A stretch of 64,000 bases of DNA from a virus: positions 26,545-90,544 of IMG/VR virus record IMGVR_UViG_3300029319_009270; one strand, given 5' to 3'. The notes under the pieces are model-generated. The model was not told the DNA's origin. It searched no databases and saw only the letters and a list, made by a program, of their open reading frames with translations. The translations under genes were made by a program, and so were the position numbers. Every line of letters begins with the position of its first letter. Within the stretch, counting starts at the first letter, position 1. Positions 1 through 64,000 of the stretch are shown here, piece by piece.

Positions 1-415
1 CATGTCCAAATTCTTCCTCATATTGAAGAATCATTTCTTGAATATTTTTTGCAATGGATACAGCATGGGAAGGTATCCTAACAGTACTCTTATTTGTACT
101 TATGTGACGTGTGACAGATTGTCTAATCCACCAGCACGCATAAGTTGAAAACTTATAACCTTTTCGCCAGTCATACTTTTCAACTGCTTTCATAAGACCA
201 ATATTTGACTCTTGAATTAAGTCCTCCATACTACAACCTGACTTGTAATACTTCTTTGCTATGCTAATAGCCAAACGCAAATTCGCAGTGATCATTTTTT
301 CTCTTGCTTTTTCATCACCCTGCTCAATTCTTTTTGCGAGACTAATTTCCTCTTCATGTTTAAGTAGCTTATGTCTACCAACTTGTTTAAAATAATGTGT
401 TAACACATCACTCAT
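1..415 (-). CDS. RNA polymerase sigma-70 family factor (3' end outside window)
   Basis: Directs RNA polymerase to promoters. Translating back from the ATG at 415 gives 138 residues before the window edge. A region 1.2-like helix at the N-terminus is followed by a clear region 2: residues about 40-55 (NLRLAISIAKKYY), then SMEDLIQESNIGLMKAVEKYD and KFSTYACWWIRQSVTRHI, the core-binding and -10 recognition segments of primary-type sigma factors, then the start of region 3. Region 4 lies beyond the window. An SD-like AGAGGTG precedes the start. As the last gene in transcription order here, it may drive a phage promoter class. Family call is secure; which promoters it reads is unknown. Confidence 0.93.
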   Translation of the reverse strand, partial: MSDVLTHYFKQVGRHKLLKHEEEISLAKRIEQGDEKAREKMITANLRLAISIAKKYYKSGCSMEDLIQESNIGLMKAVEKYDWRKGYKFSTYACWWIRQSVTRHISTNKSTVRIPSHAVSIAKNIQEMILQYEEEFGH

Positions 416-454
416 ACGTACACCTCTTGTTAAATTTTATTTATTAATATTTAA

Positions 455-460
455 ATTATA
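455..460 (-). promoter_or_regulatory. candidate -10 element (TATAAT) before the sigma factor gene
   Basis: A consensus TATAAT on the minus strand lies 40 nt upstream of the sigma factor start, inside a very AT-rich gap. No matching -35 hexamer is seen. AT content makes chance matches common. Confidence 0.35.
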
Positions 461-488
461 ACTTTTAATTAATTAATTTGCATGTGTA

Positions 489-743
489 TTAAGAATAGAT
501 TTTTCTATTCTGAATTTCACGCTGGATATAACAAAGATCAATTTCTCTATGCTTTACATTTCGCTTTTGTCTTTTCCCTTTGTTAATAACACCTCTAATA
601 TCTAAAAATATTTTTCTTAGATCATCATCGGTCATCTTAGCTAAAGTATCTTCTGTGATAGGTCTTCTTCTAGACCTTGAAAATCCTTTTCCCTTAAAAT
701 TTGATAAACGACTATTGTCAGAATTATTTTCTTGCAATGACAT
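489..743 (-). CDS. Small basic protein of unknown function
   Basis: 84 residues. The N-terminal half is Ser/Arg-rich with a run SRSRRRP near residues 22-28; the C-terminal half is a mixed-charge helix-rich stretch with KGKRQKRNVKHRE. No family recognised. The high positive charge would suit nucleic-acid binding, but nothing in the sequence proves it. The start sits just behind the stop of the upstream gene (3 nt gap), so it is translated in the same operon. A short inverted repeat (AGAATAGA/TCTATTCT, 493-512) overlaps its last codons, without a T-tract. Confidence 0.6.
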   Translation of the reverse strand: MSLQENNSDNSRLSNFKGKGFSRSRRRPITEDTLAKMTDDDLRKIFLDIRGVINKGKRQKRNVKHREIDLCYIQREIQNRKIYS

Positions 744-746
744 AAC

Positions 747-956
747 TTATCTCACTAAATATTTATTTTTAATTATCTTGTTAAGAATTTTTTCCAAAGA
801 GTATTTCTCAATGGATATATCCATTATAACATAAAAAGGACTAGTTTTATCATTTTTTTCAATTATTTTTTTAATTATTTTTTTTCGATACAAATAATCA
901 ATAACAATATCGACATAGTCTGGATCGTCAAATAGTATAGTTACTTTTTTTCTCAA
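747..956 (-). CDS. Small hypothetical protein
   Basis: 69 residues, Ile/Lys-rich, predicted alternating strands and helices (KVTILFDDPDYVDIVIDYLYRKK at the start, then a helix EKILNKIIKNKY). I do not recognise the family. It lies 12 nt downstream of the preceding gene and 3 nt upstream of the next, which supports real translation. The composition is typical of small AT-rich phage accessory genes. Confidence 0.55.
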   Translation of the reverse strand: MRKKVTILFDDPDYVDIVIDYLYRKKIIKKIIEKNDKTSPFYVIMDISIEKYSLEKILNKIIKNKYLVR

Positions 957-968
957 TGAATACTCTAA

Positions 969-1331
969 CTAATATAAAATAGGTTTTCCATTTTTAAGTA
1001 TCGGACGCTTGTTGTACGAAATAACCTTAATTGTTTTTACACCGGGCAGCTGTTTAATTGCTTTAGACATTTCATCTAAATTAGCATAAAGATCTGACGA
1101 TTCCGGTAAGTACTTAATACTTAAACCAATTCTTGCGCCTCCGCCTTGCAACCTATCAACTTTTTCTGTCTGCCCTACAACAGCAAACCCGGGTAATGCT
1201 CTCATTCGAGTCATTAGATCAGGTACATGTGTATCATAATCTAATGCAATATAAACTTCGGTCTTAAATAACTTGTACTTAAGGCGATAAATATTTTCTA
1301 CAAATATATCTAAATCTTTTTTATTGCTCAT
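969..1331 (-). CDS. Conserved-looking phage protein, possible ferredoxin-like fold
   Basis: 120 residues. The pattern of a strand (VYIALDYDTH), helix (PDLMTRMRALPGFAVV), strand (RIGLSIKYLPES), helix (NLDEMSKAIKQLPG) and strand (VKTIKVISY) is beta-alpha-beta-beta-alpha-beta, as in small ferredoxin-like or ACT-type domains. The two internal halves both end in LPG followed by a strand, hinting at pseudo-symmetry. Function unknown. It lies 20 nt downstream of groEL and is probably co-transcribed with it. Confidence 0.6.
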   Translation of the reverse strand: MSNKKDLDIFVENIYRLKYKLFKTEVYIALDYDTHVPDLMTRMRALPGFAVVGQTEKVDRLQGGGARIGLSIKYLPESSDLYANLDEMSKAIKQLPGVKTIKVISYNKRPILKNGKPILY

Positions 1332-1351
1332 GCATATAAATATCTTTTAGC

Positions 1352-2941
1352 TTAGAAACTTTCTGTTTCTTTTGAAATTTCTTCCACCATTGCGCATTCT
1401 GATGTTAGGAGCAATGTTGCAGCTGAACATGCATTTTGGATCGCGCAACGAACAACTTTAACAGGATCAACAACACCTAAGTCAAACATATCTCCAAATT
1501 CTTCTTTTCTAGCATCATACCCATAAGACACATGATTTTTTTCCGCAATTTTTTCTATAACCATATCAGGAGATCTACCTGTATTTTTAACTATTTGTTT
1601 TATCGGGGATAAACATGCTTGCTTTACGATTGAATATCCTGGATCATCTGTGATGTCACTAGAGCTTATATTATGTGATGCTCTAACTAAAGCGACGCCA
1701 CCACCTGGAACAATTCCTTCCTGCAAAGCAGCACGTGTTGCATGCAAAGCGTCATCTACCCTGTCTCGTCTTTCAATCATCTCAGCTTCTGTGCTAGCTC
1801 CAACTCGTAATAATGCAACTCCACCGTTTAGCTGATGTGCTCTATATTTTAATGTTTCATACTCGTTTGTTTCCAAATCAGGTGATTCCATTCTTTGCTT
1901 AATACTTTCTAATCTTTCTTTGACGCGTTCATCAACAGACTTGTTAGCAACAAATAACGTTGAAGATCTCTTAACAATTACTTTCTTGCAAGTCCCAAGA
2001 TCATCAACAGTAAAATCATCAATAGAGTTTGAATTGTCAAATACTTTTGCTCCAGTTAGACATGCTAGGTCATGAAGCATGTCGTACCTAGCACTTCCAA
2101 AACCAGGAGACTTAATTGCACAAACTTTTAAATTACCTTTGACTCTGTTAACTACCAACCCTTGAAGCGCTTCATTGTCAATATCATTTGCAACAACGAG
2201 TATAGGCTTCCCAGTTTCCAGCACTGATTCTAGAGGCTTAATGATATCCTTCATTGTATCTAACTTTTTATTGCATAAAAATACAAAACAATTTTCTAGG
2301 AGCGCATGCATCTTATCTTGGTCAGTGATAAAGTATGGGGACAAATATCCTCTATTTAATTGTACACCTTCCACGATTGTAAGCTCGCTTTTGTAACCTT
2401 TGGCTTCTTCGACCAAGACACTCCCGTCAACACCAACCCTAGATATTGCGTTAGTTATTAGTTCAGCAATTTCTTCCTCTCCATTAGAAGATATTAGCGC
2501 AATCTGTTTAAGCGACTGCTTATTTTCTATAGGCTTGGCTGATTCTTTTAACTGATCAACAATATCACTAACAGCACTTTCCATACTTTTTCTCAGTAAT
2601 ACTGAATCTTGTCCTGATGATATCATTCTCAAACCTTGCTCATATAAAGCTTGAGTCAACACTGTCGCAGTTGTCGTTCCATCTCCTGCTTCCTCAGCAG
2701 ATCTAGAAGCTGCTTCTTTAACAACTTGAACGCCTAAGTTTTGAAACTGATTTGAAAGATTAATTGCTTTTGCAACTGTAACACCATCTTTTGTAACAAT
2801 TGGATGTTGACCAGGTCTTTCAATTAGAACTGTCTTGCCACGTGGTCCCATTGTTGTTCTAACTGCACTGGCTAATATATCAACACCTTGTCGAATACTT
2901 TCCCTTACCTCATGGTCAAATTTAACTACTTTTCTTGTCAT
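1352..2941 (-). CDS. groEL: Phage-encoded 60 kDa chaperonin GroEL
   Basis: ATP-driven folding chamber. 529 residues against about 548 in E. coli. GPRGKTV (32-38) and GDGTTTATV (86-94) of the equatorial ATP site are intact, as is RRDRVDDALHATRAA with the catalytic Asp, and the EGIVPGGGVAL signature. The protein ends in Glu/Ser-rich sequence and lacks the Gly-Gly-Met tail of bacterial GroEL. It overlaps the stop of a 63-residue ORF by 4 nt (ATGA). No GroES is recognisable beside it, so it may use the host co-chaperonin or work without one. Some large phages encode GroEL-like chaperonins for their own virion or enzyme proteins; clients here are unknown. Confidence 0.97.
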   Translation of the reverse strand: MTRKVVKFDHEVRESIRQGVDILASAVRTTMGPRGKTVLIERPGQHPIVTKDGVTVAKAINLSNQFQNLGVQVVKEAASRSAEEAGDGTTTATVLTQALYEQGLRMISSGQDSVLLRKSMESAVSDIVDQLKESAKPIENKQSLKQIALISSNGEEEIAELITNAISRVGVDGSVLVEEAKGYKSELTIVEGVQLNRGYLSPYFITDQDKMHALLENCFVFLCNKKLDTMKDIIKPLESVLETGKPILVVANDIDNEALQGLVVNRVKGNLKVCAIKSPGFGSARYDMLHDLACLTGAKVFDNSNSIDDFTVDDLGTCKKVIVKRSSTLFVANKSVDERVKERLESIKQRMESPDLETNEYETLKYRAHQLNGGVALLRVGASTEAEMIERRDRVDDALHATRAALQEGIVPGGGVALVRASHNISSSDITDDPGYSIVKQACLSPIKQIVKNTGRSPDMVIEKIAEKNHVSYGYDARKEEFGDMFDLGVVDPVKVVRCAIQNACSAATLLLTSECAMVEEISKETESF

Positions 2942-3129
2942 CCCTTTAAAACCCTTCTATTTGTAGAACTTTCAATTAATCTTTGGGGTACGTGAATGAC
3001 TCTTCTAGTTTTTGTCAATATATTTTCTGCAACATACTTATCGCCAACACTAATGGCAACCTCTGTGTCGGTAATTATTTTTTCTTCCCTTAACAACTCT
3101 TGGGTTTGATTACTCAAAGTTTCATTCAT
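2938..3129 (-). CDS. Small protein immediately upstream of groEL
   Basis: 63 residues starting at the ATG at 3129, preceded by GAGAGG at good spacing; an upstream in-frame start at 3144 would overlap the previous gene and is less likely. It occupies the place of groES but is much shorter than the roughly 95-residue co-chaperonin and shows no mobile loop or GroES core motif. The sequence has an acidic N-terminus and a basic C-terminus (ESSTNRRVLKG). Four-base overlap with groEL implies translational coupling. Function unknown; a chaperonin partner role is only suggested by position. Confidence 0.55.
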   Translation of the reverse strand: MNETLSNQTQELLREEKIITDTEVAISVGDKYVAENILTKTRRVIHVPQRLIESSTNRRVLKG

Positions 3130-3130
3130 A

Positions 3131-3931
3131 CTAAAGCCTCTCAAATGTCTTAATATAATTGTTCCATGTTTTTTCTTTTAACATTGAATCAAATCCTAAC
3201 TCGAGAAAATAATCTTGTAAACTTTGAGAATCTAATTTAGATGTTATAATTTCCATTTCATTTTCAGCATTACTAAGATCAACCAATCTAATCAAATTTA
3301 TATTTCTATCAAATATTTCTCGCTTTACAGGGTCTTTTAAGAATTCCATAAGCAAGTCAGGATTACGCATAAGTTTGTCTGCAGTTTTATCTCCCACTTT
3401 GGGAATTCCTTTAATGTTGTCAGTCGGATCGCCTCTCAAGGCTTTCCATGTAACATAATCATACGCTGGCTTTTCAATCTCTTTTTTCTTAACGGGATTG
3501 TAAAGTGTCACATTGCAAACGTTGTGAAGTTGAATAAAATCAGAATCACTGCTGATTACAAAACAATCGTCGCCGTTTTTTGCGTGTTTATAAACATATG
3601 TTGCAATAACATCATCGCATTCAAAATCAGGATGTCGAACTGTTATAAAAGGCATGTATGTTTTAACTGCTTCAATTATTGAAGCCTTCTGTTCATGAAA
3701 ATGTTTCCCGGGATTTTTTCTATTAGATTTATATTGGCCTTCGCTTAATGTGCTTCTGTGTTTTGGTTTACCTTCAAGAACAAAATAAACCAAATCAACC
3801 TTATACTTGTCAACAAGTGGTCGCACGCCTCTAAAAAAATTATAAATTACGTAATTATCTCCCTTGGTAAAACCTGACCTAGCTCTGTAAATTAAGTTAT
3901 AAGCATCAAGAAACAGTACTCTCTTTTTCAT
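3131..3931 (-). CDS. 5'-3' exonuclease / flap endonuclease (PIN-like, T4 RNase H / T5 exo family)
   Basis: Removes RNA primers and 5' flaps. Metal ligands are visible: D9 in the first strand, E104, D106 and D107 in FECDDVIA, and D129/D131 in SSDSDF. A helix-3-turn-helix (GDPTDNIKGIPKVG, 167-180) supplies the DNA grip with D171 as a further ligand. The length (266) suits the family. It overlaps the upstream gene by 26 nt. A second, divergent member lies at 58647-59594 beside the helicase, so this phage carries two. This one may act in repair or recombination away from the fork; that division is inference. Confidence 0.92.
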   Translation of the reverse strand: MKKRVLFLDAYNLIYRARSGFTKGDNYVIYNFFRGVRPLVDKYKVDLVYFVLEGKPKHRSTLSEGQYKSNRKNPGKHFHEQKASIIEAVKTYMPFITVRHPDFECDDVIATYVYKHAKNGDDCFVISSDSDFIQLHNVCNVTLYNPVKKKEIEKPAYDYVTWKALRGDPTDNIKGIPKVGDKTADKLMRNPDLLMEFLKDPVKREIFDRNINLIRLVDLSNAENEMEIITSKLDSQSLQDYFLELGFDSMLKEKTWNNYIKTFERL

Positions 3932-4445
3932 TAATCACCTCTTCAGCATTATTGCTTTTATTAGCACCATTTATTATAACACTTTTTATATCTTTTTGCA
4001 CGTGATTATCATTTTCATTAATTTTTTTACTATCACTACTCTTTGAAAGAACTCTAGCTTTATCTTTTATCTTGTTGATTGTTTTCTTTTTTTCTACAAA
4101 CAAGTCCATGACTTCATCAGCTCGAGCTTCTGATGATATGTCAACATATGAATCTCCAAAGATTTGATCTTTCATTGTTATGGCATTGTTAATTAACTGT
4201 TCTACGCTATTCCTAGTGTTATCAAGCATAAAATTTCTAAGTAAAGATATATCATTAAAAACTCTCGCGGATACCTCGTTAAGTGTTACTGTCGTACCAG
4301 CTTTGTCAGGCATTTTTAAAACAAACTGCGTCGATACATCGTTAACAGTTTTTCTTGTTATCTCTTCCACTATTAAAGCAGGCATAATTTTCAAAGTTTT
4401 AGGACTAAGCAAATAAACTACTTGACCCACTTTATAATCTATCAT
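3906..4445 (-). CDS. Hypothetical protein with N-terminal SH3/KOW-like segment
   Basis: 179 residues. The first 60 residues (KVGQVVYLLSPKTLKIMPALIVEEI) have the strand pattern of a small beta-barrel; a helical middle and a Lys/Asn/Ser-rich disordered C-terminus follow. No enzyme motif. It starts just after a strong hairpin terminator (4455-4481) and overlaps the exonuclease gene by 26 nt, so it heads a short transcription unit with the nuclease and groEL. Function unknown. Confidence 0.65.
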   Translation of the reverse strand: MIDYKVGQVVYLLSPKTLKIMPALIVEEITRKTVNDVSTQFVLKMPDKAGTTVTLNEVSARVFNDISLLRNFMLDNTRNSVEQLINNAITMKDQIFGDSYVDISSEARADEVMDLFVEKKKTINKIKDKARVLSKSSDSKKINENDNHVQKDIKSVIINGANKSNNAEEVINEKESTVS

Positions 4446-4454
4446 ATTGTCACC

Positions 4455-4481
4455 ATAAAAAAAGCTACCCTAAGGTAGCTT
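4455..4481 (-). terminator. Intrinsic terminator between 4508 and 4445 genes
   Basis: On the minus strand AAGCTACC-ttag-GGTAGCTT forms an 8 bp stem with a 4 nt loop, followed directly by seven T. It stops transcription from the acidic-protein genes to its right and separates them from the exonuclease-groEL unit. Confidence 0.85.
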
Positions 4482-4507
4482 CATTATAACAAGGAAACAT
4501 GAAAAGT

Positions 4508-4699
4508 TTAATGATTCATTCTGTTTATTTCTTTTTGTAATTGCTCAGTTTCAACTAAAACTTCTTTTCCTGACGACTGTTTGTAAATTGTTAAATTAAG
4601 GTTATTCAATTCTCTCATTAATCTAACTTCACTTCTATGTCCGCCGTAAGTTTGAAACAGCCTTATCAACCTTTCAATTGTTTTCTGATGTAATTTCAT
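4508..4699 (-). CDS. Small helical hypothetical protein
   Basis: 63 residues, predicted largely helical (KTIERLIRLFQTYG, then VETEQLQKEINRMN). No family recognised. Its start codon overlaps the stop of the upstream gene (ATGA at 4696-4699), so translation is coupled to the tagged acidic protein. It is the last gene before the terminator. Confidence 0.6.
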   Translation of the reverse strand: MKLHQKTIERLIRLFQTYGGHRSEVRLMRELNNLNLTIYKQSSGKEVLVETEQLQKEINRMNH

Positions 4700-5325
4700 T
4701 CGTATCCAAATCCAAGACCAGGAATTAATCTTCCTTGATTAGTGTAACCTTTTCTAGAGTACTTAGGCTTTTTATTGCCGTACAACCAAGAACTATCGCT
4801 TTCATACTCATCAATTTGATCGATTTCACTTAAAATGTTTTGAACCTCTTGAGCAACAATTCTTTTTAAATGATTTTCTTGCAATGCTCTTTTACGTCTA
4901 TCATTATTTTGTTTTCTTGCATTGTCGATTTTCATCAGCTTTTTAGCTCTTCTGATTTCACTCATAAGGACTGCTATGTCGACTTCAACCATTTCATTCA
5001 TAGGATCCATTCCATGGCCCTCGTCATAGTGTCCCATGCCTTCACCATAGTTACCCTCGTTCTGCTCCTTCGCCTTTTCATCTTCATCATCTTCTCTAGC
5101 TTTTTTCATAGCGGCTTTAGCATCATCATGGGCTTTTTTACCGGCGCCGGGTTCTTTCTTGTCGCCGCCTTCTGATTTCTCATTGAGTTGATTACCGTAA
5201 TAGAAGTCTGTAACATCACTAAGACCTGGATCTTCAAGATGACTTCTGTTACTTGCCTCATTTAAGGTTCGTGTGGTGTTTTGAACACCTGCTAATTTAC
5301 AAATTCTATCAAAGTTAATATGCAT
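4696..5325 (-). CDS. Acidic, charged-repeat protein; candidate prohead core or virion-internal protein
   Basis: 209 residues. N-terminus MHINFDRICKLAGV is a short helix-forming lead, followed by TLNE-A at 20-24, which matches the [I/L]xE/A type of T4 prohead protease site. The middle (45-100) is a Lys/Glu/Asp/Gly low-complexity stretch; a helical part (VDIAVLMSEIRRAKKLM, then LKRIVAQEVQNILSE) follows and the C-terminus ends in Gly-rich GLGFGYE. Scaffold or core proteins of myoviruses have this composition, but no homology is proven. AGGAGG sits 9 nt before the ATG. Confidence 0.65.
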   Translation of the reverse strand: MHINFDRICKLAGVQNTTRTLNEASNRSHLEDPGLSDVTDFYYGNQLNEKSEGGDKKEPGAGKKAHDDAKAAMKKAREDDEDEKAKEQNEGNYGEGMGHYDEGHGMDPMNEMVEVDIAVLMSEIRRAKKLMKIDNARKQNNDRRKRALQENHLKRIVAQEVQNILSEIDQIDEYESDSSWLYGNKKPKYSRKGYTNQGRLIPGLGFGYE

Positions 5326-5378
5326 TTCATATTCCTCCTGCGAATAAATATGTAAGATAATCTGTTTTTTCTAATTTA

Positions 5379-5729
5379 TTATTCTAAATTATTTCTTACA
5401 TTCTGACCGATCTTGAGACCTTTTTCTGCAGCAACCTGCAACGGTTCCAGACCCAATGCATTTCTGACTTTGTCGTATGTTTGCACATCAAGCTTATTTT
5501 TGAGAACAAGCATGTCAGCATACTGGTGTAAATCCCATTCAAAAACGGGTACCTCTTCACCATTCAACCCGGGTTCTGTTGAGTCTGTCTGCCTACTTTC
5601 AAATATAAAAAGCATTCTAGGCATTTCTTCATTTTGCGGAACCATTATAAAAGGTATATGCGATGACGTCCCTTCCTCAGATTCCTCGTACATTATTTCT
5701 GGTATCCAGTTTGATTTTTTATTTTTCAT
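5379..5729 (-). CDS. Conserved-looking phage hypothetical protein
   Basis: 116 residues. Begins MKNKKSNWIPEIMYEE and contains IPFIMVPQNEEMPRMLFIFESR, a predicted strand-rich core, then EWDLHQYADMLVLKNKL and a C-terminal helix around ALGLEPLQVAAEKGL. I recall similar proteins in marine myoviruses with no assigned role, but could not check this. A TATAAT at 5750-5755 and an AGAGG Shine-Dalgarno precede it, so it may start its own transcript. Confidence 0.65.
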   Translation of the reverse strand: MKNKKSNWIPEIMYEESEEGTSSHIPFIMVPQNEEMPRMLFIFESRQTDSTEPGLNGEEVPVFEWDLHQYADMLVLKNKLDVQTYDKVRNALGLEPLQVAAEKGLKIGQNVRNNLE

Positions 5730-5749
5730 TTCATAACCTCTTTGATATC

Positions 5750-5755
5750 ATTATA
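5750..5755 (-). promoter_or_regulatory. candidate -10 element (TATAAT) before 5379-5729
   Basis: TATAAT on the minus strand, 21 nt upstream of the ATG at 5729, giving a very short leader that still holds an AGAGG ribosome site. No -35 box is obvious. Confidence 0.4.
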
Positions 5756-5781
5756 AAGAAATAAAAAATTAATGTTAAATT

Positions 5782-7032
5782 TTATTTAAATCGAATTTCT
5801 TGTAAATTGTTTGCAACTATATCGATTCCTTTTACAATTTTTTCAATATCAGGCGATGCTAATATCGGAGCAGAATATTCTGGTGGTAACACTTTTTTAG
5901 CTGGGCCATCCCAATAATGTGATGGATAAATAAATGGATCATGAGTTCTGCTTAAGAAATATTGAAGCTGCTTTCTTGCATACTTTAATTGTATTACAAA
6001 ATATTTTAATAAATTTCTAGCAATTCTTTTCGCTAATTTTTTTAACGATTCTTCAGGAGCCTTTACGCTAGTATTCCTTTCGAAAGGATTTAAAGAGGAA
6101 GTTTTATAATCCATATTTAAAGCTAAAGATCTTTGAATTAATTCGCTATTAATATTGTAGCCATGTGGATTAATTATCAAAGATATGTCAGTAAAAAGCT
6201 GATTGACAGCATAATTTGAATATGTAGCTGTTTCAGGAATGTCAGATATTCCTTTGAAAAGTTGATTAAAACCACGAATTATTTGATTTAAAGTTGTATT
6301 AACTTTTGAAGCCATGTAATTAACTGTACTAGCTGATGGTGCTTCACCAAATTTCACTGCTTCTGTTATGTAGTAAGGAACCCCTGGCTTTTCTAAGTCT
6401 GGCGGAACAGGAGATCCCGGGAGGTTAGGTGGCTGGAATGTTGAAAACAAACCTTTTGATAAATTTAAAACATCATAAAAATAATAGACCATAAAATTTG
6501 ATTTAATTTCATTAGTGTAAGTGATAAGTTCAGGTACAATTTTTCCAGATGTTCCTAAAACTTTATTAGCGATATCGTTTTTAAGCTCTGCGCCCTTACT
6601 GTTAATTTCAATTTTAATGACTTCATCAATTTCAGATGTTGTTTCAACATCCTTTGATCGATCTAGTAATTTACTAATTTGTCTTCTAACAAACCCAGAC
6701 TCATCAATTCTTTGAACTTTTACAATTCCACGCTTAGAAACAATGTCTAAAATTTCAGATTCTGACATCATGATCTGTGAACTATTTTTTTGAGCTAATC
6801 GATCTGATTTCTTCTTTAAGAATTTTAAAGTCTGAATAGCACTTTGGAGTCTTGCTGCTTCTTTTCTATAGAATTTTTTATTTTCAGATTTTTTAATCGT
6901 ATCTTTGACTAGTTTCAAGTCGTTTATTAATTCGTCAATTTTTGTGCTATAATCTGGCGTGCCCAATGTTAAAAGCTTTTCTTGAGCAGCAGCTTCTTTT
7001 ATCATGTTATCAATATTTTTTGATATACTCAT
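5782..7032 (-). CDS. Large helical protein, candidate virion-internal protein
   Basis: 416 residues, no recognised domain. The N-terminus MSISKNIDNMIKEAA resembles the tag helices of neighbouring proteins and contains IKE-A at 11-14. Residues 25-80 form a Lys/Glu coiled-coil-like stretch. A Pro-rich loop (FQPPNLPGSPVPPDLEKPG) lies near 205 and a Lys/Arg-rich amphipathic segment (KLAKRIARNLLKYFVIQLKYARKQL) near 335. It sits in the row of acidic tagged genes, 6 nt from its upstream neighbour. A structural or injected role is inference. Confidence 0.6.
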   Translation of the reverse strand: MSISKNIDNMIKEAAAQEKLLTLGTPDYSTKIDELINDLKLVKDTIKKSENKKFYRKEAARLQSAIQTLKFLKKKSDRLAQKNSSQIMMSESEILDIVSKRGIVKVQRIDESGFVRRQISKLLDRSKDVETTSEIDEVIKIEINSKGAELKNDIANKVLGTSGKIVPELITYTNEIKSNFMVYYFYDVLNLSKGLFSTFQPPNLPGSPVPPDLEKPGVPYYITEAVKFGEAPSASTVNYMASKVNTTLNQIIRGFNQLFKGISDIPETATYSNYAVNQLFTDISLIINPHGYNINSELIQRSLALNMDYKTSSLNPFERNTSVKAPEESLKKLAKRIARNLLKYFVIQLKYARKQLQYFLSRTHDPFIYPSHYWDGPAKKVLPPEYSAPILASPDIEKIVKGIDIVANNLQEIRFK

Positions 7033-7038
7033 TGCTGT

Positions 7039-7740
7039 TTATCTCGCCATTAAAACTCTTATCTTTCTTCTTAGATCTTCTTTTCTTTGATTTTCATTGA
7101 CTGCTATCGGAGGAGATGTGTCTTCTTCTTCACCTTCCCCTTCTGGCTCTGCTTCAGCTTTAGGTTCCTCAACATCTGCAGCAGCTTTTTCATCAGCCTT
7201 CTCATCTCCCGTAACAAAATCAATTGAAACAGGTGGGTCACCAGGATCTTGTGCATCATTACCGCTAACAGATCTATTTAATATTTTTGATAATTCATCT
7301 AAGAAAGTATACAAGACTTGTCGTTCATTCTCATCTAATCTTTCATAATAAACATTTAAACTACCCTCAACTTCGTCATCTTTTAAAGAATGACCAGCCC
7401 TTAAATTATTGATAGCTTTTTTAATTGCACCAAAAGAAACTTTTTCAACCGGCTCTGATTCAGCTTTAGTATCATCAGGTGCATCAGCTGCAGCGCCTTC
7501 ATCATCTTCAGGCGGTAGTAGATCACCTTCAGCTTCTGCTGCTGCATCACCTTCATCTTCAAGAGGTTCGAAAGGTTGATCTTCATCAACCTCTTCAAGT
7601 GTGTATACATCCATATCTTTGCGTCTTAGTTCTTGATATTGTCTTGCATAAGGATCTCTTGATTTCTTGTAAGCTTCTTCTGCTACTAGCTTTAAGAACA
7701 TATTTAATTGTTTCTCATTTTTAATATTAAAGTTCGACAT
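7039..7740 (-). CDS. Highly acidic protein with a conserved-looking helical core
   Basis: 233 residues. The N-terminal helix MSNFNIKNEKQLNMFLKLVAEEA is tag-like. Two Glu/Asp/Ala low-complexity blocks (about 55-95 and 175-215) flank a folded helical segment at about 100-155 (FGAIKKAINNLRAGHSLKD, VYYERLDENERQVLYTFLDE). The C-terminus is basic (RKEDLRRKIRVLMAR). This acidic-tract architecture is like scaffold/core or internal head proteins. It overlaps the upstream gene by 14 nt. Function inferred only from composition and context. Confidence 0.65.
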   Translation of the reverse strand: MSNFNIKNEKQLNMFLKLVAEEAYKKSRDPYARQYQELRRKDMDVYTLEEVDEDQPFEPLEDEGDAAAEAEGDLLPPEDDEGAAADAPDDTKAESEPVEKVSFGAIKKAINNLRAGHSLKDDEVEGSLNVYYERLDENERQVLYTFLDELSKILNRSVSGNDAQDPGDPPVSIDFVTGDEKADEKAAADVEEPKAEAEPEGEGEEEDTSPPIAVNENQRKEDLRRKIRVLMAR

Positions 7741-8074
7741 GTTTCAGTGCTCTCCAAAATAATTCTTCATCTATAACTATCGTACATAAATCATTTTTTT
7801 TATCATTGTCATGATATAATCTAACTAATTTAAATTTCAAAGGAGTGTTAAATTCAATTATTTTTTCCCTATAAGTGATATCGTTTAAAACAACTGTTTC
7901 TCTTAAATCATCTATAAAATTATTAAATGTTAAATAAGCCTTTTTATTTTCTACAAGCAATTCCCTAAGTATGTTTACATTGTTATTTTCATTCTTTACA
8001 TAATTAGTATCGAATAATTTTTCTTTTGTCAAAATATTTTTAAGTGAGTCACTAATTAAAAAATTTTCTGACAT
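7727..8074 (-). CDS. Hypothetical protein
   Basis: 115 residues, unrecognised. The N-terminus is helical (SDSLKNILTKEKLF), the C-terminal half strand-rich (LKFKLVRLYHDND, CTIVIDEELFWRALKHV). No catalytic motif. It lies 2 nt behind the DCoH-like gene and overlaps the acidic gene by 14 nt, so it belongs to the same coupled operon. Confidence 0.55.
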   Translation of the reverse strand: MSENFLISDSLKNILTKEKLFDTNYVKNENNNVNILRELLVENKKAYLTFNNFIDDLRETVVLNDITYREKIIEFNTPLKFKLVRLYHDNDKKNDLCTIVIDEELFWRALKHVEL

Positions 8075-8076
8075 TT

Positions 8077-8481
8077 TTAATTCTCAATAAAATAATTGAC
8101 ATCTGAATAAAGTTCATCACTTATTTTTTTAATTTTTTTATCTTGTATTGTAATTCCATCAAAACCATGTGTATAAGTTTCTACTATAACCTCTAAATTA
8201 TCAACAACAATTTTGCAATGGTGATTAATTTCAAATTGATATTTGTATAATTCGTTAACAAAATACATGACATGTTTCTTATCTTTAAAAGTATAAGTAC
8301 GAACTAATCTTTCGGGATTAGTCGCAATAACCCACTCAGAATTATCCTCAATACTTATTGGAATATCACCTTGCGGATTCGAATCAAAATGCTTCATCCC
8401 TAAAAGAGCATTGCTAATTTTTGCTAAATCAACTGTATCGTTAACATCATTGCTTTCCCTTAAATATCTTATTAAACTCAC
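8077..8481 (-). CDS. Pterin-4a-carbinolamine dehydratase (DCoH)-like protein
   Basis: 134 residues. The C-terminal 90 residues fit the DCoH/PCD fold: a strand (RLVRTYTFKDKKH), a helix (VMYFVNELYKYQFE), then INHHCKIVVDNLEVIVETYTHGFDGIT followed by a final helix. The paired His H87-H88 and the distal H105 of the family catalytic triad are present; the usual Pro after the His pair is Cys. Cellular enzymes recycle 4a-hydroxy-tetrahydropterin; in a phage the role is unknown and may be a non-enzymatic dimer. The N-terminus MSLIRYLRESND carries LRE-S like the tagged proteins. Coupled by 4 nt overlap to the 929-residue gene. Confidence 0.62.
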   Translation of the reverse strand: MSLIRYLRESNDVNDTVDLAKISNALLGMKHFDSNPQGDIPISIEDNSEWVIATNPERLVRTYTFKDKKHVMYFVNELYKYQFEINHHCKIVVDNLEVIVETYTHGFDGITIQDKKIKKISDELYSDVNYFIEN

Positions 8482-11267
8482 AGCATGTCCTCTACTAACT
8501 TACTAATTAATCTTATTTCATTTAATTCTTGCTTTAAGCGCTCAGCTTCGTCTGATGCAATTTTTTGCTGATGTTCCATGTGTTGTACGTCAGCATATTC
8601 CTTGATTCCCCTTACTAATACATAAGGATATATATCGAAAGCAGCGTCTATTGCTTTTTTTCTTTTTTGTTCTGCTGTTGATTTTTCATCATCTTTCATG
8701 CGTTGTAAACTAACTAAATCAGCTTGCTGAACTTTATTCAGCAAAGACTTAATATCTGCTTCCTTTTCAGGTATGTATTCTGAAATAATCTTATCATACA
8801 ACCCAATACTTTCAGCATAGATTTTATAAAATTCATTTTCATCAACACCTAAAACTAAAAATTTCTGTGTACCTTTTTTGTTGGGCGAAGAAAAGTCAGG
8901 AACATTCTTTTTGCCCATAAAATGTTCTGCTAAACTAAAAGCTTCCTTGTAATCAATATCTTCATACGCAGCATCTAATTTTTCAGCAATTGATACACGC
9001 CACTTTTTATCTGTTTTTTGTATCACATCATCAAGAATATCGCCTAAAATACTCCTAGCTATAATACCTCCTAATCCGTGAATACCGGATCTATATCCTT
9101 CAACAATACCAGTTAACTCTTCTTCATTGAATGAATCACGAACCCAGTCTGTTAAAGCAAAAACAGGTATATCTTTATTATGCTCAATAGCACCCGACAC
9201 AAGAGCAATGTCTCGAAGCGGTAATTCCTGATATGCTTCGTCAATCATTTCGAAATCTTTATTTGCAATATTTATTGCATTTCTAAATTCTTCTGACTGT
9301 GTTGCTATAACTTCTGGATTGTTAATATCAATATTATCTTTTGTTTCTTCATTTTTAATTTTCAAAAATTGTTTTGATAAATCATCTATTTGTTCTTGTC
9401 TGTTATATATTTTTAAAAAGACAGGTAAATTTTGAATAACTTTTTCTATAACTTGAGAAGCAATCTCTGCAAACTTTTTTGCGCCAGGATGATTATCAGT
9501 CTCATTTTTCGATAGTTGTAATAATCGTAATTTTCTTTCAGGGAATTTTAAAACCCACTGCCTCAAACCTGATTCTCCTCTAAATCCGTACAAAGGCGCA
9601 ATGTGCGTATACCTTTGAGGATTTGCTTGCTTTTCTAAAGTTTTAATTAATTTCTCTGTTTCGCCAGACTCAGCATCATCAAGTTTTTGTTGTTGCTTTT
9701 CTAATTCAATCCTTTCCTTTTCTTTTTGTGCTGACTCATGAGAATCTACTGCATAAGCAACTGTTGAATCAACAAAAACTGTAATAGCCTCAAGCAATTC
9801 AGTTTTTGTCATTGTTACTGTTAACTCTGGAATATCTGGATTTTGTATTTTAAAGTTCCCATCTTTGGTATAATACTTTGACTTTTCCATCAAAGCATAT
9901 ATCGCAGGCGGATAAGTTTTTCTAATTTCATCAGCAAACTGGTGGGCATGAAAATTGAAATTTCTCATTGTGTAATATTCTGTAGCTCTATGAATTGAAA
10001 AGTACTTGTGGATAATTCGATCTATATTTACACCTTCTTCTTCAATATCGTACTTGTATGCCATTGTTATTAATTTAGCCATTTCTTTGTTAGCATCATT
10101 TGTGTTGTACTTAAAATGCGTTGCATAAATATCTAAATTTCTTTGATACGTCGGATTAAACTCATACAACCCTTTTAAGATTTTAAAAATTTGTGCCTCT
10201 ATTTGATCGTTTGTTAAATTAAAAATGGCTCTAGACCTAATAGCATTGTTATAAACTAAACCGTATTTTGAACTAATATCCTTCATAATTCCTGCGCTAT
10301 ATTCAACACTACCTACTGACCCAGGCTTTTTCCTTGTAATTGTCATTGCCTTTCCGAACCCTGTTTCTCTAGGTGCTATTTGTGAACCTCCGTATGTCAA
10401 ACTATGATTGGCAGAAATTAATTGATAGTTAACTTCATAAACTGCTTGCATTGCAACAAAAACAACATCCATATGAGGCGTTTCAGGATTATCAAACGAC
10501 CATGTTTTTGCTGCATCAACAATTGATTGTAATTCTTCCGGGACTTCTTCTTCATTAACTATGATTGCAGCGGCTCGCTCTGCTGCTCTTAGTCTTGGTT
10601 CAATAATTTTTGATGCATCAACATTAGCGGGTACTACAACTATGTCTTTAAATTGCTTCATCATGTCTTCGATATCTTTAATATCTTGAACATTTTGATC
10701 ACCTTGCTGTTTAATTTGTTGAGATATTAATTGTGCATACTCACCTGTCGTTATCTCACCGCCACCAAAATCGTCAGCGATATCTTCATCATCGATCTCT
10801 TTATCATCATCGTCCGCGCCCTGCTGTTTAAGCCACTGTGCTGCTGCATCATCTTTATCACCGAATGGATCATCATCATCATGATAAGATTCAATTAATC
10901 TTCTAAATGATTCTAAGAGCTCGTCACTCATTTTTTTATCTTGATGACTATCTAAAGAGTTGTCCAACATTCTATGAAGTTGTCTATAAAATTTTTCTAT
11001 CTGATCTTCAGGGACTTCTGCCGCTATTAATTGTGCAGCTCGACCTAATTCTCCTTTTGTCCCTGGGACATATTCTGCGTCATCGACAGGGGGAGCTTCT
11101 ACTGCCAGCTGTGATGACATCATCTCAACAGGTTTAGTAGGTAAATCTTCTGATTCCATTCCACTATCAAACATTGTACTTGTCATATCACCGTAGCTAG
11201 GTGTTCTATTTTCAACTATTTTTTTAATAAAATTTTCAAGTACTGTCTTCTTTATTGTTATGCTCAT
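8478..11267 (-). CDS. Very large tagged protein, candidate injected virion protein
   Basis: 929 residues from the ATG at 11267, which has GAGG seven bases ahead. Begins MSITIKKTVLENFIKKIVEN, a basic amphipathic helix ending in IVE-N. An acidic region follows (about 125-175, D/E/G runs such as DDDDKEIDDEDIADDF), then long helical regions and a charged coiled-coil (EKERIELEKQQQKLDDAESGETEK, near 520-545) and a C-terminal coiled-coil. No known enzyme motif was found. Size, tag and neighbours suggest a head-packaged or ejected protein. The promoter-proximal 15-mer at 11283-11297 is shared with another tagged gene. Confidence 0.65.
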   Translation of the reverse strand: MSITIKKTVLENFIKKIVENRTPSYGDMTSTMFDSGMESEDLPTKPVEMMSSQLAVEAPPVDDAEYVPGTKGELGRAAQLIAAEVPEDQIEKFYRQLHRMLDNSLDSHQDKKMSDELLESFRRLIESYHDDDDPFGDKDDAAAQWLKQQGADDDDKEIDDEDIADDFGGGEITTGEYAQLISQQIKQQGDQNVQDIKDIEDMMKQFKDIVVVPANVDASKIIEPRLRAAERAAAIIVNEEEVPEELQSIVDAAKTWSFDNPETPHMDVVFVAMQAVYEVNYQLISANHSLTYGGSQIAPRETGFGKAMTITRKKPGSVGSVEYSAGIMKDISSKYGLVYNNAIRSRAIFNLTNDQIEAQIFKILKGLYEFNPTYQRNLDIYATHFKYNTNDANKEMAKLITMAYKYDIEEEGVNIDRIIHKYFSIHRATEYYTMRNFNFHAHQFADEIRKTYPPAIYALMEKSKYYTKDGNFKIQNPDIPELTVTMTKTELLEAITVFVDSTVAYAVDSHESAQKEKERIELEKQQQKLDDAESGETEKLIKTLEKQANPQRYTHIAPLYGFRGESGLRQWVLKFPERKLRLLQLSKNETDNHPGAKKFAEIASQVIEKVIQNLPVFLKIYNRQEQIDDLSKQFLKIKNEETKDNIDINNPEVIATQSEEFRNAINIANKDFEMIDEAYQELPLRDIALVSGAIEHNKDIPVFALTDWVRDSFNEEELTGIVEGYRSGIHGLGGIIARSILGDILDDVIQKTDKKWRVSIAEKLDAAYEDIDYKEAFSLAEHFMGKKNVPDFSSPNKKGTQKFLVLGVDENEFYKIYAESIGLYDKIISEYIPEKEADIKSLLNKVQQADLVSLQRMKDDEKSTAEQKRKKAIDAAFDIYPYVLVRGIKEYADVQHMEHQQKIASDEAERLKQELNEIRLISKLVEDML

Positions 11268-11313
11268 GTGCAACCTCGCTTACACAATAATTATGTTTGT
11301 ATTTTATAAAATA

Positions 11314-11706
11314 CTAATAAACTGCGTAAAGAATGCTAATAGTAGTTGCTGTACCTAGCAGAAAGCCTCCTGCAGCATATGATATAGGTTTCAATGGTTT
11401 ACTAAGATTTTCAATTTCCTTAATCCTCTCATCCCTCAGAGAAACTTTTTCATTTAAAATTTTTATTTGTGAATTTAATTCTATGGTAGTTTTTTGCAAA
11501 TTTAATTCATTAAGTTCTTTCAGCTTTTGCTTTTCATATTCTATTTGCAAATCGCACTGCTGGACTTTAAATTTATCCTCTATCGATAATTTTACAATTG
11601 CTTCATCATTTAAAAGCCTGCCATCAAAAGGCGCGACATCACCCTCTTTAAGTTGCGTAAACTGTGGATCTGCATGTGCCAATGACAATAATAAAAAACC
11701 CAACAT
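11314..11706 (-). CDS. Secreted coiled-coil protein with C-terminal membrane anchor (spanin-like candidate)
   Basis: 130 residues. A short signal peptide (MLGFLLLSLAHA, cleavage near 12) leads into TQLKEGDVAPFDGRLLNDEA, then a coiled-coil (about 45-100) and a hydrophobic C-terminal segment (ISYAAGGFLLGTATTISILYAVY, 108-130). This would place it in the periplasm with a C-terminal inner-membrane anchor. Spanins of Gram-negative phages bridge the envelope at lysis with similar parts, but order and lack of a lipobox differ, so the role is a guess. A TATAAT lies 19 nt upstream. Confidence 0.6.
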   Translation of the reverse strand: MLGFLLLSLAHADPQFTQLKEGDVAPFDGRLLNDEAIVKLSIEDKFKVQQCDLQIEYEKQKLKELNELNLQKTTIELNSQIKILNEKVSLRDERIKEIENLSKPLKPISYAAGGFLLGTATTISILYAVY

Positions 11707-11724
11707 AACCTCTCCTTTTTTGAG

Positions 11725-11730
11725 ATTATA
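11725..11730 (-). promoter_or_regulatory. candidate -10 element (TATAAT) before 11314-11706
   Basis: TATAAT on the minus strand, 19 nt upstream of the ATG, with AAAAAAGGAGAGG between. A 10 bp palindrome GTAAATTTAC lies immediately upstream of it and could be a protein-binding site. Confidence 0.4.
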
Positions 11731-11778
11731 CTGGGTAAATTTACAAATTAAAATGAATTAATAGTCTTAATTATTGTC

Positions 11779-12183
11779 TTACGACTTTTTCACTTTCTTA
11801 ATGCCCATATCAATTAGTAGTTTATCTAATTCTTCTGGGTCGTTTCGCACAGCATCAATTTGTCTTCTATACTCTAGATCTTTTTCTTTTTGCAAATGAC
11901 TGTTAGCATCTTCATATTTTTTATCTAATTCTCGCATAGCTGTTTGATATTGTATTTCTGCTTTAATTAGTTTTCTTCTCTTTGCTTTCTTTTCTTTTTC
12001 AATCATTTCAACTTCGCGCTTGTATTGATCACGTGCTAACTCTGCATTTATTTTTAAACTTCTTTGTTTTTTTGAACCTGCCATATAAGCTAAAAAAGCA
12101 CCTAGTGTAAGAACTAACCAACGCCAGTGTTGTATACACCAAGCAGTTATTTTTTTTAGTTGTGCTTTTACTTTTAAAAACAT
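11779..12183 (-). CDS. Membrane-anchored coiled-coil protein
   Basis: 134 residues. One membrane segment at about 19-38 (WRWLVLTLGAFLAYMAG) preceded by Lys residues, then a long Lys/Glu coiled-coil (40-120). An i-spanin-like layout (N-terminal anchor, periplasmic coil) or a virion tube-associated protein would both fit. It abuts the double-tag gene with no gap. Family not recognised. Confidence 0.6.
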   Translation of the reverse strand: MFLKVKAQLKKITAWCIQHWRWLVLTLGAFLAYMAGSKKQRSLKINAELARDQYKREVEMIEKEKKAKRRKLIKAEIQYQTAMRELDKKYEDANSHLQKEKDLEYRRQIDAVRNDPEELDKLLIDMGIKKVKKS

Positions 12184-12903
12184 TTAATAACCATCATCTT
12201 GCGAAATTATTTCATCATAAAGGTCGTATAATCTGTCGGGAATATCAATTTCACTATAATATTTTCTAATGATATCTTCAGCAGCTTTTTGATCAACAAT
12301 AACTAAATCTGCATACATTGTCATAGGTCCGGGAACATTCTCATACATTGCAACTACAATTCCGTCTTTATTAACAAAAGCGTCATCAGATTCAATATAG
12401 TTTAAATAACCAGAGTCACTATCCGCTATATCTTCTAACACGTAAACTGTGTTATGTGCCAAAAGAGTATCAAGAATAGCTTCATCAGAAACATTAGCAG
12501 AAGGCGGATCTCGGTCTGATTCGTGTGGAGTCATAGCATCATAACTGGCTTGTGCTCTACTAAAAGCGGCATTTCGCCTACTATGATACATTTCTTTAAT
12601 TAGTTTTCTTAACTGTGTTCTTGTGATTTTCATAAGATCGCTAGGTGTTCGTCTTATGCGTGGACGAGGTCTATTGGCTCTTTGTTTGACATCACGATCT
12701 ACCCGATCTCGCCAAGCATCATCAGGGCTAACGTATTCATAATCCGGAGGAGCTAATTCAGGATCGCCCAGCAAACCTTCGTACCCGCCTGGAGCACTTA
12801 TTTCCTCCTCGCCAAACTCATAAGGAAGATCATGATTAGTGTATATGTCTTTAGGCATCTCTTTCAAGATTATCTTTCTAAGCAACTTCCTATTAAGCTT
12901 CAT
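12184..12903 (-). CDS. Double-tagged protein: two cargo-like units in one chain
   Basis: 239 residues. The N-terminus MKLNRKLLRKIILKEM (1-16) and an internal copy MKITRTQLRKLIKEM (91-105) are the same type of basic helix ending in [I/L]-K-E-M. Between them is an acidic/Pro-rich linker with EYVSPDDAWRDRVDRDVKQR; after the second copy a folded C-terminal domain follows (TVYVLEDIADSDSGYLNYI, ADLVIVDQKAAEDIIRKYY). The internal ATG at 12633 has no Shine-Dalgarno, so it is probably read through. It looks like a fusion of two tagged proteins. Function unknown; see findings. Confidence 0.65.
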   Translation of the reverse strand: MKLNRKLLRKIILKEMPKDIYTNHDLPYEFGEEEISAPGGYEGLLGDPELAPPDYEYVSPDDAWRDRVDRDVKQRANRPRPRIRRTPSDLMKITRTQLRKLIKEMYHSRRNAAFSRAQASYDAMTPHESDRDPPSANVSDEAILDTLLAHNTVYVLEDIADSDSGYLNYIESDDAFVNKDGIVVAMYENVPGPMTMYADLVIVDQKAAEDIIRKYYSEIDIPDRLYDLYDEIISQDDGY

Positions 12904-13175
12904 TACCCTCTCCAGATCTTTGCAAAATCAATAGCCGATTGACCTCCAATGTAGCACATTGCAATCATTCCCCAAGTTTCTGGATCTAATCCTGCCCAGA
13001 CAAACAAACTTGTAGCAACTAAAAATACTAAAAGTTTTCTAGATACAACTTTTTCTTGTACCGCGTCTAAAACACCCTTTGACTTAGAATTAATATACCA
13101 TTTATTCAGCGCTTCTTCACTCATCTCTTTATTTGCTAATTCTTTAGCTTTGTCTAGTATTTCCCCTTTATTCAT
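12903..13175 (-). CDS. Small membrane protein, holin-like candidate
   Basis: 90 residues. A charged helical N-terminus (1-45) precedes two hydrophobic stretches (KLLVFLVATSLFVWAGL, about 47-63, and WGMIAMCYIGGQSAIDF, about 68-84) separated by a short polar turn, giving a two-helix hairpin. Holins and related phage membrane proteins often look like this, and nearby genes include other envelope candidates. No sequence family is certain. It overlaps the RHH gene by 4 nt and the next gene by 1 nt. Confidence 0.55.
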   Translation of the reverse strand: MNKGEILDKAKELANKEMSEEALNKWYINSKSKGVLDAVQEKVVSRKLLVFLVATSLFVWAGLDPETWGMIAMCYIGGQSAIDFAKIWRG

Positions 13176-13447
13176 TTGTCTCCTCCTTTAAACGGATCAT
13201 TATCCTCTAACATCGCATAAATATCTTCAACGTCTGTTTTTGTATATTTTTTTACTGCCTTTACTTGTTTATCCTTAACAAGTTGATCCATTATTCTTAT
13301 AACATCATTTGATTGCTGACCTACTCGTCTAGCAAACTCTTGTAAAACTTCTTGCATAGATAGATCTCTCTTGAAACACTGAATTCTAAATTCGGAATGG
13401 ACTTCGTGTGTCATGTTAATATGTAAAGATTTTTTACCTCTTATCAT
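13172..13447 (-). CDS. Ribbon-helix-helix-type DNA-binding protein
   Basis: 91 residues. The start KKSLHINMTHEVHSEFRIQCFKRDLSMQEVLQEFARRVG has the RHH pattern: a short strand (SLHINM), helix A (HEVHSEFRIQCFKRD) and, after a turn at LSMQE, helix B (VLQEFARRV). Arc/MetJ-type repressors bind DNA as dimers through that strand. The C-terminal half is a Lys/Asp-rich tail. It is likely a phage regulator or a genome-binding virion protein, given virion-type neighbours. Overlaps both neighbours by 1-4 nt. Confidence 0.7.
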   Translation of the reverse strand: MIRGKKSLHINMTHEVHSEFRIQCFKRDLSMQEVLQEFARRVGQQSNDVIRIMDQLVKDKQVKAVKKYTKTDVEDIYAMLEDNDPFKGGDK

Positions 13448-14034
13448 TAACCGCCTCCAGTTCCGGTACCACCTGCGTACGCGCCTAATCCTTGAGGTGC
13501 TGCTCTTCCTTCTTCTTCTGCAAAATCATCCTCTATTTCTATATCGTACTGGGACTCTAGAATTGCATCGAAACGTTCAGTATGTTCTTCGTTATAGTTT
13601 TCTTTCAAAAAAGCTTTAGCTCGATTGTATATTGCAGCTTCAACTTTCAAAAGCTTGTCAAAATTCATTATCAGTCTAGCGACCTTAGATCCAAATTGGT
13701 CTATATCAATTTTAGATTTATTAGGTTCTGCTTCGTCTTCTTCTGTTTGTTCTTCTGATCCCGTTGTAGCACCTTCTGCATCAGCAGCAGGATCTAAAGT
13801 TTCTTGCTCTTGTAGTAATATTTCAATTTTTTTTGTAAGAAAAGATTCTGATAGATTGTCTAGCTCGCTCTCTTTTAACGCAGACTCCGATTCAAACTTT
13901 ATAAGTAGAGAGTCAATTTGATCGTCGACGGAACCTCGTGCTAATCTAGATTTTTTACCGACTTTTACGTCTTCATCTTCTTTTTCCGGGATTTCTCCGA
14001 GATCTGCTTCAAATATCAATTTATATAAATTCAT
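13447..14034 (-). CDS. Acidic tagged protein with Gly-rich tail
   Basis: 195 residues. MNLYKLIFEAD at the N-terminus strongly recalls the T4 capsid-targeting peptide (M-K-T-Y-Q-E-F-I-x-E-A), including Tyr-4 and a terminal [I]-F-E-A cleavage-type site. The remainder is acidic, with a Glu/Ala-rich low-complexity region at 78-107, a helical segment (KVARLIMNFDKLLKVEAAIYNRAKAFL) and an Ala/Gly tail (GLGAYAGGTGTGGG). It is a good candidate for an internal head or core protein. Stop overlaps the next start by 1 nt. Confidence 0.68.
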   Translation of the reverse strand: MNLYKLIFEADLGEIPEKEDEDVKVGKKSRLARGSVDDQIDSLLIKFESESALKESELDNLSESFLTKKIEILLQEQETLDPAADAEGATTGSEEQTEEDEAEPNKSKIDIDQFGSKVARLIMNFDKLLKVEAAIYNRAKAFLKENYNEEHTERFDAILESQYDIEIEDDFAEEEGRAAPQGLGAYAGGTGTGGG

Positions 14035-14036
14035 TA

Positions 14037-14729
14037 TTAACCTCTAATAACAGCCAAAATTCTATCTGCTCTTTCAATTCTTTTTTCTATTACATTCCAA
14101 TTTAGTTCTTTCATCATAGCTGTCGTGTACAACTTTACATCTTTAAGGTAATCCCTATAATAAGCATGTTGCCAAACATCCATTACGATCACCGGATAAA
14201 ATCCAGCAGGAACTTGCTGAGAATGCAAGTCTATAACACAGTTCATGTATTTTTGTGTGTATGTATTTAAATATGTAACTGCCCAACCACATCTAGCAGC
14301 AGAACAGCATGCGATAAAATCTCTTTGCCAGTCATCAAAAGAACCAAAGTCCCTCTGCAACCTCATAAAAGAAAGAGAATCCATCGTTATTTCAGAATTA
14401 ACATCGCTTATGTTTGCAAAATATAATTCATGGAGGTAAGCAGCATTCATATTGTAAGTCTCATCAATTTTTAATTGACGATAATCAGAATGATTTGAAT
14501 TAGATTTTGATCGATCAACAGTGTCTAACTTTGCACTAATCTCATTAAAATCTTTAAGATACTGCTGATACAGTTTTTTGTGATTTTCTTTATTCTTGTT
14601 ACTAAGAAATTCTGTGTTTAACTTAAATTGTTTTTCTTGAGCAATTAGCGCTTCATCTATTCTATCTTCTTTCAATCCTAAGTTGTCTTTAATTAAAGAT
14701 TTCACTTCATTATTTAACAAGTAATCCAT
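14037..14729 (-). CDS. Fe/Mn superoxide dismutase homologue
   Basis: Enzymes of this family convert superoxide to peroxide and oxygen. 230 residues, slightly longer than bacterial SODs. All four metal ligands can be placed: H50 (NHKKLYQQY, matching the family HHKTYV helix), H100 (NAAYLHELYF, matching NAAxxxHxxYW), and D184 and H188 in DVWQHAYY. Further C-terminal features fit: LNWNVIEKRI corresponds to the NW..V..R end. The usual GWAWL strand appears as CGWAVTYLN. It lies among virion-type genes, 2 nt from the tagged acidic gene, so it may be packaged rather than only expressed in the cell. Activity is not proven; a structural reuse is possible. Confidence 0.85.
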   Translation of the reverse strand: MDYLLNNEVKSLIKDNLGLKEDRIDEALIAQEKQFKLNTEFLSNKNKENHKKLYQQYLKDFNEISAKLDTVDRSKSNSNHSDYRQLKIDETYNMNAAYLHELYFANISDVNSEITMDSLSFMRLQRDFGSFDDWQRDFIACCSAARCGWAVTYLNTYTQKYMNCVIDLHSQQVPAGFYPVIVMDVWQHAYYRDYLKDVKLYTTAMMKELNWNVIEKRIERADRILAVIRG

Positions 14730-14731
14730 TA

Positions 14732-14980
14732 TTATGCCCTTTTAAAGTATTTTTTTAACTCATCATAATCTATAACAAAAGAAAAATCACCTCGACGTAG
14801 GTTAAAAAAATATTGATTGTCTTTAAAGAAAGCTTTTTCTATTGTATACTTGATTCGAGTATCCTTGTCCATAACAATAAAATGCTTTCTTAAAGCTGAT
14901 TTTTCTGGAAGCTCTTTTAATGCGTCATTTGATCCGTCAGATTCCAAAAGCTTTTTTAAGATATTTTTATATTCTTTCAT
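14732..14980 (-). CDS. Small hypothetical protein
   Basis: 82 residues from the ATG at 14980 (an in-frame TTG at 15019 lies inside the previous gene and is less likely). N-terminus MKEYKNILKKLLESDGS is a short basic helix, followed by a compact strand-rich domain (HFIVMDKDTRIKYTIEKAFF, YFFNLRRGDFSFVIDYDEL). Its start resembles the tag helices and has LLE-S. No family recognised. A TAATACTTAT motif lies 22 nt upstream. Confidence 0.55.
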   Translation of the reverse strand: MKEYKNILKKLLESDGSNDALKELPEKSALRKHFIVMDKDTRIKYTIEKAFFKDNQYFFNLRRGDFSFVIDYDELKKYFKRA

Positions 14981-15001
14981 TATATGACTACCTAGCTTAA
15001 T

Positions 15002-15011
15002 ATAAGTATTA
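15002..15011 (-). promoter_or_regulatory. TAATACTTAT motif, copy 1
   Basis: This 10-mer on the minus strand recurs at 34417-34426 and 45285-45294, each time between genes and upstream of a start codon. It may contain a -10-like TAATACT. The low complexity of the region makes this tentative. Confidence 0.3.
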
Positions 15012-15434
15012 CGAATCAATCGTTCTTACTATAATTCCAGAGCTTTCTAGTATATCTATTCCCTTACTGTTAGGATATCTTTCTAAATATATGACTTCTT
15101 TAATTCCTGCATTAATAATTGCTTTGGCGCAAACATCACAAGGAGATAATGTCAAGTACATTTTTTTGTCTTTTGACGTATTGTAGTCACACTTAATTAA
15201 TGCATTGATTTCAGCGTGTATAAAACCACTCATACCTACCTGATTTGAATCCCTTGTATTTGGACCGCCTTTTTGATCTCCATTATATCCAACAGCAAAA
15301 ACCTGAGTGTTGTCTTCTGACACAATAACACAGCCGACTTTGTGTTTTGGGTCGACTGATCTACAAGCTATCATTCTAGCAAATTGGGACCAAATATGGT
15401 CCCAACTAGGTCTTCCACTTCTGATTGCGTACAT
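15009..15434 (-). CDS. dCMP deaminase
   Basis: Zinc enzyme that deaminates dCMP to dUMP, feeding dTMP synthesis. 141 residues. Zinc and catalytic residues are visible: H73 and E75 in FIHAEINAL, and C99/C102 in SPCDVCAK. The flanking GYNGDQKG and NAGIKEVIYLE segments fit the ComEB/dCMP deaminase family better than guanine or cytosine deaminases. It lies 2 nt from the DHH gene and near thymidine kinase. Together with ThyX and dUTPase-like genes it forms a C-to-T route. Confidence 0.93.
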   Translation of the reverse strand: MYAIRSGRPSWDHIWSQFARMIACRSVDPKHKVGCVIVSEDNTQVFAVGYNGDQKGGPNTRDSNQVGMSGFIHAEINALIKCDYNTSKDKKMYLTLSPCDVCAKAIINAGIKEVIYLERYPNSKGIDILESSGIIVRTIDS

Positions 15435-15436
15435 TG

Positions 15437-16288
15437 TTATTCATCCTCTTCTTGAATGTCAGAAAATATTTCATCAACATGTTTATCCTTGCTAATTCTA
15501 AAACCCGCTGCTTTTCTATGACCCCCGCCTCCAAATTCTTTGGCAATCTCAGAAACATCAATTGTATCATGAAACGATCTTAAACTGACTAGGGTAGTTT
15601 TTGCATCGTGGTCGTAATACCAAATTGTTGCAAAATCACAATCAGGAGAAAGTTTAGCGCCTATTTCTGACATCCAATGTGAAGCATTAACAACATATGT
15701 TTTCATACCTTTGTACTCTTTTAAAGTTGCTTTTTCACATATCTTTTTAATAACTGTCTTTGAATACGCTAATATATAGCTACCTCTTTTAACAGCGTCA
15801 TCAAAGACAGAATCATCTTCAAATTTTTCAAACTCTTCAAATTCAAACGGAACCATGTCAAAAGCTGCACTAAATTCTTTTGAATAAGGTAATTCCCATT
15901 TCCACAGATCTCTGTCCATAATGTACTGAATAAACTTAGGTGGTTCCTTTCCTGGATGAAACCACTCCCAAGATAACATCGCACCACTTTTGGTCATGTC
16001 AAAATGTGTATTACTAATATCGTGTAATTCAACCATAGCAGATTTATGATGATCAATAACTAATAAATTATTAGAGTCTTCTATCATCTTTTTTGTTGTT
16101 GCGTTATTAAAAGAAAAATCTAATATTACAACATTCTTATTTTTAACATCTGGGGGTTGGGTACCGTGCTTGCACGCGTGATACTCTGCTCTATTACCAA
16201 GTAGCTTCCACGCAGAATATGCAGCACCAAAACCGTCTGTACAATGTGCATGATATATTACACAATCTACGCTGTTCGGATCTAACAT
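15437..16288 (-). CDS. DHH/DHHA1 family phosphoesterase (NrnA/oligoribonuclease-like)
   Basis: Members cleave short oligonucleotides or cyclic dinucleotide products. 283 residues. Motif I YHAHCTDGFGAAY (D18), the second Asp in VVILDFSF (D57), the DHH motif at 79-81 (VIDHHKS), and the DHHA1 glycine motif FGGGGHRKAAGF near 252-263. Both domains are present and the length is normal. In the phage it could recycle nanoRNA to nucleotides or remove signalling dinucleotides such as pApA or pGpG; a cyclic-nucleotide defence role is possible but unproven. Two bases from dCMP deaminase. Confidence 0.88.
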   Translation of the reverse strand: MLDPNSVDCVIYHAHCTDGFGAAYSAWKLLGNRAEYHACKHGTQPPDVKNKNVVILDFSFNNATTKKMIEDSNNLLVIDHHKSAMVELHDISNTHFDMTKSGAMLSWEWFHPGKEPPKFIQYIMDRDLWKWELPYSKEFSAAFDMVPFEFEEFEKFEDDSVFDDAVKRGSYILAYSKTVIKKICEKATLKEYKGMKTYVVNASHWMSEIGAKLSPDCDFATIWYYDHDAKTTLVSLRSFHDTIDVSEIAKEFGGGGHRKAAGFRISKDKHVDEIFSDIQEEDE

Positions 16289-16302
16289 ATTATACTCCTA
16301 AA

Positions 16303-16878
16303 CTAAATGCGCATATAAGTATGGTGTTCCTGACATCTTGGCTCGTAAAGTTCTGACCCACCTACTTGAATTTTTTTATTCGCATTACTTAAACTATGTT
16401 GTTGTTTTTTGTGTGTATATCTTGCATCTTTCTGGCATATCGGACAAACAGCTTTACATTTTACAATTCTTGTACAAAAAGGCATTATTTTTTGTACTTC
16501 TTCAAAAGGCTCTCCTAAAAAATTTAAATCAATTGAAGCAATTACTACATCATAACCCATTTTAAAAAGATCGATACACTCTTGTGCACTACCTTCTATT
16601 AAAAATAACTCATCTATAATTACACAGTCATAAAAGTCTGCGCCTAGATCATGAGATTTCATAATCTCTATAATTTCTTTTCCTGTATTAACAAGATGAG
16701 CATCAAGCTTATTGAAATTGTGTGTAACTATTTCGCCCTTACCAGAATATCTGTCATCCATTTTGGATTTAAAAGCAATCAAATTCTGTTTCCGGTATTC
16801 CCTTTTATCAGCTTCCATTAATAACTTTGTTGTCTTCGAACTGAACATTGGCCCAGTATACAATATCATTTCTGCCAT
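16303..16878 (-). CDS. tdk: Thymidine kinase (type II, TK1-like)
   Basis: Phosphorylates thymidine to dTMP for salvage. About 191 residues from the ATG at 16878, which overlaps the previous stop as TAATG; an upstream in-frame GTG is less likely. P-loop TGPMFSSKTTKL starts at residue 8, DELFLI is the Walker B-type segment, and zinc-binding cysteines occur as CKAVCPIC and a later C near the C-terminus. ARYTHKK and GGSELYEPRC match the lasso and zinc-ribbon of TK1-type enzymes. Length is family-normal. Confidence 0.94.
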   Translation of the reverse strand: MAEMILYTGPMFSSKTTKLLMEADKREYRKQNLIAFKSKMDDRYSGKGEIVTHNFNKLDAHLVNTGKEIIEIMKSHDLGADFYDCVIIDELFLIEGSAQECIDLFKMGYDVVIASIDLNFLGEPFEEVQKIMPFCTRIVKCKAVCPICQKDARYTHKKQQHSLSNANKKIQVGGSELYEPRCQEHHTYMRI

Positions 16879-17858
16879 TACTTCAAACCCCACCACTTAA
16901 CTGTTTTTTCTAATCCTTCCCAAAATCTTACTTTAGGCGTGTAACCAAAAGCTTCTTTTGCTCGAGTTATGTCTGCACATGTATGCATAACATCACCTGG
17001 TCGCCATGGTGCAGTATGAACTTTTGATCCGAAGTTATCTATAAAATAAGTTAATATCTCTCCATTTGTTACAGAATCGCTACACGCAATATTAAAACAT
17101 TGACCACGCCATCTTTCTTTTACCTTTGAGGAAAGTATATTTGCATCAACAACATTATCAACATAACACATGTCTCTACTTTGAGTTCCATCACCATCCG
17201 ATCGACAGCTAAGACCGTTTTTAGTAGCATGACACCAAGCAGAAACTGCAGTCGAATAAGGGCTGTCTCCATACTGACCCGGCCCAAACACGTTAAAATA
17301 TCGAAGGCAAACAATATCAGAATCATCATAAAGTGAACCATAAACTTTGGCGATATCTTCACACGCAGATTTTTGCCAAGCATAAGGTGACTTAGGCTTT
17401 TTGATCGTTGATTCAGGCGTAGGCATAATATCTGCGCCACCATAAACTGACGATGATGAAGAAAAAATAATTCTTGTTTTTCCAATTCTTGCTGCATCAA
17501 ATAATTTAACTGTATTCATTAAGTTGACCTCAGTCGTCTCTGCTGGATTCTCAACTGAAAAACTTACTCGTGGTACCGCAGCAAGATGAAATATGCAGTC
17601 ATAATTTCCTAATGCAACTTTTTCTAATATTCCGCTGAAAGCGAAATCACAATGAAAAAACCTAATAAAATCTCTGCCTGTTTCATCTATGCTGTGCATA
17701 ATCTGTGCCATTGATTTTCTAATTTTATATTCTTCTAACGAATCAAAATTACCGCTAGATAAATCATCAACAATGTCAATCGTGTAATTTTCTTCATGTA
17801 GCTTCTTAACTAAATTAGAACCTATGAAACCGAAACCACCCGTTACTAAAACTTTCAA
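16878..17858 (-). CDS. NAD-dependent sugar epimerase/dehydratase (extended SDR)
   Basis: 326 residues starting at a TTG with GGAG six bases upstream. Rossmann motif VTGGFGFIGSNL (5-16), catalytic SSSSSVYGG and Y159-x3-K163 (YAWQK), and FNVFGPGQ of UDP-glucose-4-epimerase-like proteins. The substrate is not fixed by sequence. With a second SDR at 31889-32866 and a sulfotransferase, it may build a sugar for a surface or DNA modification. One-base overlap with thymidine kinase. Confidence 0.88.
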   Translation of the reverse strand: MKVLVTGGFGFIGSNLVKKLHEENYTIDIVDDLSSGNFDSLEEYKIRKSMAQIMHSIDETGRDFIRFFHCDFAFSGILEKVALGNYDCIFHLAAVPRVSFSVENPAETTEVNLMNTVKLFDAARIGKTRIIFSSSSSVYGGADIMPTPESTIKKPKSPYAWQKSACEDIAKVYGSLYDDSDIVCLRYFNVFGPGQYGDSPYSTAVSAWCHATKNGLSCRSDGDGTQSRDMCYVDNVVDANILSSKVKERWRGQCFNIACSDSVTNGEILTYFIDNFGSKVHTAPWRPGDVMHTCADITRAKEAFGYTPKVRFWEGLEKTVKWWGLK

Positions 17859-17875
17859 TTTTTACTCCAATTTTA

Positions 17876-18790
17876 CTAAATTATAATATGCGCAGAATTA
17901 AAGTTTATTCTTATTCTACATTTCAAATTATTTAATCTTAATTGATTGTATACTTTACTACAAAGATAATACAAGAATTGAATATCGTATTTTAAAGTAT
18001 CTTTTGTATTAGATGATCTAAAAACAAAATTACAGTCAAATATTCTATTTCTTACTGTGAACTGCCCAAAAGAAATACAAGTATCAGAGCTGTACACAAA
18101 TCGTCTAGAAGCAGTATTTTCTTTTCTATTATGTTCATTATTCCCATTCAACTCATTTTCTATTTTGTTCTGAACTGATTTTAATATGCTTTGATAATAA
18201 TCTTTTTCGGGCTCGTATTCCAAAACTTTTAAATTAATATCTTTAAAATCGCAGTCGCTATAATAAGTTAGATTGATATGAGAAGCTTCTAAACTATCAT
18301 TTGCTGCCGCGAACATATTTACATAACCAGCAACATCTTGAATGCTGATGGCTTCTATCGTCATCAACTCTTTAATAACCGGTTCAACGTAAGAAAGCGT
18401 ATTATCATCTCTAATAACCATCACGTTTGGATACAGTCTTAATTCCTCAGCTGCTTCTTCAAACAATCTATAAACTTTTTTAAGGGTTGTTATGGTTTGT
18501 ATATCATCCCCTCTTTTGTTATAACGTCGTTCAATCTCGTCCCACGATGGTAAAAGTATAATAATACGATTGTTCAAGTTTTTAATTTCTGCATTAAGTC
18601 TTTCAACTTCAATAAAAGTATCGCGATCGTAAAGCTTTGCATAAACTAACATTGACAAAGCAGATCGATCTTGGATATTCCAACGATACTTAGAAATTTT
18701 ATGCAGCTGATTATAAAAAGAAGTCTTGCCAGACAAATCAGGGCCTTCTAAAATTAACTGACTTGTTGGGAAACAATTTGTTTTATTCAT
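17876..18790 (-). CDS. P-loop deoxynucleotide kinase-like domain fused to a thymidylate synthase/dCMP hydroxymethylase-like domain
   Basis: 304 residues from the ATG at 18790, preceded by AGGAGGT. Residues 10-30 hold LILEGPDLSGKT, a thymidylate-kinase type P-loop. The last 80 residues match the TS core with correct spacing: SRR at 228-230, catalytic C238 (DTC), QFTV, R258-S259 exactly 20 residues after the Cys, then D269 eleven further on, and H301 in SAHII. Asp at that point replaces the dUMP-binding Asn of TS, as in dCMP hydroxymethylases. The chain stops soon after H301, lacking the usual C-terminal folate-site segment. Function is inferred; ThyX elsewhere would cover ordinary dTMP synthesis. 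Confidence 0.72.
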   Translation of the reverse strand: MNKTNCFPTSQLILEGPDLSGKTSFYNQLHKISKYRWNIQDRSALSMLVYAKLYDRDTFIEVERLNAEIKNLNNRIIILLPSWDEIERRYNKRGDDIQTITTLKKVYRLFEEAAEELRLYPNVMVIRDDNTLSYVEPVIKELMTIEAISIQDVAGYVNMFAAANDSLEASHINLTYYSDCDFKDINLKVLEYEPEKDYYQSILKSVQNKIENELNGNNEHNRKENTASRRFVYSSDTCISFGQFTVRNRIFDCNFVFRSSNTKDTLKYDIQFLYYLCSKVYNQLRLNNLKCRIRINFNSAHIII

Positions 18791-18807
18791 GTTACCTCCT
18801 AACACGT

Positions 18808-18813
18808 ATTATA
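18808..18813 (-). promoter_or_regulatory. candidate -10 element (TATAAT) before the kinase/TS-like gene
   Basis: TATAAT on the minus strand, 18 nt upstream of the ATG at 18790 and followed by a consensus AGGAGGT. No -35 hexamer at normal spacing. Confidence 0.4.
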
Positions 18814-18864
18814 TAAAATGAATCAATATTATACAACAAAAGATAATATTTTGAATCTACAAAG

Positions 18865-19530
18865 CTAGCTCACGTATTTCAATATTAATTCAGGCACTGA
18901 ATAATTGAACAACTCAAAATCTTTTTGATACAGATTGTAAAAATATTTTGTAACATCTGGCGAATATTCCCAGTCAGGTTGTATATCTTTATTAATTCTG
19001 GATTTATTCATGTGAGGTAGTTTTTGATTGCTGATGACGTCTTTGTCATTTAAAAACTTTATAACATTTTCAATTTCTTCAAATTTAAAAACTTTTGTTT
19101 TATCATCAACAAAATAATGTTGAGGCACCCAGTGATTATCGTCGAAACCCATTCCTAATTTAGGAACAAGATCTGTAAAAACTGCGTGCATATAATGAAT
19201 AATCCCATGAGGCGTTATTGAGTTTCTAGTAATCGTGGTTGTCTCTAGCTTTTCGTAACCTTTAATTACATAAAATATTTCTGACAACATTCTTTCTATG
19301 GGATTTCTAACGATCGTAAATGTAAATTCAATGTCTAGATCTGAATTCATTTTATTATACACGTCTTTCGTATGATGAGGATGCGCCTTAAAATAGTTTG
19401 ACTCTTTGGTAAAAAACCTTTTCTCATCTTTTTTCCAACCTGCACTTTGTATTAGTTTTCTTATAGAAGTACCTCCAGTTTTAGGTATGTGCACAAACTG
19501 TATTGTTCTGTTGTCTTTATAGAATATCAT
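18865..19530 (-). CDS. Sulfotransferase family protein
   Basis: Transfers sulfate from PAPS. 221 residues. 5'-phosphosulfate loop HIPKTGGTSIR (14-24) and 3'-phosphate site VRNPIERMLSEIFY (74-87) are textbook; DNHWVPQHYFV fits the carbohydrate sulfotransferase group. The acceptor is unknown: host surface glycans, a fibre glycan or a small metabolite. It overlaps the polymerase gene by 4 nt. Such genes occur in marine phages and are thought to alter surfaces or modify nucleotides; neither is shown here. Confidence 0.85.
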   Translation of the reverse strand: MIFYKDNRTIQFVHIPKTGGTSIRKLIQSAGWKKDEKRFFTKESNYFKAHPHHTKDVYNKMNSDLDIEFTFTIVRNPIERMLSEIFYVIKGYEKLETTTITRNSITPHGIIHYMHAVFTDLVPKLGMGFDDNHWVPQHYFVDDKTKVFKFEEIENVIKFLNDKDVISNQKLPHMNKSRINKDIQPDWEYSPDVTKYFYNLYQKDFELFNYSVPELILKYVS

Positions 19531-22500
19531 ACTACAAGCGGCCTAACTTTTGCTACGCTAGTGCTAGCACCCCAGTTTGGATCATTGTGTGCTGTACACA
19601 GCCATATCGAGTAAGGTTGCATTTCTCTAGGGGCACCACCCCACATTCTAAGCCAGCCCGTATTACTTTCATGATCAGTAATTTTAATTCTATAAAATGT
19701 TTTCTTATTTTTTGTAGTCTTTTTAATCATCTCAACAACACAATACCAGGCAACACCTTTTTCGTTAGACTCCATATTAAGAACTGACTTAACTCCGCTT
19801 TTCATGATTTTTTCCATTAATTCTTCGGGAAATGCCAGATCATCTCTTGTCGCAGAACACATGTCCTGATACATTTGCAATTTTTCAATACGATTCCAAT
19901 CATCTTGGTCTTTTGTTTCACTGATCAGTATAGGAAGCAAATCAGGTGCATTTTCTTTTTTTGCTTTCCTTACAGTCATTCCCCAGCGACTCTTTTTAAG
20001 TTTTTCATAATTGTCGATAATAATACTGTGTAACTGCTTGTGATGATCGATAGTACCATCCCACATCTCTTCTAAACAATCAAGTGCTTCAACTTTACAA
20101 AGAGCAGAAAAACCTGTTTTGTTTAATTTACTATGATACCACTTTCCATCTTCATTAAATAACATGCTATCAACCGATGTATAAGGTCGGTTAGCCATGA
20201 TTTCTTTTACAGCATTCTTTCCTAAACCTTTGATTGATGTCAAGGGTGGAATAAAAGCTTGCTTCTGCTCTGACCACGACCATGCTAGACCTGATTCATT
20301 GATGTCAGGTGTTGAAACTTCATAGCCCATTGCTTTAATTTCTGAAATTGCTTTTGAAAGATTTTTAGGATTGTTATTCTCAGATTCTAGAATAGTTCCT
20401 AACCAATCTGTTTCATAGTATGTATGAAGCCATGCAGCATAGTAAGATCCAATTGCATATGCCACAGCATGAGACTTATTAAATCCATAAACTGAAAAGA
20501 ATTCAATTCTTTGCCACAATTCTTCGCTTACATGTTCGGGTACGCCATTAATATCTTTTGCACCCTTAATAAACTTTTGTTTAGCTGCTTCTCGTTCATC
20601 ACCTTTTTTACCCATTGTATCAAGAGACTTTTTAACCAACGTCTTTCGAAGCTTATCAGATTCAGCAGGTGTAAACCCTCCAAGCTTTTGGGCTAAAATC
20701 ATGAACTGTTCTTGAAATGTTACGTGCCCAAATGTTGGACCAAGAACCTCCTTGATGATTGGGTGAGGATATTCAATCTCACTGGCTCGAGCTTTATCCT
20801 TTACATATTTCAAGTGAACATTCGCACGAAGAGGGCCAGGGCGATATATCGCTGTTAACGCTCCAAGCTCTTCAATAGAAGTAGGTTTAGCGTCCTCGCA
20901 GAATCGCCGAGCACCTTCTGCAGTAAACTGGAATACACCTACTTTTCTTCTTTGATGATAAACATGTTCCCAAACCTTCATATCATCTTGTTCAACGTAA
21001 CGACAATTTAAATGATCATCAAACCAATCTCGAATCTCGAGAAACGTTGGTTCTTTACCGTTTTCTTTTGTTAAAATACGTTTGATGCAATTTTCTACGT
21101 CTTTTAATAACGTAAGGCCAAGAAAGTCAAACTTAATAAATCCGTTATCCTCAAGATTACGAAAGTTCATGCCTTCTGTCCAGGGAGTTTGCAACTCACC
21201 CCGAACACCAATTATAGGCATACCTCGTGCCAGATCATCAGCTGGTCCAATAATCACACCACCTGCATGACGCCCAACTGATCTATTCTGCATAAAGAGA
21301 GCTTCGATATGATCCTTTACTTTCGGATATTTTTCCATAAACTCTCGATATTTTTTTGAATACTGCATACAGTCAGAATGCTTGAGCACAAAAACAGACT
21401 TTTCAGTATTTTCATCTCTTGCTTGTGCCATTACCTCATCTTGTAGGGGCCCAGTCATTTTGTTAACTTCAGCAAAGTCTATGCCGTAAAATTTAGATAT
21501 ATCCTTTACAAGCGACTTAAGTTTGAGCGTGTTAAAATTAGACACAGGAATGACAGCCTCATCACCGTAAAGATCTCGAGCGGCGTTAATTAATGCGTCA
21601 CGATCACCAGCATCAGAATCAATATCAGGCCAGGACGTCCTATGTCTACCTAGAAAACGTTCCCAAAGCAAATCATATTTCAAAGGATCAATTTGAGTAA
21701 TCCCTAGTAAGTAGTTGACAAGAGATCCACCACCGGAGCCTCGTGCAGCACCAAATAAGGTGTGATCGGCTGCTTTGTGAAACACTTCATACATTACAAG
21801 GAAGTAATTTTCAAATCCAAGAAATTTAATATCTTCAAGTTCGTGTTTAGCTCTTTCAACGTATTCTTTTTTCGTATGCAAATTTTCTTTAATCATTGCA
21901 TCTTTGACTTTCTTTGCTAGCTGTTGAAAAGCAGTTTCATTAGGCTTGTTAAAATCAGGTAGTTTAACACTAGTGTCAATCCAGCAATCATCACATTTTT
22001 CCCACGCAATATCATATGTTCTTTCGATTGAATCTTTAACAGTTTGTTCATAACCTTCATAAGTGTCTTTATATTCATCATAGTGACAAACAAACTCATC
22101 CCACATTTGTTGTGCATTTTTAGGATACAATTCACACTTTAAATCTTCAAACTCAGGCAGTGGTGAAGGATCATTACCCATCCAGCCTAACTTCTTATAA
22201 AGCTCTCTTGCTTCCCACTTATCAGGAGAATAGTAATGTGAGTCTGGTGTAGAAATACAATTAATTCCTGTTTGCGCTGAATGGCGCAGCAAATGGTGAT
22301 TTACAAGGTGTTGTTGTTTCAATCTGTTGAATTGCAGTTCAAGATAAAAATTTTCTTCACCCACTGCGTCAACAAAGCGATCAGAAAGATACATTAGTTC
22401 CTGTTGTATCTCCTCATCAGATTTTTTCATTGCATTTCCTCTCATAATCCTATTAGAGTAAATACCTCCTAAACACGCAGTTGAAACATTCAATCCACGC

Positions 22501-23039
22501 CCATGTTGTTTAAGTAAGTCAAAATCAATCCTTGGGTAACGATAGAATCCTTCTGTATAAGCTCTTTTAATTAAAGTAAACAGGTTACCTAATCCTTCAC
22601 GATTTTGTGCTGTTACAACAAGATGGTACCTTCTTTTCCACTCGTCTTTGCCTACAACGACAGTCTTTGTTTCTTCTTCATTTTCAATAACATGCCCGCC
22701 TTCTTCTTCTTCTTTTATTGCCTTTTGTTTGGCAGCAGCTCTATCTAACTTTGCTTGCTCGTAATCTGTTTTCCAGTCACTAAGTGAAGGAACAAAATAA
22801 AATTCGCAACCATAAATTTGACGATACTTTATTCCTTTCTTTTGCAGTTTTGTTGCGTGTTTGTGCGCGTGTGCTAACCCGGAACCGTTGCCGTGATCAG
22901 TTAAACCCCAAGCGTCCATTCCATTTTCTATAACAAAATCAATATGATCAGAAGGATATCCTAATCCATCAAACACAGAAAAACCTGTGTGTCCGTGTAA
23001 TCCAACAAATCTTTTAGGGGGCTTTATTAATAAACTCAT
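19527..23039 (-). CDS. dnaE: DNA polymerase III alpha subunit (DnaE, C-family replicase)
   Basis: 1170 residues, as long as E. coli DnaE. N-terminal PHP domain with HGHTGFSVFDG (H15, H17) and LTDHGN; polymerase palm Asp pair in WPDIDSDAGDR and third Asp in IKFDFLGLTLL; fingers with FQFTAEGARRF and TAIYRPGP; a helix-hairpin-helix (IKGLGKNAVKEIM) and a C-terminal OB-like region (KKTFYRIKITDHESNTGWL). Thus the phage has a bacterial-type replicase rather than the family A or B enzymes common in phages. No clamp, loader or epsilon exonuclease is in the window; whether it uses the host clamp is unknown. Confidence 0.96.
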   Translation of the reverse strand: MSLLIKPPKRFVGLHGHTGFSVFDGLGYPSDHIDFVIENGMDAWGLTDHGNGSGLAHAHKHATKLQKKGIKYRQIYGCEFYFVPSLSDWKTDYEQAKLDRAAAKQKAIKEEEEGGHVIENEEETKTVVVGKDEWKRRYHLVVTAQNREGLGNLFTLIKRAYTEGFYRYPRIDFDLLKQHGRGLNVSTACLGGIYSNRIMRGNAMKKSDEEIQQELMYLSDRFVDAVGEENFYLELQFNRLKQQHLVNHHLLRHSAQTGINCISTPDSHYYSPDKWEARELYKKLGWMGNDPSPLPEFEDLKCELYPKNAQQMWDEFVCHYDEYKDTYEGYEQTVKDSIERTYDIAWEKCDDCWIDTSVKLPDFNKPNETAFQQLAKKVKDAMIKENLHTKKEYVERAKHELEDIKFLGFENYFLVMYEVFHKAADHTLFGAARGSGGGSLVNYLLGITQIDPLKYDLLWERFLGRHRTSWPDIDSDAGDRDALINAARDLYGDEAVIPVSNFNTLKLKSLVKDISKFYGIDFAEVNKMTGPLQDEVMAQARDENTEKSVFVLKHSDCMQYSKKYREFMEKYPKVKDHIEALFMQNRSVGRHAGGVIIGPADDLARGMPIIGVRGELQTPWTEGMNFRNLEDNGFIKFDFLGLTLLKDVENCIKRILTKENGKEPTFLEIRDWFDDHLNCRYVEQDDMKVWEHVYHQRRKVGVFQFTAEGARRFCEDAKPTSIEELGALTAIYRPGPLRANVHLKYVKDKARASEIEYPHPIIKEVLGPTFGHVTFQEQFMILAQKLGGFTPAESDKLRKTLVKKSLDTMGKKGDEREAAKQKFIKGAKDINGVPEHVSEELWQRIEFFSVYGFNKSHAVAYAIGSYYAAWLHTYYETDWLGTILESENNNPKNLSKAISEIKAMGYEVSTPDINESGLAWSWSEQKQAFIPPLTSIKGLGKNAVKEIMANRPYTSVDSMLFNEDGKWYHSKLNKTGFSALCKVEALDCLEEMWDGTIDHHKQLHSIIIDNYEKLKKSRWGMTVRKAKKENAPDLLPILISETKDQDDWNRIEKLQMYQDMCSATRDDLAFPEELMEKIMKSGVKSVLNMESNEKGVAWYCVVEMIKKTTKNKKTFYRIKITDHESNTGWLRMWGGAPREMQPYSIWLCTAHNDPNWGASTSVAKVRPLVV

Positions 23040-23070
23040 GTTACTCCTTGCAAATTAATTCCTTACACAT

Positions 23071-23076
23071 ATTATA
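23071..23076 (-). promoter_or_regulatory. candidate -10 element (TATAAT) before dnaE
   Basis: TATAAT on the minus strand, 32 nt upstream of the dnaE ATG, with AAGGAG between. It lies in a 90 bp AT-rich gap that otherwise shows nothing. Confidence 0.38.
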
Positions 23077-23129
23077 ATAATAATTTTCAATATTTACATG
23101 AGAACAGTAATACTATTAAAAATTGTATA

Positions 23130-24125
23130 TTAAATACTAGTCGGTGAGTTTGAAAATTTTATTTTTGTAATTGTTGGACACGACTCAGTTATTCTATCAG
23201 TAATATAAGTCGTCATTTCTGTCAAAGAATCAAATACTTTATGTTCATTATGATGCAATTTAAATAATTTAGCTGATTCGATGACATCTGTTTTTGATAA
23301 AACAATATGCGTTGTCCCAGTAAAATTAATTGCTTTTATCAGCTTGTTGAGATTGAGCCAGTTAACCTTTCTTCTTCTACCCGTTGTAACACCAAACTCA
23401 TGACCAAGATCTGCAATTTTCAGTAATTCAGGATCATTAAGTAAACTTTCAGGAAAGTCCGGATCAACTCCTGACCTAGTATCATAAACTTTCGCAGCTC
23501 CCCATATATTCCTTATCATCTGAATTGGAAATCCTAAGGAGCATGCTCCGTGTGGTAAGGTTGTACTAGAAGTAACATAAGGATAATTACCAAAATCTAC
23601 ATCCAGCCATATTCCTTGCGCACCTTCACAAAGAACTTTTCCGGAAAGATTCTCATCCCACATCATCCAGTAGGGTATAACGTCTTTAGCAAGAACCCCC
23701 TTGCGAGCCATTTTATCAGCGTAGCAAGGGGCTATTCCCTTTGATGTGGTTCCAAGTTTTTTTGCTAACTTTTCCGCATCTTCATCAATGTGAAGTCTGC
23801 TTACAATATGCGCTCTGGGTGAAACCTTAACTTTTGATATATCAAAACCGTTTTTCTCCAAATATCTAATTTCCGCCATAAGTGAATTCTCATGAACAAC
23901 GCAACCTGGCCCTATGACTGATGTTACACCATGAAAAACACCACTTGGTACTAAATGGGTTTTGTATTTTTTACCATCGACAAAAACAGTGTGTCCTGCA
24001 TTGTTACCACCAGCCCAACGACAAACAAAATCATATTCACCACTACCGGCTAATTCTGATGTAATTTTTCCTTTTGCCTCATCGCCCCAAGCTAATCCGC
24101 AAACAATATCTGCGTATTCAATCAT
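23130..24125 (-). CDS. purA: Adenylosuccinate synthetase (short PurA type)
   Basis: Joins IMP and aspartate with GTP to give adenylosuccinate, the precursor of AMP. 331 residues, nearer the short archaeal PurA and phage PurZ size than the ~430 of E. coli. GLAWGDEAKGK (10-20) keeps the catalytic Asp (D15), and GGNNAGHT keeps the catalytic His (H45); GTTSKGIAP, GVTTGRRRKVNW and SKTDVIE complete the active site. PurZ enzymes that make aminoadenine have lost that Asp, so ordinary PurA chemistry is the better reading. GMP reductase at 28833-29918 could supply its IMP. Confidence 0.93.
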   Translation of the reverse strand: MIEYADIVCGLAWGDEAKGKITSELAGSGEYDFVCRWAGGNNAGHTVFVDGKKYKTHLVPSGVFHGVTSVIGPGCVVHENSLMAEIRYLEKNGFDISKVKVSPRAHIVSRLHIDEDAEKLAKKLGTTSKGIAPCYADKMARKGVLAKDVIPYWMMWDENLSGKVLCEGAQGIWLDVDFGNYPYVTSSTTLPHGACSLGFPIQMIRNIWGAAKVYDTRSGVDPDFPESLLNDPELLKIADLGHEFGVTTGRRRKVNWLNLNKLIKAINFTGTTHIVLSKTDVIESAKLFKLHHNEHKVFDSLTEMTTYITDRITESCPTITKIKFSNSPTSI

Positions 24126-24148
24126 AATATTCCTCTTGTTGGTTGGGG

Positions 24149-24154
24149 ATTATA
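24149..24154 (-). promoter_or_regulatory. candidate -10 element (TATAAT) before purA
   Basis: TATAAT on the minus strand 24 nt upstream of the purA ATG, followed by an AAGAGG Shine-Dalgarno. No -35 hexamer recognised. Confidence 0.38.
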
Positions 24155-24180
24155 TCGAATATTAAAAAACTATAAATTTA

Positions 24181-24852
24181 TTATTCGTACTTTCTGAGCC
24201 GCAACTCACCATTTTTTATAACAACATACGTACAATTAGAAACCCAATCCCCTGTGTTAACATATGTTTTTATGTTTTCATTTTTATCAACCCAAATAAG
24301 AACTTCAGGATTATGTGTGTGCCCCATAATAAAAACATCGCATTCATCGTTCCACTTAACTAAATCCCATATTCTTTTTAGCTTTCTTTTTTTAATTTGT
24401 TGTTTTGCCCACAACGTTGTTAAGTCTACCTTGAAAACTCTTTCAATTAAGTTCTGTACGTATGATATTAATTCAATAGTATACCGCCACTTTACAACAC
24501 CTTTATCGTATTGGTCTCCATGTTGGACTCTATATTTTCGGCCAGAATATTCAAAGTCATATTTTCTTGTAAAAAAGATACCCGCAACAGTCTTTCCTAC
24601 AAAATTATCAAAAGCATCGTCATGATTTCCAACTACATATATGATATTTTTACCTGAATTTAAAACTTCATTAAATATGTCCACAGTGTGCAGTGTAAAG
24701 TCGGGCTTTTTTAAAAATTCTAAAATGTCTCCGGCTAATATTAGTTCATCATATTCAATTGATTTTAAAAATTTTGACAGTTCCTTTTCTTTTGAGTAAG
24801 CACTCCCTAAATGCAAATCTGATATTACTAATCTTATGTAATCTTTTTTCAT
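24181..24852 (-). CDS. Calcineurin-like metallophosphoesterase (LpxH-like)
   Basis: 223 residues with a full metallophosphatase set: SDLHLGSA (D12, H14), LAGDILEF (D42), GNHDDAF (N76, H77), HGDQYD (111-116) and MGHTHNP (176-181). The HGDQYD variant and length fit the UDP-2,3-diacylglucosamine hydrolase (LpxH) branch, which acts in lipid A synthesis, but phage members may act on other phosphoesters. A Lys/Arg-rich helix (KKRKLKRIWDL) could contact membrane or nucleic acid. Stand-alone gene with short gaps on both sides. Confidence 0.85.
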   Translation of the reverse strand: MKKDYIRLVISDLHLGSAYSKEKELSKFLKSIEYDELILAGDILEFLKKPDFTLHTVDIFNEVLNSGKNIIYVVGNHDDAFDNFVGKTVAGIFFTRKYDFEYSGRKYRVQHGDQYDKGVVKWRYTIELISYVQNLIERVFKVDLTTLWAKQQIKKRKLKRIWDLVKWNDECDVFIMGHTHNPEVLIWVDKNENIKTYVNTGDWVSNCTYVVIKNGELRLRKYE

Positions 24853-24898
24853 TTAAGTTGTGTACTCAATAATTTTCGATACTGATCCGTTAATTTAA

Positions 24899-25012
24899 TT
24901 ATTTCATTGATTGAATTAAATCAACGACATATTCATATGCAACTAAAAAAGTACAAATAGCAATAGGTATACCTACTACTAGACCTGTAATTATAAACAT
25001 TAAGTCTAACAT
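24899..25012 (-). CDS. Very short single-span membrane protein
   Basis: 37 residues starting at the ATG at 25012. Almost the whole chain is one hydrophobic helix (LMFIITGLVVGIPIAICTFLVAYEY) ending in a short polar tail VVDLIQSMK. Its start overlaps the stop of the next short membrane ORF, which supports translation. No family recognised; position in the lysis or host-takeover sense unknown. Confidence 0.45.
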   Translation of the reverse strand: MLDLMFIITGLVVGIPIAICTFLVAYEYVVDLIQSMK

Positions 25013-25173
25013 CTATTACGCCTCTCACATATAACGATTAAAATACCTAAAATCAAACCGACAATTAAAGTCCACGGTTCAGGTTCGACTTGATTTGTTT
25101 GGCAACTAAAACCCCCAGATTCTTCTGCTAACTCAGAAGCTAAGTATATTTCGCCTGTATCGCCTGAATCCAC
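25006..25173 (-). CDS. Short acidic protein with C-terminal membrane helix
   Basis: 55 residues from a GTG at 25173 that has AAGGAAG at good spacing. An acidic N-terminus (DSGDTGEIYLASELAEE), a Cys, then one hydrophobic span (WTLIVGLILGILIVIC, 34-49) and a basic end ERRNRC. By the positive-inside rule the acidic part would lie outside. It overlaps the 37-residue membrane ORF by 7 nt. Function unknown. Confidence 0.5.
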   Translation of the reverse strand: MDSGDTGEIYLASELAEESGGFSCQTNQVEPEPWTLIVGLILGILIVICERRNRC

Positions 25174-25192
25174 AGATTCTTCCTTTTAAAAA

Positions 25193-25268
25193 TGGAGCCA
25201 TTGATAGGATTCGAACCTACGACCGGACGCTTACAAAGCGTCTGCTCTACCAACTGAGCTACAATGGC
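25193..25268 (-). tRNA. tRNA-Thr(UGU)
   Basis: Complete cloverleaf on the minus strand: acceptor GCCATTG/CAATGGC, D-arm AGCTCAGTTGGTAGAGC, anticodon stem GACGC/GCGTC with loop TTTGTAA (anticodon TGT), T-arm with GGTTCGAATCC, discriminator T and an encoded CCA. Reads ACA. Confidence 0.96.
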
Positions 25269-25277
25269 ACAAAAACA

Positions 25278-25589
25278 CTATTTGAAAATATTATTTAATT
25301 TATCTTCTAGCTGATCTATTTTTAGCATACCAATTTTTTCTTCTTTCGTAACACCATTTTTGATAAAAAATGTATGAGGAATTGATTTAATATTGAACTT
25401 TTTTAAAGTGGAGGGATCGCAAGTTTGAATATCTACGTAGAAAAAATTAATATCTGAATATTTGTTGCTAATACTATCAACTCTTTGCTTCATAACCTTG
25501 CAAGGATTACACCAACTAGCTGAAAATTGCAGATATACATTTCCATTTTGTGTATTTTTTTCAATATTCGCGTCATTAATTTCTTCCAT
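25278..25589 (-). CDS. Thioredoxin-like protein
   Basis: 103 residues. Active site SASWCNPCK (C27, C30) and cis-Pro segment IKSIPHTFF; strand YLQFSASW and a final helix QLEDKLNNIF complete the fold. Could reduce the class II ribonucleotide reductase at 54738-57251, whose C-terminal Cys pairs need such a donor, or other phage proteins. AGGAGAG precedes the ATG. It sits between tRNA genes. Confidence 0.93.
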   Translation of the reverse strand: MEEINDANIEKNTQNGNVYLQFSASWCNPCKVMKQRVDSISNKYSDINFFYVDIQTCDPSTLKKFNIKSIPHTFFIKNGVTKEEKIGMLKIDQLEDKLNNIFK

Positions 25590-25616
25590 GATTCTCTCCT
25601 ATTTTAAAGAATAATA

Positions 25617-25937
25617 TTATTTAAGGGTTTCAAATAGAGCCCTAAGCATTCCTGTTCTTGTTGTAATGTCTAGATCACTTCCTTTTTTAATAAAATATCT
25701 TCCCACTGTTAGCGGCCAATAAGCTGTCGCCCAAAGCAACATCATTTTTATTTCAAAAGAATGTTTTTGTAAAATTTCTTCTATATCTTGATCTTTAAAA
25801 TAATTACCTGATTTATTATTCAATTCTAAAATAACGCTTCTTTCATAATCCCAATTATGATATGACCAATACACTTTGTATTCGACAATCTGATGCATTA
25901 TTCCTAAACCTAAATAAATTCCTAATCCCAGTAACAT
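25617..25937 (-). CDS. Small membrane-associated hypothetical protein
   Basis: 106 residues. A hydrophobic N-terminus (MLLGLGIYLGLGIMHQIV) and a second moderately hydrophobic segment (IKMMLLWATAYWPLTVG, about 63-79) suggest two membrane spans, with a charged loop between. Basic C-terminus (YFIKKGSDLDITTRTGMLR). I do not recognise it. Lies between thioredoxin and the tRNA pair. Confidence 0.55.
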   Translation of the reverse strand: MLLGLGIYLGLGIMHQIVEYKVYWSYHNWDYERSVILELNNKSGNYFKDQDIEEILQKHSFEIKMMLLWATAYWPLTVGRYFIKKGSDLDITTRTGMLRALFETLK

Positions 25938-25960
25938 TTTACAATCCCTTTAAAAATAAG

Positions 25961-26037
25961 TGGTGGACCCTCAAGGACTTGAACCTTGGACCTGCCGATT
26001 ATGAGTCGGATGCTCTAACCAACTGAGCTAAGGGTCC
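25961..26037 (-). tRNA. tRNA with CAU anticodon (Met, or Ile2 reading AUA)
   Basis: Complete cloverleaf on the minus strand: acceptor GGACCCT/AGGGTCC, D-arm AGCTCAGTTGGTTAGAGC, anticodon stem CCGAC/(A)TCGG with loop CTCATAA, T-arm GGTTCAAGTCC, discriminator A and encoded CCA. The overall sequence resembles bacterial tRNA-Ile2, whose C34 becomes lysidine to read AUA, as much as elongator Met; I cannot decide between them. Confidence 0.93.
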
Positions 26038-26045
26038 TAAAACTA

Positions 26046-26119
<74 letters not shown>

Positions 26120-26193
26120 AAAAGAGTACTCATCGCGTAAAATAAGTTACCATGAGTTCTGGTATTCACCTGAAGAATTCCAGCAATAATAAC

Positions 26194-26541
26194 TTAGTCA
26201 AGATAACAAACAGAGCGTCCAGTACCCCAACCTTTATGGTCGGCGTGTGTTGTATCGCCTGCCAGTGATGGGTCGGGCTGGAAAACAACTTTCACTTGTC
26301 TGTGAAGCGTCTGCTTACTACTAGGAATAAATCCTGTGATTCTGCCACCCATATAAGCATTACTAGTTCTAAATTCAGTAAGCGTAACTTGTTCGCCTAA
26401 CAACTCACGTTGTTTATCTTCACTTATTACCCAATCACCCGTTACAAAAGTACCTGTTGCAACGTTATATTCGTAGTCGTGCTTTTTGCACATTAGTGAA
26501 ATAGCTGGCTTGTTACGATTTACAAAATTAATACTTGACAT
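26194..26541 (-). CDS. Hypothetical protein, strand-rich
   Basis: 115 residues. Predicted mostly beta: YEYNVATGTFVTGDWVIS, EQVTLTEFRTSNAYMGGRITGFI and RQVKVVFQPDPSL. His/Cys residues are scattered (CKKHDY, THADHKGWGTGRSVCYLD) without a clear metal motif. A strong AAAAAGGAG precedes the ATG. Not recognised. It stands between the tRNAs and the GapR-like gene. Confidence 0.6.
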   Translation of the reverse strand: MSSINFVNRNKPAISLMCKKHDYEYNVATGTFVTGDWVISEDKQRELLGEQVTLTEFRTSNAYMGGRITGFIPSSKQTLHRQVKVVFQPDPSLAGDTTHADHKGWGTGRSVCYLD

Positions 26542-26604
26542 AAGTTATTTCTCCTTTTTAAATTATGTATTATTATTTTAACTTACAATATTGATTTTTA
26601 CAAA

Positions 26605-26835
26605 TTAAAAAGTATAAGTTTTTTCCAGTTTTTCAACAATTTGATCTAGCTGTGTTACAGCATCGCCTAGTTTCAATCGAGCTTTTACAGATCGAACTGC
26701 TTCCCGCAAAACTTTCGGATCAAACTGCTCCTTATAATCAGTGAACAAATCTTTCTTTTCTTCATTGAGAAGCTGAATCTCACCTTCAATGCGTTTCAGT
26801 TTCTCGATAAAATCTTGTAGTTGCTTATCATTCAT
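26605..26835 (-). CDS. GapR-like (DUF2312) small DNA-binding protein
   Basis: 76 residues. The pattern FIEKLKRIEGEIQLLNEEKK, then D-x-x-E-x-F-D-P-K-V-LREAVRSVKARLKL, follows GapR, an alphaproteobacterial nucleoid protein that encircles overtwisted DNA. The family's helix-turn layout and the conserved F-D-x-K-x-L segment are there, with drift elsewhere. The phage protein could help relieve supercoils in front of forks or bind the genome. GGAGG precedes the start. Assignment is from a motif only. Confidence 0.6.
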   Translation of the reverse strand: MNDKQLQDFIEKLKRIEGEIQLLNEEKKDLFTDYKEQFDPKVLREAVRSVKARLKLGDAVTQLDQIVEKLEKTYTF

Positions 26836-26885
26836 ATTTCCTCCAGCTCTATAAACATAACATATTAACTTTAATTTTACAAAAC

Positions 26886-27779
26886 TTATTCAATATGACC
26901 TGTACCAATCACTTCCCACAGCATATGAGACTGCAAAGTACCACCAAGTTCAGGAGAAACTACTGAATTCATTCTATGCCGTATCAGATGAACAGCAGTC
27001 AAACTTCCTGGCGAAAATGATTGTAAATAGGTCGGTGGAATAAAAATTGAACCAGAATCATTCTCCAAACAAGAAACAGCCCCTAAGAATCTGCTTCCAT
27101 CAGGACTATATACAGCAACGATTACTTCAAATTGAGTATTAGCCACAACAGGACTCCATGTGAAAGTTGTTCCTGATCTATAGATTGGAGCTTCAAATGC
27201 ATAACTAGGATCAACCCACAATAACGTGTAGGGTTCAATCCAATCAAAGCCTTCAACAGTTAAGAATGCATCTTGTATTATAATATTATCAATAGCAATA
27301 GAATGTTGTGTTAACCTTTCATACTGATATTCATATAATCCTGAAACTTGCCATTCGTTTAGACCAACTGAGTAAAGTTGTATTGGTTGACCTAATCCTT
27401 TAAACGAAGGGTTTCCGTTGTAATTTGCAGGTTGTGAGCTAACAAAGGTATCGTATATATTAGTAGTACAACCATCGATATACTGTAAATGTTCAAAATA
27501 GTCACCCGATGTCGGGTAATGTAATTTCAGATATGCTTGAATGTCAAACTCGCTAGAAACTCCAACGCAAGCAGGACATGCTATCTGCTTGAAATGGTAT
27601 CGGGCAAGACCAACAACATTTGTTAAGTCTGGTGATATATCATCATTTCCATCTAATACATTGCTTGTATTACTTGTGTCTACTACTATTGATGAATTAG
27701 TATCTTTGTCATCATAAACTTTAATAATCGATATATCACCAGAACAGGCCATTAGTAAAGTTAAAATTGTTAAAAACAT
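26886..27779 (-). CDS. Secreted lipoprotein
   Basis: 297 residues. N-terminal MFLTILTLLMAC is a short lipoprotein signal with lipobox L-M-A-C12, so Cys-12 would be lipidated and the protein held at the envelope. A Ser/Asp/Asn-rich linker (20-50) follows, then a beta-rich domain with paired Cys (ACPACVG, near 68-72). The region LQYIDGCTTN and YEYQYERLTQ hints at further strands. Phage lipoproteins often block superinfection by masking receptors; that is a possibility only. No homologue named. Confidence 0.7.
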   Translation of the reverse strand: MFLTILTLLMACSGDISIIKVYDDKDTNSSIVVDTSNTSNVLDGNDDISPDLTNVVGLARYHFKQIACPACVGVSSEFDIQAYLKLHYPTSGDYFEHLQYIDGCTTNIYDTFVSSQPANYNGNPSFKGLGQPIQLYSVGLNEWQVSGLYEYQYERLTQHSIAIDNIIIQDAFLTVEGFDWIEPYTLLWVDPSYAFEAPIYRSGTTFTWSPVVANTQFEVIVAVYSPDGSRFLGAVSCLENDSGSIFIPPTYLQSFSPGSLTAVHLIRHRMNSVVSPELGGTLQSHMLWEVIGTGHIE

Positions 27780-27803
27780 ATCATGCTATCCTTTAAGAGA
27801 ATA

Positions 27804-28004
27804 TTATGATATTTTTATTGATTGTAAAAGTAATTTCTTGTCGACCTTGATCTGCTCGTGCCCCAACCACGGTCTAGGCAATAATATCCAATAACAATCA
27901 TGAGTTTCTGCAAAACAATATATACTCGAACCACTGCTAAGATTACAAAATGGTTTAATAACCAAATGAACTCTATTTAAAATTTTATTTTCAAGTAATC
28001 CCAC
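27804..28004 (-). CDS. Small hypothetical protein (GTG start)
   Basis: 66 residues, opening at a GTG at 28004; an ATG at 28009 is in another frame. Contains a Cys pair spaced by 9 and the strand-like YCFAETHDCYWILLPRPW. No family recognised. The upstream stretch reads ATACTTATT, related to the TAATACTTAT motif. Modest confidence that it is translated. Confidence 0.4.
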   Translation of the reverse strand: MGLLENKILNRVHLVIKPFCNLSSGSSIYCFAETHDCYWILLPRPWLGHEQIKVDKKLLLQSIKIS

Positions 28005-28022
28005 GACATAAATAAGTATATT

Positions 28023-28265
28023 CTAATTTAACTTTTTTAAATAATTAGAAAACTCTTCACGTCGTTCTCCTCGTACAAGTATTACAAAACACTTATCTTG
28101 TATGTCATCAAAGATATAACCTAAGTCTTTTAAAACTATACCTATTTGCTTTTGATTGTCGCAAGAATACATTTGACTTGGTATCCTAATAAAAGACCCT
28201 AAGTCATCAATCATGACCAAGTCTCCGACACTTATAGCTTTTGTATTATCTTTAGATTCTTGCAC
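28023..28265 (-). CDS. Small SH3-like protein 1
   Basis: 80 residues using a GTG at 28265 preceded by AAGGAG; longer in-frame starts would lie inside the next gene. VGDLVMID, QKQIGIVLKDLGYIF and DKCFVILVRGE give the strand order of a small SH3/KOW-like barrel. Two neighbours (28232-28414, 28411-28632) look like relatives. Such small barrels may bind RNA, DNA or protein. Function unknown. Confidence 0.5.
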   Translation of the reverse strand: MQESKDNTKAISVGDLVMIDDLGSFIRIPSQMYSCDNQKQIGIVLKDLGYIFDDIQDKCFVILVRGERREEFSNYLKKLN

Positions 28266-28414
28266 CACTGTCTCCTTTGAGATCCATCTTGATACTCTAT
28301 AAGATAGCAATAACTACCCCACGCTTTATTTGTTACTTTAATAACAATACCGTAAAGATCTTCTTTTTTATCATAAACTAACTCACCGACAGAAGGCTTC
28401 AAAATATTCTTCAT
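28232..28414 (-). CDS. Small SH3-like protein 2
   Basis: 60 residues. SVGELVYDKKEDLYGIVIKV and YCYLIEYQDGSQRRQWCKNLKII match a five-strand small barrel with GxxV...G-I-V and a closing W. It overlaps both adjacent genes (4 nt upstream, 34 nt downstream), so the three are translated together. Role unknown. Confidence 0.5.
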   Translation of the reverse strand: MKNILKPSVGELVYDKKEDLYGIVIKVTNKAWGSYCYLIEYQDGSQRRQWCKNLKIIQKL

Positions 28415-28632
28415 GCTAATTCTAGATCCGCTTCCCAGTATTGATACTTTTCAATTTTATTTGTTTGAATATTTTTTACAACGTAACTGGCAATAAAAGT
28501 CGGTGACTTTTGGCATTTAACAATTTCAAAATGGATGTGTTCATCCAAAACGATTTTTTCCAAATAACATTTAAATTTATCTAATCTAAATATTTGATTT
28601 GATTTTACAATATCACCAACCTTATACTTCAT
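28411..28632 (-). CDS. Small SH3-like protein 3
   Basis: 73 residues. Starts MKYKVGDIVKSNQIFRLDKF, then FEIVKCQKSPTFIASYVVK and a final YQYWEADLEL. Like its two neighbours it opens with V-G-D/E-[I/L]-V and ends on an aromatic strand. Possible tandem duplication with much divergence. Role unknown. Confidence 0.5.
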   Translation of the reverse strand: MKYKVGDIVKSNQIFRLDKFKCYLEKIVLDEHIHFEIVKCQKSPTFIASYVVKNIQTNKIEKYQYWEADLELA

Positions 28633-28635
28633 AAC

Positions 28636-28824
28636 TTACTTCCTTGATTTGTCGTTAATTTGCTTGCTAAGAATATCCTTTAAAATGCTCATTTCTTTAA
28701 TCGATATATCGATTTGTTTTCTAACAGCTGTCCCTTCTTCATAAAGGTATTTTTTGTAATTTAAATCTTTCAACATCTTATTGATCATTAAATAGATTCC
28801 AGAGTCTGTATCCCTAACAATCAT
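28636..28824 (-). CDS. Small helical hypothetical protein
   Basis: 62 residues, highly charged and probably all helical (IYLMINKMLKDLNYKKYLYEEG, VRKQIDISIKEMSILKDILSKQI). Lies 8 nt downstream of the GMP reductase gene, with AGGAGG ahead of the ATG. Not recognised. Confidence 0.55.
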   Translation of the reverse strand: MIVRDTDSGIYLMINKMLKDLNYKKYLYEEGTAVRKQIDISIKEMSILKDILSKQINDKSRK

Positions 28825-28832
28825 TATACCTC

Positions 28833-29918
28833 CTAAACAAATACAGAGTTAAACTGTTGTGTGCATCTAACGAATGTAGCACATTTGCTCAACTGTTTTA
28901 AGGTGGGCGCTCCTACGTAAGTACAAGTAGATCTAACCCCACCTAAAATATCTTTGATTGTATTTTTGACTTTTCCTTTATAGGGTATTTCTACTGTCCG
29001 ACCTTCAGAAGATCGGTATTCTGCCACGCCGCCTGAATGTTTTTGCATTGCAGTATCAGAGCTCATACCGTAAAACTGTATGTAGTGTTTTTCTTCATAA
29101 ACTGGACCTAGCTTATCACCATAAATAGAAAGCTCTATCTCACCTGTTTTAAAACACTTAGTTATAATTTCACCACCCCCTTCGTCATGACCGGCCAACA
29201 TTCCGCCTAACATTACAAAGTCAGCACCGGCTGCAAATGCTTTGGCCACGTCTCCCGGGCAAGTGCATCCACCATCTGCGATGATATGACCGCCTAAACC
29301 GTGCGCTGCATCAGCACATTCAATAACAGCTGAAAGCTGTGGGTATCCAACGCCAGTTTGAATTCTTGTAGTGCATACAGAACCCGGGCCAATACCAACC
29401 TTAACAACATCTGCTCCTGCGAGAATAAGCTCTTGTGTCATGTCTGCAGTGACAACATTACCAGCAATGATGTTGCAATGAGGAAAATCACTTCTGACTA
29501 GTTTAACAAAATCAGTAAAGTGTTCTGAGTATCCATTCGCTATATCAATACAAATCCAACTTAGATTACACGTTGAAATTATTTCTTTTGCTTTCTTGTA
29601 CTCTTCTACGTTTGTGCCCACACTAATAGCAAGATGATCTGTGTCTATTTGTCCGAACTGACCATACCAGTCCTCAGGTGTATTTTGCTTTGTTATGCAG
29701 GTAAACATCTCACATAACGCTAGCTCGTGTGCTATATTAAACGTGCCTACCCCGTCCATGTTCGCAGCCATAATTGGGATCCCAGTCCAGAATTTGCCGC
29801 TGTTTCTAAACGTATACTTTCGACGCAAGTCGACTTCTTTCCTAGATCGGAGGATACTGCGTTTTGGACGAATTAGTACATCTTTATAATCTAATTTTAT
29901 TTCTTGTTCAATTCTCAC
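28833..29918 (-). CDS. guaC: GMP reductase
   Basis: NADPH-dependent reductive deamination of GMP to IMP. 361 residues against 347 in E. coli, and very similar throughout: [12 protein letters not shown] near the start, the catalytic loop [14 protein letters not shown] with C182, [35 protein letters not shown], and the YGMSSDTAM...[15 protein letters not shown] closing segment. No CBS domains, and the flap fits GMP reductase rather than IMP dehydrogenase. An insert near 250-275 adds length. Paired with PurA it converts guanine to adenine nucleotides. Confidence 0.96.
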
Positions 29919-29929
29919 AATTTTTCTCC

Positions 29930-30268
29930 TTAATTTTTTTCAACAATTGCTTTCAATGGAAAACCAGACTGTCTAGCATAATCAATGACTTGAGCAGATT
30001 TTGTATCAGCAATCTCTTTGCTGAAAGGGCCGCCTGCTATACCCTTCCCTTTTTCATGAACAGAGCTAGCTATATTCCACGCTGTATCAACATCTTTATA
30101 AAAAAAAGTAATTAACACTATAACAACAAATTGAAAATGTGTATAGTCATCATTTAACAAGACAACGTTGTATTTACTAGGTTTTACTACTTTATTCTTT
30201 TCTTTTTGTCTATCAAGTAGATCTACACCGCTATCACAATCTTTGCTTTCTTTCTTTTTTTGAGTCAT
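29930..30268 (-). CDS. clpS: ClpS adaptor (N-degron recognition)
   Basis: Delivers proteins with destabilising N-termini to ClpAP. 112 residues: a 30-residue disordered N-terminal extension then the ClpS core. Key residues remain: N39-D40 in [12 protein letters not shown] and H71 in [13 protein letters not shown], which hold the substrate alpha-amino group and pocket; [25 protein letters not shown] completes the fold. Phage-encoded ClpS together with a ClpP homologue (53228-53830) is striking. It could redirect host proteolysis; the host ClpA would be needed. Not demonstrated. Confidence 0.93.
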
Positions 30269-30322
30269 TGTTGCCTTTTATAAAAGTATAACAAACTTCT
30301 TAAGTATTTTCAAATTATTTTT

Positions 30323-31855
30323 TTAATCTTCTGTATACAAATAACCAAAGTATAAAGCTTGTTTTAAAAGATCAAATATCCCAGGTGGTAAATGATCTAC
30401 GAAATAAAACAATGATCCTTTATACTCTCCTACAAAAGCTTTTTCTGGGCTTGGTGGTATACTGGGTGGGACAGCATCCCTTTCCAACGGATAATCGTGC
30501 TCCACAACTCCGAAGAATGGGATTAGTGTATCCTCGACTGGCGAATCTGCTTTCTCTCCGCCGTATGCGGTCATGTCAATCCAATACATAAATCTATCAA
30601 CATCGTCTAACCACGGAGCAAAATCTACTGAAACTTGCCATAAAAAGTTTTTCTCACTTTTTTCATTTTTAAAAAGTTCAGGATTTATTTTTCTGTATAT
30701 CACAGGTGCGCCGTCTAAGTATTTTTTTATTAAATTATTCTGAGATAACATAATAACTTCGCCTTGAGGACCGTAGTAAGGCTTTTCATAGCTACCTTCA
30801 TTTTCTTCTACTCTGACGTTGCTTTTTTTATTTACATCTATTACGTCTAGTGCTCTTCCTCGGTCCTTTAAGTCTTTCATTATCTTTTTAATTTGTTCTG
30901 ATCCAAAAAACTCATACCCAGGATACATGGCGGGTATCACCTTGAATTTAGTTAAATTTTTGAATAAGTGTCCTGGGCCAACCATCATAGTTCGACCTAT
31001 CATTTCTTTTTCACCGGTCAGCGTCTTTATCACTAGATCCTCTTTGCTCTCGCCTCGCATACTGGCTAAATCACCAGTGATATCTTTGTTTTCTAAATCA
31101 ACAACAGGAACATTAATGTTAATTAGGGTATTGGCAATATCACCTACTATTGTCTGAATTGAATTCCCTTCTCTGTCGGCACCAAGTTTATTGATATCTT
31201 TTAACAGCCAACTTGTATCAATAATTACTTTTTTGACTTTTGGATTGATCATGATAAACTCATTGGATGAAAGCCTGTCGGATGGCAAGCCATACGTGTC
31301 AGGGCCTAGTATCATATATTTAATGTAGTCAGCTGGATCATCGCTTATCCCGCCCTGTAACTTGCCAGGCATTTTGGTTTGAAATATTCCACCCCTCTCA
31401 GTTTCTGCGTCTCTATCAAATGCCAAAGCAACAGGTCCATCTAAGACTAAACCAATCTTTCCGATCAATGTTGATCCTTTTTGTGCTTGAAAATTCATAT
31501 AACCGACTGATGATACTGCACCAGATATTTTTAGCTGTGACTTGTTAGACCATTTCTTAAAATCATTTAATAGCGTTACGACACTGCCTTCGTAAAGATT
31601 GAACCAATGAATGATTTCAAGATTGTTTGAATTCAAAAAAGAACGATCAGCACATGTATCGAAAGCTTTATAGTACGCAGTCTGTTCTTCTTGACCTAAG
31701 TTTTGAAATTGTTTAAAGTGGCCACTGACACAATCATAAGATGGTTCAACAGTAACACTTGAGTTAGTTGAATTAACAACCTCAATATTTTCTTCATCTT
31801 GTTCTCTTAAAACATCTCTAATTATTTTTCGAACAGTCGTTTTGTTTATAAACAT
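30323..31855 (-). CDS. Large tagged protein of unknown function
   Basis: 510 residues. N-terminal tag MFINKTTVRKIIRDVLREQ ends in LRE-Q. A mixed alpha/beta body follows, with segments such as GKIGLVLDGPVALAFDRD, a SSNEFIMINPKVKKVIIDTSW stretch near 200, and a C-terminal domain with WLDDVDRFMYWIDM. No catalytic motif I can trust. The upstream region holds the 15-mer shared with the 929-residue tagged gene. Probably an internal or injected virion protein by the tag argument. Confidence 0.6.
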   Translation of the reverse strand: MFINKTTVRKIIRDVLREQDEENIEVVNSTNSSVTVEPSYDCVSGHFKQFQNLGQEEQTAYYKAFDTCADRSFLNSNNLEIIHWFNLYEGSVVTLLNDFKKWSNKSQLKISGAVSSVGYMNFQAQKGSTLIGKIGLVLDGPVALAFDRDAETERGGIFQTKMPGKLQGGISDDPADYIKYMILGPDTYGLPSDRLSSNEFIMINPKVKKVIIDTSWLLKDINKLGADREGNSIQTIVGDIANTLININVPVVDLENKDITGDLASMRGESKEDLVIKTLTGEKEMIGRTMMVGPGHLFKNLTKFKVIPAMYPGYEFFGSEQIKKIMKDLKDRGRALDVIDVNKKSNVRVEENEGSYEKPYYGPQGEVIMLSQNNLIKKYLDGAPVIYRKINPELFKNEKSEKNFLWQVSVDFAPWLDDVDRFMYWIDMTAYGGEKADSPVEDTLIPFFGVVEHDYPLERDAVPPSIPPSPEKAFVGEYKGSLFYFVDHLPPGIFDLLKQALYFGYLYTED

Positions 31856-31888
31856 AATTTATTCCTCACAATAATTATGTTATGTAAA

Positions 31889-32866
31889 CTAATAATACTG
31901 TGTCAAATCTATATTTTTACCTTTTGCTTCTTCAAGATATCTTAAAGGATTGTAATTGTCTGTTTTTGTTATGCTTTCAAAAGACATTCTAATACCTGTT
32001 TGTAGATCAATCTTTGGTGACCACCCAGATACATTTCTAAACTTCCAAGATGATAGCATATGATTACCAAGGTAGTCTGTTTTAGAGTGCCATCTGATTA
32101 CATTCTCAAGGTCTAGATCAGTAACTTGTTGAATCAACTTTACAATCTCACCTGTCATCAAAGGAGTTTCAGCTGCAACATTCCAATCCTGGTACCAAAG
32201 ATTTTGATTTATTGCTGTTAAAACTGCATCGCAATAATCGTTGACATGCATGTAGTCTTTAATTTTTGAAGGATCCAGGAACATATCAATCTGTGTCTTT
32301 CCGTTAATAGCACCATAGATTGATTTTGCAATAAGAGAATTCATATCTCCAATTCCTCCATAAGCGAATAGAGGTCGAACAATCATCCATTTTTCAACTT
32401 GACTTTTAATAATGTCCTCTGCACAGAGTTTTTGACAGCCATATAAAGTGTGTGGGCCTCTATCTGATCTTTCTTCAATTTGCTTGCTTTGGTAGTTCTT
32501 TGTATCATATATCACTGTCGTACCCATGTAGCAGACAGGTATGTCTAGCTTTCTTGCAGCCCGGCAAATTGTATACGTACCTTCAACGTTGGTTAAGGTA
32601 GATTCTTTAGCATTAAGTGCTACAACGTCTGTACCGACAACTGCAGCATTATGTATTATAACATCAATTTTTTCACTTTTGAAAAAGTTTACCCAATGAT
32701 CAATTGAATTTCCATGAACACAAGGTTCTTTTTTCTCGGACCATTTTGTAAAATAATTATCATATTTTGACACGCCTTCATTGACAACTTCTATATCAAA
32801 TAACTTAGATCTGGCTATTAGATTTCGGCCGATGAAGCCTTTTTCTCCGGTGATGAATAATTTCAT
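31889..32866 (-). CDS. NAD-dependent sugar epimerase/dehydratase, second copy
   Basis: 325 residues. Rossmann start MKLFITGEKGFIGRNLI, an NAAVVGTD loop, GTTVIYD and the catalytic Y-x3-K in LYGCQKLCAED. Divergent from the SDR at 16878-17858, so the two probably act on different sugars or steps. TACTCC-complementary GGAGT sits before the ATG. It may build a nucleotide sugar for virion, host-surface or DNA glycosylation. Confidence 0.86.
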   Translation of the reverse strand: MKLFITGEKGFIGRNLIARSKLFDIEVVNEGVSKYDNYFTKWSEKKEPCVHGNSIDHWVNFFKSEKIDVIIHNAAVVGTDVVALNAKESTLTNVEGTYTICRAARKLDIPVCYMGTTVIYDTKNYQSKQIEERSDRGPHTLYGCQKLCAEDIIKSQVEKWMIVRPLFAYGGIGDMNSLIAKSIYGAINGKTQIDMFLDPSKIKDYMHVNDYCDAVLTAINQNLWYQDWNVAAETPLMTGEIVKLIQQVTDLDLENVIRWHSKTDYLGNHMLSSWKFRNVSGWSPKIDLQTGIRMSFESITKTDNYNPLRYLEEAKGKNIDLTQYY

Positions 32867-32909
32867 TTTTTACTCCTTTTTGATATATTATACAAAGCAT
32901 TATTGAATA

Positions 32910-33356
32910 TTACATATGTGTATGATAACTTTTGTGACGCTCATACATAATATCAGTTTTTACATGATAGTGATCAATACCTAATGCATGCCCTGTTTCA
33001 TGAACAACAACTTCATAATCAGTCACACCTTCGTGTGAAAGCTTTATGACTGCATTATCTAAATACCGATAAGTCCAATTGAGTTCAGTGTGTCCGTAAG
33101 TACGTACTGTATCAATAGTATCATCAGCAGGTGCAAATTTAATAACATACTTTTCTGGTTTGCCATCACAATGTGTTCTTGTAGAAATTTCACCAAATTC
33201 ATGACCTCTTGATTTCCAATATTCGATAGCATCTTGAACGTACTCAATTTTAATATTAGAATTTTCACAATAAACAACATCGGGTGCTACACGCCAGGTT
33301 GCAAAGTATTCATAGTCTGCAGCAAATGTTGAAGCAATCAAAGCTAGTAGAAACAT
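32910..33356 (-). CDS. Secreted matrixin-like zinc metalloprotease
   Basis: 148 residues. Short signal peptide (MFLLALIASTFAA), then a small protease domain. Zinc site VVHETGHALGIDH: H119, E120, H123, H129 in the HExxHxxGxxH form, followed by the Met-turn TDIMYE (M137). This is the minimal metzincin/matrixin layout with no propeptide or hemopexin region seen. It would act outside the cytoplasm, perhaps on envelope or neighbouring-cell proteins. Its ribosome site is buried in a perfect hairpin (33357-33393), suggesting controlled expression. Confidence 0.85.
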   Translation of the reverse strand: MFLLALIASTFAADYEYFATWRVAPDVVYCENSNIKIEYVQDAIEYWKSRGHEFGEISTRTHCDGKPEKYVIKFAPADDTIDTVRTYGHTELNWTYRYLDNAVIKLSHEGVTDYEVVVHETGHALGIDHYHVKTDIMYERHKSYHTHM

Positions 33357-33393
33357 AAAAACTCCTTTTATTTTTATTATAAAAGGAGTTTTT
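33357..33393. terminator. 15 bp hairpin terminator overlapping the metalloprotease ribosome site
   Basis: Perfect 15 bp inverted repeat (arms 33357-33371 and 33379-33393, 7 nt loop) with A/T tracts on both sides, so it can terminate in both directions. In minus-strand RNA the 3' arm contains AAGGAG and the five-T tract is also the spacer to the ATG at 33356. Confidence 0.8.
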
Positions 33394-33419
33394 TAAATTT
33401 GCACGTGTTTTAAATAAAT

Positions 33420-34385
33420 TTAATATCTTCCATGATATCTTCGTCGATACAAACTACCTCGACTAAGACCTTCATTAATATCTGTATCGGGTCCTACCAT
33501 ACCACTGGGTGTCTCCGGTTGTCCAGAGGGTGGTACATCTCGAGATGTAACAGACTCAGGGTTTGACTTGAATTCAATATCATCATCTTTTGTACTAGCA
33601 ACTTTTGCAGAACCTGACGCGGATGGAATCAATTTACTAGCATAAGTTATAGCTCCAGCGTCTAACAACATCTGAAGAACCCCGTCGTGAAGCATAGAAG
33701 CAGCCGTAGTTGTACCGCATTCTGAACTGAAGACGCGCAGATATCCTCTCTGTTGACTGACAAAACTACCTTCGCGCTGGGACGCTCGAACTCTTTCGCC
33801 TATCGAAACCAATGCATTTTTATCACCATCTAAAGTGGCAATTGCTGATGCTGCTAAAACCTCTTTATATTCACCTGCAGCTTCAGGATAAACATCACAA
33901 TAAAGTTCTGAATCCTCGATAAATTCTAAGATTGCATTTATTGGCGGTTCAGGTTCAGGTTCTTTAACTTGTGGTTTGAAAGTTTTTCCAACGGACTTAC
34001 TTACGGGTCCTGAAATTATTCTATAACGATCACCCACTTTTGCATAAGTGTACGGGTCTCCTCTTCCACTGATACCATAATCAGATCCCGCCTTTCCGAA
34101 TTCAGGTTTAACGCCTATCTCAGGTGCCCAATATAAATCCCAGTCTAACCAAACGAAATAATCGCCTTTTGGAACAGGGATATTCATTCTTTTAAGAATT
34201 TCAGCAGCTTCGGAAGCGGGAACTTTTACTGCTTTTGGATTGTCTGCTGCTTTCGCTTTGTCTAAGATGTCTCCTTCTCGAGGATCTAAGTTTTTACCCT
34301 TAGGATCAGCGTCAGGTATAGCATGTTCTTCTTCATTTAATAGTGATTCTATCAATAAATTCAAATTTCTTTTAGTGATTCTCAT
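33420..34385 (-). CDS. Tagged virion-type protein
   Basis: 321 residues. Tag MRITKRNLNLLIESLLNEEE carries LNE-E. Then a Pro/Asp-rich linker with KGKNLDPREGDILDK, a folded middle (DYFVWLDWDLYWAPE, DRYRIISGPVSKSVG), a helical segment (KEVLAASAIATLDGDKNALVSIGERVR) and a Ser/Pro-rich tail with RRRYHGRY. No known domain. Lies between two strong terminators, so it is a single-gene unit with its own TAATACTTAT motif 32 nt upstream. Confidence 0.62.
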   Translation of the reverse strand: MRITKRNLNLLIESLLNEEEHAIPDADPKGKNLDPREGDILDKAKAADNPKAVKVPASEAAEILKRMNIPVPKGDYFVWLDWDLYWAPEIGVKPEFGKAGSDYGISGRGDPYTYAKVGDRYRIISGPVSKSVGKTFKPQVKEPEPEPPINAILEFIEDSELYCDVYPEAAGEYKEVLAASAIATLDGDKNALVSIGERVRASQREGSFVSQQRGYLRVFSSECGTTTAASMLHDGVLQMLLDAGAITYASKLIPSASGSAKVASTKDDDIEFKSNPESVTSRDVPPSGQPETPSGMVGPDTDINEGLSRGSLYRRRYHGRY

Positions 34386-34416
34386 ATTAGTTAAACTCCC
34401 TGATATAAATCTATGT

Positions 34417-34426
34417 ATAAGTATTA
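34417..34426 (-). promoter_or_regulatory. TAATACTTAT motif, copy 2
   Basis: Located between the terminator at 34436-34461 and the tagged gene starting at 34385, exactly where a promoter is required. Confidence 0.42.
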
Positions 34427-34435
34427 GTTAAACAA

Positions 34436-34461
34436 TAAAAAATCCCAACAATTGTTGGGAT
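34436..34461. terminator. Bidirectional intrinsic terminator
   Basis: ATCCCAACAATTGTTGGGAT (34442-34461) is a perfect 20 bp palindrome; on the minus strand it is followed by a run of T (34437-34441). It ends the unit of the deoxyribosyltransferase-like gene (stop at 34486). Confidence 0.85.
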
Positions 34462-34485
34462 CCTTTTTTAATCGTGAAAAAAGAT

Positions 34486-34935
34486 TTATTCTATTTCACC
34501 TTCATATCTTAATTCAAGCAAACGTTCAGATGCAGTACAATCTTGCAAGTAAGCATCTAATTGTTCCAACGAAGTGCATACTGCAATTCCCGATGCTGCT
34601 AACATGAGATTAAATTGTGCACCGGGTGGTAAACCATCGCAAAAATAAACAATTGGCTTTTCTAAACAATTCATATAACCTGCTTCAAAAATCGACCCCA
34701 TATCTTTGTTTCTTGTATTGCATAGCATCCAGTCACATTCATGAAGATGCCTAATATTTCCTGAAAATATTTGATCTTGTATAGACTCATTAGCATCATT
34801 ATCACAAAGATTTTCATCCTTCGGTGAAAAATAAGAAATGCCGTGTTTTTCAAAAACTGATTTAATATTTTCTACTTCTTCCAACCACTCAGGTGAAAAC
34901 CACCCGCTTGCTAAATAAACTTTTCCTAAACTCAT
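34486..34935 (-). CDS. Nucleoside 2-deoxyribosyltransferase-like protein
   Basis: 149 residues. KVYLASGWFSPE at the start, SPKDENL in the middle and CDWMLCNTRNKDMGSIFEAGYMNCLEKPIVYF with the probable catalytic Glu (in GSIFEAGY) match the NDT fold, and NLMLAASG follows as in the family. Members exchange or hydrolyse the base of (deoxy)nucleosides or nucleotides. Overlaps the ThyX gene by 1 nt, so it probably cooperates in pyrimidine handling. Specific substrate unknown. Confidence 0.78.
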   Translation of the reverse strand: MSLGKVYLASGWFSPEWLEEVENIKSVFEKHGISYFSPKDENLCDNDANESIQDQIFSGNIRHLHECDWMLCNTRNKDMGSIFEAGYMNCLEKPIVYFCDGLPPGAQFNLMLAASGIAVCTSLEQLDAYLQDCTASERLLELRYEGEIE

Positions 34936-35924
34936 TATTCTCTCCCCATAAATTGATTGTATTGATTTGTTAATTGATTAATCTCTTCTAATGTTTCTTC
35001 CCAAAGCTGTGTAAAAATTGTTGGTGTACCCGGGACATGATTTTTACCATTAATATCCTCACGACGAGACTGATAAATTGTATCATTGGGATGATATTCA
35101 AACTTATCGTTCTTTGGTTCTGGCCAATATAGGTTTGTACCTCGTGATGTTTCGCCACCTTTACCATCAGGTACGCGAAATGTTTTAATATAGTGCATAT
35201 CTGGTTTATTAAAATTAATACGCGCGGTTGCTTCAGGCAGAACTTTGATTACTTCTCTTGCCATGTACGCGGCAAGTAAATTATCAGCTGCCGGTTGAAT
35301 TTGCATGTCTTGACGTTGAGCGATAAAACCTAACAGATCTTTTAAGTTAAGACGCATTAGATAAAATGAAGTCATGCACTTTGGTAAAATCATTCTTGCA
35401 TCCATCATTGATACAATCTTGGAATCTGTCATGTCAGCATATAATTCCTTAGATTCGCGAACTAACTTTTTCCAGCGCCTATCAAACTCGGGTGTGTTTT
35501 GAACAGCTTCAGGAATTACTGCGGGATCATCCCTTAAGTCACGATCACCAGTACACTGTGCGGCAAAACTACCAGCACGATGTCGTATGATGTGTGTAAC
35601 CTCTTGAAATGATAAGCCACTTAACTTAAATGTAAACCCTAAACATTCCATAGGTGTTGGAAGTGCACGAAAACAAAGAACATCCTCGAGATTTGCAGAC
35701 AGTTCTTTTAAACTAGCAGTAGCTGGATTTGTCTCATCGTGATGATCAGCCCATGTTGCTTTTACATATTGCCAAGCAACATTAAGCGCTTGAGATCTAG
35801 TTGGATGATCAACTAGTTCAACTTTCAAATGTGCAAGATTGTTATAAAATGCTGTGTTGGGTTCTTGACCAAACTTAAGTTCCATTGGCAGATCAACAGG
35901 TTTCAAATCATTATTCTGTGGCAT
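34935..35924 (-). CDS. thyX: Flavin-dependent thymidylate synthase ThyX
   Basis: Converts dUMP to dTMP using FAD, NADPH and methylenetetrahydrofolate. 329 residues. The ThyX motif RHRxxSxxxxSxR appears as RHRAGSFAAQCTGDR (114-128), with Cys in place of the second Ser. The C-terminal active-site helix region ARMILPKCMTSFYLMRLNLKDLLGFIAQR is well matched, though the usual AQxEIR is changed to MQIQPAA. So it is a divergent but probably active ThyX. AAGGAGG precedes the ATG; overlaps the NDT-like gene by 1 nt. Confidence 0.87.
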   Translation of the reverse strand: MPQNNDLKPVDLPMELKFGQEPNTAFYNNLAHLKVELVDHPTRSQALNVAWQYVKATWADHHDETNPATASLKELSANLEDVLCFRALPTPMECLGFTFKLSGLSFQEVTHIIRHRAGSFAAQCTGDRDLRDDPAVIPEAVQNTPEFDRRWKKLVRESKELYADMTDSKIVSMMDARMILPKCMTSFYLMRLNLKDLLGFIAQRQDMQIQPAADNLLAAYMAREVIKVLPEATARINFNKPDMHYIKTFRVPDGKGGETSRGTNLYWPEPKNDKFEYHPNDTIYQSRREDINGKNHVPGTPTIFTQLWEETLEEINQLTNQYNQFMGRE

Positions 35925-35956
35925 GCAAAGCCTCCTTGTTTAAAGTTTACTTATTT

Positions 35957-35962
35957 ATTATA
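35957..35962 (-). promoter_or_regulatory. candidate -10 element (TATAAT) before thyX
   Basis: TATAAT on the minus strand 33 nt upstream of the thyX ATG, in the 64 bp gap behind the MazG-HAD gene; AAGGAGG follows. Confidence 0.38.
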
Positions 35963-35988
35963 AATAAAAATACTAATCTTTACAACTT

Positions 35989-36909
35989 TTATTTTATTAT
36001 TAACTTATTAGGATTCGTATAGACAAATGTATTATCACGACCATCAACTTCTAAATTATAATTTTTTCTAGGATAATAACAAACTATTCCGTGCTTTGCA
36101 TAATCCACAATATGTTTGGGAGCATCGTCAATTGCAGCAACTATTTTATCTTTATCATAGTACTTTGACCTAGCACACCATCGAAATTTTTCTGTGCTAA
36201 AGTCAACTGCATCAAACGGAATACTGTTATTTTTTAGCCAATAAAACGTATCATAAAAACATTTTAAATTTTCTTTAGGTCTAGCTGTCAATAGCTGGAT
36301 CCAGTAGCCTTGCTTTTTTAAATTATTTAGCATCTCAATCGATCCATCAACGACATCTAAATTCCTAAACCCACCCTTATTAACAAATTCGTAAAATACA
36401 GCTTCAGGATTTAAATCTAATTTATTCAATGCAGTTATAAAATAGTATTCTTTACTATAGACATCAATTTCTAAATTGTAATTTACACCTAGCCAATCTG
36501 CAAAACCTTGTCTAAATTCAGTCAAAACATCATCCATATCAACAATAACGACAGGTTGAGACCCATCCCAACTATCTTGTGTCTTGTGAAGAAAATTTAA
36601 ATATGAATCTTTATCATAAAAAGCTTCAATAAAATTTTCACTAGATATTTGATTAATATTAAGGATAGCTAAGATATATCGAAATATATCCACAGATTCA
36701 TAGAGCATTTTTGTTTTGTCTACAGAATCTGTTTGTGCATGATGATCTTTAAAATCAACAGATTGCATTAGCTCACTAACTTCTGAATGTAAGCAAAGTG
36801 ATAAAGTTTTTGTAATATCTACAATTTCTCTATCACTTAAGTTTTTTTCGCTTAGATTATATAAGCTAGAATTGAATTTTGCTTGTAAATTGAACAGGTT
36901 TTTCAGCAT
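35989..36909 (-). CDS. Fusion of an all-alpha NTP pyrophosphatase (MazG/dUTPase-2 type) and a HAD 5'-nucleotidase
   Basis: 306 residues from the ATG at 36909 (GAGGT upstream; a longer start at 36945 is possible). Residues 30-110: LHSEVSELMQ and YESVDIFRYILAIL give the ExxE...ExxD metal motif of MazG/dUTPase-2 proteins. Residues 125-300: VVIVDMDDVLTEF, LLTARPKEN and AIDDAPKHIVDYAKHG are HAD motifs I, II and IV of 5'(3')-deoxyribonucleotidases. One chain could thus turn an NTP to NMP and then to nucleoside. The target nucleotide is unknown. Overlaps the previous gene by 44 nt. Confidence 0.82.
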   Translation of the reverse strand: MLKNLFNLQAKFNSSLYNLSEKNLSDREIVDITKTLSLCLHSEVSELMQSVDFKDHHAQTDSVDKTKMLYESVDIFRYILAILNINQISSENFIEAFYDKDSYLNFLHKTQDSWDGSQPVVIVDMDDVLTEFRQGFADWLGVNYNLEIDVYSKEYYFITALNKLDLNPEAVFYEFVNKGGFRNLDVVDGSIEMLNNLKKQGYWIQLLTARPKENLKCFYDTFYWLKNNSIPFDAVDFSTEKFRWCARSKYYDKDKIVAAIDDAPKHIVDYAKHGIVCYYPRKNYNLEVDGRDNTFVYTNPNKLIIK

Positions 36910-37132
36910 TTTTGACCTCACTAATTTTGCCTCCTGCAATTGCAAAGGCGTCTGTTAAACAATCAGGCTCTATTTTTTCAAAAAATATTGAGCTATGATC
37001 TGATAAGCGAATAATTCCTGATAAAAAATCTTTATTTATATTTGTAATAATACACTGCAATTCATCCTTATTACAAAAACTAAAAGAATTAATTATTTTA
37101 TCATTACTAGCAGTCAAAATTAGTTTGTGCAT
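36866..37132 (-). CDS. Small hypothetical protein
   Basis: 88 residues; the ATG at 37132 overlaps the preceding stop (TGATG). Strand-rich with scattered Cys (FSFCNKDELQCII, EPDCLTDAFAIAGGKISEV). No family recognised. Its 3' end overlaps the MazG-HAD gene in another frame by 44 nt, unusual but supported by good Shine-Dalgarno sites for both. Confidence 0.5.
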   Translation of the reverse strand: MHKLILTASNDKIINSFSFCNKDELQCIITNINKDFLSGIIRLSDHSSIFFEKIEPDCLTDAFAIAGGKISEVKNAEKPVQFTSKIQF

Positions 37133-37611
37133 CAATAACCATTTTTAAGTCTATCATTAATTATTATGTCTTTATTCAAATATGCCTTAAAAAATTCATC
37201 TGAGTCTATGTTTAGATGTATCATTAACGAAAAGAAATAGTTAAAAGCATCAACCATCTCTTCTAAAAATTCTTCCTTATTAAATGTTCCACCAACATCA
37301 GTTTGACGATGAGACTTCCAATTTTTCAAGTGTTGGAGAGCTTCAAACATCTCCTCGACGCCGTGCAATGCTAAGTCTCTTAGATATTTTTGACCATCTT
37401 TTGATGCAGGATTAATTTCTTTTGGTTGCGCTTTCGGAACTGTTTTACTTAAATTAGTCATAAAAGCTTTTCTAAGTAAGAAAATCTGTTCTAAACGATC
37501 ACAATTAAATTCATTATTTGTCTTCTCTTCTTCCTTTAACAGACTCAAGCATTGATTCAATTTCTCTTTCAATTCTTTCTTTGCTTTCTTTCGTAAGTTT
37601 AAGGTTTCCAT
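37132..37611 (-). CDS. dUTPase-2 / MazG-like pyrophosphatase
   Basis: 160 residues from the ATG at 37611, which has GGAG seven bases ahead; this start overlaps the upstream gene by 98 nt. HGVEEMFEALQHLKNWKSHRQ and KEEFLEEMVDAFNYFFSLMIHL carry the E-E-x-x-E and E-x-x-D metal motifs of dimeric dUTPases, and the DAFNYFF segment fits PF08761-type proteins. Likely hydrolyses dUTP (or dCTP) to dUMP, feeding ThyX. Substrate not proven. Confidence 0.8.
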   Translation of the reverse strand: METLNLRKKAKKELKEKLNQCLSLLKEEEKTNNEFNCDRLEQIFLLRKAFMTNLSKTVPKAQPKEINPASKDGQKYLRDLALHGVEEMFEALQHLKNWKSHRQTDVGGTFNKEEFLEEMVDAFNYFFSLMIHLNIDSDEFFKAYLNKDIIINDRLKNGY

Positions 37612-37723
37612 CGCCATTCTCCAGTTCAAAAGTTCTTAAGTGATCAACAATATCAGTCCCGGATAAAATAGCTATCTGTAAGGTTCTAGCCACATCTGAG
37701 ATTAATTCATCTGAAAATTTCAT
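37514..37723 (-). CDS. Small helical hypothetical protein
   Basis: 69 residues: SDELISDVARTLQIAILSGTDIVDHLRTF then a charged Lys/Glu helix (KESKERIEREIESMLESVKGRREDK). I recall similar short proteins in marine phages but cannot name a family. GGAG before the ATG (37723) and 9 nt gap from the glycosylase gene. The second half overlaps the dUTPase-like gene in another frame. Confidence 0.55.
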   Translation of the reverse strand: MKFSDELISDVARTLQIAILSGTDIVDHLRTFELENGDGNLKLTKESKERIEREIESMLESVKGRREDK

Positions 37724-37732
37724 TTTATTCTC

Positions 37733-38545
37733 CTATTTTTGAATACTTGGTACCCAATGTGTTGTCCTCTTGTCTTTAGTCTTTTCTCTAACAACAAGAT
37801 TACCATTTGGATCTGTTTTTTGATTATACACAGCAAAACGCCTACTGTACAAACCTTTTTCACCATTTGACTGCCTATATGTTGCTATTGTAGCTCCACC
37901 CATTTGATACGAAAGTCTAGTAATCCACCGACACGCTTCAGAAAGAGACTCAAATTCTTTGTCAGATACATCCTTACTTAACCTGTGGGGAGATATCTGG
38001 CACGCATAAAGTATTTCTGCTTTTAAATAGTTACCAACCCCAGATATCACAGATTGATTCATTAGGTTTTCAGCTACAGTTTTATTAGGCCTCTTTAAAA
38101 ACCTTTCTCTAATTGTATTCTGATCAACTTCTGAATTTAAAACATCAGGTCCGAGCGACTTAAGTTTCTTCTCAAGTTCATGGAAGCATCGCACATATTT
38201 AAGCGTTCCAAAGTTTCTCACGTCATTAAAGTGAACGCTCTGACCTTTATGGTTAGTTAGCGTTACGCGCGTGTGCTTGTTCTTTTTGCGCTGCCACATC
38301 CCGCTCATACCTAATGTTGACCACAAAGACGAACCGGTATTAAATTTAAAATAGATAAACTTACCTTTGCAGCAAACTTCTTCTACAATCAACGGGAATA
38401 ACTCATTATCTAATAAGTCATAACCTTTAAACGGACCGTGTTTGACATAACGCCCTGAATTAATCTGGACATCTAATATTCTGGTTCCTTGCAGAATGCT
38501 ATTTAAATAGTCAACATTTTTTCTTACTTCTGGACCTTCAGGCAT
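37733..38545 (-). CDS. Fpg/Nei family DNA glycosylase, zinc-less finger type
   Basis: Removes oxidised bases with AP-lyase action. 270 residues. Mature N-terminus PEGPEVRKN with catalytic P2/E3; H2TH segment LMNQSVISGVGNYLKAEIL; a C-terminal hairpin where the usual four zinc cysteines are absent (YNQKTDPNGN, then KDKRTTHWVPSIQ), with the Arg of the finger kept. Such zinc-less fingers occur in NEIL1-like and some viral (mimivirus) Nei proteins. Overlaps the next glycosylase-like gene by 8 nt in a three-gene repair cluster. Confidence 0.9.
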   Translation of the reverse strand: MPEGPEVRKNVDYLNSILQGTRILDVQINSGRYVKHGPFKGYDLLDNELFPLIVEEVCCKGKFIYFKFNTGSSLWSTLGMSGMWQRKKNKHTRVTLTNHKGQSVHFNDVRNFGTLKYVRCFHELEKKLKSLGPDVLNSEVDQNTIRERFLKRPNKTVAENLMNQSVISGVGNYLKAEILYACQISPHRLSKDVSDKEFESLSEACRWITRLSYQMGGATIATYRQSNGEKGLYSRRFAVYNQKTDPNGNLVVREKTKDKRTTHWVPSIQK

Positions 38546-39110
38546 TTACACCCCTCCTAAACCAATCTGGCATTGTTGCACGCGGTTCCCATTTGGCAAA
38601 CCGGACTTTGTCTTGAATATAATAATTTCTATAGCTTTTTACCGGGTCTCCCGGGACTTTGTAATCTTCTTTCATGCATACAGCAAAAGGGGATAGACCT
38701 TTGTTGTTCATGAAGCGTGGCTTATTCTTACCGAGCCAGTCTAATACTGCTTCAGACTTATGTGTCCTGTGGTATCTCTGTGTGTATTCTTTGCACAGAG
38801 CGACTCCTAATTCCCAGTGCCATTCGTAATTTGCTAGTGACTCGTTTGTCCACAAGGTGCAAGGGTGTCTTATATGAGAAAGTTTCCACGGTGGCTGCTC
38901 GAGTGGGTGCGTGTTATCAAAAAGCCACTGCTGAATATCTCTGACTCTTTTAAAATCCGTTATTTCGCCATCATAATAATTCTTAAGCAAGTGCAACCAA
39001 TGCGCTGTACAGAGCATTTGACCTGATTCTAAAATCATTTTAACGACGTGTTTATTACAGTGATATTTTGCTGCTATTACAGGATTCTTATCAAGAACAA
39101 ATATATTCAT
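38538..39110 (-). CDS. Putative pyrimidine-dimer glycosylase-like protein
   Basis: 190 residues. Starts MNIFVLDKNPVIAAKYHCNKHVVKMILESGQML, a His-rich helical opening that I associate with the Pyr_excise/endonuclease V-related proteins of marine phages. Further conserved-looking parts: HPLEQPPWKLSHIRHPCTLW, NYEWHWELGVALCKEY and PVKSYRNYYIQDKVRFAKW. Placement between an Fpg/Nei and an HhH-GPD glycosylase supports a repair role. The catalytic residue is not settled and an unrelated nuclease is possible. Confidence 0.6.
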   Translation of the reverse strand: MNIFVLDKNPVIAAKYHCNKHVVKMILESGQMLCTAHWLHLLKNYYDGEITDFKRVRDIQQWLFDNTHPLEQPPWKLSHIRHPCTLWTNESLANYEWHWELGVALCKEYTQRYHRTHKSEAVLDWLGKNKPRFMNNKGLSPFAVCMKEDYKVPGDPVKSYRNYYIQDKVRFAKWEPRATMPDWFRRGVNA

Positions 39111-39525
39111 TACTTCTCAACCAATTGACATAGTTTACAAGAGCGCCATCTTTTGGCTGTACAGTTTTCCACTCACCTTTGCAAAATATTCGATAAGCAT
39201 CAGAACCGTACTTTCCGATACCATATAAATTGGTAGCATCACCTTGCCAGTCTTTGCTTAGATAATCGCAAGACATTTTTTTAAGAGCTTTAGCACGCTT
39301 CTTCGACAGACCTAGAGGCTGTATAAGCTCTACCAGATCATCATAATCAGCGTTTGCAAGGTCTTCAGGTGTTGGCCATCGCTTTAAAACTTCCCAAAAA
39401 TAAGGCTCGGCAGTTAAGCGTTTTGTTAAGTTACAAAAAATACAACAAACAAAAATCTTCCAAGGATCTTGCCAGAGTTTCTCTTGCAGTAGTGTATAGG
39501 GTGATTTAGGTGCTTTCCAATTCAT
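39091..39525 (-). CDS. HhH-GPD DNA glycosylase resembling MBD4
   Basis: 144 residues. Closely follows the glycosylase domain of eukaryotic MBD4 (G:T and G:U mismatch repair): PKSPYTLLQEKLWQDPWKIF, then PTPEDLANADYDDLVELIQPLGL, the hairpin LYGIGKYGSDAYRIFC, and GEWKTVQPKD with the catalytic Asp at D126. No methyl-binding domain and no Fe-S cluster cysteines. It would remove T or U opposite G arising from cytosine or 5-methylcytosine deamination. Overlaps the preceding gene of the cluster by 20 nt. Confidence 0.88.
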   Translation of the reverse strand: MNWKAPKSPYTLLQEKLWQDPWKIFVCCIFCNLTKRLTAEPYFWEVLKRWPTPEDLANADYDDLVELIQPLGLSKKRAKALKKMSCDYLSKDWQGDATNLYGIGKYGSDAYRIFCKGEWKTVQPKDGALVNYVNWLRSNEYICS

Positions 39526-39543
39526 AGTAATTATATTATATTA

Positions 39544-40308
39544 CTATTTCTTATTTTTTACACGCTTTTTCATAATATTTGTAGGGCGCTCACCAAATTT
39601 TCTTTTTTTCGGTTTTGATCTAATTACTTCTTTAATTATATTTTCATCTGAAATTTCTATCCCTTGTTGTCTTAAATAGTTAACAACAAATAATTCTCTT
39701 TCTTCCTGGGTTAATTTTGACCACAAGTATCTTGTATCTTTTTTAATAGTTGCAATTGTATTAGACATTATTTTTTTAGAAGCATTCAGGATATTAATTT
39801 GTTCTTCAATTACATTATCAGGCTTAACAAAAACCTTAAAACAGAAGACCATTAAATCATCAAGGTATGATTGATTATAAGCTTCAGTGATGTCCTTGTA
39901 AATATTAGTCAATTCTTCTTTATAATCAGAATCTGCATGTTTTACCAAATCAGGATGACATCTTTTTACGGATTTTCTATATAGATCTTTAGCCCATTTT
40001 TTATTTACTGTTTTTTTATTTGATGCACTCTCAGAGTGAACTAGATCATCAACATCAAACTGGTCAGAAAAATTTTCATTCTGAACTTTACTTAACTCTT
40101 TTTTTTTAGATGTTGTTGTTAGAAGACCGTGCATTCCTGATATTTTAATAAACTTTTCCTCATCGGGGATTGATATTCTTTTAAATAGTTCAGAAAGATA
40201 CCAACGCATGTCATGATCAGATTTTTTAATATCTGATTCCATTTCATTTATTATTTCTTTTAAGCTTATAAGCTCTGTGACTAAAGTTACGTATTTCGAT
40301 TCTAGCAT
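39544..40308 (-). CDS. J-domain protein (DnaJ-like co-chaperone)
   Basis: 254 residues. A segment at about 104-150 (KKWAKDLYRKSVKRCHPDLVKHAD, then YKDITEAYNQSYLDDLMVFC) has the helix II basic patch, the HPD triad (118-120) and a helix III of a J-domain. The N-terminal 90 residues form a helical region, and the C-terminus is Lys/Arg-rich and likely disordered. No G/F or zinc region. It probably recruits host DnaK to a phage substrate; which one is unknown. Confidence 0.72.
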   Translation of the reverse strand: MLESKYVTLVTELISLKEIINEMESDIKKSDHDMRWYLSELFKRISIPDEEKFIKISGMHGLLTTTSKKKELSKVQNENFSDQFDVDDLVHSESASNKKTVNKKWAKDLYRKSVKRCHPDLVKHADSDYKEELTNIYKDITEAYNQSYLDDLMVFCFKVFVKPDNVIEEQINILNASKKIMSNTIATIKKDTRYLWSKLTQEERELFVVNYLRQQGIEISDENIIKEVIRSKPKKRKFGERPTNIMKKRVKNKK

Positions 40309-40311
40309 TTT

Positions 40312-40530
40312 TTATTTTTTGTAGAACATATCCCACAAAATCACAGGCCACAGAATAGATCTTGCTTTATAATTTTTAAATAATATAATTTCATCATCTA
40401 TTTTTGATCTAGCTTTATTCGGTAAAGCACTTCTAATTCCTGATAATATCAAACTCAAACTGTGGAAATGAACATAAAATATTAGACTAATTGTTACATA
40501 AACAACTAAAAGTATTACGATGTAAAACAT
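40312..40530 (-). CDS. Small membrane protein
   Basis: 72 residues. One clear N-terminal membrane span (YIVILLVVYVTISLIFYVHF) and a further hydrophobic patch (LSLILSGI), then a charged tail with KARSKIDDEI and a C-terminal aromatic segment (LWPVILWDMFYKK). Lies 3 nt upstream of the J-domain gene. Not recognised. Confidence 0.6.
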   Translation of the reverse strand: MFYIVILLVVYVTISLIFYVHFHSLSLILSGIRSALPNKARSKIDDEIILFKNYKARSILWPVILWDMFYKK

Positions 40531-40537
40531 AAGAAAA

Positions 40538-41059
40538 CTACCTCACTTTTTTTCTAATCTTATCTACAAGATTCATTATATCCTTTTCAGATATTTTTTC
40601 TCTATTTTTCTTTTCTTCATATCTTCTTTTAGCGGGATGGAATGTTTCTGTCTTTATATCTTTTTCTTCTTTTATTTCTTCATTAACTTTTGATCTTCTA
40701 GTTTTTGAACTAACAAGTGTTGCTGAAGCTTTAATGTTCTTCTTTCTTTTGTTCACGCTTTCAGCAACAACTTTTACAGAATTTTCAAAATTCATTCTCA
40801 TTTCAAGAGGAATAAAAACCCGATCGTCTACTAAAACTTCTAAGTAGCAATCATAATCCCCTTCTTTTAGTATAGTTTTCATAGGGGGAATAACTATTAC
40901 GACTTCATCATTAGGTCTAAAGTCTCCTTGAATGGAATGTGTCATTTCGCGCCCTTCAATCATTAATCTACACAAAGGAACTCCGGGGCGTGTTCCTTCT
41001 ATTTGAACCTTAAAAGTCATTTCATTTTCATCATCTAAATCTAATTCAATTACTTCCAT
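40538..41059 (-). CDS. Beta-sandwich-type conserved hypothetical protein
   Basis: 173 residues. Residues 1-95 are strand-rich (MTFKVQIEGTRPGVPLCRLMIEG, DEVVIVIPPMKTILKEGDYDCYLEVLVDDRVFIPLEM) and resemble an Ig-like or capsid-decoration sandwich I have seen in marine phage proteins. The C-terminal 75 residues are Lys/Glu-rich and disordered, ending in a basic helix. GAGAGGG before the ATG. Overlaps the previous gene by 14 nt. Likely structural; unproven. Confidence 0.6.
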   Translation of the reverse strand: MEVIELDLDDENEMTFKVQIEGTRPGVPLCRLMIEGREMTHSIQGDFRPNDEVVIVIPPMKTILKEGDYDCYLEVLVDDRVFIPLEMRMNFENSVKVVAESVNKRKKNIKASATLVSSKTRRSKVNEEIKEEKDIKTETFHPAKRRYEEKKNREKISEKDIMNLVDKIRKKVR

Positions 41060-41396
41060 CTGACCCTCTCTTAATTTTTATCGTTTCTGCAATTACACTA
41101 AATATGTTTTGCTTTTTATTTTCAACTGATTTTGGCGCTGCTGTTACAGTAACATCTGTGCTATCATCAACTGTATACGTACGTTTATTAATTATCGGTC
41201 TAATTAGTTCTTTTCCATTAATTTCAATTAGTTTGGCTGCAATTGTGAATTCTTCTTTAAAGTTTTCATATAAGTCTTTAGCAACAGTCCTTCCGCCTCT
41301 TAAAGCACGTATTATTACTTTTTCAGCAAAAGTAAATCCTTGCAAAACTAAACCAACATCTTGACCACCACCTAAACCTCTAGTTACTAATCTCAT
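41046..41396 (-). CDS. Hypothetical protein of the fibre region
   Basis: 116 residues. Begins MRLVTRGLGGGQDVGLVLQGFTFAEK, then a helix (ALRGGRTVAKDLYENFKEEF) and strands (KRTYTVDDSTDVTVTAAPK). I do not recognise it. It is coupled to genes on both sides by 4 and 14 nt overlaps and may be part of the virion assembly proteins near the fibres. Confidence 0.58.
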   Translation of the reverse strand: MRLVTRGLGGGQDVGLVLQGFTFAEKVIIRALRGGRTVAKDLYENFKEEFTIAAKLIEINGKELIRPIINKRTYTVDDSTDVTVTAAPKSVENKKQNIFSVIAETIKIKRGSDGSN

Positions 41397-41827
41397 TTTC
41401 TAATTCTTTTAAAAACAGAAGCGACAGATGGAGATCCATTTTCATCTTCAAGGTCGAATCTACCCATTTCTGTTATATTATCATCTTGATAGAATATCAT
41501 TTCATTAGTATCATTATCAATTTCCCATTGTCCTACTGTAAAATGGCGAGTTAATCTAGTATCAACTTCTACTTCATCAGAAGCGAAAACAACTGTTGAA
41601 GTACTTCCTGTCACTTCCCAAACTATTGACCCGCTAAAAGATTGTGACAGTATTAATTGTGCTCCATAAATTCCTGTTGATCCTAGTTCGTAAACTCCCG
41701 TATTTGTTCTAGAAATGCTACCTGTGCCTAATGTGTCGAACGTCTGGTAGAAAACATGATCACGGCGACCAGCTAGGGATGCACCGAAATTAACTGTTTT
41801 TACTAATTTTATTTTTGCATCTGCCAT
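41393..41827 (-). CDS. Beta-rich fibre-associated hypothetical protein
   Basis: 144 residues. Strand-rich with Ser/Thr/Gly motifs (FDTLGTGSISRTNTGVYELG, SQSFSGSIVWEVTGSTSTVVF) like the compositions of the large fibres upstream. A C-terminal charged tail (ENGSPSVASVFKRIRK). Probably a small structural protein of the fibre or baseplate set. Coupled (4 nt) to the next gene. Confidence 0.6.
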   Translation of the reverse strand: MADAKIKLVKTVNFGASLAGRRDHVFYQTFDTLGTGSISRTNTGVYELGSTGIYGAQLILSQSFSGSIVWEVTGSTSTVVFASDEVEVDTRLTRHFTVGQWEIDNDTNEMIFYQDDNITEMGRFDLEDENGSPSVASVFKRIRK

Positions 41828-42196
41828 CTATTGCTCGTTATTATTTCTAGAATCTATAATTTTTTCTGGTCTAGTTCCAATGGGTCTTTGTTTTTCAGGT
41901 TTGATTCTTTTAACAGGTTCGCTATATTGTTTTGCAATTGTGTCAATTAAATTATTTTTTTCTTGTACTATCTTTGAGCTCATCTCGTAACTAAATATTA
42001 CATTGTCAAGAAATCTTATACACTTTACGTAAGAGTCGACTAAAGATGCGTAGCCATTTTCATCAATAGCAGCATTTTTTAAGGCGTTTTCGAAAAACAA
42101 AATAAGCTGTTTATAATTGTTTAAATGAACTTCATCAAAACTATTTTTAGCAAGCTGTGTATCAGTTTTAAAAGACTCAAGATTTTTTATATCCAT
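41828..42196 (-). CDS. Helical hypothetical protein downstream of the first fibre gene
   Basis: 122 residues from the ATG at 42196, with AGAGG about ten bases upstream; an alternative earlier start would run into the terminator. Mostly helical (DEVHLNNYKQLILFFENALKNA, VSKIV-like EKNNLIDTIAKQYSEPV), with a basic tail rich in Arg and Pro (RIKPEKQRPIGTRPEK). No family recognised. A fibre chaperone or attachment factor is imaginable but not supported. Confidence 0.55.
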   Translation of the reverse strand: MDIKNLESFKTDTQLAKNSFDEVHLNNYKQLILFFENALKNAAIDENGYASLVDSYVKCIRFLDNVIFSYEMSSKIVQEKNNLIDTIAKQYSEPVKRIKPEKQRPIGTRPEKIIDSRNNNEQ

Positions 42197-42228
42197 ACTA
42201 ACATTCCTCTTGTTTACATAAAAATAAT

Positions 42229-42262
42229 AAAAAAAAAGCACAATTCGTAAACTGTGCTTTTT
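42229..42262 (-). terminator. Intrinsic terminator after the 973-residue fibre gene
   Basis: Minus-strand AAAAAGCACA/TGTGCTTTTT (10 bp stem, 10 nt loop) followed by a run of nine or more T. It directly follows the fibre stop at 42286. Confidence 0.85.
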
Positions 42263-42285
42263 AAATAGTAGATGTGTAAAACTAA

Positions 42286-45207
42286 TTATCTTGCGATAAT
42301 TGTTATAATATCATCTACTTCCAAATCAAATGCGAACGAACCAGAAAACTGTGTTGCGCTTATTTGAGTCAATACATAGTCTCCATCAGTAGGCGCTGTG
42401 TTATCAACCTTAGAACCACTCACCAAAAGCTGACCGTTCAAGAACAGATCAACATTTTTAAATAAATTAGCTTGAGAAATATCATTTATTTCAGAAGCAA
42501 TATTACCGTTAAGATTTCCGATGATGTTGAAGTGTGTTGATTGAGCCGCTGTTGCTGACGCAGTCAAAATTAAACCAGTAACACCTGATGATATTTCTGT
42601 TTTAACAGCTAAAACTGCCTTGTTCAAACTAGCTCCAGCTGCAGCAGCAAAGCTCAAGTTACCAGAACCATCAGTTTGTAGAAATTGACCATTTGATCCA
42701 TTACTATCAGGCAAGACAAGTGATCTTGCTGTTGTCGTAGCTGTCGTTATAGTGTGTGTTTGATTATTCTTAGAAATAATAAGCTGACCACTATTGGCAG
42801 GAGTTTGTCCATCTAGAATTGTGATTCCATTTCTTTTGATTTGTAAAACATCATTTGCGTCTGTTGTTCTAAAGCCAAGCTGACTAGCTGTATTAGCATC
42901 AATAGTCGACCTTGTTGTTCCACCGTCTTGAATTACGATTTGACCGCTAGCAGCATTCATTGTAATCGCAGTACTATTTTGACTTTCAATCAAGAAACCG
43001 TCAGAGTGTGATCCATGGATTTGACCCTGCTTTGTAGAACCTGATAAGAAATCATTGATGTAATATTCAGTTTTACCAACCTCAGTTCCACCATAAAGTA
43101 AGACGTTCGAAGAACCTGATACAAAATTGTTATCGCCCGAACCCGTCACCATTGAAGCAGCAACAATTAACGAGTTTGATTCTCTGTTGAAAACCAACCC
43201 ACCTAAAGTAGTTGCTAATTGCAGTGAACCAAGTCCGTTGATCATATCAGCATTTGTAATTGTGTCATCACCGTCGTCTCCTGCATAAGTTTCAGATGAA
43301 CCTAGCATTTGAACTTCAACAACGTTATTTTCTGCAGTAGATCCTGATAAGACGATACCATATGCACGTTTTCCTGCGCCATTTGATGAACTTAACATCA
43401 AAATAGCACCTCTTAGCCTATCTAAAACTTCCATCTCACCGGTAGTAGAATAGCTTCGGTGATTTTGAAGCTTAAACTTCATAACAGCACCAGCTGTGGC
43501 ATTTTGATTTGCGTTAGCTTCTTCAGTATCAACGGTTGGATTATCTCTATCAAGCTTAAATATACCAAAAGGTGAGCCTGCTGGCGGAGTGTCTGTCGCG
43601 TCATCTGGCATTGCTGGCAAAGCTATTGTAGCATCATTAAAAAGACCGTTGGCAGAATTGTGCGAAAGTGATCTTTTGAAAACCAAACCGTAATCATAAG
43701 ATGCAACACTTCCTTCGACTTCAGTAGCAGCAGAATGGAAAGATGCTGACGTTAACAATGCTCCGGATCCTGGATCGTTTCCATGAAGGAGTAATACCGG
43801 ATCGCGATATTCAACAACAGAAGATGTAACATACTGATAAGATATGTCACCTGTAATATCTAAATCACCTGTAACTGCCAAGCCACCTGTAATTGATGCA
43901 TCACCTGAAACTGTTAAACCACCTGTAATAGCAACGTTGTTAGAACCAGCATCAAGAACAATATCTGCAGCTTCACCGTGAATATTAACAGTTTTGTCAG
44001 TAGCTCCATTTTCACCAATTGTAATTGTACGAGTACCATCAGTACCAATATTAATATTCTGGTTGTCGTTATCATTACCAATGCTTATTGCGCCACCAGT
44101 TGAATTAATATTAACAACGCCTGATGCATCTAAATGAATCTGCCTAGTATTTGTTGTGGTAACATCTCTATCATCACTAATTGCAATAATTGTAGCATTA
44201 TTCTCTTGCAAGTTAATACCGGTCTTACCATCTAACGTAAGTGCTCCAGCAGCTGTTGCGAATTCTGAAGCTGATCCTGCATCAATATTAACTGCGCCAG
44301 CAGTAGCATTAATATCAATTGCACCTAATCTAGCTGTAATATCAATTTCACCACCATCTGATTGCAAGTTCAATCCTGTTGATCCTGAAATTGTAAGGGC
44401 GCCATTTGTTGTCACATTAGATGCTCCAACAGCGTCTACAGAAAATGTGCTTGTTCCATCAATAGTAATTGCACCTGAAGAGTCAATGTCTAAAGCTGCC
44501 GTATCAATATCAAATGCAACATCTGCAGCTTTACCGATATTAATTCCGCTAGATGCATCTATGTCAATAGTTGAACCTGCGTCTATATCAATTGCGCCTT
44601 GTGTATTTGATATTGTTGTAGTACCTTCTCGAGCAGTTAATGTAATGTTGTCTGAACCTGATAATGTTAAATTACCATGAGTTGTTATGTTAGAAGCACC
44701 AACTGCATCCACAGAAAATGTGCTTGTTCCATCAATAGTAATTGCACCCGAAGCGTCTATATCTAAGGCAGCAGAGTTAATATCAACAGTTTGTCCAGTA
44801 CCGTCTAAAAGAAAAGTACCGCCTTTCGATCTAATCTCAACCGTACTATCGGCAGCTTCTCCAATACCAATTGTTCTAGTACCGTCGGTACCGATATTAA
44901 TATCTTGATCATTGTCATCAGCTCCGATACTAATTGATCCACCCGAAGAGTCAATTGTAATTGCTCCGGAAGCATTAACATCAAATATTGAAGATGAAAA
45001 AGTACCGGCTGTTTGATTAAAGGGTTCTCCGTCTACACCGTGAATTCTCTCTAAAGCTCCTGCAAATGCTCCGAGCAGATCTAAAAGATCAGATCCGGTT
45101 AGTGCGGCGACTGTTGATTTTCCTGTGTAATCTCTCGAATCTTCTAAGTACAAGTCTGTAGCAGATCCCGTTATCTGTGTTAATCTCACTTGTGTTCTTT
45201 GTGCCAT
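42286..45207 (-). CDS. Long repetitive fibre-like protein
   Basis: 973 residues. Residues about 60-430 are near-tandem strand repeats rich in D, S, G, T and I (DASGAITIDGTSTFSVDAVG, DINATAGAVNIDAGS, ISIGNDNDNQNINIGTDGTR), which suggest a beta-solenoid shaft. A globular middle (430-800: DPVLLLHGNDPGSGALLTS, RAYGIVLSGSTAENNVVEV) and a C-terminal domain with LFKNVDLFLNGQLLVSGSKVD follow; the second resembles the end of the 949-residue neighbour (VSVFVNGLLQMP). Ser/Gly composition fits a tail fibre. A 38 bp exact repeat is inside. Starts with AGGAG; terminator at its end. Confidence 0.82.
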   Translation of the reverse strand: MAQRTQVRLTQITGSATDLYLEDSRDYTGKSTVAALTGSDLLDLLGAFAGALERIHGVDGEPFNQTAGTFSSSIFDVNASGAITIDSSGGSISIGADDNDQDINIGTDGTRTIGIGEAADSTVEIRSKGGTFLLDGTGQTVDINSAALDIDASGAITIDGTSTFSVDAVGASNITTHGNLTLSGSDNITLTAREGTTTISNTQGAIDIDAGSTIDIDASSGINIGKAADVAFDIDTAALDIDSSGAITIDGTSTFSVDAVGASNVTTNGALTISGSTGLNLQSDGGEIDITARLGAIDINATAGAVNIDAGSASEFATAAGALTLDGKTGINLQENNATIIAISDDRDVTTTNTRQIHLDASGVVNINSTGGAISIGNDNDNQNINIGTDGTRTITIGENGATDKTVNIHGEAADIVLDAGSNNVAITGGLTVSGDASITGGLAVTGDLDITGDISYQYVTSSVVEYRDPVLLLHGNDPGSGALLTSASFHSAATEVEGSVASYDYGLVFKRSLSHNSANGLFNDATIALPAMPDDATDTPPAGSPFGIFKLDRDNPTVDTEEANANQNATAGAVMKFKLQNHRSYSTTGEMEVLDRLRGAILMLSSSNGAGKRAYGIVLSGSTAENNVVEVQMLGSSETYAGDDGDDTITNADMINGLGSLQLATTLGGLVFNRESNSLIVAASMVTGSGDNNFVSGSSNVLLYGGTEVGKTEYYINDFLSGSTKQGQIHGSHSDGFLIESQNSTAITMNAASGQIVIQDGGTTRSTIDANTASQLGFRTTDANDVLQIKRNGITILDGQTPANSGQLIISKNNQTHTITTATTTARSLVLPDSNGSNGQFLQTDGSGNLSFAAAAGASLNKAVLAVKTEISSGVTGLILTASATAAQSTHFNIIGNLNGNIASEINDISQANLFKNVDLFLNGQLLVSGSKVDNTAPTDGDYVLTQISATQFSGSFAFDLEVDDIITIIAR
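44438..44475. repeat. 38 bp direct repeat, copy A, in the 973-residue fibre gene
   Basis: Exact 38 bp copy of 44711-44748, offset 273 bp and in frame, encoding GAITIDGTSTFSV. It reflects recent duplication of a strand unit or gene conversion. Confidence 0.85.
44711..44748. repeat. 38 bp direct repeat, copy B
   Basis: Second exact copy of the 44438-44475 unit; 273 bp is 91 codons, so recombination between copies would keep the frame and shorten or lengthen the shaft. Confidence 0.85.
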
Positions 45208-45284
45208 TGTTTTCTCCTATAGCAATTATTTAAACTTTACCTTACTTAAAACGGAACTATAACAACATAATGTAAATTACATTC

Positions 45285-45294
45285 ATAAGTATTA
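45285..45294 (-). promoter_or_regulatory. TAATACTTAT motif, copy 3
   Basis: Third copy of the 10-mer, 78 nt upstream of the 973-residue fibre start, in a 129 bp gap. The rest of the gap shows no ORF of note; it also holds TATAGT at 45252-45257 region on the minus strand. Confidence 0.32.
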
Positions 45295-45336
45295 AGCTAG
45301 AAACAATTTATCAAGTAAAATATTAAAGATTTACTT

Positions 45337-45567
45337 CTAAGACTTGTACAAAATATTTTTTAAGTTTTTCATGTGAGCATCAAATTTAGCAGATTCACTA
45401 TTTACAAAATCAACAGCATATCCTGTACCAAGATGATTTGGGTCATCAAAAACAAATTGAAATCTGCCTCGCTGATCGCGTCCAGCTGATTGTAGCTTAA
45501 GACCTTTCATCATTATATACGCAGCAATGGCTATGTCCGAAGTTTCGAATGTATTCATATTATTCAT
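45337..45567 (-). CDS. DUF5659-like small protein
   Basis: 76 residues from the ATG at 45567 (GGGAAT upstream). NTFETSDIAIAAYIMMKG, then RFQFVFDDPN and AVDFVNSESAKFDAHMKNLKNIL: the order of a short helix, strands and a C-terminal helix with FVNS is what I recall for DUF5659. No known function. It lies between two fibre genes, 6 nt past the stop of the 949-residue gene. Confidence 0.6.
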   Translation of the reverse strand: MNNMNTFETSDIAIAAYIMMKGLKLQSAGRDQRGRFQFVFDDPNHLGTGYAVDFVNSESAKFDAHMKNLKNILYKS

Positions 45568-45585
45568 AACTATTCCCAATCATAA

Positions 45586-48435
45586 TCATATGCTTTCTGT
45601 TGTTGAATAATTTGCTAATAAAAGGCTACCATTGTCTGGTAAGCTAGCAGTTACAAAAAATATTGTTGATCCTGTAACTGAATAATCTTGAAAAGGTGCT
45701 CCTGTAATGGATGTTGCAGGCATTTGAAGTAGACCATTGACAAAGACAGAAACATTTTTATTCGCTGTCGGTGCATGGTTAAGGGTAAATCTGGTATTAG
45801 ATCCATCTGCCTCCCCTATATATTCGTTATAAACTGAATTGGGGGCTGATAAAGCTATAGAGCCATTTGATTGTGATGTAACTGTTATGCTACCGTTTGA
45901 TATGATATAACTAGTTCCATCATTAAGCTTTGTCAAAGAACCGGTTATGCCATTTGATACTCTTAGAGATCCTGTTGCTTCAATAGCTACATCTGCAGTA
46001 TTACTACGAATTCTTAATCTTTCTTTTAAATTTGAACTGTTAAATGTTGATAGGACGATGTCATTTGAACTGCTACCTGAAAACCTTAATTGTGCTCCTA
46101 CAACTCCGCCGGCGCCTTGGAAGTTTATGTCACTATTTTGAGCATTGTTTGTTCTACGAAAAACAAGACTCGGGTCAGCAGCATGTAACTTAACTGTAGT
46201 ATCGTCGAATGTAAAAGCTGAACTGGCACCAAAAGATCCGCCATCGTTAAATTGAATTTGAGTATCTGAACCTGCAGGCGAAGACTGAGCTGAAGTTATT
46301 GTAACTTGTCCATTTGAAGCTGATGTTATTGTTACGTTGTCACCAGCAACAAGGTATGAAGTACCATCAACCAGTTGAGTCAACGAACCGCTAAAACCCA
46401 TTGAAGCTGTAATGTATCCTTTCGTGAAAACATTACCTTCTTCACGAACCATAAAAATTGCATTAGTATCGGTGTTTGTACCTGCAGCGTGTGCACTGGC
46501 GGGCTGCAAATTATTGAAGATTCTAAATTTCTGTCCCGAGTCACCGCCATTAAGATCTAGGAACATATCAATAGACTTTACGCTGGCGATAGATGTGAAG
46601 TTTCCACCGCCATTGTATGTAAAGTCTATTTCGCTAGTGTTGTCTCCTGTACCAAAGGCGATCTTGTTGTCTCCTGTAACCAATTGCCCACCAAGCACAG
46701 GTGATGTGTCTTCTGAGAGCTCTGTAATGGCTGATGCTATTGTGACTTGTCCATTTGAAGCAGATGTGATTGTTACATTATGACCAGCAACAAGATATGA
46801 AGTACCATCTGTCAACTGTGTCAGTGAACCTGATATATCACTAGTAACAAAAGATCCGGAAACAACTACATCACCACCAAATACCGCTGTTCCCTTGCTA
46901 TTTGTTTTTGCAGAACCAACTGAACCTGAAACATAAAAGCTTACATCGTTGCCTGTTGTTTCATCAATTGATGAGGCTGCACCGCCAGACATGATCAAAA
47001 CTTGTGTATTAACCCCATCTTCTTTGAGATTAATCATATTTTTGTCACCAGCACTTAGCGTTATCTCATCAGCCTGTAAACGTACGAAAGTATCTGTGTC
47101 ATTTCTGTGATACAGATATTCGCCTATTTCCATGCTACCGCCAACAGATAACTTATAAGATGGTGTGCTTGTTCCAATACCTACTTTACCTGCTGATGTG
47201 ATGTGAACCTGGCTACCTACTGCAGCGCTTTGATTTACTGCTAGCGTTCCCGATATTGATAAGTCACCTCCAAAAAGTGATGTGCCTCTAACAGCTGAGC
47301 CGCGCGAGCCAACAGAGCCAGATACGTAAAAACTAACATCAGTACCATTTGCTTCATTAGCAGATGCTGGTGAACCGCCTGATAAGATAAGTACTTGGTC
47401 AGTCCCACCGTCAACAAATATAGCGCTTTGTTTATTGCTCGACTCAATCCTGAAATCTTTATCAGCTCCTGATTCATTTACTACTACAGCACCATCAAGA
47501 AAAGAGTCACCGGTAACCGTAAAAGTACTACCATCAAAAGTAAGATTTGCTTCGCCGTTAAGTGCATCTGATGACGTGAATGTTGCAACTCTATTGTCAG
47601 CTCCGTTACCTACTGATGATACAGCACCACCGCCGCCTGCTGTCGAAGATATTGTAATTTGACCACTAGATCCAGAAGTAATTGTTATATTGTTACCTGC
47701 TGCCAAGTAAGATGTTCCATCTGTCAGCTGGGTAAGCGACCCGGATAAACCCGTCTCAAAAAATCCTTTATCTGCAAAATCTCCAACATAAGCAAAAGCC
47801 TTAGCGTGAGCAGGAATCTTAGATGCGTTATAATCTTGAAGAAATAATATTCCGTTATAAAAATCAACATTCCAATCAATATTATCAAGTAATGGTATCT
47901 GATCGCCAATACCTCCTGATCCATTATCTTCATAGATATTAATAATGTAAGGATTGGGTGCTGCTTGTGAGAAAAATGGTGGAACTAATTGAACCTTACC
48001 CAATGTTTCATGGACAATTCCATTATCATTAAAAATAGTTCCTTTTTTTGGATTGCTCGAATTAGATTCATAATCTGATCTAAATACAAACTTATATGCA
48101 TGAGGACCTGATGTCTGTGATGATTCGCCTGAATCTACACCAGAGCCACCATCAGGATTAGTTTCATTTGCATCGTAAGTTGTACCTGTCAAAACTGTTA
48201 ATGCAAAGTGTATATATTCTACTGTTGCGGGAGCTCCATCTGATGCACTTTGCAACAAATATAAAGTTTGTGATGGATCCAAAGGTATGGGTTGACCAAA
48301 TATTTGAGATGAAGCTGCCTGTATATTGGAGCCAATTAACTCTTCACCATCTGTTTTAAGATTAGATGTGTGCGCTTTACCTAAAAGCTTCTTCTGTGCA
48401 AAAAATGTTGCGGAGGTATTACTTTTTCCTGCCAT
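45586..48435 (-). CDS. Long repetitive fibre-like protein with four GSLTQL repeats
   Basis: 949 residues. Four copies of a ~30-residue unit start G-S-L-T-[Q/K]-L-x-D-G-T-S-Y and continue with strands ending in T-I-S/A-S: near 233, 538, 688 and 835. Between them are VSFYVSGSVGS modules (two copies) and tail-like domains (KVGIGTSTPSYKLSVGGSMEI, a fibre or endosialidase-like segment). The C-terminus has SVFVNGLLQMPATSI, as in the 973-residue protein. Fibre or tailspike role likely; receptor unknown. No gap before the next fibre gene. Confidence 0.82.
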   Translation of the reverse strand: MAGKSNTSATFFAQKKLLGKAHTSNLKTDGEELIGSNIQAASSQIFGQPIPLDPSQTLYLLQSASDGAPATVEYIHFALTVLTGTTYDANETNPDGGSGVDSGESSQTSGPHAYKFVFRSDYESNSSNPKKGTIFNDNGIVHETLGKVQLVPPFFSQAAPNPYIINIYEDNGSGGIGDQIPLLDNIDWNVDFYNGILFLQDYNASKIPAHAKAFAYVGDFADKGFFETGLSGSLTQLTDGTSYLAAGNNITITSGSSGQITISSTAGGGGAVSSVGNGADNRVATFTSSDALNGEANLTFDGSTFTVTGDSFLDGAVVVNESGADKDFRIESSNKQSAIFVDGGTDQVLILSGGSPASANEANGTDVSFYVSGSVGSRGSAVRGTSLFGGDLSISGTLAVNQSAAVGSQVHITSAGKVGIGTSTPSYKLSVGGSMEIGEYLYHRNDTDTFVRLQADEITLSAGDKNMINLKEDGVNTQVLIMSGGAASSIDETTGNDVSFYVSGSVGSAKTNSKGTAVFGGDVVVSGSFVTSDISGSLTQLTDGTSYLVAGHNVTITSASNGQVTIASAITELSEDTSPVLGGQLVTGDNKIAFGTGDNTSEIDFTYNGGGNFTSIASVKSIDMFLDLNGGDSGQKFRIFNNLQPASAHAAGTNTDTNAIFMVREEGNVFTKGYITASMGFSGSLTQLVDGTSYLVAGDNVTITSASNGQVTITSAQSSPAGSDTQIQFNDGGSFGASSAFTFDDTTVKLHAADPSLVFRRTNNAQNSDINFQGAGGVVGAQLRFSGSSSNDIVLSTFNSSNLKERLRIRSNTADVAIEATGSLRVSNGITGSLTKLNDGTSYIISNGSITVTSQSNGSIALSAPNSVYNEYIGEADGSNTRFTLNHAPTANKNVSVFVNGLLQMPATSITGAPFQDYSVTGSTIFFVTASLPDNGSLLLANYSTTESI
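45855..47750. repeat. Four dispersed copies of a fibre repeat unit
   Basis: Units near 45855-45945, 46305-46400, 46735-46835 and 47640-47750 share long stretches, best between the two middle copies (ACTTGTCCATTTGAAGC and GAAGTACCATC on the plus strand). They encode the GSLTQL-type units. Confidence 0.75.
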
Positions 48436-50229
48436 CTATCCGCTCCACGTCACTGAAATACGATTAATATAACCAGTCCAATCTTTATGAGCTGAAAGTT
48501 TTAAAACAAAATATTCAGCTCCTGAAGCTGTGCCATCAACAGTTTGTCCATTGAAAGTGCATACGTTTGTTGCACCTGATCCGTCGATTGTTGCGTCTAT
48601 ATCACCAAATAAGCACCCATCTCCTTCTGAAATATTTCCTGCTCCTGCGGAAGGTTTTCCTAAATCTAAAAATTCTGTTTTTCCGGGGATGTTTAATTCA
48701 ACAAATACATTTTTATTTTCTCCTAGTGTTGCTTGATTTGCCCCAGTGATCCCAACAAGTGTTGCATCTCCATACAAGACAATTGTTATTCTTGCCAAAT
48801 CGTTGCTTGTATTATTTAAAAATCCCCTATAATACTCTCTAGTCGACTCACCCAATGAACTATAATTAACATTACTAGAGGGGCCATCAAAAAGTCCACC
48901 GTCTGTATAGTTTCTAAAGTCTCCTAAATTACCTCCATCAATTGGGCTTATAAGCTTTTTATCAAATAACATTAGACCGGTGTAATATCCTGGGAAATCT
49001 GTATTATCATTTAAAGATCCTGTTGATGACCAATTATAAGTTGTTGATGTTACATTTGATTGTGATCCATAACTACCGCTCTGTATTCTAAATACTTCTC
49101 CTGTAAAGTTTTCATTAGTATTAGCATTTGAAGTATCGCTAGAAGAATAGACAAGTAACACTGATGATGTCATTATTAAAGTATTATGTGTATCTAAATT
49201 AGATTTAAGCGGGTGATCAAAAACAAGTGATCCTGTTGCTGCATGTTTCGTGTAGTCCGAGTAAGACCCGCTCAAAGATCCTGTTAGAGAAAACCTAATC
49301 GATCCAGTAACATCGCAGGCTTGTTGTTCAGAATCTGCACTGGTACTTAAAGTTTGAAGGCCTGCTGTTGATGACGTGGTCGTCTTAGTTGACGTTAAAC
49401 CAGATCCGGCTTGAATAAGTTTAACACCTGTCGCATTACTTAAATTAGCAAAAGATAACGCTGAATTACTGTCAGAATAGACGTTTCTATATAAATTATT
49501 TACTCTTACTTCTATACTTCCGCTAGGTTGGATAAAGTATTTAACGCCACTCAAATGAAAAATATTGTCGTCTTCAAATGGTTTAATTGTTAAACCTTCT
49601 ATGCTTAATGCGTTGCTATCACTATCATTAACCCATTCAACATAATTTGTCTCCCTATCAGTCCCAGCAACATTGTGTATAACTCTAGCATAGTTCCAAC
49701 CGTTTCTTTGATCAGCAGTGTGTACTTTATACCTACCGGTTCTATATATCTCAGTGAAGTCAGGAACTCCATTGTTAAATTCAGCAGCTTCCCATGTGCT
49801 TAAATTAGTAAATCCGGAACCATTACTATTTACAGAAGTTCCTCCACCTGACCCAGGAACTCCTGATCCTACCAAATCAAAAGCACCGGTAATTTCAACT
49901 TCATGAACAACTGATCCATTTACTTCGAGCTTTAATGAACCGGTATTTGCATCTGAAAATGAATTGGCAACATGATTGGTATGTGATCCATTTGAGTTTG
50001 CTGACACATCCTCATTTAAATCGCCAACAATATGAGTATCTTTTGCAAATACTGACCTTCTAAGATTGTTGCTGTTAGCACTAGTTTCGTAAAGACCGTT
50101 AAGGTTAACGGCAGAAAATCCTGCTGCTGTTCCGACATTAGTGTAACCTGAAATTGATTTTGAAGATCCAAAAGAAAGATTAGAATCAGTTCCGTCAACA
50201 TTGCAATCGATATCATCTAAATCAGGTAT
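48436..50229 (-). repeat. Module 2 of the duplicated fibre protein
   Basis: Encodes residues ~668-1264, homologous to module 1. The copies have diverged to roughly a third identity by eye, so the duplication is old. Confidence 0.75.
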
Positions 50230-52230
50230 TGCTGATATTGTTCCTGTACCTGCACCGAAAGTGACTACCACATTTTCAATATTTCCTGTCCAATTTGCAT
50301 CAGCCTCAATTCTGATTCCTATATACTCATTATTTCCGACACCAATAGTTCCTAATGTAACAAAATTTGTTGCATCTAAAGTTGAATCAAAAGATAAAGA
50401 TCCATTTGCGGTGTGCGCTCCATTGTTATCTGAATATGCGTCCAAAACAAATTCTGAAGCTAGGTCTAACCAACCTGTTTGCCTCGTTCCGTTTGATGGA
50501 AACTTAACAAACACTCTAATTCTGCCGCTATTTAAACTAGTCGCTGCTGAAACAATTGTACTGCCAGAACCTTGTATTGCGATTGTAAGGTCACGCTTTG
50601 AAGATCCCGTTTCATTTTTAAACCATCTATAAAATGTTCTTTTACCAGACTGGGATGAGTAATTTGGATTTTCAGCGGGACCATTGATTAATTGTGAAAA
50701 ATCGCCTGCGTGGATTGTATTTAGAGGCGAAACTAATTTTGTACCAAAAAATTGCAAACCATCAGAGTGTCCTCCATTAGATGAAGACATATGAACGCTA
50801 CCCGTCCAAATATTTGATGCATCAATTAAAGAGGCTTGCGTATCATAAGCACCGCTTACGATTCTAAAATTTTCTCTTTGAAATGTTTCTGTTTGAGCTG
50901 TCGAATTGTTTGATGAACTATACATCAAAATTTGTTCAACTATTGACTGCCCTGCTTGTGAAAGATTTGCTTTGAGTGGATGAGTTACATTAATTGAAGC
51001 TGTTAAAGCGCCACTCAAAAAGTAGTTTGCTGTAATCTCTCCTGACCCAGTCAAATGTAAAACTTTTGTGTGATCTTCACCTCCAGCAATACTAGGTTTT
51101 GATTGTGCAGCAATCGAAAAAGACGGACTAGAACTAGTTAGAGCACTATTAGCAGTGTTAAAAGTTATATTAGAGTTGTCATAAACATACTTATAAGCGT
51201 TTGTAACACGTGTTTTATATGTCGCAGTACCGCTAAGGAAATATTCAACACCTGATAGGTGTATGCTTCCACTACCTTCAAACTCTATAGAATTACCAGC
51301 TGCTGCTAATGCGTCTGCATTGTCATCGTTAACCCATTCAATATAATTTGTATTTTTTGTTGAACCGGTAAAAACATGAGATACTCTTGCATAATTCCAT
51401 CCACGTCTTTGACTATTTGCTGCAATTACAAATTGTCCTGTCCTATGTTTAAATGATGTAAATTCATTACCATTTGAAAAAGTACCTGTTGTGGGAGTCG
51501 AAAAGAAATTAAAGCCCGATCCATTTGCATCTAAGTAAGAACCAGTTCCTAGTCCAGACCCACCACTTCCAATTAAATCCGATGTTAAATCTATTTCTTT
51601 AATTGTTGTTCCATTGACATTAAGTCTAAGAACGCCGGTGTCTCCATCACCAAAGGAAAAATCAGGATAATTTTGAACACTATTTCCTTGACTATTTTCA
51701 GTTACATCTGCATTCAACACCCCTGATATATGTGTAGTACCGGCAAACACACCTAATCTAATATTGTTACTGCTAGTTACAACTGTATAAGTTCCGTTAA
51801 CATCTACTGCAGCTTCAACCCCTGCTGAACCTGCAACACTTATATATGCCGGGGTTGCTGATGACTGGTCATTACTAGCCCCAAAAGAAAGCAAAGCTGT
51901 TATTCCTGTTTCTGATGAGTTTATATCATCTAAAGATGGTGCTGGTGATGGCGCAAGTGCTTTTAAAACCTCATTAAATCTATCAACAGCAGTCCCTAGT
52001 AATGTAGAACTAGTAAAGTCTGTAAATAAACCATCCTCATAATCACCGTCTTCGGCATCTCCAATTGTCGCACTTGAAGATCCTGTTATTGAGAATAAGC
52101 CCGATCCGTTGTCGTTTAGTGTAATGTTAGGTCCGGCAACAATGCTTCCAGATAAAAATCCGCCACTACCATCTGCGATTTGCAAGGATCCACTGGAACC
52201 TGACGACTCTGTAACCCTAACGGCCGACAT
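48436..52230 (-). CDS. Giant fibre-like protein with an internal duplication
   Basis: 1264 residues, Ser/Gly/Asn/Thr-rich, apparently all beta. N-terminal 60 residues (SGGFLSGSIVAGPNITLND) resemble the GSL repeats of the next fibre. The rest is two ~570-residue modules: residues ~100-660 and ~668-1264. Anchors align in order: QRRGWNYARV (275-284) with QRNGWNYARV (841-850), NYIEWVNDDN with NYVEWVNDSD, HLSGVEYFL with HLSGVKYFI, and NWTGNIENV with DWTGYINRI at the ends. A receptor-binding or long tail-fibre role is likely. No gap to the next gene. Confidence 0.82.
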   Translation of the reverse strand: MSAVRVTESSGSSGSLQIADGSGGFLSGSIVAGPNITLNDNGSGLFSITGSSSATIGDAEDGDYEDGLFTDFTSSTLLGTAVDRFNEVLKALAPSPAPSLDDINSSETGITALLSFGASNDQSSATPAYISVAGSAGVEAAVDVNGTYTVVTSSNNIRLGVFAGTTHISGVLNADVTENSQGNSVQNYPDFSFGDGDTGVLRLNVNGTTIKEIDLTSDLIGSGGSGLGTGSYLDANGSGFNFFSTPTTGTFSNGNEFTSFKHRTGQFVIAANSQRRGWNYARVSHVFTGSTKNTNYIEWVNDDNADALAAAGNSIEFEGSGSIHLSGVEYFLSGTATYKTRVTNAYKYVYDNSNITFNTANSALTSSSPSFSIAAQSKPSIAGGEDHTKVLHLTGSGEITANYFLSGALTASINVTHPLKANLSQAGQSIVEQILMYSSSNNSTAQTETFQRENFRIVSGAYDTQASLIDASNIWTGSVHMSSSNGGHSDGLQFFGTKLVSPLNTIHAGDFSQLINGPAENPNYSSQSGKRTFYRWFKNETGSSKRDLTIAIQGSGSTIVSAATSLNSGRIRVFVKFPSNGTRQTGWLDLASEFVLDAYSDNNGAHTANGSLSFDSTLDATNFVTLGTIGVGNNEYIGIRIEADANWTGNIENVVVTFGAGTGTISAIPDLDDIDCNVDGTDSNLSFGSSKSISGYTNVGTAAGFSAVNLNGLYETSANSNNLRRSVFAKDTHIVGDLNEDVSANSNGSHTNHVANSFSDANTGSLKLEVNGSVVHEVEITGAFDLVGSGVPGSGGGTSVNSNGSGFTNLSTWEAAEFNNGVPDFTEIYRTGRYKVHTADQRNGWNYARVIHNVAGTDRETNYVEWVNDSDSNALSIEGLTIKPFEDDNIFHLSGVKYFIQPSGSIEVRVNNLYRNVYSDSNSALSFANLSNATGVKLIQAGSGLTSTKTTTSSTAGLQTLSTSADSEQQACDVTGSIRFSLTGSLSGSYSDYTKHAATGSLVFDHPLKSNLDTHNTLIMTSSVLLVYSSSDTSNANTNENFTGEVFRIQSGSYGSQSNVTSTTYNWSSTGSLNDNTDFPGYYTGLMLFDKKLISPIDGGNLGDFRNYTDGGLFDGPSSNVNYSSLGESTREYYRGFLNNTSNDLARITIVLYGDATLVGITGANQATLGENKNVFVELNIPGKTEFLDLGKPSAGAGNISEGDGCLFGDIDATIDGSGATNVCTFNGQTVDGTASGAEYFVLKLSAHKDWTGYINRISVTWSG
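50251..51933 (-). repeat. Module 1 of the duplicated fibre protein
   Basis: Encodes residues ~100-660, with the same anchor motifs in the same order as module 2 at an offset near 567 residues. Confidence 0.75.
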
Positions 52231-52278
52231 AAACTAACTCAACAACTATACTTAAACTTAAACTTGACTATTAAAGTC

Positions 52279-52284
52279 ATTATA
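52279..52284 (-). promoter_or_regulatory. candidate -10 element (TATAAT) before the fibre genes
   Basis: TATAAT on the minus strand 49 nt upstream of the giant fibre start, within a 109 bp gap that holds no ORF. No clear Shine-Dalgarno or -35 hexamer. Confidence 0.35.
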
Positions 52285-52339
52285 AATATATTGTAAAGTT
52301 AATTTTTTTTATGTAAAATAAATTATTTTAAAACAAATA

Positions 52340-53227
52340 CTAATTATTGCCATCAATTTCTTTTAATAATTGTTCTATATCTAAACCCGCGCAATCTATT
52401 TTTCTGTTTGTCAAATGATAATGTGAGCAAAAACCTTTAAATTTATTTGACTTACAAGCGGAATCAACTCCCCACTTAGTATCCGGAGCATTGTACGGTA
52501 TCCCTAATCCTTCATGACACGCTTCCCAAAGCGCTTTAAGTGCTTCAATCTGGACGGGGTAAAAACCTAAAAAGGGCTCCATTTTTCTCCCATGCAGTTT
52601 TTCGTTTTCCAACAAGGGTCGCTCACCATATCCATTGTTCTTGTACCATTTTTGATATTTCGGATAATAAGCATTTGCAATTTCTACACCGACTGAAGAA
52701 TGATTCCAAGATTTTCCACCTGCATGCCATGCAGCATCATTCATATCCATAAGTTGATATATTGTTCCATCATTGTCAATACAAAAATGAACAGAAATAT
52801 TTCTTTTATTTAAAACTTTTACGCATGACGTGCTAGTCAAACATACATCCCAGTGATTAACAAAGAAATTGATATCTCTCTTATCACTATATTTTGATCG
52901 ACCACCGGTTAAATTCAAACCATCGTCATCAACATGAGTTGCAACCTTATCCCATCTGATAGGGATCGGCTGCCCTCTGTAATAAATTGCTTCGGATGAA
53001 TTTTTTAATTGTCGCTTTACATGATCTGATAGTGCATCTCTTTCTGTTTGCAATCTTCTAAACGTCCCAGGTCCACATAATCCGTCTGCCTTAAGACTGT
53101 GCGCTCTTTGAAACTGTCTTATTGCTTTAAGTAACGCATCATCAAAATCTTCATGCCCAGGAATGAACCAGGAAGGATACCAACCTAATTTTGCTGCAGA
53201 AGATTCATTGTAAAACAACTTATCCAT
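52340..53227 (-). CDS. N-acetylmuramoyl-L-alanine amidase with peptidoglycan-binding domain
   Basis: Cuts the bond between MurNAc and the stem peptide. 295 residues. An N-terminal peptidoglycan-binding fold (FDDALLKAIRQFQRAHSLKADGLCGPGTFRRL, 28-59) is followed by an amidase_2 domain: zinc ligand H125 in FFVNHWD, INDNDGTIYQL-type strand, AAWHAGGKSWNHSSVGVEIAN, and the closing FCSHYHLTNRKIDC. No signal peptide. It may be the endolysin or a virion lysozyme; the fibre and protease neighbours do not decide. Starts directly beside clpP. Confidence 0.92.
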   Translation of the reverse strand: MDKLFYNESSAAKLGWYPSWFIPGHEDFDDALLKAIRQFQRAHSLKADGLCGPGTFRRLQTERDALSDHVKRQLKNSSEAIYYRGQPIPIRWDKVATHVDDDGLNLTGGRSKYSDKRDINFFVNHWDVCLTSTSCVKVLNKRNISVHFCIDNDGTIYQLMDMNDAAWHAGGKSWNHSSVGVEIANAYYPKYQKWYKNNGYGERPLLENEKLHGRKMEPFLGFYPVQIEALKALWEACHEGLGIPYNAPDTKWGVDSACKSNKFKGFCSHYHLTNRKIDCAGLDIEQLLKEIDGNN

Positions 53228-53830
53228 TTATTCTAACTCCATTTCAACCTTAACACTTATATTTAGGACTGGAACTCGTAAATGATTTGCTAAATTAATT
53301 TTTTTACATTCTTCTGGTGTAAGATACCAATCTGCATGACCTTTTTCATGAATTCTTTTTAAAAAATATTTATCAGACTTTCCAATATTCTGGGACATCA
53401 TTTTAAATACACGCTCATTCAATCTATTAGCTTCTTCTGCATTTGATTTCAATTCTTCAATTTTACCTATAGATCCGCTACTAACATCATGAATCATGAG
53501 TGTTGAGTATGGATCCATAAATCTGAGCCCTTCTGTTCCAAAAGAAAAAAGTATTGCGCCGCAACTCATTGCTTTTCCTTCTATAATTGTTGCAACAGGA
53601 AGTTCTGAATTTTTAATTGCAGATATCATGCTCATAAGCGAATATACTTGTCCTCCATAAGAATCAATAATAACAGGAATTACATCTTGACCTGTGTTGT
53701 GTGCCAAGGCCATTTTTGAAGCAAATTCCTTTGCGCTATCTTCATTGAATTTATTGACTCTAATCATAATTGGATTATGGTGCAACTCTAATTCTTTTAT
53801 AAGCGGTGATCTTTCGTACCTATATCTCAT
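53228..53830 (-). CDS. ClpP-like serine protease
   Basis: 200 residues, family S14. Catalytic Ser S89 in GKAMSCGAILFSFG (GxAxSxGA form), His H114 in LMIHDVSSG and a probable Asp D167 in HADWYLTPEE. IIDSYGGQVYSLMSM matches the substrate-binding strand and GGxV oxyanion region. Phage ClpP relatives may serve as prohead maturation proteases; alternatively, with the ClpS at 29930-30268 it could act in regulated degradation. Neighbours (amidase, tagged virion protein) lean to a virion role. Confidence 0.88.
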   Translation of the reverse strand: MRYRYERSPLIKELELHHNPIMIRVNKFNEDSAKEFASKMALAHNTGQDVIPVIIDSYGGQVYSLMSMISAIKNSELPVATIIEGKAMSCGAILFSFGTEGLRFMDPYSTLMIHDVSSGSIGKIEELKSNAEEANRLNERVFKMMSQNIGKSDKYFLKRIHEKGHADWYLTPEECKKINLANHLRVPVLNISVKVEMELE

Positions 53831-53882
53831 TATTGTCTCCTTTTACTAACAATAATACTTTAATTTATAACTAATTTACAAT

Positions 53883-54647
53883 CTAACGCCAAGTTAAATC
53901 AGCTGTTTCTTCATCATTACCCTCACTTTCACCCTCTATGGGTGAAATAACAAAATTAGCATCAGGTGTAAAATTATCAGGCTTCTTTAGTGTACTTAAC
54001 AAAGATACTGGATCTGTTTTAGGGTCGGAGTCAGGTTTAGCTAATTGATTTACATAATCATCAATTGCTTCTGCATTAGGACTTGGATCATATGTCGCTA
54101 TATCTTTTAAATTATTCATAATGTCGTCTTGACTAGTTTTAATAACTCTTTCAAAGCTTTGGTATGGTAAAAGTCTAGGGTCTGGATTGTACGGTAAACC
54201 ATCAGGGTCAACATAATACTCTTCACCTGTTTGAGGATCCTTGCTTAACGCAGCATATGAGTAATCATCCCTATAATCTTTTTTAGTAAAAATTAATTTA
54301 CTTCGAGTTGTTCTATCAACTAGCTGATGTGTAGATTTTTCTCCTTCAGGTGCATCTGCCCCTAGACCTCTGGCAACTAAATTGTCGTGAATAAAATTTA
54401 ATGTATCAGCACGTGCAGCACGAAATGCTGCATCATTTATATATTGCTGGTCTTTACCTTTGAAATGACTAGACATTTTACTTAGATTTTTTTTAAAACT
54501 AGATGTCATAAATTTCTCTAACATATCTTTACTAAGACTATTAGGCGCTTTTTCAAAGGAAGGTTGTAAACTACCTCCAAAATTTTTATAAGTCTGAACG
54601 TATACTTCTGACAACAATCTTCTTATTTGCTTTCTTGTGATTTTCAT
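53883..54647 (-). CDS. Tagged virion-type protein
   Basis: 254 residues. Begins MKITRKQIRRLLSEV, the clearest tag in the window, ending LSE-V. Body: KAPNSLSKDMLEKFMTSSF, a helical stretch (YINDAAFRAARADTLNFIHDNLVARG), strand YRDDYSYAALS, and a Pro/Asp-rich C-terminus with DPKTDPVSLL. Its first 16 codons share ATGAAAATCACAAGAA with the internal tag at 12633. No known domain. AAGGAG lies within an inverted repeat just upstream. Confidence 0.65.
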   Translation of the reverse strand: MKITRKQIRRLLSEVYVQTYKNFGGSLQPSFEKAPNSLSKDMLEKFMTSSFKKNLSKMSSHFKGKDQQYINDAAFRAARADTLNFIHDNLVARGLGADAPEGEKSTHQLVDRTTRSKLIFTKKDYRDDYSYAALSKDPQTGEEYYVDPDGLPYNPDPRLLPYQSFERVIKTSQDDIMNNLKDIATYDPSPNAEAIDDYVNQLAKPDSDPKTDPVSLLSTLKKPDNFTPDANFVISPIEGESEGNDEETADLTWR

Positions 54648-54747
54648 GTGGTGACTCCTTGAAGATAATTATCTTCAATATTTCATTATTACCCCAGTCG
54701 CAATCACAAGGATCACATTTGCAGACAGGACAACAAACTATCCGCAT
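54586..54747 (-). CDS. Possible Cys-rich small protein overlapping the RNR stop
   Basis: 53 residues from an ATG at 54747 inside the last codons of the reductase. Starts RIVCCPVCKCDPCDCDWGNN, five CxC/CxxC-type cysteines, then a hydrophobic strand and a basic tail. It runs 61 nt into the next gene in another frame and has no Shine-Dalgarno, so it could be chance; the Cys density argues against. Confidence 0.3.
   Translation of the reverse strand: MRIVCCPVCKCDPCDCDWGNNEILKIIIFKESPHENHKKANKKIVVRSIRSDL
54659..54678. promoter_or_regulatory. Perfect 20 bp inverted repeat before a tagged gene
   Basis: TTGAAGATAATTATCTTCAA, directly followed on the minus strand by the Shine-Dalgarno GGAG of the gene starting at 54647. 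No T-tract follows, so an operator or translational hairpin is likelier than a terminator. Confidence 0.6.
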
Positions 54748-57251
54748 TTACTAGAACCACATGCTTTACAAATTACACAGCCCTCCTGGTACACTAGGCT
54801 ATCCTCGGCACCACAAGCATCACAATATTTGTCTCCACCTACAGTTCCGTCAGGTATATATTTTTTAAGACATCTGGCAATTACTTTTGAAAAAGAAAAC
54901 ATGTCTGCTTCTTTATCTTTTTGCAACTGCTCAACAACATATTGAATTGGAGCTCCGTGTCTTAATGATAAAGATAATTGTCTGGTGTATCCTCCATGAT
55001 TGGGATTTGAAAATACAGACACAACGTCTTTAATAATTAGTTCATCTTCGCCCTCTCCAAAAAATAAATCATATTTTGACAAGGCTGTTTTTCTTGGACG
55101 CTTTCTTATCTTACCGTACTTATATTTTTTAGGTATTTCAACGTATTCGCTTAATCCACCAATTACCTCATATGGGCGACCTTGTAATAATCCGATGAGA
55201 ACTGTCCATTTTTCACCCTTGATTGTTACATGATGTATTTCGCAATTAAGCGTTTCAGGTCTTTTCGGGGCAGAAACATCAACAAATTTTACCTCCCCTC
55301 GATCTTTTTCTTCATTTTTACTTTCATTACTAACAAGTACACCTGATCTAGAACCATCCCTATAAACAGTGATTCCCTTGCAACCAGTTTCCCAACCCAT
55401 CATATAGACTCTTTTTACTGTTTCAATATCAATATCTGCAGGTAAATTTGTAGTATTTGATATTGCGTGACAAATCCACTTTTGAGCAGCAGCTTGCATT
55501 TTTACTTTATTAACCCAGTTAATTTCTGTTGCTGTTGCACATGAATACGGGCTATGAGAAACTGCTTCCTCAGGACTATCCTTATCCCATTCACAATCCG
55601 GATCTGTCGATTCCATCCATTCTTTAAATTTATGATGGTATACTATAAATTCTGACCATTTATCACCTAAATCATCAACGAAATCAACTGAAGCTGTTTT
55701 ATCATTAGGATTAATTTTCTTTCTGCGCTTATAATGTAACATATACGCAGGCTCGATACCACTTGTTGTTTGTGTCAAAACTGATACTGAACCTGCCGGT
55801 GCTGTTGTTGTGTTTGCAATATTACGGCGACCATATTTTGCATAGTCTTCTATTCTTTCAGGTAATAGCTCTGATATAACTCTGTCAAGAAAAGGATGCT
55901 TATCCTCTTTTTCAAAATCCCATATTGGAAAAGAACCTCTTTCCTTGGCCAAGAGAATAGACGATTCATATGAATTAAGAGCTAGCCACTTGTAAATTTC
56001 TTCAGTAACTTCAACTGATTTTTCAGATCCGTATTGAATACCTAACATGGCTAATGCATCACCTAATCCGGTTATACCTAGTCCTGTTCTTCTTCCACGA
56101 ACAGCAGCATCTTTAATTTTTTTCCAAAGATTTTTCTCATAAAACTTAACATCATCAGGTTCTGGATCGCTTTCAATTTTATTTAATATCTTATCAACGT
56201 GTTCTATTTCTAAGTCAATCATATCGTCCATTAACCTTTGTGCTTTTTGAACGATATTAGCAAATTTACCATAATCAAATTCAGCAGATTTTGTCCAAGG
56301 GTTTTCAACAAATGACACTAAATTAACTAGCATCAACCTGCAGCTATCATAAGGAGACAAGACAATCTCTCCACATGGGTTTGTAGATACTGATCCGAAA
56401 CCCTCATCTTCATAAATATCTGAAGGTGTCATACTTTTGGCAGTATCCCAAAAAAGAACACCTGGTTCTGCAGAAGCGTGTGCGCCTTCAATAAGCGCGT
56501 TCCAAACGTCTATTGCATAAATATCAGTATTCACAATTTCTGGTTCTATGGCATCAACTGGCCATCTTTGTTGATATCGCTGGCCGTGTTTAACTGCTTC
56601 CATAAATTCATCTGTAACACGTACTGATATATTGGCACCTGTCACTTTTGTTAGATCACGTTTAATTTTTATAAAATCCATAACTTGCGGATGATGAACT
56701 GATATCGTGAGCATTAATGCACCTCGACGACCACCTTGTGCTACTTCTCGACATGTATTAGAGAACCTTTCCATAAAGACCTCAATACCATCTGTTGTTT
56801 TTGCAGCGTTTGCCGTGGATAACCCGCGAGGTCTAATAGTAGATATATCAAACCCAATACCACCGCGCCTTTTTGCAATTTGAGCGAGTTCCTGATCTGT
56901 TTTAAGAATTCCTGCGTATGAATCACAAGGTGCCTCCACCACAAAACAATTTGAAAGAGATTGAATTTTTGTATCATTTCCAATACCACTCATAGGAGAA
57001 CCTTGTGGCACCACATATCTAAAATCTTTAAATAGACCATATATCTCATGACGATTCATAGGATTGGGATATTTCGCCTCTATTCTTGATAACTCCCTAG
57101 CCATTCTCTTATGCATGTCGACAGGTGTTTTTTCTAGATAGTTCCCTTGTTTATCTTGAAGTGCATATTTTCCTAAAAAAACACTGGTTGCTAATTCATC
57201 TCCCTTAAAATACTCTAAAGATGCTGCATATGCCTCATCATAATCATACAT
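54738..57251 (-). CDS. nrdJ: Ribonucleotide reductase, class II (adenosylcobalamin-dependent, NrdJ-type)
   Basis: Makes deoxyribonucleotides from ribonucleotides in one polypeptide. 837 residues. LSNCFVVEAP holds the first redox Cys, GGIGFDISTIRP and NPCGEIVLSPYDSCRL the active-site Cys region, NTTTAPAGSVSVL the substrate loop, and the C-terminus has YCDACGAEDSL and VICKACGSSKCG zinc/redox motifs of the B12-dependent group. No small subunit or activase nearby. A B12-dependent enzyme needs a host that makes or takes up cobalamin. Thioredoxin at 25278-25589 may be its reductant. Confidence 0.9.
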   Translation of the reverse strand: MYDYDEAYAASLEYFKGDELATSVFLGKYALQDKQGNYLEKTPVDMHKRMARELSRIEAKYPNPMNRHEIYGLFKDFRYVVPQGSPMSGIGNDTKIQSLSNCFVVEAPCDSYAGILKTDQELAQIAKRRGGIGFDISTIRPRGLSTANAAKTTDGIEVFMERFSNTCREVAQGGRRGALMLTISVHHPQVMDFIKIKRDLTKVTGANISVRVTDEFMEAVKHGQRYQQRWPVDAIEPEIVNTDIYAIDVWNALIEGAHASAEPGVLFWDTAKSMTPSDIYEDEGFGSVSTNPCGEIVLSPYDSCRLMLVNLVSFVENPWTKSAEFDYGKFANIVQKAQRLMDDMIDLEIEHVDKILNKIESDPEPDDVKFYEKNLWKKIKDAAVRGRRTGLGITGLGDALAMLGIQYGSEKSVEVTEEIYKWLALNSYESSILLAKERGSFPIWDFEKEDKHPFLDRVISELLPERIEDYAKYGRRNIANTTTAPAGSVSVLTQTTSGIEPAYMLHYKRRKKINPNDKTASVDFVDDLGDKWSEFIVYHHKFKEWMESTDPDCEWDKDSPEEAVSHSPYSCATATEINWVNKVKMQAAAQKWICHAISNTTNLPADIDIETVKRVYMMGWETGCKGITVYRDGSRSGVLVSNESKNEEKDRGEVKFVDVSAPKRPETLNCEIHHVTIKGEKWTVLIGLLQGRPYEVIGGLSEYVEIPKKYKYGKIRKRPRKTALSKYDLFFGEGEDELIIKDVVSVFSNPNHGGYTRQLSLSLRHGAPIQYVVEQLQKDKEADMFSFSKVIARCLKKYIPDGTVGGDKYCDACGAEDSLVYQEGCVICKACGSSKCG

Positions 57252-57260
57252 ATTATTCTC

Positions 57261-58628
57261 CTAATTGCTTGTAATTTCTTTCCATTTTGATTTCAATAGT
57301 GATCTCGCGTTGTTATTTGACGATTGTACAGCGTCCGCCATAGAAAGTTCACCAATATCTTCAATTATTCTTATTTTTGACATGCTAGTGTCTATTTTTA
57401 TAGGAAAAAGTATACCATCCCTACCTGCTCTGTTTTTTGCAACAAAAAGTCGGGCTAAACCAGATGATTTTTCTGTTTCCTTTCTAGACATTGTTAGTAC
57501 AACATCTGCGACTTGTGCTTTACCATAAGACTCACCCATGTTAGTTAACCCTACAACATCTTTTTCAGATCCTTCTTTATTAGATTGTGATGCAGTCCAA
57601 ATAGGAATATTTAGTTCACCAGAGAGATTTCTTAATTCTTCATATATTAATTTAAGTTCGTGTCTTAAAGAGTCATATTGACGAGAAGATCTCATAATGT
57701 CTGCATAGTCAATCATTACAACACTTGGCTTAAAGCCTTTCATTGATAGTTTTTCAATGTGATTTCTAATTGTCATAACTGAAGCGGAACCCGTTGGATA
57801 TTCTTTAATTATCAATCGTCCGTACTGACTTTCTTCATAAATTTTCTTTATTTTTTCTTTATTTTCTTTGACATCACTAGATGGAATACTACAAAGGTTT
57901 GAGTCATATCGAATACCTACAGCAGACTCGCTTAATTCAAATGTATAGTGTAAAACATTCTTACCAACCTTCAAGGCTGCGGCACCTAAGTTGACTAGAA
58001 AATGAGACTTACCCACCCCTGTCGGAGCAACAATAACACCTAATTCACCTCGAGCCAGTCCTCCGTTTAGTATGTCTTTTTTATCTAAATGTGCTAGCCC
58101 TGTAGGGCATGTAATTCTAGCTATGTGATGAAATCTAGCTTCAAAATCTTCAAAGAAATCATGTCCAACTGTATCACTATTACCTAAACTAATCGCTTCT
58201 TTCATTAAATCAATGATCGGTTCATATGTTTCGGAAGCAACTAGCGTTACAGCTTGCTCTAATGCACCTTTAATCGCTTGCTTTTTACAAAAATCTAATG
58301 TTTTATCTTTAACATACGCTAAGTCACCTGGGTTCGGATTATGTTTTGCACGTTGAAGATACTCGATAATCTGATTTCTTAGCGCAACATCACTACCCTC
58401 CCTTAGTTCGTCCTTTATCATTGTAACTAGCAATGAGAGCGTTGGAAATGTTTTATATTCGTTATGATAATCAAAATATCTTAAGCAAAGATATTTTAAG
58501 TACTTTACTTCAAAATAATCTGCTGTCATAACCTCATTCATTTGAGCTGCCCAACGATGATCATTAAGTAAGCATTGAAATATTTTTTCTTGAAAGTCTT
58601 TACCGTATTGTGAAAAATAAGAATTCAT
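57261..58628 (-). CDS. DnaB-type replicative helicase
   Basis: Hexameric 5'-3' helicase. About 455 residues from the ATG at 58628; an in-frame TTG at 58643 with GAGGT at good spacing is an alternative that adds five residues. N-terminal helical domain, then a RecA core: VIVAPTGVGKSHF (Walker A), SVVMIDYADIM (Walker B), WTASQSNKEG, and AKNRAGRDGILFPI. The T4 gp41/DnaB fold class is clear. It lies between the exonuclease and RNR; the primase is not in the window. Confidence 0.92.
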   Translation of the reverse strand: MNSYFSQYGKDFQEKIFQCLLNDHRWAAQMNEVMTADYFEVKYLKYLCLRYFDYHNEYKTFPTLSLLVTMIKDELREGSDVALRNQIIEYLQRAKHNPNPGDLAYVKDKTLDFCKKQAIKGALEQAVTLVASETYEPIIDLMKEAISLGNSDTVGHDFFEDFEARFHHIARITCPTGLAHLDKKDILNGGLARGELGVIVAPTGVGKSHFLVNLGAAALKVGKNVLHYTFELSESAVGIRYDSNLCSIPSSDVKENKEKIKKIYEESQYGRLIIKEYPTGSASVMTIRNHIEKLSMKGFKPSVVMIDYADIMRSSRQYDSLRHELKLIYEELRNLSGELNIPIWTASQSNKEGSEKDVVGLTNMGESYGKAQVADVVLTMSRKETEKSSGLARLFVAKNRAGRDGILFPIKIDTSMSKIRIIEDIGELSMADAVQSSNNNARSLLKSKWKEITSN

Positions 58629-58646
58629 AGGTCCTGCGTTCAATTG

Positions 58647-59594
58647 TTACCTCGCTAGAGATTTGAGTGATAAAAATAAATGATCAACATTTACGTTGTT
58701 TATGCCTAACTTCAATAAAAATCTTATCATACCAAATTTATTATTTACACTTTTATCATTCTCATAAATTGTATTAATTTTTTTGATATGTTCAAAACTT
58801 AAATTATTAGTATCTAGTCTGACTAACCTCCAATTTCTTCTTACAAGCAACTCATTCTTTACTAGTCTTTCTGAACTTAGAGACTGCTTTTTCGAATGCA
58901 CTTTCTTTGCGTGCTCGAATAGTTCATCTAATGTTAATTCGTGTGACGACGTTGTCTCTGGTATTAATTTTGCAAGGCTCTTATATGATAGTCCTTTCAC
59001 GCCTTTAATGTTGTCAGATTTATCACCTGCAATGCTTTTTGCTAAACAAAAATTTTCAACTGATACTTTATATTTTTCTGTTACTGTTTTTTTATTGACA
59101 AAAGATTTTAAAGTTGGAGAATATATTATTGTCTTATTGTCTAGAAGTTGATAGTAGTCATGATCTGAGGAAACAATTACTTTTCTTTGATCTTTAAATG
59201 TGTATTTTGTCATGTAAGCAATTGCATCATCAGCTTCACATCCTTGAATGTATATCTGCCTAACTGCCGTATTTTTTAATGCTTCAACTATTATTCTTAC
59301 TTGATTTTTTTTATTTGATATAGTATCCGGAATATCTTCATAATACCGATTAAGTTTCATCGGTTTTCTATTCTTTTTATAATCTTTAAATATGCCTCTT
59401 TTTTTTATCGACCCACCACTTTCCCATATTACATAAATTTCAGAAGGTCCAATCTTTTCTGATAGTCTCGTTATTGTATTTATAAATCCTACAATACCGC
59501 CTACCTGATCACCATTTTGTGACATTGCAGGATGAGCGGCATAGTGACGCATAAATAAATTGAGACCGTCAATAATCATCGCCGGTCTTTCCAT
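58647..59594 (-). CDS. 5'-3' exonuclease / RNase H-like flap nuclease, second copy
   Basis: 315 residues. D9 in MIIDGLNLFMRH, the acidic motif GCEADDAIAY (E120, D122, D123), D144/D146 in SSDHDYYQLL, and AGDKSDNIKGVKGLSYKSL for the H3TH. It sits in the replication block beside helicase and recA, so it is the likely primer-removal enzyme. The other member at 3131-3931 shares motifs but little else. Its start follows a short gap after recA. Confidence 0.92.
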   Translation of the reverse strand: MERPAMIIDGLNLFMRHYAAHPAMSQNGDQVGGIVGFINTITRLSEKIGPSEIYVIWESGGSIKKRGIFKDYKKNRKPMKLNRYYEDIPDTISNKKNQVRIIVEALKNTAVRQIYIQGCEADDAIAYMTKYTFKDQRKVIVSSDHDYYQLLDNKTIIYSPTLKSFVNKKTVTEKYKVSVENFCLAKSIAGDKSDNIKGVKGLSYKSLAKLIPETTSSHELTLDELFEHAKKVHSKKQSLSSERLVKNELLVRRNWRLVRLDTNNLSFEHIKKINTIYENDKSVNNKFGMIRFLLKLGINNVNVDHLFLSLKSLAR

Positions 59595-59604
59595 ATTTTA
59601 CCCC

Positions 59605-60801
59605 CTAATCAAACATATTTTCATCTAATTCCATACTTAACGACCTAACATCCTCGTATGAGTCTGTGTCTATATCAATATTTTCTGCGCTGGCCATTAC
59701 TTTTGTCATCGCTTTTTCAAGTAATCCATCGATGTAAGGAATATATTCTATATTTGTCATTAATTCATTAAAGTTATTCTTGCGAAATTTTTTCTCAATA
59801 ATCACTTCACCAGTTCTAGTATCAGCAACTTGAAAAGTTTTCCACTGACTTGTACCTTTTACGCAAACGCTATAATGTTCCATAACTATATCTTCGCCGT
59901 GTTTCCTTAAAACATCAAATATTTCTTCGTGTTCTACGATCCCTTTTCCAAAGTGTATTTGAAAGTTAATTGTTCTAAAGGGCGGCGCAACCTTATTTTT
60001 CACAGTTTTTGCTGATACATTGATGCCTATGACATCTTCCCCTTCTTTGATTTGCTGACCCGCACCCAATTTGACTCGTATAGATGAGTGAAAAGGGATT
60101 GCCTTACCTCCGGGTGTAGTAGTAGGATCTCCATACATAACTCCAATTTTTGTCCTAATTTGATTTAAAATAACAAAGAGGCTATTGGTTTGACCAATTA
60201 CACCTGTAATTTTGCGCATACCTTTTGATATAGCACGCGCCTGTAAACCTATAGTCTCTTTATCGTAGTCGCCTAATAATTCAGCCTTCGGTGATGATGC
60301 GGCTACTGAGTCCCAGATTATAGTCAGCGGAACATCTTTGTTTAATGCTTTGGCTTTTAATATTGTAGATTCAGCAATACTCAACACCTCTTCTGTACAG
60401 TGTGTATCTACATACACGAATCGTTTACTAACGTCGACACCTAGCATCTGTAAATTTTCAACACTTGTCGCATTTTCAGTGTCAATATAAACTACAATCC
60501 CACCCATTTTTTGAGTGCTTCTAGCGATCTGTGTTGCGATATGACTCTTTCCAATTGATGGTGGTCCGAATATTTCAACAATTCTGCCTTCTGGAAAGCC
60601 TCCATTTTTTCTATTTGAACAAATATAATCAAAAAGTCTAGATCCTGTGCTAATCCATCTTTTTACATGCGTTGGAGATTCATCCTCTGCTAAATTATAA
60701 GCTACACGCGAACCATGATCTTTATTTAAAGACTTAATTAAATCTGATGTAAAATCATCTTGCAAACCAGGCTTTGCATCTTCTTTATTTTTTTTGGGCA
60801 T
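59605..60801 (-). CDS. RecA/UvsX-type recombinase
   Basis: Forms filaments on ssDNA for strand exchange. 398 residues. Walker A GPPSIGKSHIA (79-89), VVYIDTENA, LTIIWDSVAASS (Walker B), and loop L1/L2 region ILNQIRTKIGVMYGDPTTTPGGKA, all typical. The C-terminal acidic tail (ENIDIDTDSYEDVRSLSMELDEN) fits RecA regulation. Strong AAAGGAG before the ATG. With SSB, exonuclease and helicase it makes a recombination-replication block. Confidence 0.95.
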   Translation of the reverse strand: MPKKNKEDAKPGLQDDFTSDLIKSLNKDHGSRVAYNLAEDESPTHVKRWISTGSRLFDYICSNRKNGGFPEGRIVEIFGPPSIGKSHIATQIARSTQKMGGIVVYIDTENATSVENLQMLGVDVSKRFVYVDTHCTEEVLSIAESTILKAKALNKDVPLTIIWDSVAASSPKAELLGDYDKETIGLQARAISKGMRKITGVIGQTNSLFVILNQIRTKIGVMYGDPTTTPGGKAIPFHSSIRVKLGAGQQIKEGEDVIGINVSAKTVKNKVAPPFRTINFQIHFGKGIVEHEEIFDVLRKHGEDIVMEHYSVCVKGTSQWKTFQVADTRTGEVIIEKKFRKNNFNELMTNIEYIPYIDGLLEKAMTKVMASAENIDIDTDSYEDVRSLSMELDENMFD

Positions 60802-60875
60802 ATTATCTCCTTTGTTATAAAGATAATATAAAAAAAATAGAAAATTTACAATATAACTTATTTTTAAAGCAAATT

Positions 60876-62768
60876 TTATCCGGCGAAACCACTACGAGCC
60901 GCAGCTGATTGACTAAACTCCTCACGACGTCGTGCGTCGACTGCTTCTGTATCCATTTCAATCTGTTCATCTCTAACATCTTGAAAAGCACCAATAACTG
61001 CTGCCAAAATAGGTTGCCAAACTTTTGGATCTTTGGCACCTCCCAAATAGGCCTTCCACAATTCCAAAACTTTTCCAGGCGCTTTGACAGCTACTATTTG
61101 CAATGATTCAATTATACCTTTCCCTGACGCTTTTGTTATTGCTTCTACAACAGGCTTAGCTTCAGGAGCTGCTTCTAATGCTTCGCCTAATATTCTTGCA
61201 AATTTTCTTCCACCCAAGACAGTTTCTAACTCTCCCAATGTTATCCTAGCTGTTTTACCATCTGGCAGAATAACTCGAACTGCAAATTTACCCCCACCTT
61301 TTGAGGCCATTGGAGCGCCTGCTATTTTGATTGTAGATCCGGGCTTTAGTTTTGATAGTGTACCCACCCCTCTTGTCGCTTGAGTACCTCTACCCGATAT
61401 CTTTCCAACTTTAAAAGTGTTGCCTGCTAATACTTTATTCAGCGAAGATCTAACTGCAGGAACTCCATTGATCAATTCATCAACTGTTTTAGTTAAAGCT
61501 GCTGATGCTGTCTTACTTAACTTTGTTGCTTCTTTTGCAGCACCTAAAGCCTTTTGGAAAGCAGCAGCGTCATCAGGGCCCAGATGTTTAGCTACATTTT
61601 TAGCAATTCTTGGGTTTTGTTTTAGAAGTGAAGTTAACACTGTGCCTTCAACTACTTCTCCACCTTTGAGAATTAATTTACCATCAGCAGTTAACTTTGT
61701 TACTTCTTTACCTGCGTGTAAACCAGATTGAACTTTACCTTTAACAGCAACCTCTTTACCAATCTTTGCTGTGATAGCAAGTACTTCATCTGACGCTTTT
61801 GCCGCAGCTTTTCCAGCTGTCTCTATAGTTTTCTTGTTAGCTGCAATTGCAGTTTTAGCTGTCTTCGCCTGTGCAGGAGTTATTTTTCCAGCATCTACTG
61901 CAAGATCAACTGCTGCCTCTGCTACATCATCAGCTGAGCCACCTTTAGCTGCCGTAAAAAAGCTTTTAATTTTTTTCAATATACCTGCAGACATGTCTTT
62001 TAACATTGTAATTATCTTACTAATCATTCCAGGTTCAGCTGCTCCTGACTCCTCTACTTTTTTTCCATTCTTAGTCAGCCACCCGATTAAATCATCAAGC
62101 CAACCTGTCGTTTTTTCCATCACTGGTGCAACAGATGCCAAATCATCAACATGCTTACCTGCTTCTTCTACAACTTCTCCAGCGACCTTGGCGCCAGCTG
62201 ACTCTGTTCTAAATATTGCTGTTATTTTAGAAAATATTCCCTGGGAAGCTAATTTTGTAGCATTAACACCTAGCTTTCCGGCTGTACCTGCTGCTTGACC
62301 CATTCCCTGTACAGCAAATGCAGCACTAAAGATAGCAGATAAAACGTTTAAAGCAGCACCAAGATTATCTGCTCTCTTAAGCGAATTATAAGCTCCTACA
62401 AGATAATAAATCGCTCCTGCTGCAGCAACACCAGCACCAACACCAGGAATAAACGATCCCAAACCAATAGCTACGTCAACACCAATATCAGTCCAAGCTC
62501 CTTCTTCGATTACCCGTCTAGGATCTCTTTTGTATTCTTGCAAAAATATTTTTGCTTTCCATTGATACTCTTCTCTCATCATTCTTGATGTTTTGTAATC
62601 TGGAATTAAATCAACTAAAACGAATCCATATAATCTTTCAAATTGTTCTACTTTGATTGATTCTAAAATAAGCGCATCTTGATATTTCTCTACTAAGCTT
62701 CTATTTTCAACTAGCCATCTGAATGACTCGTAATCAGCATTGCTTAACATGGTTGAATTATGTAACAT
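60876..62768 (-). CDS. Large Ala/Lys/Gly-rich protein with hydrophobic segment; candidate ejection protein
   Basis: 630 residues, much richer in Ala, Lys and Gly than its neighbours. Residues about 92-150 (DVAIGLGSFIPGVGAGVAAAG, then NLGAALNVLSAIFSAAFAVQG) form a glycine-zipper-like hydrophobic region similar to the pre-toxin domains of polymorphic toxins and to pore-forming ejection proteins. The rest is helical, with a basic C-terminus. No enzyme motif. A role in moving DNA across the envelope is plausible. TATAAT lies 18 nt upstream. Confidence 0.62.
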   Translation of the reverse strand: MLHNSTMLSNADYESFRWLVENRSLVEKYQDALILESIKVEQFERLYGFVLVDLIPDYKTSRMMREEYQWKAKIFLQEYKRDPRRVIEEGAWTDIGVDVAIGLGSFIPGVGAGVAAAGAIYYLVGAYNSLKRADNLGAALNVLSAIFSAAFAVQGMGQAAGTAGKLGVNATKLASQGIFSKITAIFRTESAGAKVAGEVVEEAGKHVDDLASVAPVMEKTTGWLDDLIGWLTKNGKKVEESGAAEPGMISKIITMLKDMSAGILKKIKSFFTAAKGGSADDVAEAAVDLAVDAGKITPAQAKTAKTAIAANKKTIETAGKAAAKASDEVLAITAKIGKEVAVKGKVQSGLHAGKEVTKLTADGKLILKGGEVVEGTVLTSLLKQNPRIAKNVAKHLGPDDAAAFQKALGAAKEATKLSKTASAALTKTVDELINGVPAVRSSLNKVLAGNTFKVGKISGRGTQATRGVGTLSKLKPGSTIKIAGAPMASKGGGKFAVRVILPDGKTARITLGELETVLGGRKFARILGEALEAAPEAKPVVEAITKASGKGIIESLQIVAVKAPGKVLELWKAYLGGAKDPKVWQPILAAVIGAFQDVRDEQIEMDTEAVDARRREEFSQSAAARSGFAG

Positions 62769-62785
62769 TATTTATCCTCATTTTT

Positions 62786-62791
62786 ATTATA
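62786..62791 (-). promoter_or_regulatory. candidate -10 element (TATAAT) before the ejection-protein candidate
   Basis: TATAAT on the minus strand 18 nt upstream of the start at 62768, right after the ssb terminator. The two signals together support a real new transcript. Confidence 0.5.
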
Positions 62792-62807
62792 AGTATGTTG
62801 CAAAAAT

Positions 62808-62836
62808 AAAAAAATCCACACTTGTGTGTGGATTTT
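62808..62836 (-). terminator. Intrinsic terminator after the ssDNA-binding protein gene
   Basis: AATCCACAC/GTGTGGATT, 9 bp stem with 4 nt loop, followed on the minus strand by seven T. It lies 26 nt past the ssb stop. Confidence 0.87.
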
Positions 62837-62861
62837 AAATCAATCAAAAAACTTGTTAATA

Positions 62862-63626
62862 CTAGTCTTCCATTAAATCAGCAAATGCATCATCAATATC
62901 GCTATAAGCTTTTGATTTATTTGGCGTGCTGCTTTTTGATGAAGTATGCTCTGTTCCTGTATCTTCTTCATCATCTCCTGTAAGCCAATCATTGACAATC
63001 TTACTAAGTTCATCATAAGACTTGCAGGAAAACATTTCTCCTGGATCAGGAATATTACCAAGCCACTCTTTAACTTTTTTACTATCTTTACTCAGTGCAG
63101 TAGATCGAGGTCGAGGTCTAACTTCAGTCATCGCATACTGCTGGCCTGGTCGCTTATTACAGCTTACCTTAATATCAAAACCGTCAGTAGGATCTGTTAT
63201 ATCACCATAATCTTCGTCTAGCATATAGTTAAGCAAAGTTTGATATACAGTTTTTCCAAAGGACCAGATTTGAACACCTTTTTCTTCTTCGCCTCTAACA
63301 ACGACTGCTGCATAGCATCGCATACTAGGATAAAGCTTCTTAGCAAGATCATAGCTTTCTTTTGTTCCGTCATCACGCAACTTTGTAATCAACTCTTGAA
63401 TTGGATCCTTTTCATTAAATTGATAAGGTGCCAACAAACCTCTTTGACCCGGAATATTATAATAAAACCAAAGTTCCTTAAAAGGTTGTCCTTCATTATT
63501 AGGAAAAGAAATAAGACGAACTGTATGTTCTTCACCTTCTGTTGGTCGCCACATTGTGTTACGAGACCTATTGTTTCCGCTAAGTTTATTCAGTTTAGCC
63601 CTGATTGCATCAAAATCGATAGCCAT
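62862..63626 (-). CDS. Single-stranded DNA-binding protein (T4 gp32-like)
   Basis: 254 residues from the ATG at 63626, which has GGAG seven bases ahead. MAIDFDAIRAKLNKLSG and TMWRPTEGEEHTVRLISFP begin the OB-like core; ELWFYYNIPGQRG, YPSMRCYAAVVV, VQIWSFGKTVYQTLLNYM and DPTDGFDIKVS follow gp32 in order. A Ser/Asp/Glu-rich acidic tail ends in DIDDAFADLMED, the usual interaction tail. It coats ssDNA and recruits the replisome. Highly expressed in T4-like phages; a terminator follows. Confidence 0.92.
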   Translation of the reverse strand: MAIDFDAIRAKLNKLSGNNRSRNTMWRPTEGEEHTVRLISFPNNEGQPFKELWFYYNIPGQRGLLAPYQFNEKDPIQELITKLRDDGTKESYDLAKKLYPSMRCYAAVVVRGEEEKGVQIWSFGKTVYQTLLNYMLDEDYGDITDPTDGFDIKVSCNKRPGQQYAMTEVRPRPRSTALSKDSKKVKEWLGNIPDPGEMFSCKSYDELSKIVNDWLTGDDEEDTGTEHTSSKSSTPNKSKAYSDIDDAFADLMED

Positions 63627-63710
63627 GTTTTTCTCCATTTTTGTTTAATATCTAAATTTGTAATTTGCAAATTTCAATAGTGTAAAGTGCTTATTACTTT
63701 ATTAGTATAC

Positions 63711-63728
63711 AAAAACATGTCTATGTTT
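63711..63728 (-). terminator. Weak terminator candidate before ssb
   Basis: AAACAT-agac-ATGTTT (6 bp stem) followed by a five-T run on the minus strand, in the gap 63639-63744. The stem is short and AT-rich. TATACT shortly downstream could be the ssb promoter. Confidence 0.3.
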
Positions 63729-63744
63729 ACATTTTTTTTTAAAA

Positions 63745-64000
63745 TTATTTCCAACCAGGTTTCCAATTAGCTCTTTGTTTTTTTGTAGTAGGCGTGCCAT
63801 CAGCATTATAACCAAGCTTCATTCCGACACCAGCAACACCGCCTCCTGAATATTCACTGACTTCTTGTTCCTCATCAGCTTCTTCTTCTTTGTCTTCGTC
63901 AACAATTTTTACTGTTTCTTCTAAAGGCATTTTCATAATTCTAGCAAAAAATTCAATCAAAGATTCTTCCTTTTCATATAAAAGATTAGGATCCTCAGCA
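63745..64000 (-). CDS. Partial acidic protein at the window edge (5' end outside)
   Basis: The open frame continues to the last base, giving 85 visible C-terminal residues. An acidic run (VDEDKEEEADEEQEVSE) is followed by YSGGGVAGVGMKLGYN and a basic end KKQRANWKPGWK. The acidic-then-Gly-rich C-terminus resembles the acidic tagged proteins at 4696-5325 and 13447-14034, so it may belong to the same class. The start and function cannot be judged. Confidence 0.6.
   Translation of the reverse strand, partial: AEDPNLLYEKEESLIEFFARIMKMPLEETVKIVDEDKEEEADEEQEVSEYSGGGVAGVGMKLGYNADGTPTTKKQRANWKPGWK

Follow-up and report, generated by a model that had tools for sequence, protein, structure and literature searches.

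A kinase-thymidylate synthase fusion gene in an uncultured virus

The window analysed here is a stretch of 64,000 nucleotides, corresponding to bases 26545-90544 of the 90,544-base record of an uncultured virus. At 17876-18790 it carries a gene that we name K-TS, for kinase-TS (thymidylate synthase) fusion, with an open reading frame of 304 codons plus a stop and a ribosome-binding site (AGGAGGT) 5 nt ahead of the ATG at 18790. A preliminary description made from the sequence had listed a P-loop, SRR, C238, R258-S259, D269 and H301 in this gene; we found all of them, on the minus strand, which that description had not given. The gene and its relevant neighbours are listed in Table 1.

Table 1. 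Coordinates of K-TS, its domains and associated genes in the window.
Feature	Positions	Strand	Description
K-TS	17876..18790	minus	304 aa; dNMP-kinase-like domain (~1-146) and putative minimal cytosine-type TS core (~150-304)
Kinase-like domain	18355..18790	minus	P-loop GPDLSGKT, DRS motif, LNN, RGD; related to phage/thymidylate kinases (YorR-like)
TS core	17879..18343	minus	E195, SRR 228-230, C238, R258-S259, D269, H301; W80/Y94 segment and C-terminal folate segment absent
ThyX-div	34935..35924	minus	329-aa ThyX of divergent type; motif RHRAGSFAAQCTGDR; paired with K-TS in co-occurrence
Nucleoside 2-deoxyribosyltransferase	34486..34935	minus	PF05014 (E=3.7e-16); overlaps ThyX-div; near K-TS in many relatives
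dUTPase_2/MazG-like + NT5C deoxyribonucleotidase fusion	35989..36945	minus	PF08761 (E=1.9e-6), PF06941 (E=1.3e-7)
dCMP deaminase	15009..15434	minus	PF00383 (E=3.7e-22), PHROG 174
DnaE-type DNA polymerase III alpha	19527..23039	minus	upstream of K-TS in most relatives
NAD-dependent nucleotide-sugar epimerase	16878..17858	minus	PF01370 (E=2.6e-46); directly downstream of K-TS

Neither a tblastn search of INPHARED phages with K-TS nor an exact-peptide scan of viral contigs gave a match. Relatives were reached through the neighbouring epimerase and DnaE genes, which served as bait and led to 41 further loci with a K-TS relative, nearly all full-length, 32-50% identical and occupying the same position in the gene order. 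More distant relatives were added by a profile scan, among them one from a contig that had been assigned to a Euryarchaeota MAG (L143); this contig is probably viral, because K-TS there sits in the same DnaE-ThyX gene cluster. Every IMG/VR relative found is a kinase-TS fusion, and the full-length ones end just past an SxHxx motif. The homologue set comprises 59 non-redundant proteins less than 80% identical to one another, with a mean pairwise identity of 33%.

Profile searches bear out the proposed fusion on its kinase side. The PHROG 761 profile of phage thymidylate kinases matches the N-terminal half of K-TS with E=1.5e-8 and is matched by 26 of 26 homologues, and the K-TS family profile matches SPbeta YorR (PDB 2axp) with E=1.8e-8. 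Pfam PF02223 is matched by 10 of the 26, the K-TS of the window scoring below the gathering score, and nearly all K-TS members match thymidylate-kinase families. By its P-loop, DR motif and profile match the N-terminal part is a member of the thymidylate/dNMP kinase family, sharing the P-loop EGPD..GK, DR(S/F) and the RGDE region with enzymes such as YorR (PDB 2axp, 3kb2); these kinases lack a TS core, whereas K-TS has one attached. Searches of the K-TS family against Pfam and NCBIfam returned weak kinase matches only and no TS match above cut-off. If our reading of K-TS is true, it explains a gene to which standard annotation gives the name hypothetical or thymidylate kinase.

The TS core and its lost segments

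The likeness of the C-terminal domain to TS is more than chance, because PHROG 160 (thymidylate synthase) matches residues 238-302 of K-TS (E=0.001) as well as 7 of 26 homologues (best E=5.8e-5), because hhalign aligns the core family with TS and dCMP-type references at a probability of 96% (E=3.6e-9), and because all seven TS landmarks fall among the 11 of 152 columns that are at least 95% conserved (hypergeometric p=1e-9). Six residues, R229, C238, R258, S259, D269 and H301, are invariant in all 59 homologues, and no other column of the 152 in the domain is. R230 and E195 are each kept in 58 of the 59, and the Ser of SRR in 52. The invariant residues and R230 correspond to TS residues of established function: R126', R127', R166 and S167 bind the nucleotide phosphate, C146 attacks C6, N177 recognises the base and H207 binds O3'. 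The best-scoring offset for E195 lands on the catalytic E60 of the T4 enzyme, a match that the other references did not reproduce, and on alignment the equivalence of E195 to E58 (T4 E60) is suggestive.

The preliminary description had placed the landmarks at exactly the spacing of TS. This is correct for R258-S259 and D269, which lie at +20 and +31 from C238, both TS values, but not for the distance from SRR to Cys, which is 8 residues in K-TS and 19 in TS, nor for that from Cys to His, which is +63 as against +61 in E. coli TS. The position of N177 is Asp in 59/59 homologues; thymidylate synthases have Asn, while Asp occupies the position aligned with D269 in T4 dCMP hydroxymethylase (D179) and in AfhB. 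Asp177 is a marker of modified-cytosine contigs (PMC8670742), and Asp at the N177 position is common to MilA, BcmA and T4 CH (PMC5175136). Since the literature thus ties Asp there to cytosine substrates, we take D269 as cytosine-type, as had been proposed.

Compared with TS-family references, the K-TS domain lacks the middle segment bearing W80 and Y94 (E. coli TS). It ends after the His of the last strand, the folate-closing C-terminus being gone in the homologues, and the Y209 position is I/V/R/L in most of them, so the residues of a folate site are not retained. The C-terminal loss had been recognised before, but it is accompanied by that of the middle segment. Judged from the alignments, the core keeps the nucleotide pocket and the nucleophile, and the folate half is gone. 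Without these two segments the domain cannot be counted as an ordinary TS or dCMP hydroxymethylase.

AlphaFold models of the whole K-TS and of the C-terminal domain have mean pLDDT values of 94.4 and 93.9. In Foldseek searches against the PDB, the best match of both models is AfhB, the 5-hydroxy-dCMP synthase of Mosigvirus (9iqu, 9iqc, with dCMP and FAD bound; E=7.4e-7 for the whole protein, 5.6e-8 for the domain), followed by thymidylate synthases and T4 dCMP hydroxymethylase. The top PDB matches of the domain model all belong to the TS superfamily (E from 5.6e-8 to 1e-5). TM-scores are modest, up to 0.68 by query length, as is expected since the core has lost part of the TS fold. The models and the hhalign result point to a TS fold and TS ancestry for the C-terminal part, as suspected earlier. 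Loss of the Cys or Asp from homologues, or lack of a TS fold combined with only canonical bases in the virion DNA, had been named as grounds for abandoning that suspicion; both residues are conserved in 59/59, and a TS fold is predicted.

T4 gp42, the dCMP hydroxymethylase (PDB 1b49, 1b5e), is the best PDB sequence match of the core (E=0.026) and has in common with it the TS fold, the Cys, Arg-Ser at +20, Asp at +31, SRR and the His; however, it is a stand-alone protein (246 aa) in which the middle segment and the folate part of the C-terminus are present, whereas K-TS is without both and is fused to a kinase. Canonical ThyA (PF00303) shares the fold and the nucleotide-site residues, but has a full folate site, and Asn where the K-TS core has Asp. 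AfhB, the closest PDB fold, resembles K-TS in its cytosine-type Asp, in a short C-terminus after SAH and perhaps in the use of flavin instead of folate; it differs in being stand-alone and in keeping the middle segment, and at 14-15% identity only the core aligns, without close homology that would include the N-terminal half of K-TS. We know of no ThyX partner of AfhB. Its top rank in Foldseek was not accepted as proof of a hydroxylase, because the AfhB chain is one of the shorter ones with a TS fold and still has a segment that is missing from K-TS.

A gene of Gordonia phage GodonK annotated as thymidylate synthase (256-1140 of locus L079) has a cytosine-type Asp, with CT after P, and lies near a thymidylate kinase gene; its sequence suggests that it probably encodes a dCMP-type enzyme.

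A divergent ThyX is paired with K-TS

The record carries two ThyX genes, a canonical one outside the window and a divergent one, ThyX-div, inside it. ThyX-div matches PF02511 with E=1.4e-18, above the curated cut-off, and has RHR and S in common with canonical ThyX. Where the canonical protein reads RHRTxSYNEISRRYT, however, ThyX-div reads RHRAGSFAAQCTGDR; the motif of its subfamily is RHR[AT]xS[FWY][AS]AQCTGDR, so that AQCTGDR takes the place of NExSxRY, the canonical combination of RHRx7S with NExSxR is not found, and the protein is ~100 aa longer. The ThyX proteins of Xanthomonas and SPbeta were rejected as members of this subfamily because they are distant (23-31% identity), and that of Carpasina because its motif there is RTRTGAYQQETSR.

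We scanned IMG/VR for ThyX-div independently of K-TS and kept 80 loci. K-TS is present in 32 of 32 ThyX-div records with at least 15 kb downstream, and in 36 of 42 with at least 10 kb, the other six having just 10-15 kb downstream. A divergent ThyX is likewise present in all 17 K-TS records of at least 100 kb, although in one (G067) it is of another subtype, below the family cut-off. Records found by the same epimerase bait that have canonical ThyX only do not carry K-TS (0 of 11), and none of the records searched reaches the classical TS cut-off (PF00303). The pairing of ThyX-div and K-TS is thus near-obligate. Part of the co-occurrence is due to the common descent and gene order of one broad phage group; the pair persists in the MAG contig and in Geobacillus phage GR1, and in two divergent lineages, G067 and G069, K-TS is paired with a different ThyX subtype. 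Canonical ThyX is present too in many ThyX-div records, and for this reason ThyX-div is probably not simply a source of dTMP. The earlier statement of a separate dTMP supply by ThyX can hold only for the canonical gene outside the window, since the ThyX of the window is divergent and tied to K-TS.

Two loci show other arrangements. In the G067 locus (L254, G067:C1:108000-126000; positions 7910-10442) a pair of adjacent divergent ThyX-like genes belonging to another subtype comes directly after K-TS, the second of the pair with RARVG for RHR, and GroES/GroEL-like genes stand next. In the G025 locus (L252, 3437-4908) a ThyX of another subtype overlaps the gene of an unfused P-loop nucleotide kinase, and a TS core is absent; this ThyX-kinase pair is possibly a related module.

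A split form of the module in Geobacillus phage GR1

The cultured phage GR1, whose host is G. stearothermophilus ATCC 10149, encodes a ThyX-div (UDY80709) that is 47% identical to that of the window. Directly after it, with a 1-base overlap, comes a stand-alone TS core of 151 aa (UDY80710; profile E=7e-9) that retains Cys, RSS, Asp and His, and a separate kinase of the K-TS kinase family (UDY80706) is encoded three genes upstream of ThyX-div (profile E=3e-15). In GR1 the kinase is therefore apart from the TS core, and the TS core stands beside ThyX-div. Two further genes of the cluster encode a nitroreductase-family flavoprotein and an alpha-glucosyltransferase (PHROG 2888, E=6e-53). The latter is a hint that GR1 DNA may contain a hydroxylated base; no base analysis is reported in the GR1 literature searched. 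A general DNA-glucosylation pathway was rejected, as phrog_2888 occurs in GR1 only, with no match in any of the 36 other records searched. None of the known DNA-modification genes is shared by all relatives in the records searched.

Possible functions of K-TS and ThyX-div

The explanation that we prefer, while granting it slightly less than an even chance, is a two-component module in which K-TS, as the nucleotide-holding and kinase arm, and ThyX-div make a C5-modified dCMP and phosphorylate the product. The TS core would bind a deoxycytidine-type 5'-monophosphate, with the phosphate held by R258/S259 and SRR (the SRR contact comes from the second subunit in TS), the base by D269 and the sugar by H301, and C238 would be poised to attack C6. 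ThyX-div, a flavoprotein by family, would supply or complete the C5 chemistry, be it methyl, hydroxymethyl or hydroxyl, and the two proteins, presumably in a complex, would jointly carry out or control the C5 step on dCMP. The kinase domain would then phosphorylate the modified product, which could be polymerised into phage DNA as modified cytosine.

We favour this two-component module because the six invariant residues are all nucleotide-site or catalytic positions of TS, because D269 matches the Asp of T4 dCMP hydroxymethylase and AfhB, and because the models match AfhB and then TS. The pairing of K-TS with ThyX-div argues for it as well, as do the arrangement in GR1, where ThyX-div overlaps a TS core encoded on its own and both a kinase and an alpha-glucosyltransferase are close by, and the neighbouring genes, which match steps of the T4 5-hydroxymethylcytosine pathway. 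By analogy, the gene set appears to mirror that pathway in dCTP/dUTP removal, for which the dUTPase_2/MazG-NT5C fusion is a candidate, in dCMP deaminase, in a C5-modifying step and in a dNMP kinase. Against it stand the absence of W80, Y94, Y209 and the C-terminal lid of TS, the partly shared descent behind the co-occurrence, the use of other ThyX subtypes in G067/G069 and G025, and the restriction of the glucosyltransferase to GR1, which implies that such decoration of DNA is no general trait.

In the main rival explanation ThyX-div alone makes a modified (d)CMP, and the TS core serves recognition or regulation without catalysis, either presenting the nucleotide to the fused kinase or gating that kinase. 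With half of the TS active site missing from the core, kinase fusion as its general architecture, and the RHR motif and other family residues retained in ThyX-div, this has a real but minor chance of being right; mere binding would need neither C238 nor what is probably the E58-equivalent, E195, yet both are kept at a mean identity of 33%, and the GR1 core is a separate gene that overlaps ThyX-div and is unfused to the kinase. We think it unlikely that the arrangement is a hybrid of two unrelated thymidylate synthase types, with ThyX-div and the TS core forming one active site that modifies cytosine nucleotides. In such a hybrid the core would bind dCMP and its Cys activate C6, ThyX-div would bring reduced flavin and a one-carbon donor (or oxygen), and the kinase would channel the product into the dNTP pool; a single active site shared by the TS and ThyX types would be categorically new.

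That the TS core is itself an AfhB-like flavin-dependent hydroxylase making 5-hydroxy-dCMP, with ThyX-div doing something else, would agree with AfhB being the best Foldseek match of both models and with 5-hydroxy-dCMP synthases being TS-superfamily enzymes (PMC13390438). We consider it improbable, given the middle segment of AfhB that K-TS lacks, the low identity, the nearly equal scores of TS structures and the tie to ThyX-div, which it leaves unexplained. Similarly little credence is due to the view that K-TS is simply a dNMP (dTMP/dCMP) kinase whose TS-derived domain serves dimerisation or allostery, with the DNA unmodified and ThyX-div as a second thymidylate synthase: the thymidylate-kinase matches and the lack of a known DNA-modification gene shared by all relatives speak for it, but canonical ThyX is often present alongside ThyX-div, which has lost the canonical NExSxR motif, and the invariant residues are exactly those of the TS site, Cys and Asp included. 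For the reading taken from the preliminary description, a dCMP hydroxymethylase or methylase that depends on folate and is joined to its kinase, the cytosine-type Asp, the catalytic Cys and the kinase fusion are indeed present. This is very improbable, as homologues stop right after SxHxx and are without the W80/Y94 and C-terminal folate segments, and the Pfam TS family is matched by none of the K-TS members; as all homologues are without the folate half, a folate enzyme acting on its own is unlikely on sequence grounds, and the suspicion of another donor, voiced in the same description, gains support.

The TS core and the kinase belong to known superfamilies. The literature searched, with incomplete coverage, describes no kinase-TS fusion, no pairing of K-TS with ThyX and no ThyX paralogue acting on dCMP. 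If the two-component module is real, it would be an undescribed phage route to modified cytosine that relies on no complete TS-type hydroxymethylase and, so far as seen, on no AfhB-type hydroxylase; it would also bring TS and ThyX, analogous families of thymidylate synthase, into a single pathway. An AQCTGDR ThyX together with a kinase-TS core would then be a sequence signature by which phages that probably have modified cytosine can be found. As the cultured phage GR1 carries the module, the central question can be put to a direct test.

Other genes in the window

The nucleoside 2-deoxyribosyltransferase gene is found near ThyX-div also in GR1 and in the MAG contig. Beside the dCMP deaminase gene, a gene for a protein with an iron/manganese superoxide dismutase C-terminal domain (14037-14729, minus strand; PF02777, E=4.2e-17) is conserved in most relatives. 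A sulfotransferase gene (18865-19530, minus strand; PF03567, E=9.2e-14) lies between DnaE and K-TS, and a relative of it, 30% identical, stands elsewhere in one other locus (L067). A defence-system reading is unsupported, PADLOC having given weak candidate matches only. The window also encodes, on the minus strand, an adenylosuccinate-synthetase-like protein that keeps WGDEAKG with Asp (23130-24125) and an IMP dehydrogenase/GMP reductase (28833-29918); purine remodelling by these two is possible, perhaps with relevance to PurZ-type questions.

Follow-up and report, generated by a model that had tools for sequence, protein, structure and literature searches.

What would a marine tailed phage gain from an enzyme of the MBD4 kind, encoded in one run of overlapping genes with a second DNA glycosylase, and on which DNA would the two act? 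Wherever a genome employs 5-methylcytosine (5mC), that base is a decay hot spot, to which MBD4 is among the vertebrate answers; phages with wholesale 5mC or 5-hydroxymethylcytosine (5hmC) meet the deamination problem at every C:G pair, and no repair enzyme for such substituted phage genomes was described in the literature searched. The locus examined here lies in a window of 64,000 nucleotides that spans positions 26545-90544 of a viral contig 90,544 bases long, from a tailed phage that encodes a gp32-like SSB, ribonucleotide reductase and a DnaB-type helicase; the minus strand carries nearly all window genes, including every gene of the cluster described below, and relatives with the same cluster reach up to 235 kb. 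Three of these genes, for an MBD4-like protein of 144 aa (39091..39525), a middle protein of 190 aa (38538..39110) and an Fpg/Nei protein of 270 aa (37733..38545), overlap by 20 nt and 8 nt, respectively, exactly where an earlier sequence-only reading had placed them. That reading took all three for DNA-glycosylase-type genes that are made together. The assignment held for the MBD4-like and Fpg/Nei proteins and was not supported for the middle one, which has no Pfam match and no confident fold match; the overlapping genes belong to a conserved cluster, and an MBD4-Nei fusion is present in a related contig. Immediately upstream of the MBD4-like gene is a weakly DnaJ-like protein (39544-40308), with a counterpart of ~244 aa upstream in related loci.

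Focusing first on the 144-aa protein, the search against PDB sequences matched mammalian MBD4 catalytic domains at E=1.2e-39, with MutY and Nth matches at 1e-6 or worse, more than 30 orders of magnitude weaker; the Pfam family is HhH-GPD (PF00730, E=1.2e-9), and identity to mouse MBD4 across the domain is 47%. The alignment to the mammalian glycosylase domain (PDB 4ew4, 4dk9, 1ngn) is full-length, and the two have in common the GIGKYG hairpin and residues Q449, Y540, D560 and L508 in MBD4 numbering. As the sequence-only reading had noted, GIGKYGSDAYRIFC and D126 are both present in the window protein; Q14, Y106 and D126 correspond to MBD4 Q449, Y540 and D560, and these three are invariant in the window protein and in all 63 of its non-redundant viral relatives, so that no loss of the catalytic Asp was seen among them. 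The minor-groove wedge of MBD4, formed by Arg468 and Leu508 (PMC5406665), is retained at L508 only: throughout group 1, the window protein (L33) included, Arg468 is replaced by Leu, and in nearly all other viral sequences by Leu or Gln. MBD4 K562 is Ala in the window protein, at a position that varies across the 63 viral sequences. Judging from these two replacements, mismatch specificity could differ from that of MBD4, and because the R468 wedge is not kept we file the protein as MBD4-type and do not call it an orthologue of MBD4 whose specificity is proven. Unlike mammalian MBD4, it is phage-encoded and has genes for an AP lyase and for nucleotide enzymes as neighbors; it consists of the glycosylase domain alone, the methyl-CpG-binding domain being absent. 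Pairs of MBD4-like genes gave dN/dS values of 0.06-0.22, and the genes are thus under long-term purifying selection. We conclude that the window protein is almost certainly an MBD4-type glycosylase domain, with predicted excision of T or U opposite G.

Maximum-likelihood trees set the MBD4-like proteins apart from Nth and MutY (support 98/94), placing the window protein with MBD4 and outside the ordinary bacterial enzymes, and grouped mouse MBD4 with group 1 phage and Bosavirus proteins (support 96/98). By sequence as well as by tree, the protein stands nearer to MBD4 than to Nth, MutY or AlkA. We do not claim that eukaryotic MBD4 is nested inside the phage sequences, as a viral-only clade was not rejected by the AU test (p=0.13) despite the 96/98 support. 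With a profile built from 11 sequences, at least 590 IMG/VR contigs were found to carry an MBD4-like gene, and the same approach returned 3 loci in 84,980 prokaryote genomes; this last figure is approximate, since the prokaryote scan used short patterns, one of them blind to the mammalian KYGNDSYRIF form, and divergent cellular copies may be missed. Among genomes sampled from the phylum of an Actinomarina MAG, 1 of 396 matched, this being the MAG itself and hence the positive control; among those from the phylum of a Nitrospirae MAG, 0 of 396 had an MBD4-like match, in a sample that contained no positive control. These searches suggest that the MBD4-type family is largely viral, with few members in the cellular genomes covered. 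The gene in the Candidatus Actinomarina MAG (L031:5986-6375) is of the S-TIM54 type, with 59% identity, in an apparently chromosomal setting. Cultured phages with the gene include Xanthomonas phages DoCa6 and YB23, Stenotrophomonas phage AXL1, Janthinobacterium phage Donnerlittchen and cyanophage S-TIM54, in which it is annotated as hypothetical, ENDO3c or endonuclease III.

The Fpg/Nei partner is a predicted glycosylase/AP lyase with PF01149 and PF06831 (H2TH) above cut-off and an MPEGPE N-terminus supplying Pro2 and Glu3. Its last 60 residues contain no Cys, so the finger is zincless, and here too the sequence-only reading proved right. The best PDB match is mimivirus Nei1 (3a45, E=1.3e-45), which shares the zincless C-terminus; that protein is a giant-virus enzyme, however, with no link to an MBD4-type protein in the evidence examined. 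In one contig (L046) the MBD4-like and Nei proteins are fused in a single open frame of 414 aa. Of the group-1 loci, 18 have 5 kb or more of downstream sequence; in these, the region downstream of the MBD4-like gene holds Nei in 12, MazG in 14, a divergent ThyX (ThyX-d) in 14 and a deoxyribosyltransferase in 13. Contigs such as L041 and L048 depart from this order, with ThyX-d lying elsewhere on the contig. Since the group-1 contigs come from related phages, this shared synteny does not amount to many independent events. Taken together, it is very probable that the MBD4-type enzyme works with Nei in base excision repair, with the activities of both predicted from homology.

The genes that follow suggest where modified cytosine might come from. 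In the window lineage, MBD4-like and Nei usually head a cluster of MazG, MazG-HAD, ThyX-d and nucleoside deoxyribosyltransferase. In the window this comprises a small conserved ORF of 69 aa (37514..37723), with a like-sized ORF at the equivalent place in seven related loci (L002-L008); a MazG/dUTPase_2-like nucleotide pyrophosphohydrolase (37132..37629; phrog_12184 E=9e-13, PF08761 weak and below cut-off) whose annotated TTG start is uncertain; a dUTPase_2/MazG-like domain fused to a HAD 5'-deoxynucleotidase of the NT5C type (35989..36945; PF08761 E=1.9e-6, PF06941 E=1.3e-7); ThyX-d (34935..35924; PF02511 E=1.4e-18), kept in relatives and a candidate dCMP (hydroxy)methylase; and a nucleoside 2-deoxyribosyltransferase/DNPH1-superfamily protein (34486..34935; PF05014 E=3.7e-16, PDB 6evs E=1e-6), which comes after ThyX-d in nearly all related loci. 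A dCMP-deaminase-like enzyme elsewhere in the window, also on the minus strand (15009..15434; PF00383 E=3.7e-22), possibly belongs to the same nucleotide pathway. Several ThyX-d loci are without an MBD4-like gene.

ThyX-d scores 43 bits against the ThyX equivalog model (TIGR02170), whose cut-off is 87.9, and its structure model (whole-model pLDDT 70) matches ThyX/PolB by Foldseek at E~1e-7. It has the RHR motif, the R174 position and the fold in common with Thermotoga maritima TM0449 ThyX, and differs from it in S88C (Cys124 of ThyX-d), R90G, Y91D and a C-terminal extension of about 90 residues; the Cys is invariant in ThyX-d proteins. ThyX-d and canonical ThyX occur together in three large contigs, the window contig among them (G000, G007 and G033), and in six further loci the two genes lie within about 3 kb of each other. 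Because a canonical ThyX coexists, ThyX-d is unlikely to be there for dTMP alone, and its role probably goes beyond dTMP synthesis. In the ThyX mechanism, Arg174 deprotonates N3 of dUMP, and Ser88 and Tyr91 assist methylene transfer (PMC8316439). Cytosine has no N3 proton, so a ThyX that modifies dCMP would need a different activation; we infer that the Cys of ThyX-d could provide it by attacking C6, the way cytosine C5-methyltransferases do. We looked for more conventional sources of the modification, and neither a C5-methyltransferase (PF00145) nor a ThyA-type synthase was found in the window contig or its close relatives. This result weighs against a modified-cytosine genome, since cytosine modification in the window phage would then depend on ThyX-d, whose action on dCMP is a prediction. 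The one cultured phage found with a full-length ThyX-d relative is Geobacillus phage GR1 (47%). Its relative lies near a deoxyribosyltransferase and a gene annotated as a glycosyltransferase, a label without Pfam confirmation (L166:4552-8969), and GR1 is a candidate for glycosylated hydroxymethyl-pyrimidine DNA.

Phages of other lineages also bear on the substrate. In Bosaviruses and their relative Donnerlittchen, a small ORF, the MBD4-like gene and MazG are followed by thymidylate synthase, dCMP deaminase and DHFR, and in AXL1, DoCa6, YB23 and Donnerlittchen the MBD4-like gene adjoins MazG and a thymidylate synthase with Asp177, the residue that switches specificity to dCMP and is a signature of cytosine-modified contigs (PMC8670742). 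In Xp12, 5mC replaces all C, and among the phages discussed here modified virion cytosine is known for Xp12 only (PMC7653180). The Xp12 MBD4-like gene is known to us through the AXL1 paper, which, where it treats the ENDO3c domain, reports this gene otherwise only from Xp12, doubts the active site and makes no mention of MBD4, and which describes AXL1 DNA as resistant to almost every enzyme whose site contains G/C (PMC9206674). The AXL1 gp65 and Xp12 ENDO3c proteins (Bosavirus, Mesyanzhinovviridae) are of the same family as the window protein, have the catalytic Asp and lie beside MazG and a thymidylate-synthase-family enzyme; they differ in being 34-37% identical to the window protein, in having a ThyA-type Asp177 partner instead of ThyX-d and in lacking a Nei neighbor. 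Two unrelated lineages, the Bosavirus type and the window type, therefore place an MBD4-type gene beside a MazG-family protein and a non-standard synthase, of ThyA fold in one and ThyX fold in the other. Homology between the Bosavirus and window MazG proteins was undetectable in pairwise comparison.

The association has limits in both directions. Asp177 was found in the synthases of all phages sampled from the Bosavirus/Bradleyvirinae group, with or without an MBD4-like gene, so the idea that the gene's presence predicts Asp177 was dropped and the gene is dispensable for cytosine modification; relatives of both cassettes, Bosavirus-type and window-type, exist without it, and phage DLP4 naturally lacks it. 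S-TIM54 carries an MBD4-like protein (UYE97365) with the conserved Tyr and Asp in a genome that also encodes an Asp177 synthase and a C5-MTase homologue, and differs in that the protein falls in the separate group 2 branch and its gene lies about 30 kb from the synthase. By motif alignment, synthases are of the Asp177 type in S-TIM54 and three group-2 contigs and have Asn in one, and the majority of long group-2 contigs that carry an MBD4-like gene have no Asp177 synthase, ThyX-d or C5-MTase. In S-TIM54 the C5-cytosine-methyltransferase homologue is near the Asp177 synthase, and an ordinary ThyX is also encoded (L016:1327-2544, L017:1477-2319); this phage is a candidate for cytosine-modified DNA.

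On this evidence, we give slightly better than an even chance to the view that the MBD4-type/Nei pair carries out base-excision repair where deamination has left T, U or 5-hydroxymethyluracil (5hmU) opposite G, the genome so repaired being most likely one with 5-substituted cytosine; for that kind of target genome in itself the chances look roughly even. In the proposed scheme, ThyX-d would produce 5-substituted dCMP (5-methyl or 5-hydroxymethyl), and deamination of 5mC or 5hmC in the phage DNA would give G:T or G:hmU. The MBD4-type enzyme would then flip out and hydrolyze T or U, and probably 5-hydroxymethyl-U, opposite G by means of D126, leaving an abasic site that the neighboring or fused Nei would cut by beta,delta-elimination; Nei would also be able to remove oxidized bases. 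Host or phage polymerase and ligase would complete the repair, and MazG, MazG-HAD and the deoxyribosyltransferase/DNPH1-type protein may guard the pool against deaminated or unmodified pyrimidine nucleotides. Of the two uses suggested by the sequence-only reading, one was to protect a modified-cytosine genome; the Xp12/AXL1 lineage and the adjoining ThyX-d lend this indirect support, with modification of the window phage's own DNA still a prediction.

A simpler account dispenses with the modified base altogether, and we regard it as possible though less than evenly probable: the MBD4-type protein would be a U/T mismatch glycosylase that deals with ordinary deamination of cytosine and with misincorporated dU, in concert with Nei and the pool-cleaning MazG/dUTPase proteins, and ThyX-d would be otherwise employed. 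It fits the acceptance by MBD4 of G:U as well as G:T as substrates (PMC5406665). The UDG superfamily (PF03167) is absent from all 16 records searched, including the window contig, leaving a role that an MBD4-type enzyme could fill, and the large group-2 family is mostly without cytosine-modifying genes. However, bacterial hosts normally have Ung (UDG-superfamily matches occurred in 13 of 14 control genomes), and generic repair leaves unexplained the recurrence with Asp177 synthases, the case of Xp12 and the presence of ThyX-d beside canonical ThyX. It seems very unlikely that the glycosylase serves offence or editing, by attacking host or competitor DNA or by removing T or hmU in the upkeep of a hypermodified-thymine genome. 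Thymidylate-synthase homologues do serve the 5hmU chemistry of some phages (PMC11946847), and ThyX-d could act on dUMP; yet MBD4 targets mismatches opposite G and not paired bases, the long-term purifying selection and the AP-lyase fusion fit repair, and no hmU-kinase-like neighbor was noticed in the clusters.

The other suggested use, a three-glycosylase kit for sunlit surface water that deals with damage from UV light, oxidation and deamination, also seems very unlikely. Two of the three genes are glycosylases by homology, and marine phages commonly carry relatives of the middle gene, a few GenBank records labeling them 'pyrimidine dimer DNA glycosylase', as the sequence-only reading had supposed for the window protein. 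Against this, Pfam gave no family for the middle gene at E<=1, PF03013 included, the PDB sequence search gave no match, and the protein matches phrog_624, 'DNA binding protein' (E=1.3e-52). Comparison by hhalign with T4 endonuclease V (DenV; query identical to PDB 2end) gave a probability of 0.9% from an alignment just 6 sequences deep, and the AF2 model (pLDDT 83) had no confident PDB fold by Foldseek/VIA, with weak helical-bundle matches alone. The protein starts Met-Asn and is without the N-terminal Thr2 amine nucleophile of the T4 endonuclease V type; Met preceding Asn normally stays uncleaved. We have accordingly set aside the pyrimidine-dimer assignment and with it the UV branch of the kit. 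Most related clusters that retain MBD4-like and Nei omit the middle gene, and the slot between the two is exchangeable, holding phrog_624 in the window and ClpS in L002 and being empty in L003-L008.

Returning to deamination repair in a modified-cytosine genome, we offer a more specific version for the window lineage, tentatively and as something we would still doubt. Here a flavin-dependent ThyX-fold enzyme, in which Cys replaces Ser88 and attacks C6, would make 5-methyl- or 5-hydroxymethyl-dCMP and so open a second path to modified cytosine in the genome, independent of ThyA; the MBD4-type and Nei module would answer deamination of that base, and the nearest relatives of eukaryotic MBD4 in the prokaryote world would be phage enzymes that meet the same chemical challenge. 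If an enzyme of ThyX fold does modify dCMP, this would be new chemistry. The MBD4-type kind of enzyme is already known; the literature searched gave no account of its viral family, the Nei fusion or the association with a ThyX-type cluster. As the MBD4-type family is widespread in viruses, including 5mC phages of the Xp12 group, the repair question is directly testable, and small natural mismatch glycosylases, one of them fused to an AP lyase, are potential reagents.

Several further genes in the window deserve mention. The phage encodes a ClpS adaptor (29930-30268; PF02617 E=6e-24), a ClpS-like gene being the one found between MBD4-like and Nei in L002. PurA-like (23130-24125) and IMPDH/GMP-reductase-like (28833-29918) proteins indicate that purine metabolism may also be altered in this phage. 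Three window ORFs (33420-34385, 53883-54647 and 12184-12633) and 8 ORFs upstream in the contig, 11 in total, have a common N-terminal peptide like MKITRRQLRxLIxE, which suggests a common sorting or capsid-targeting propeptide. Finally, a phage-encoded GroEL-like chaperonin was recognized by reading the sequence at 1352-2941.
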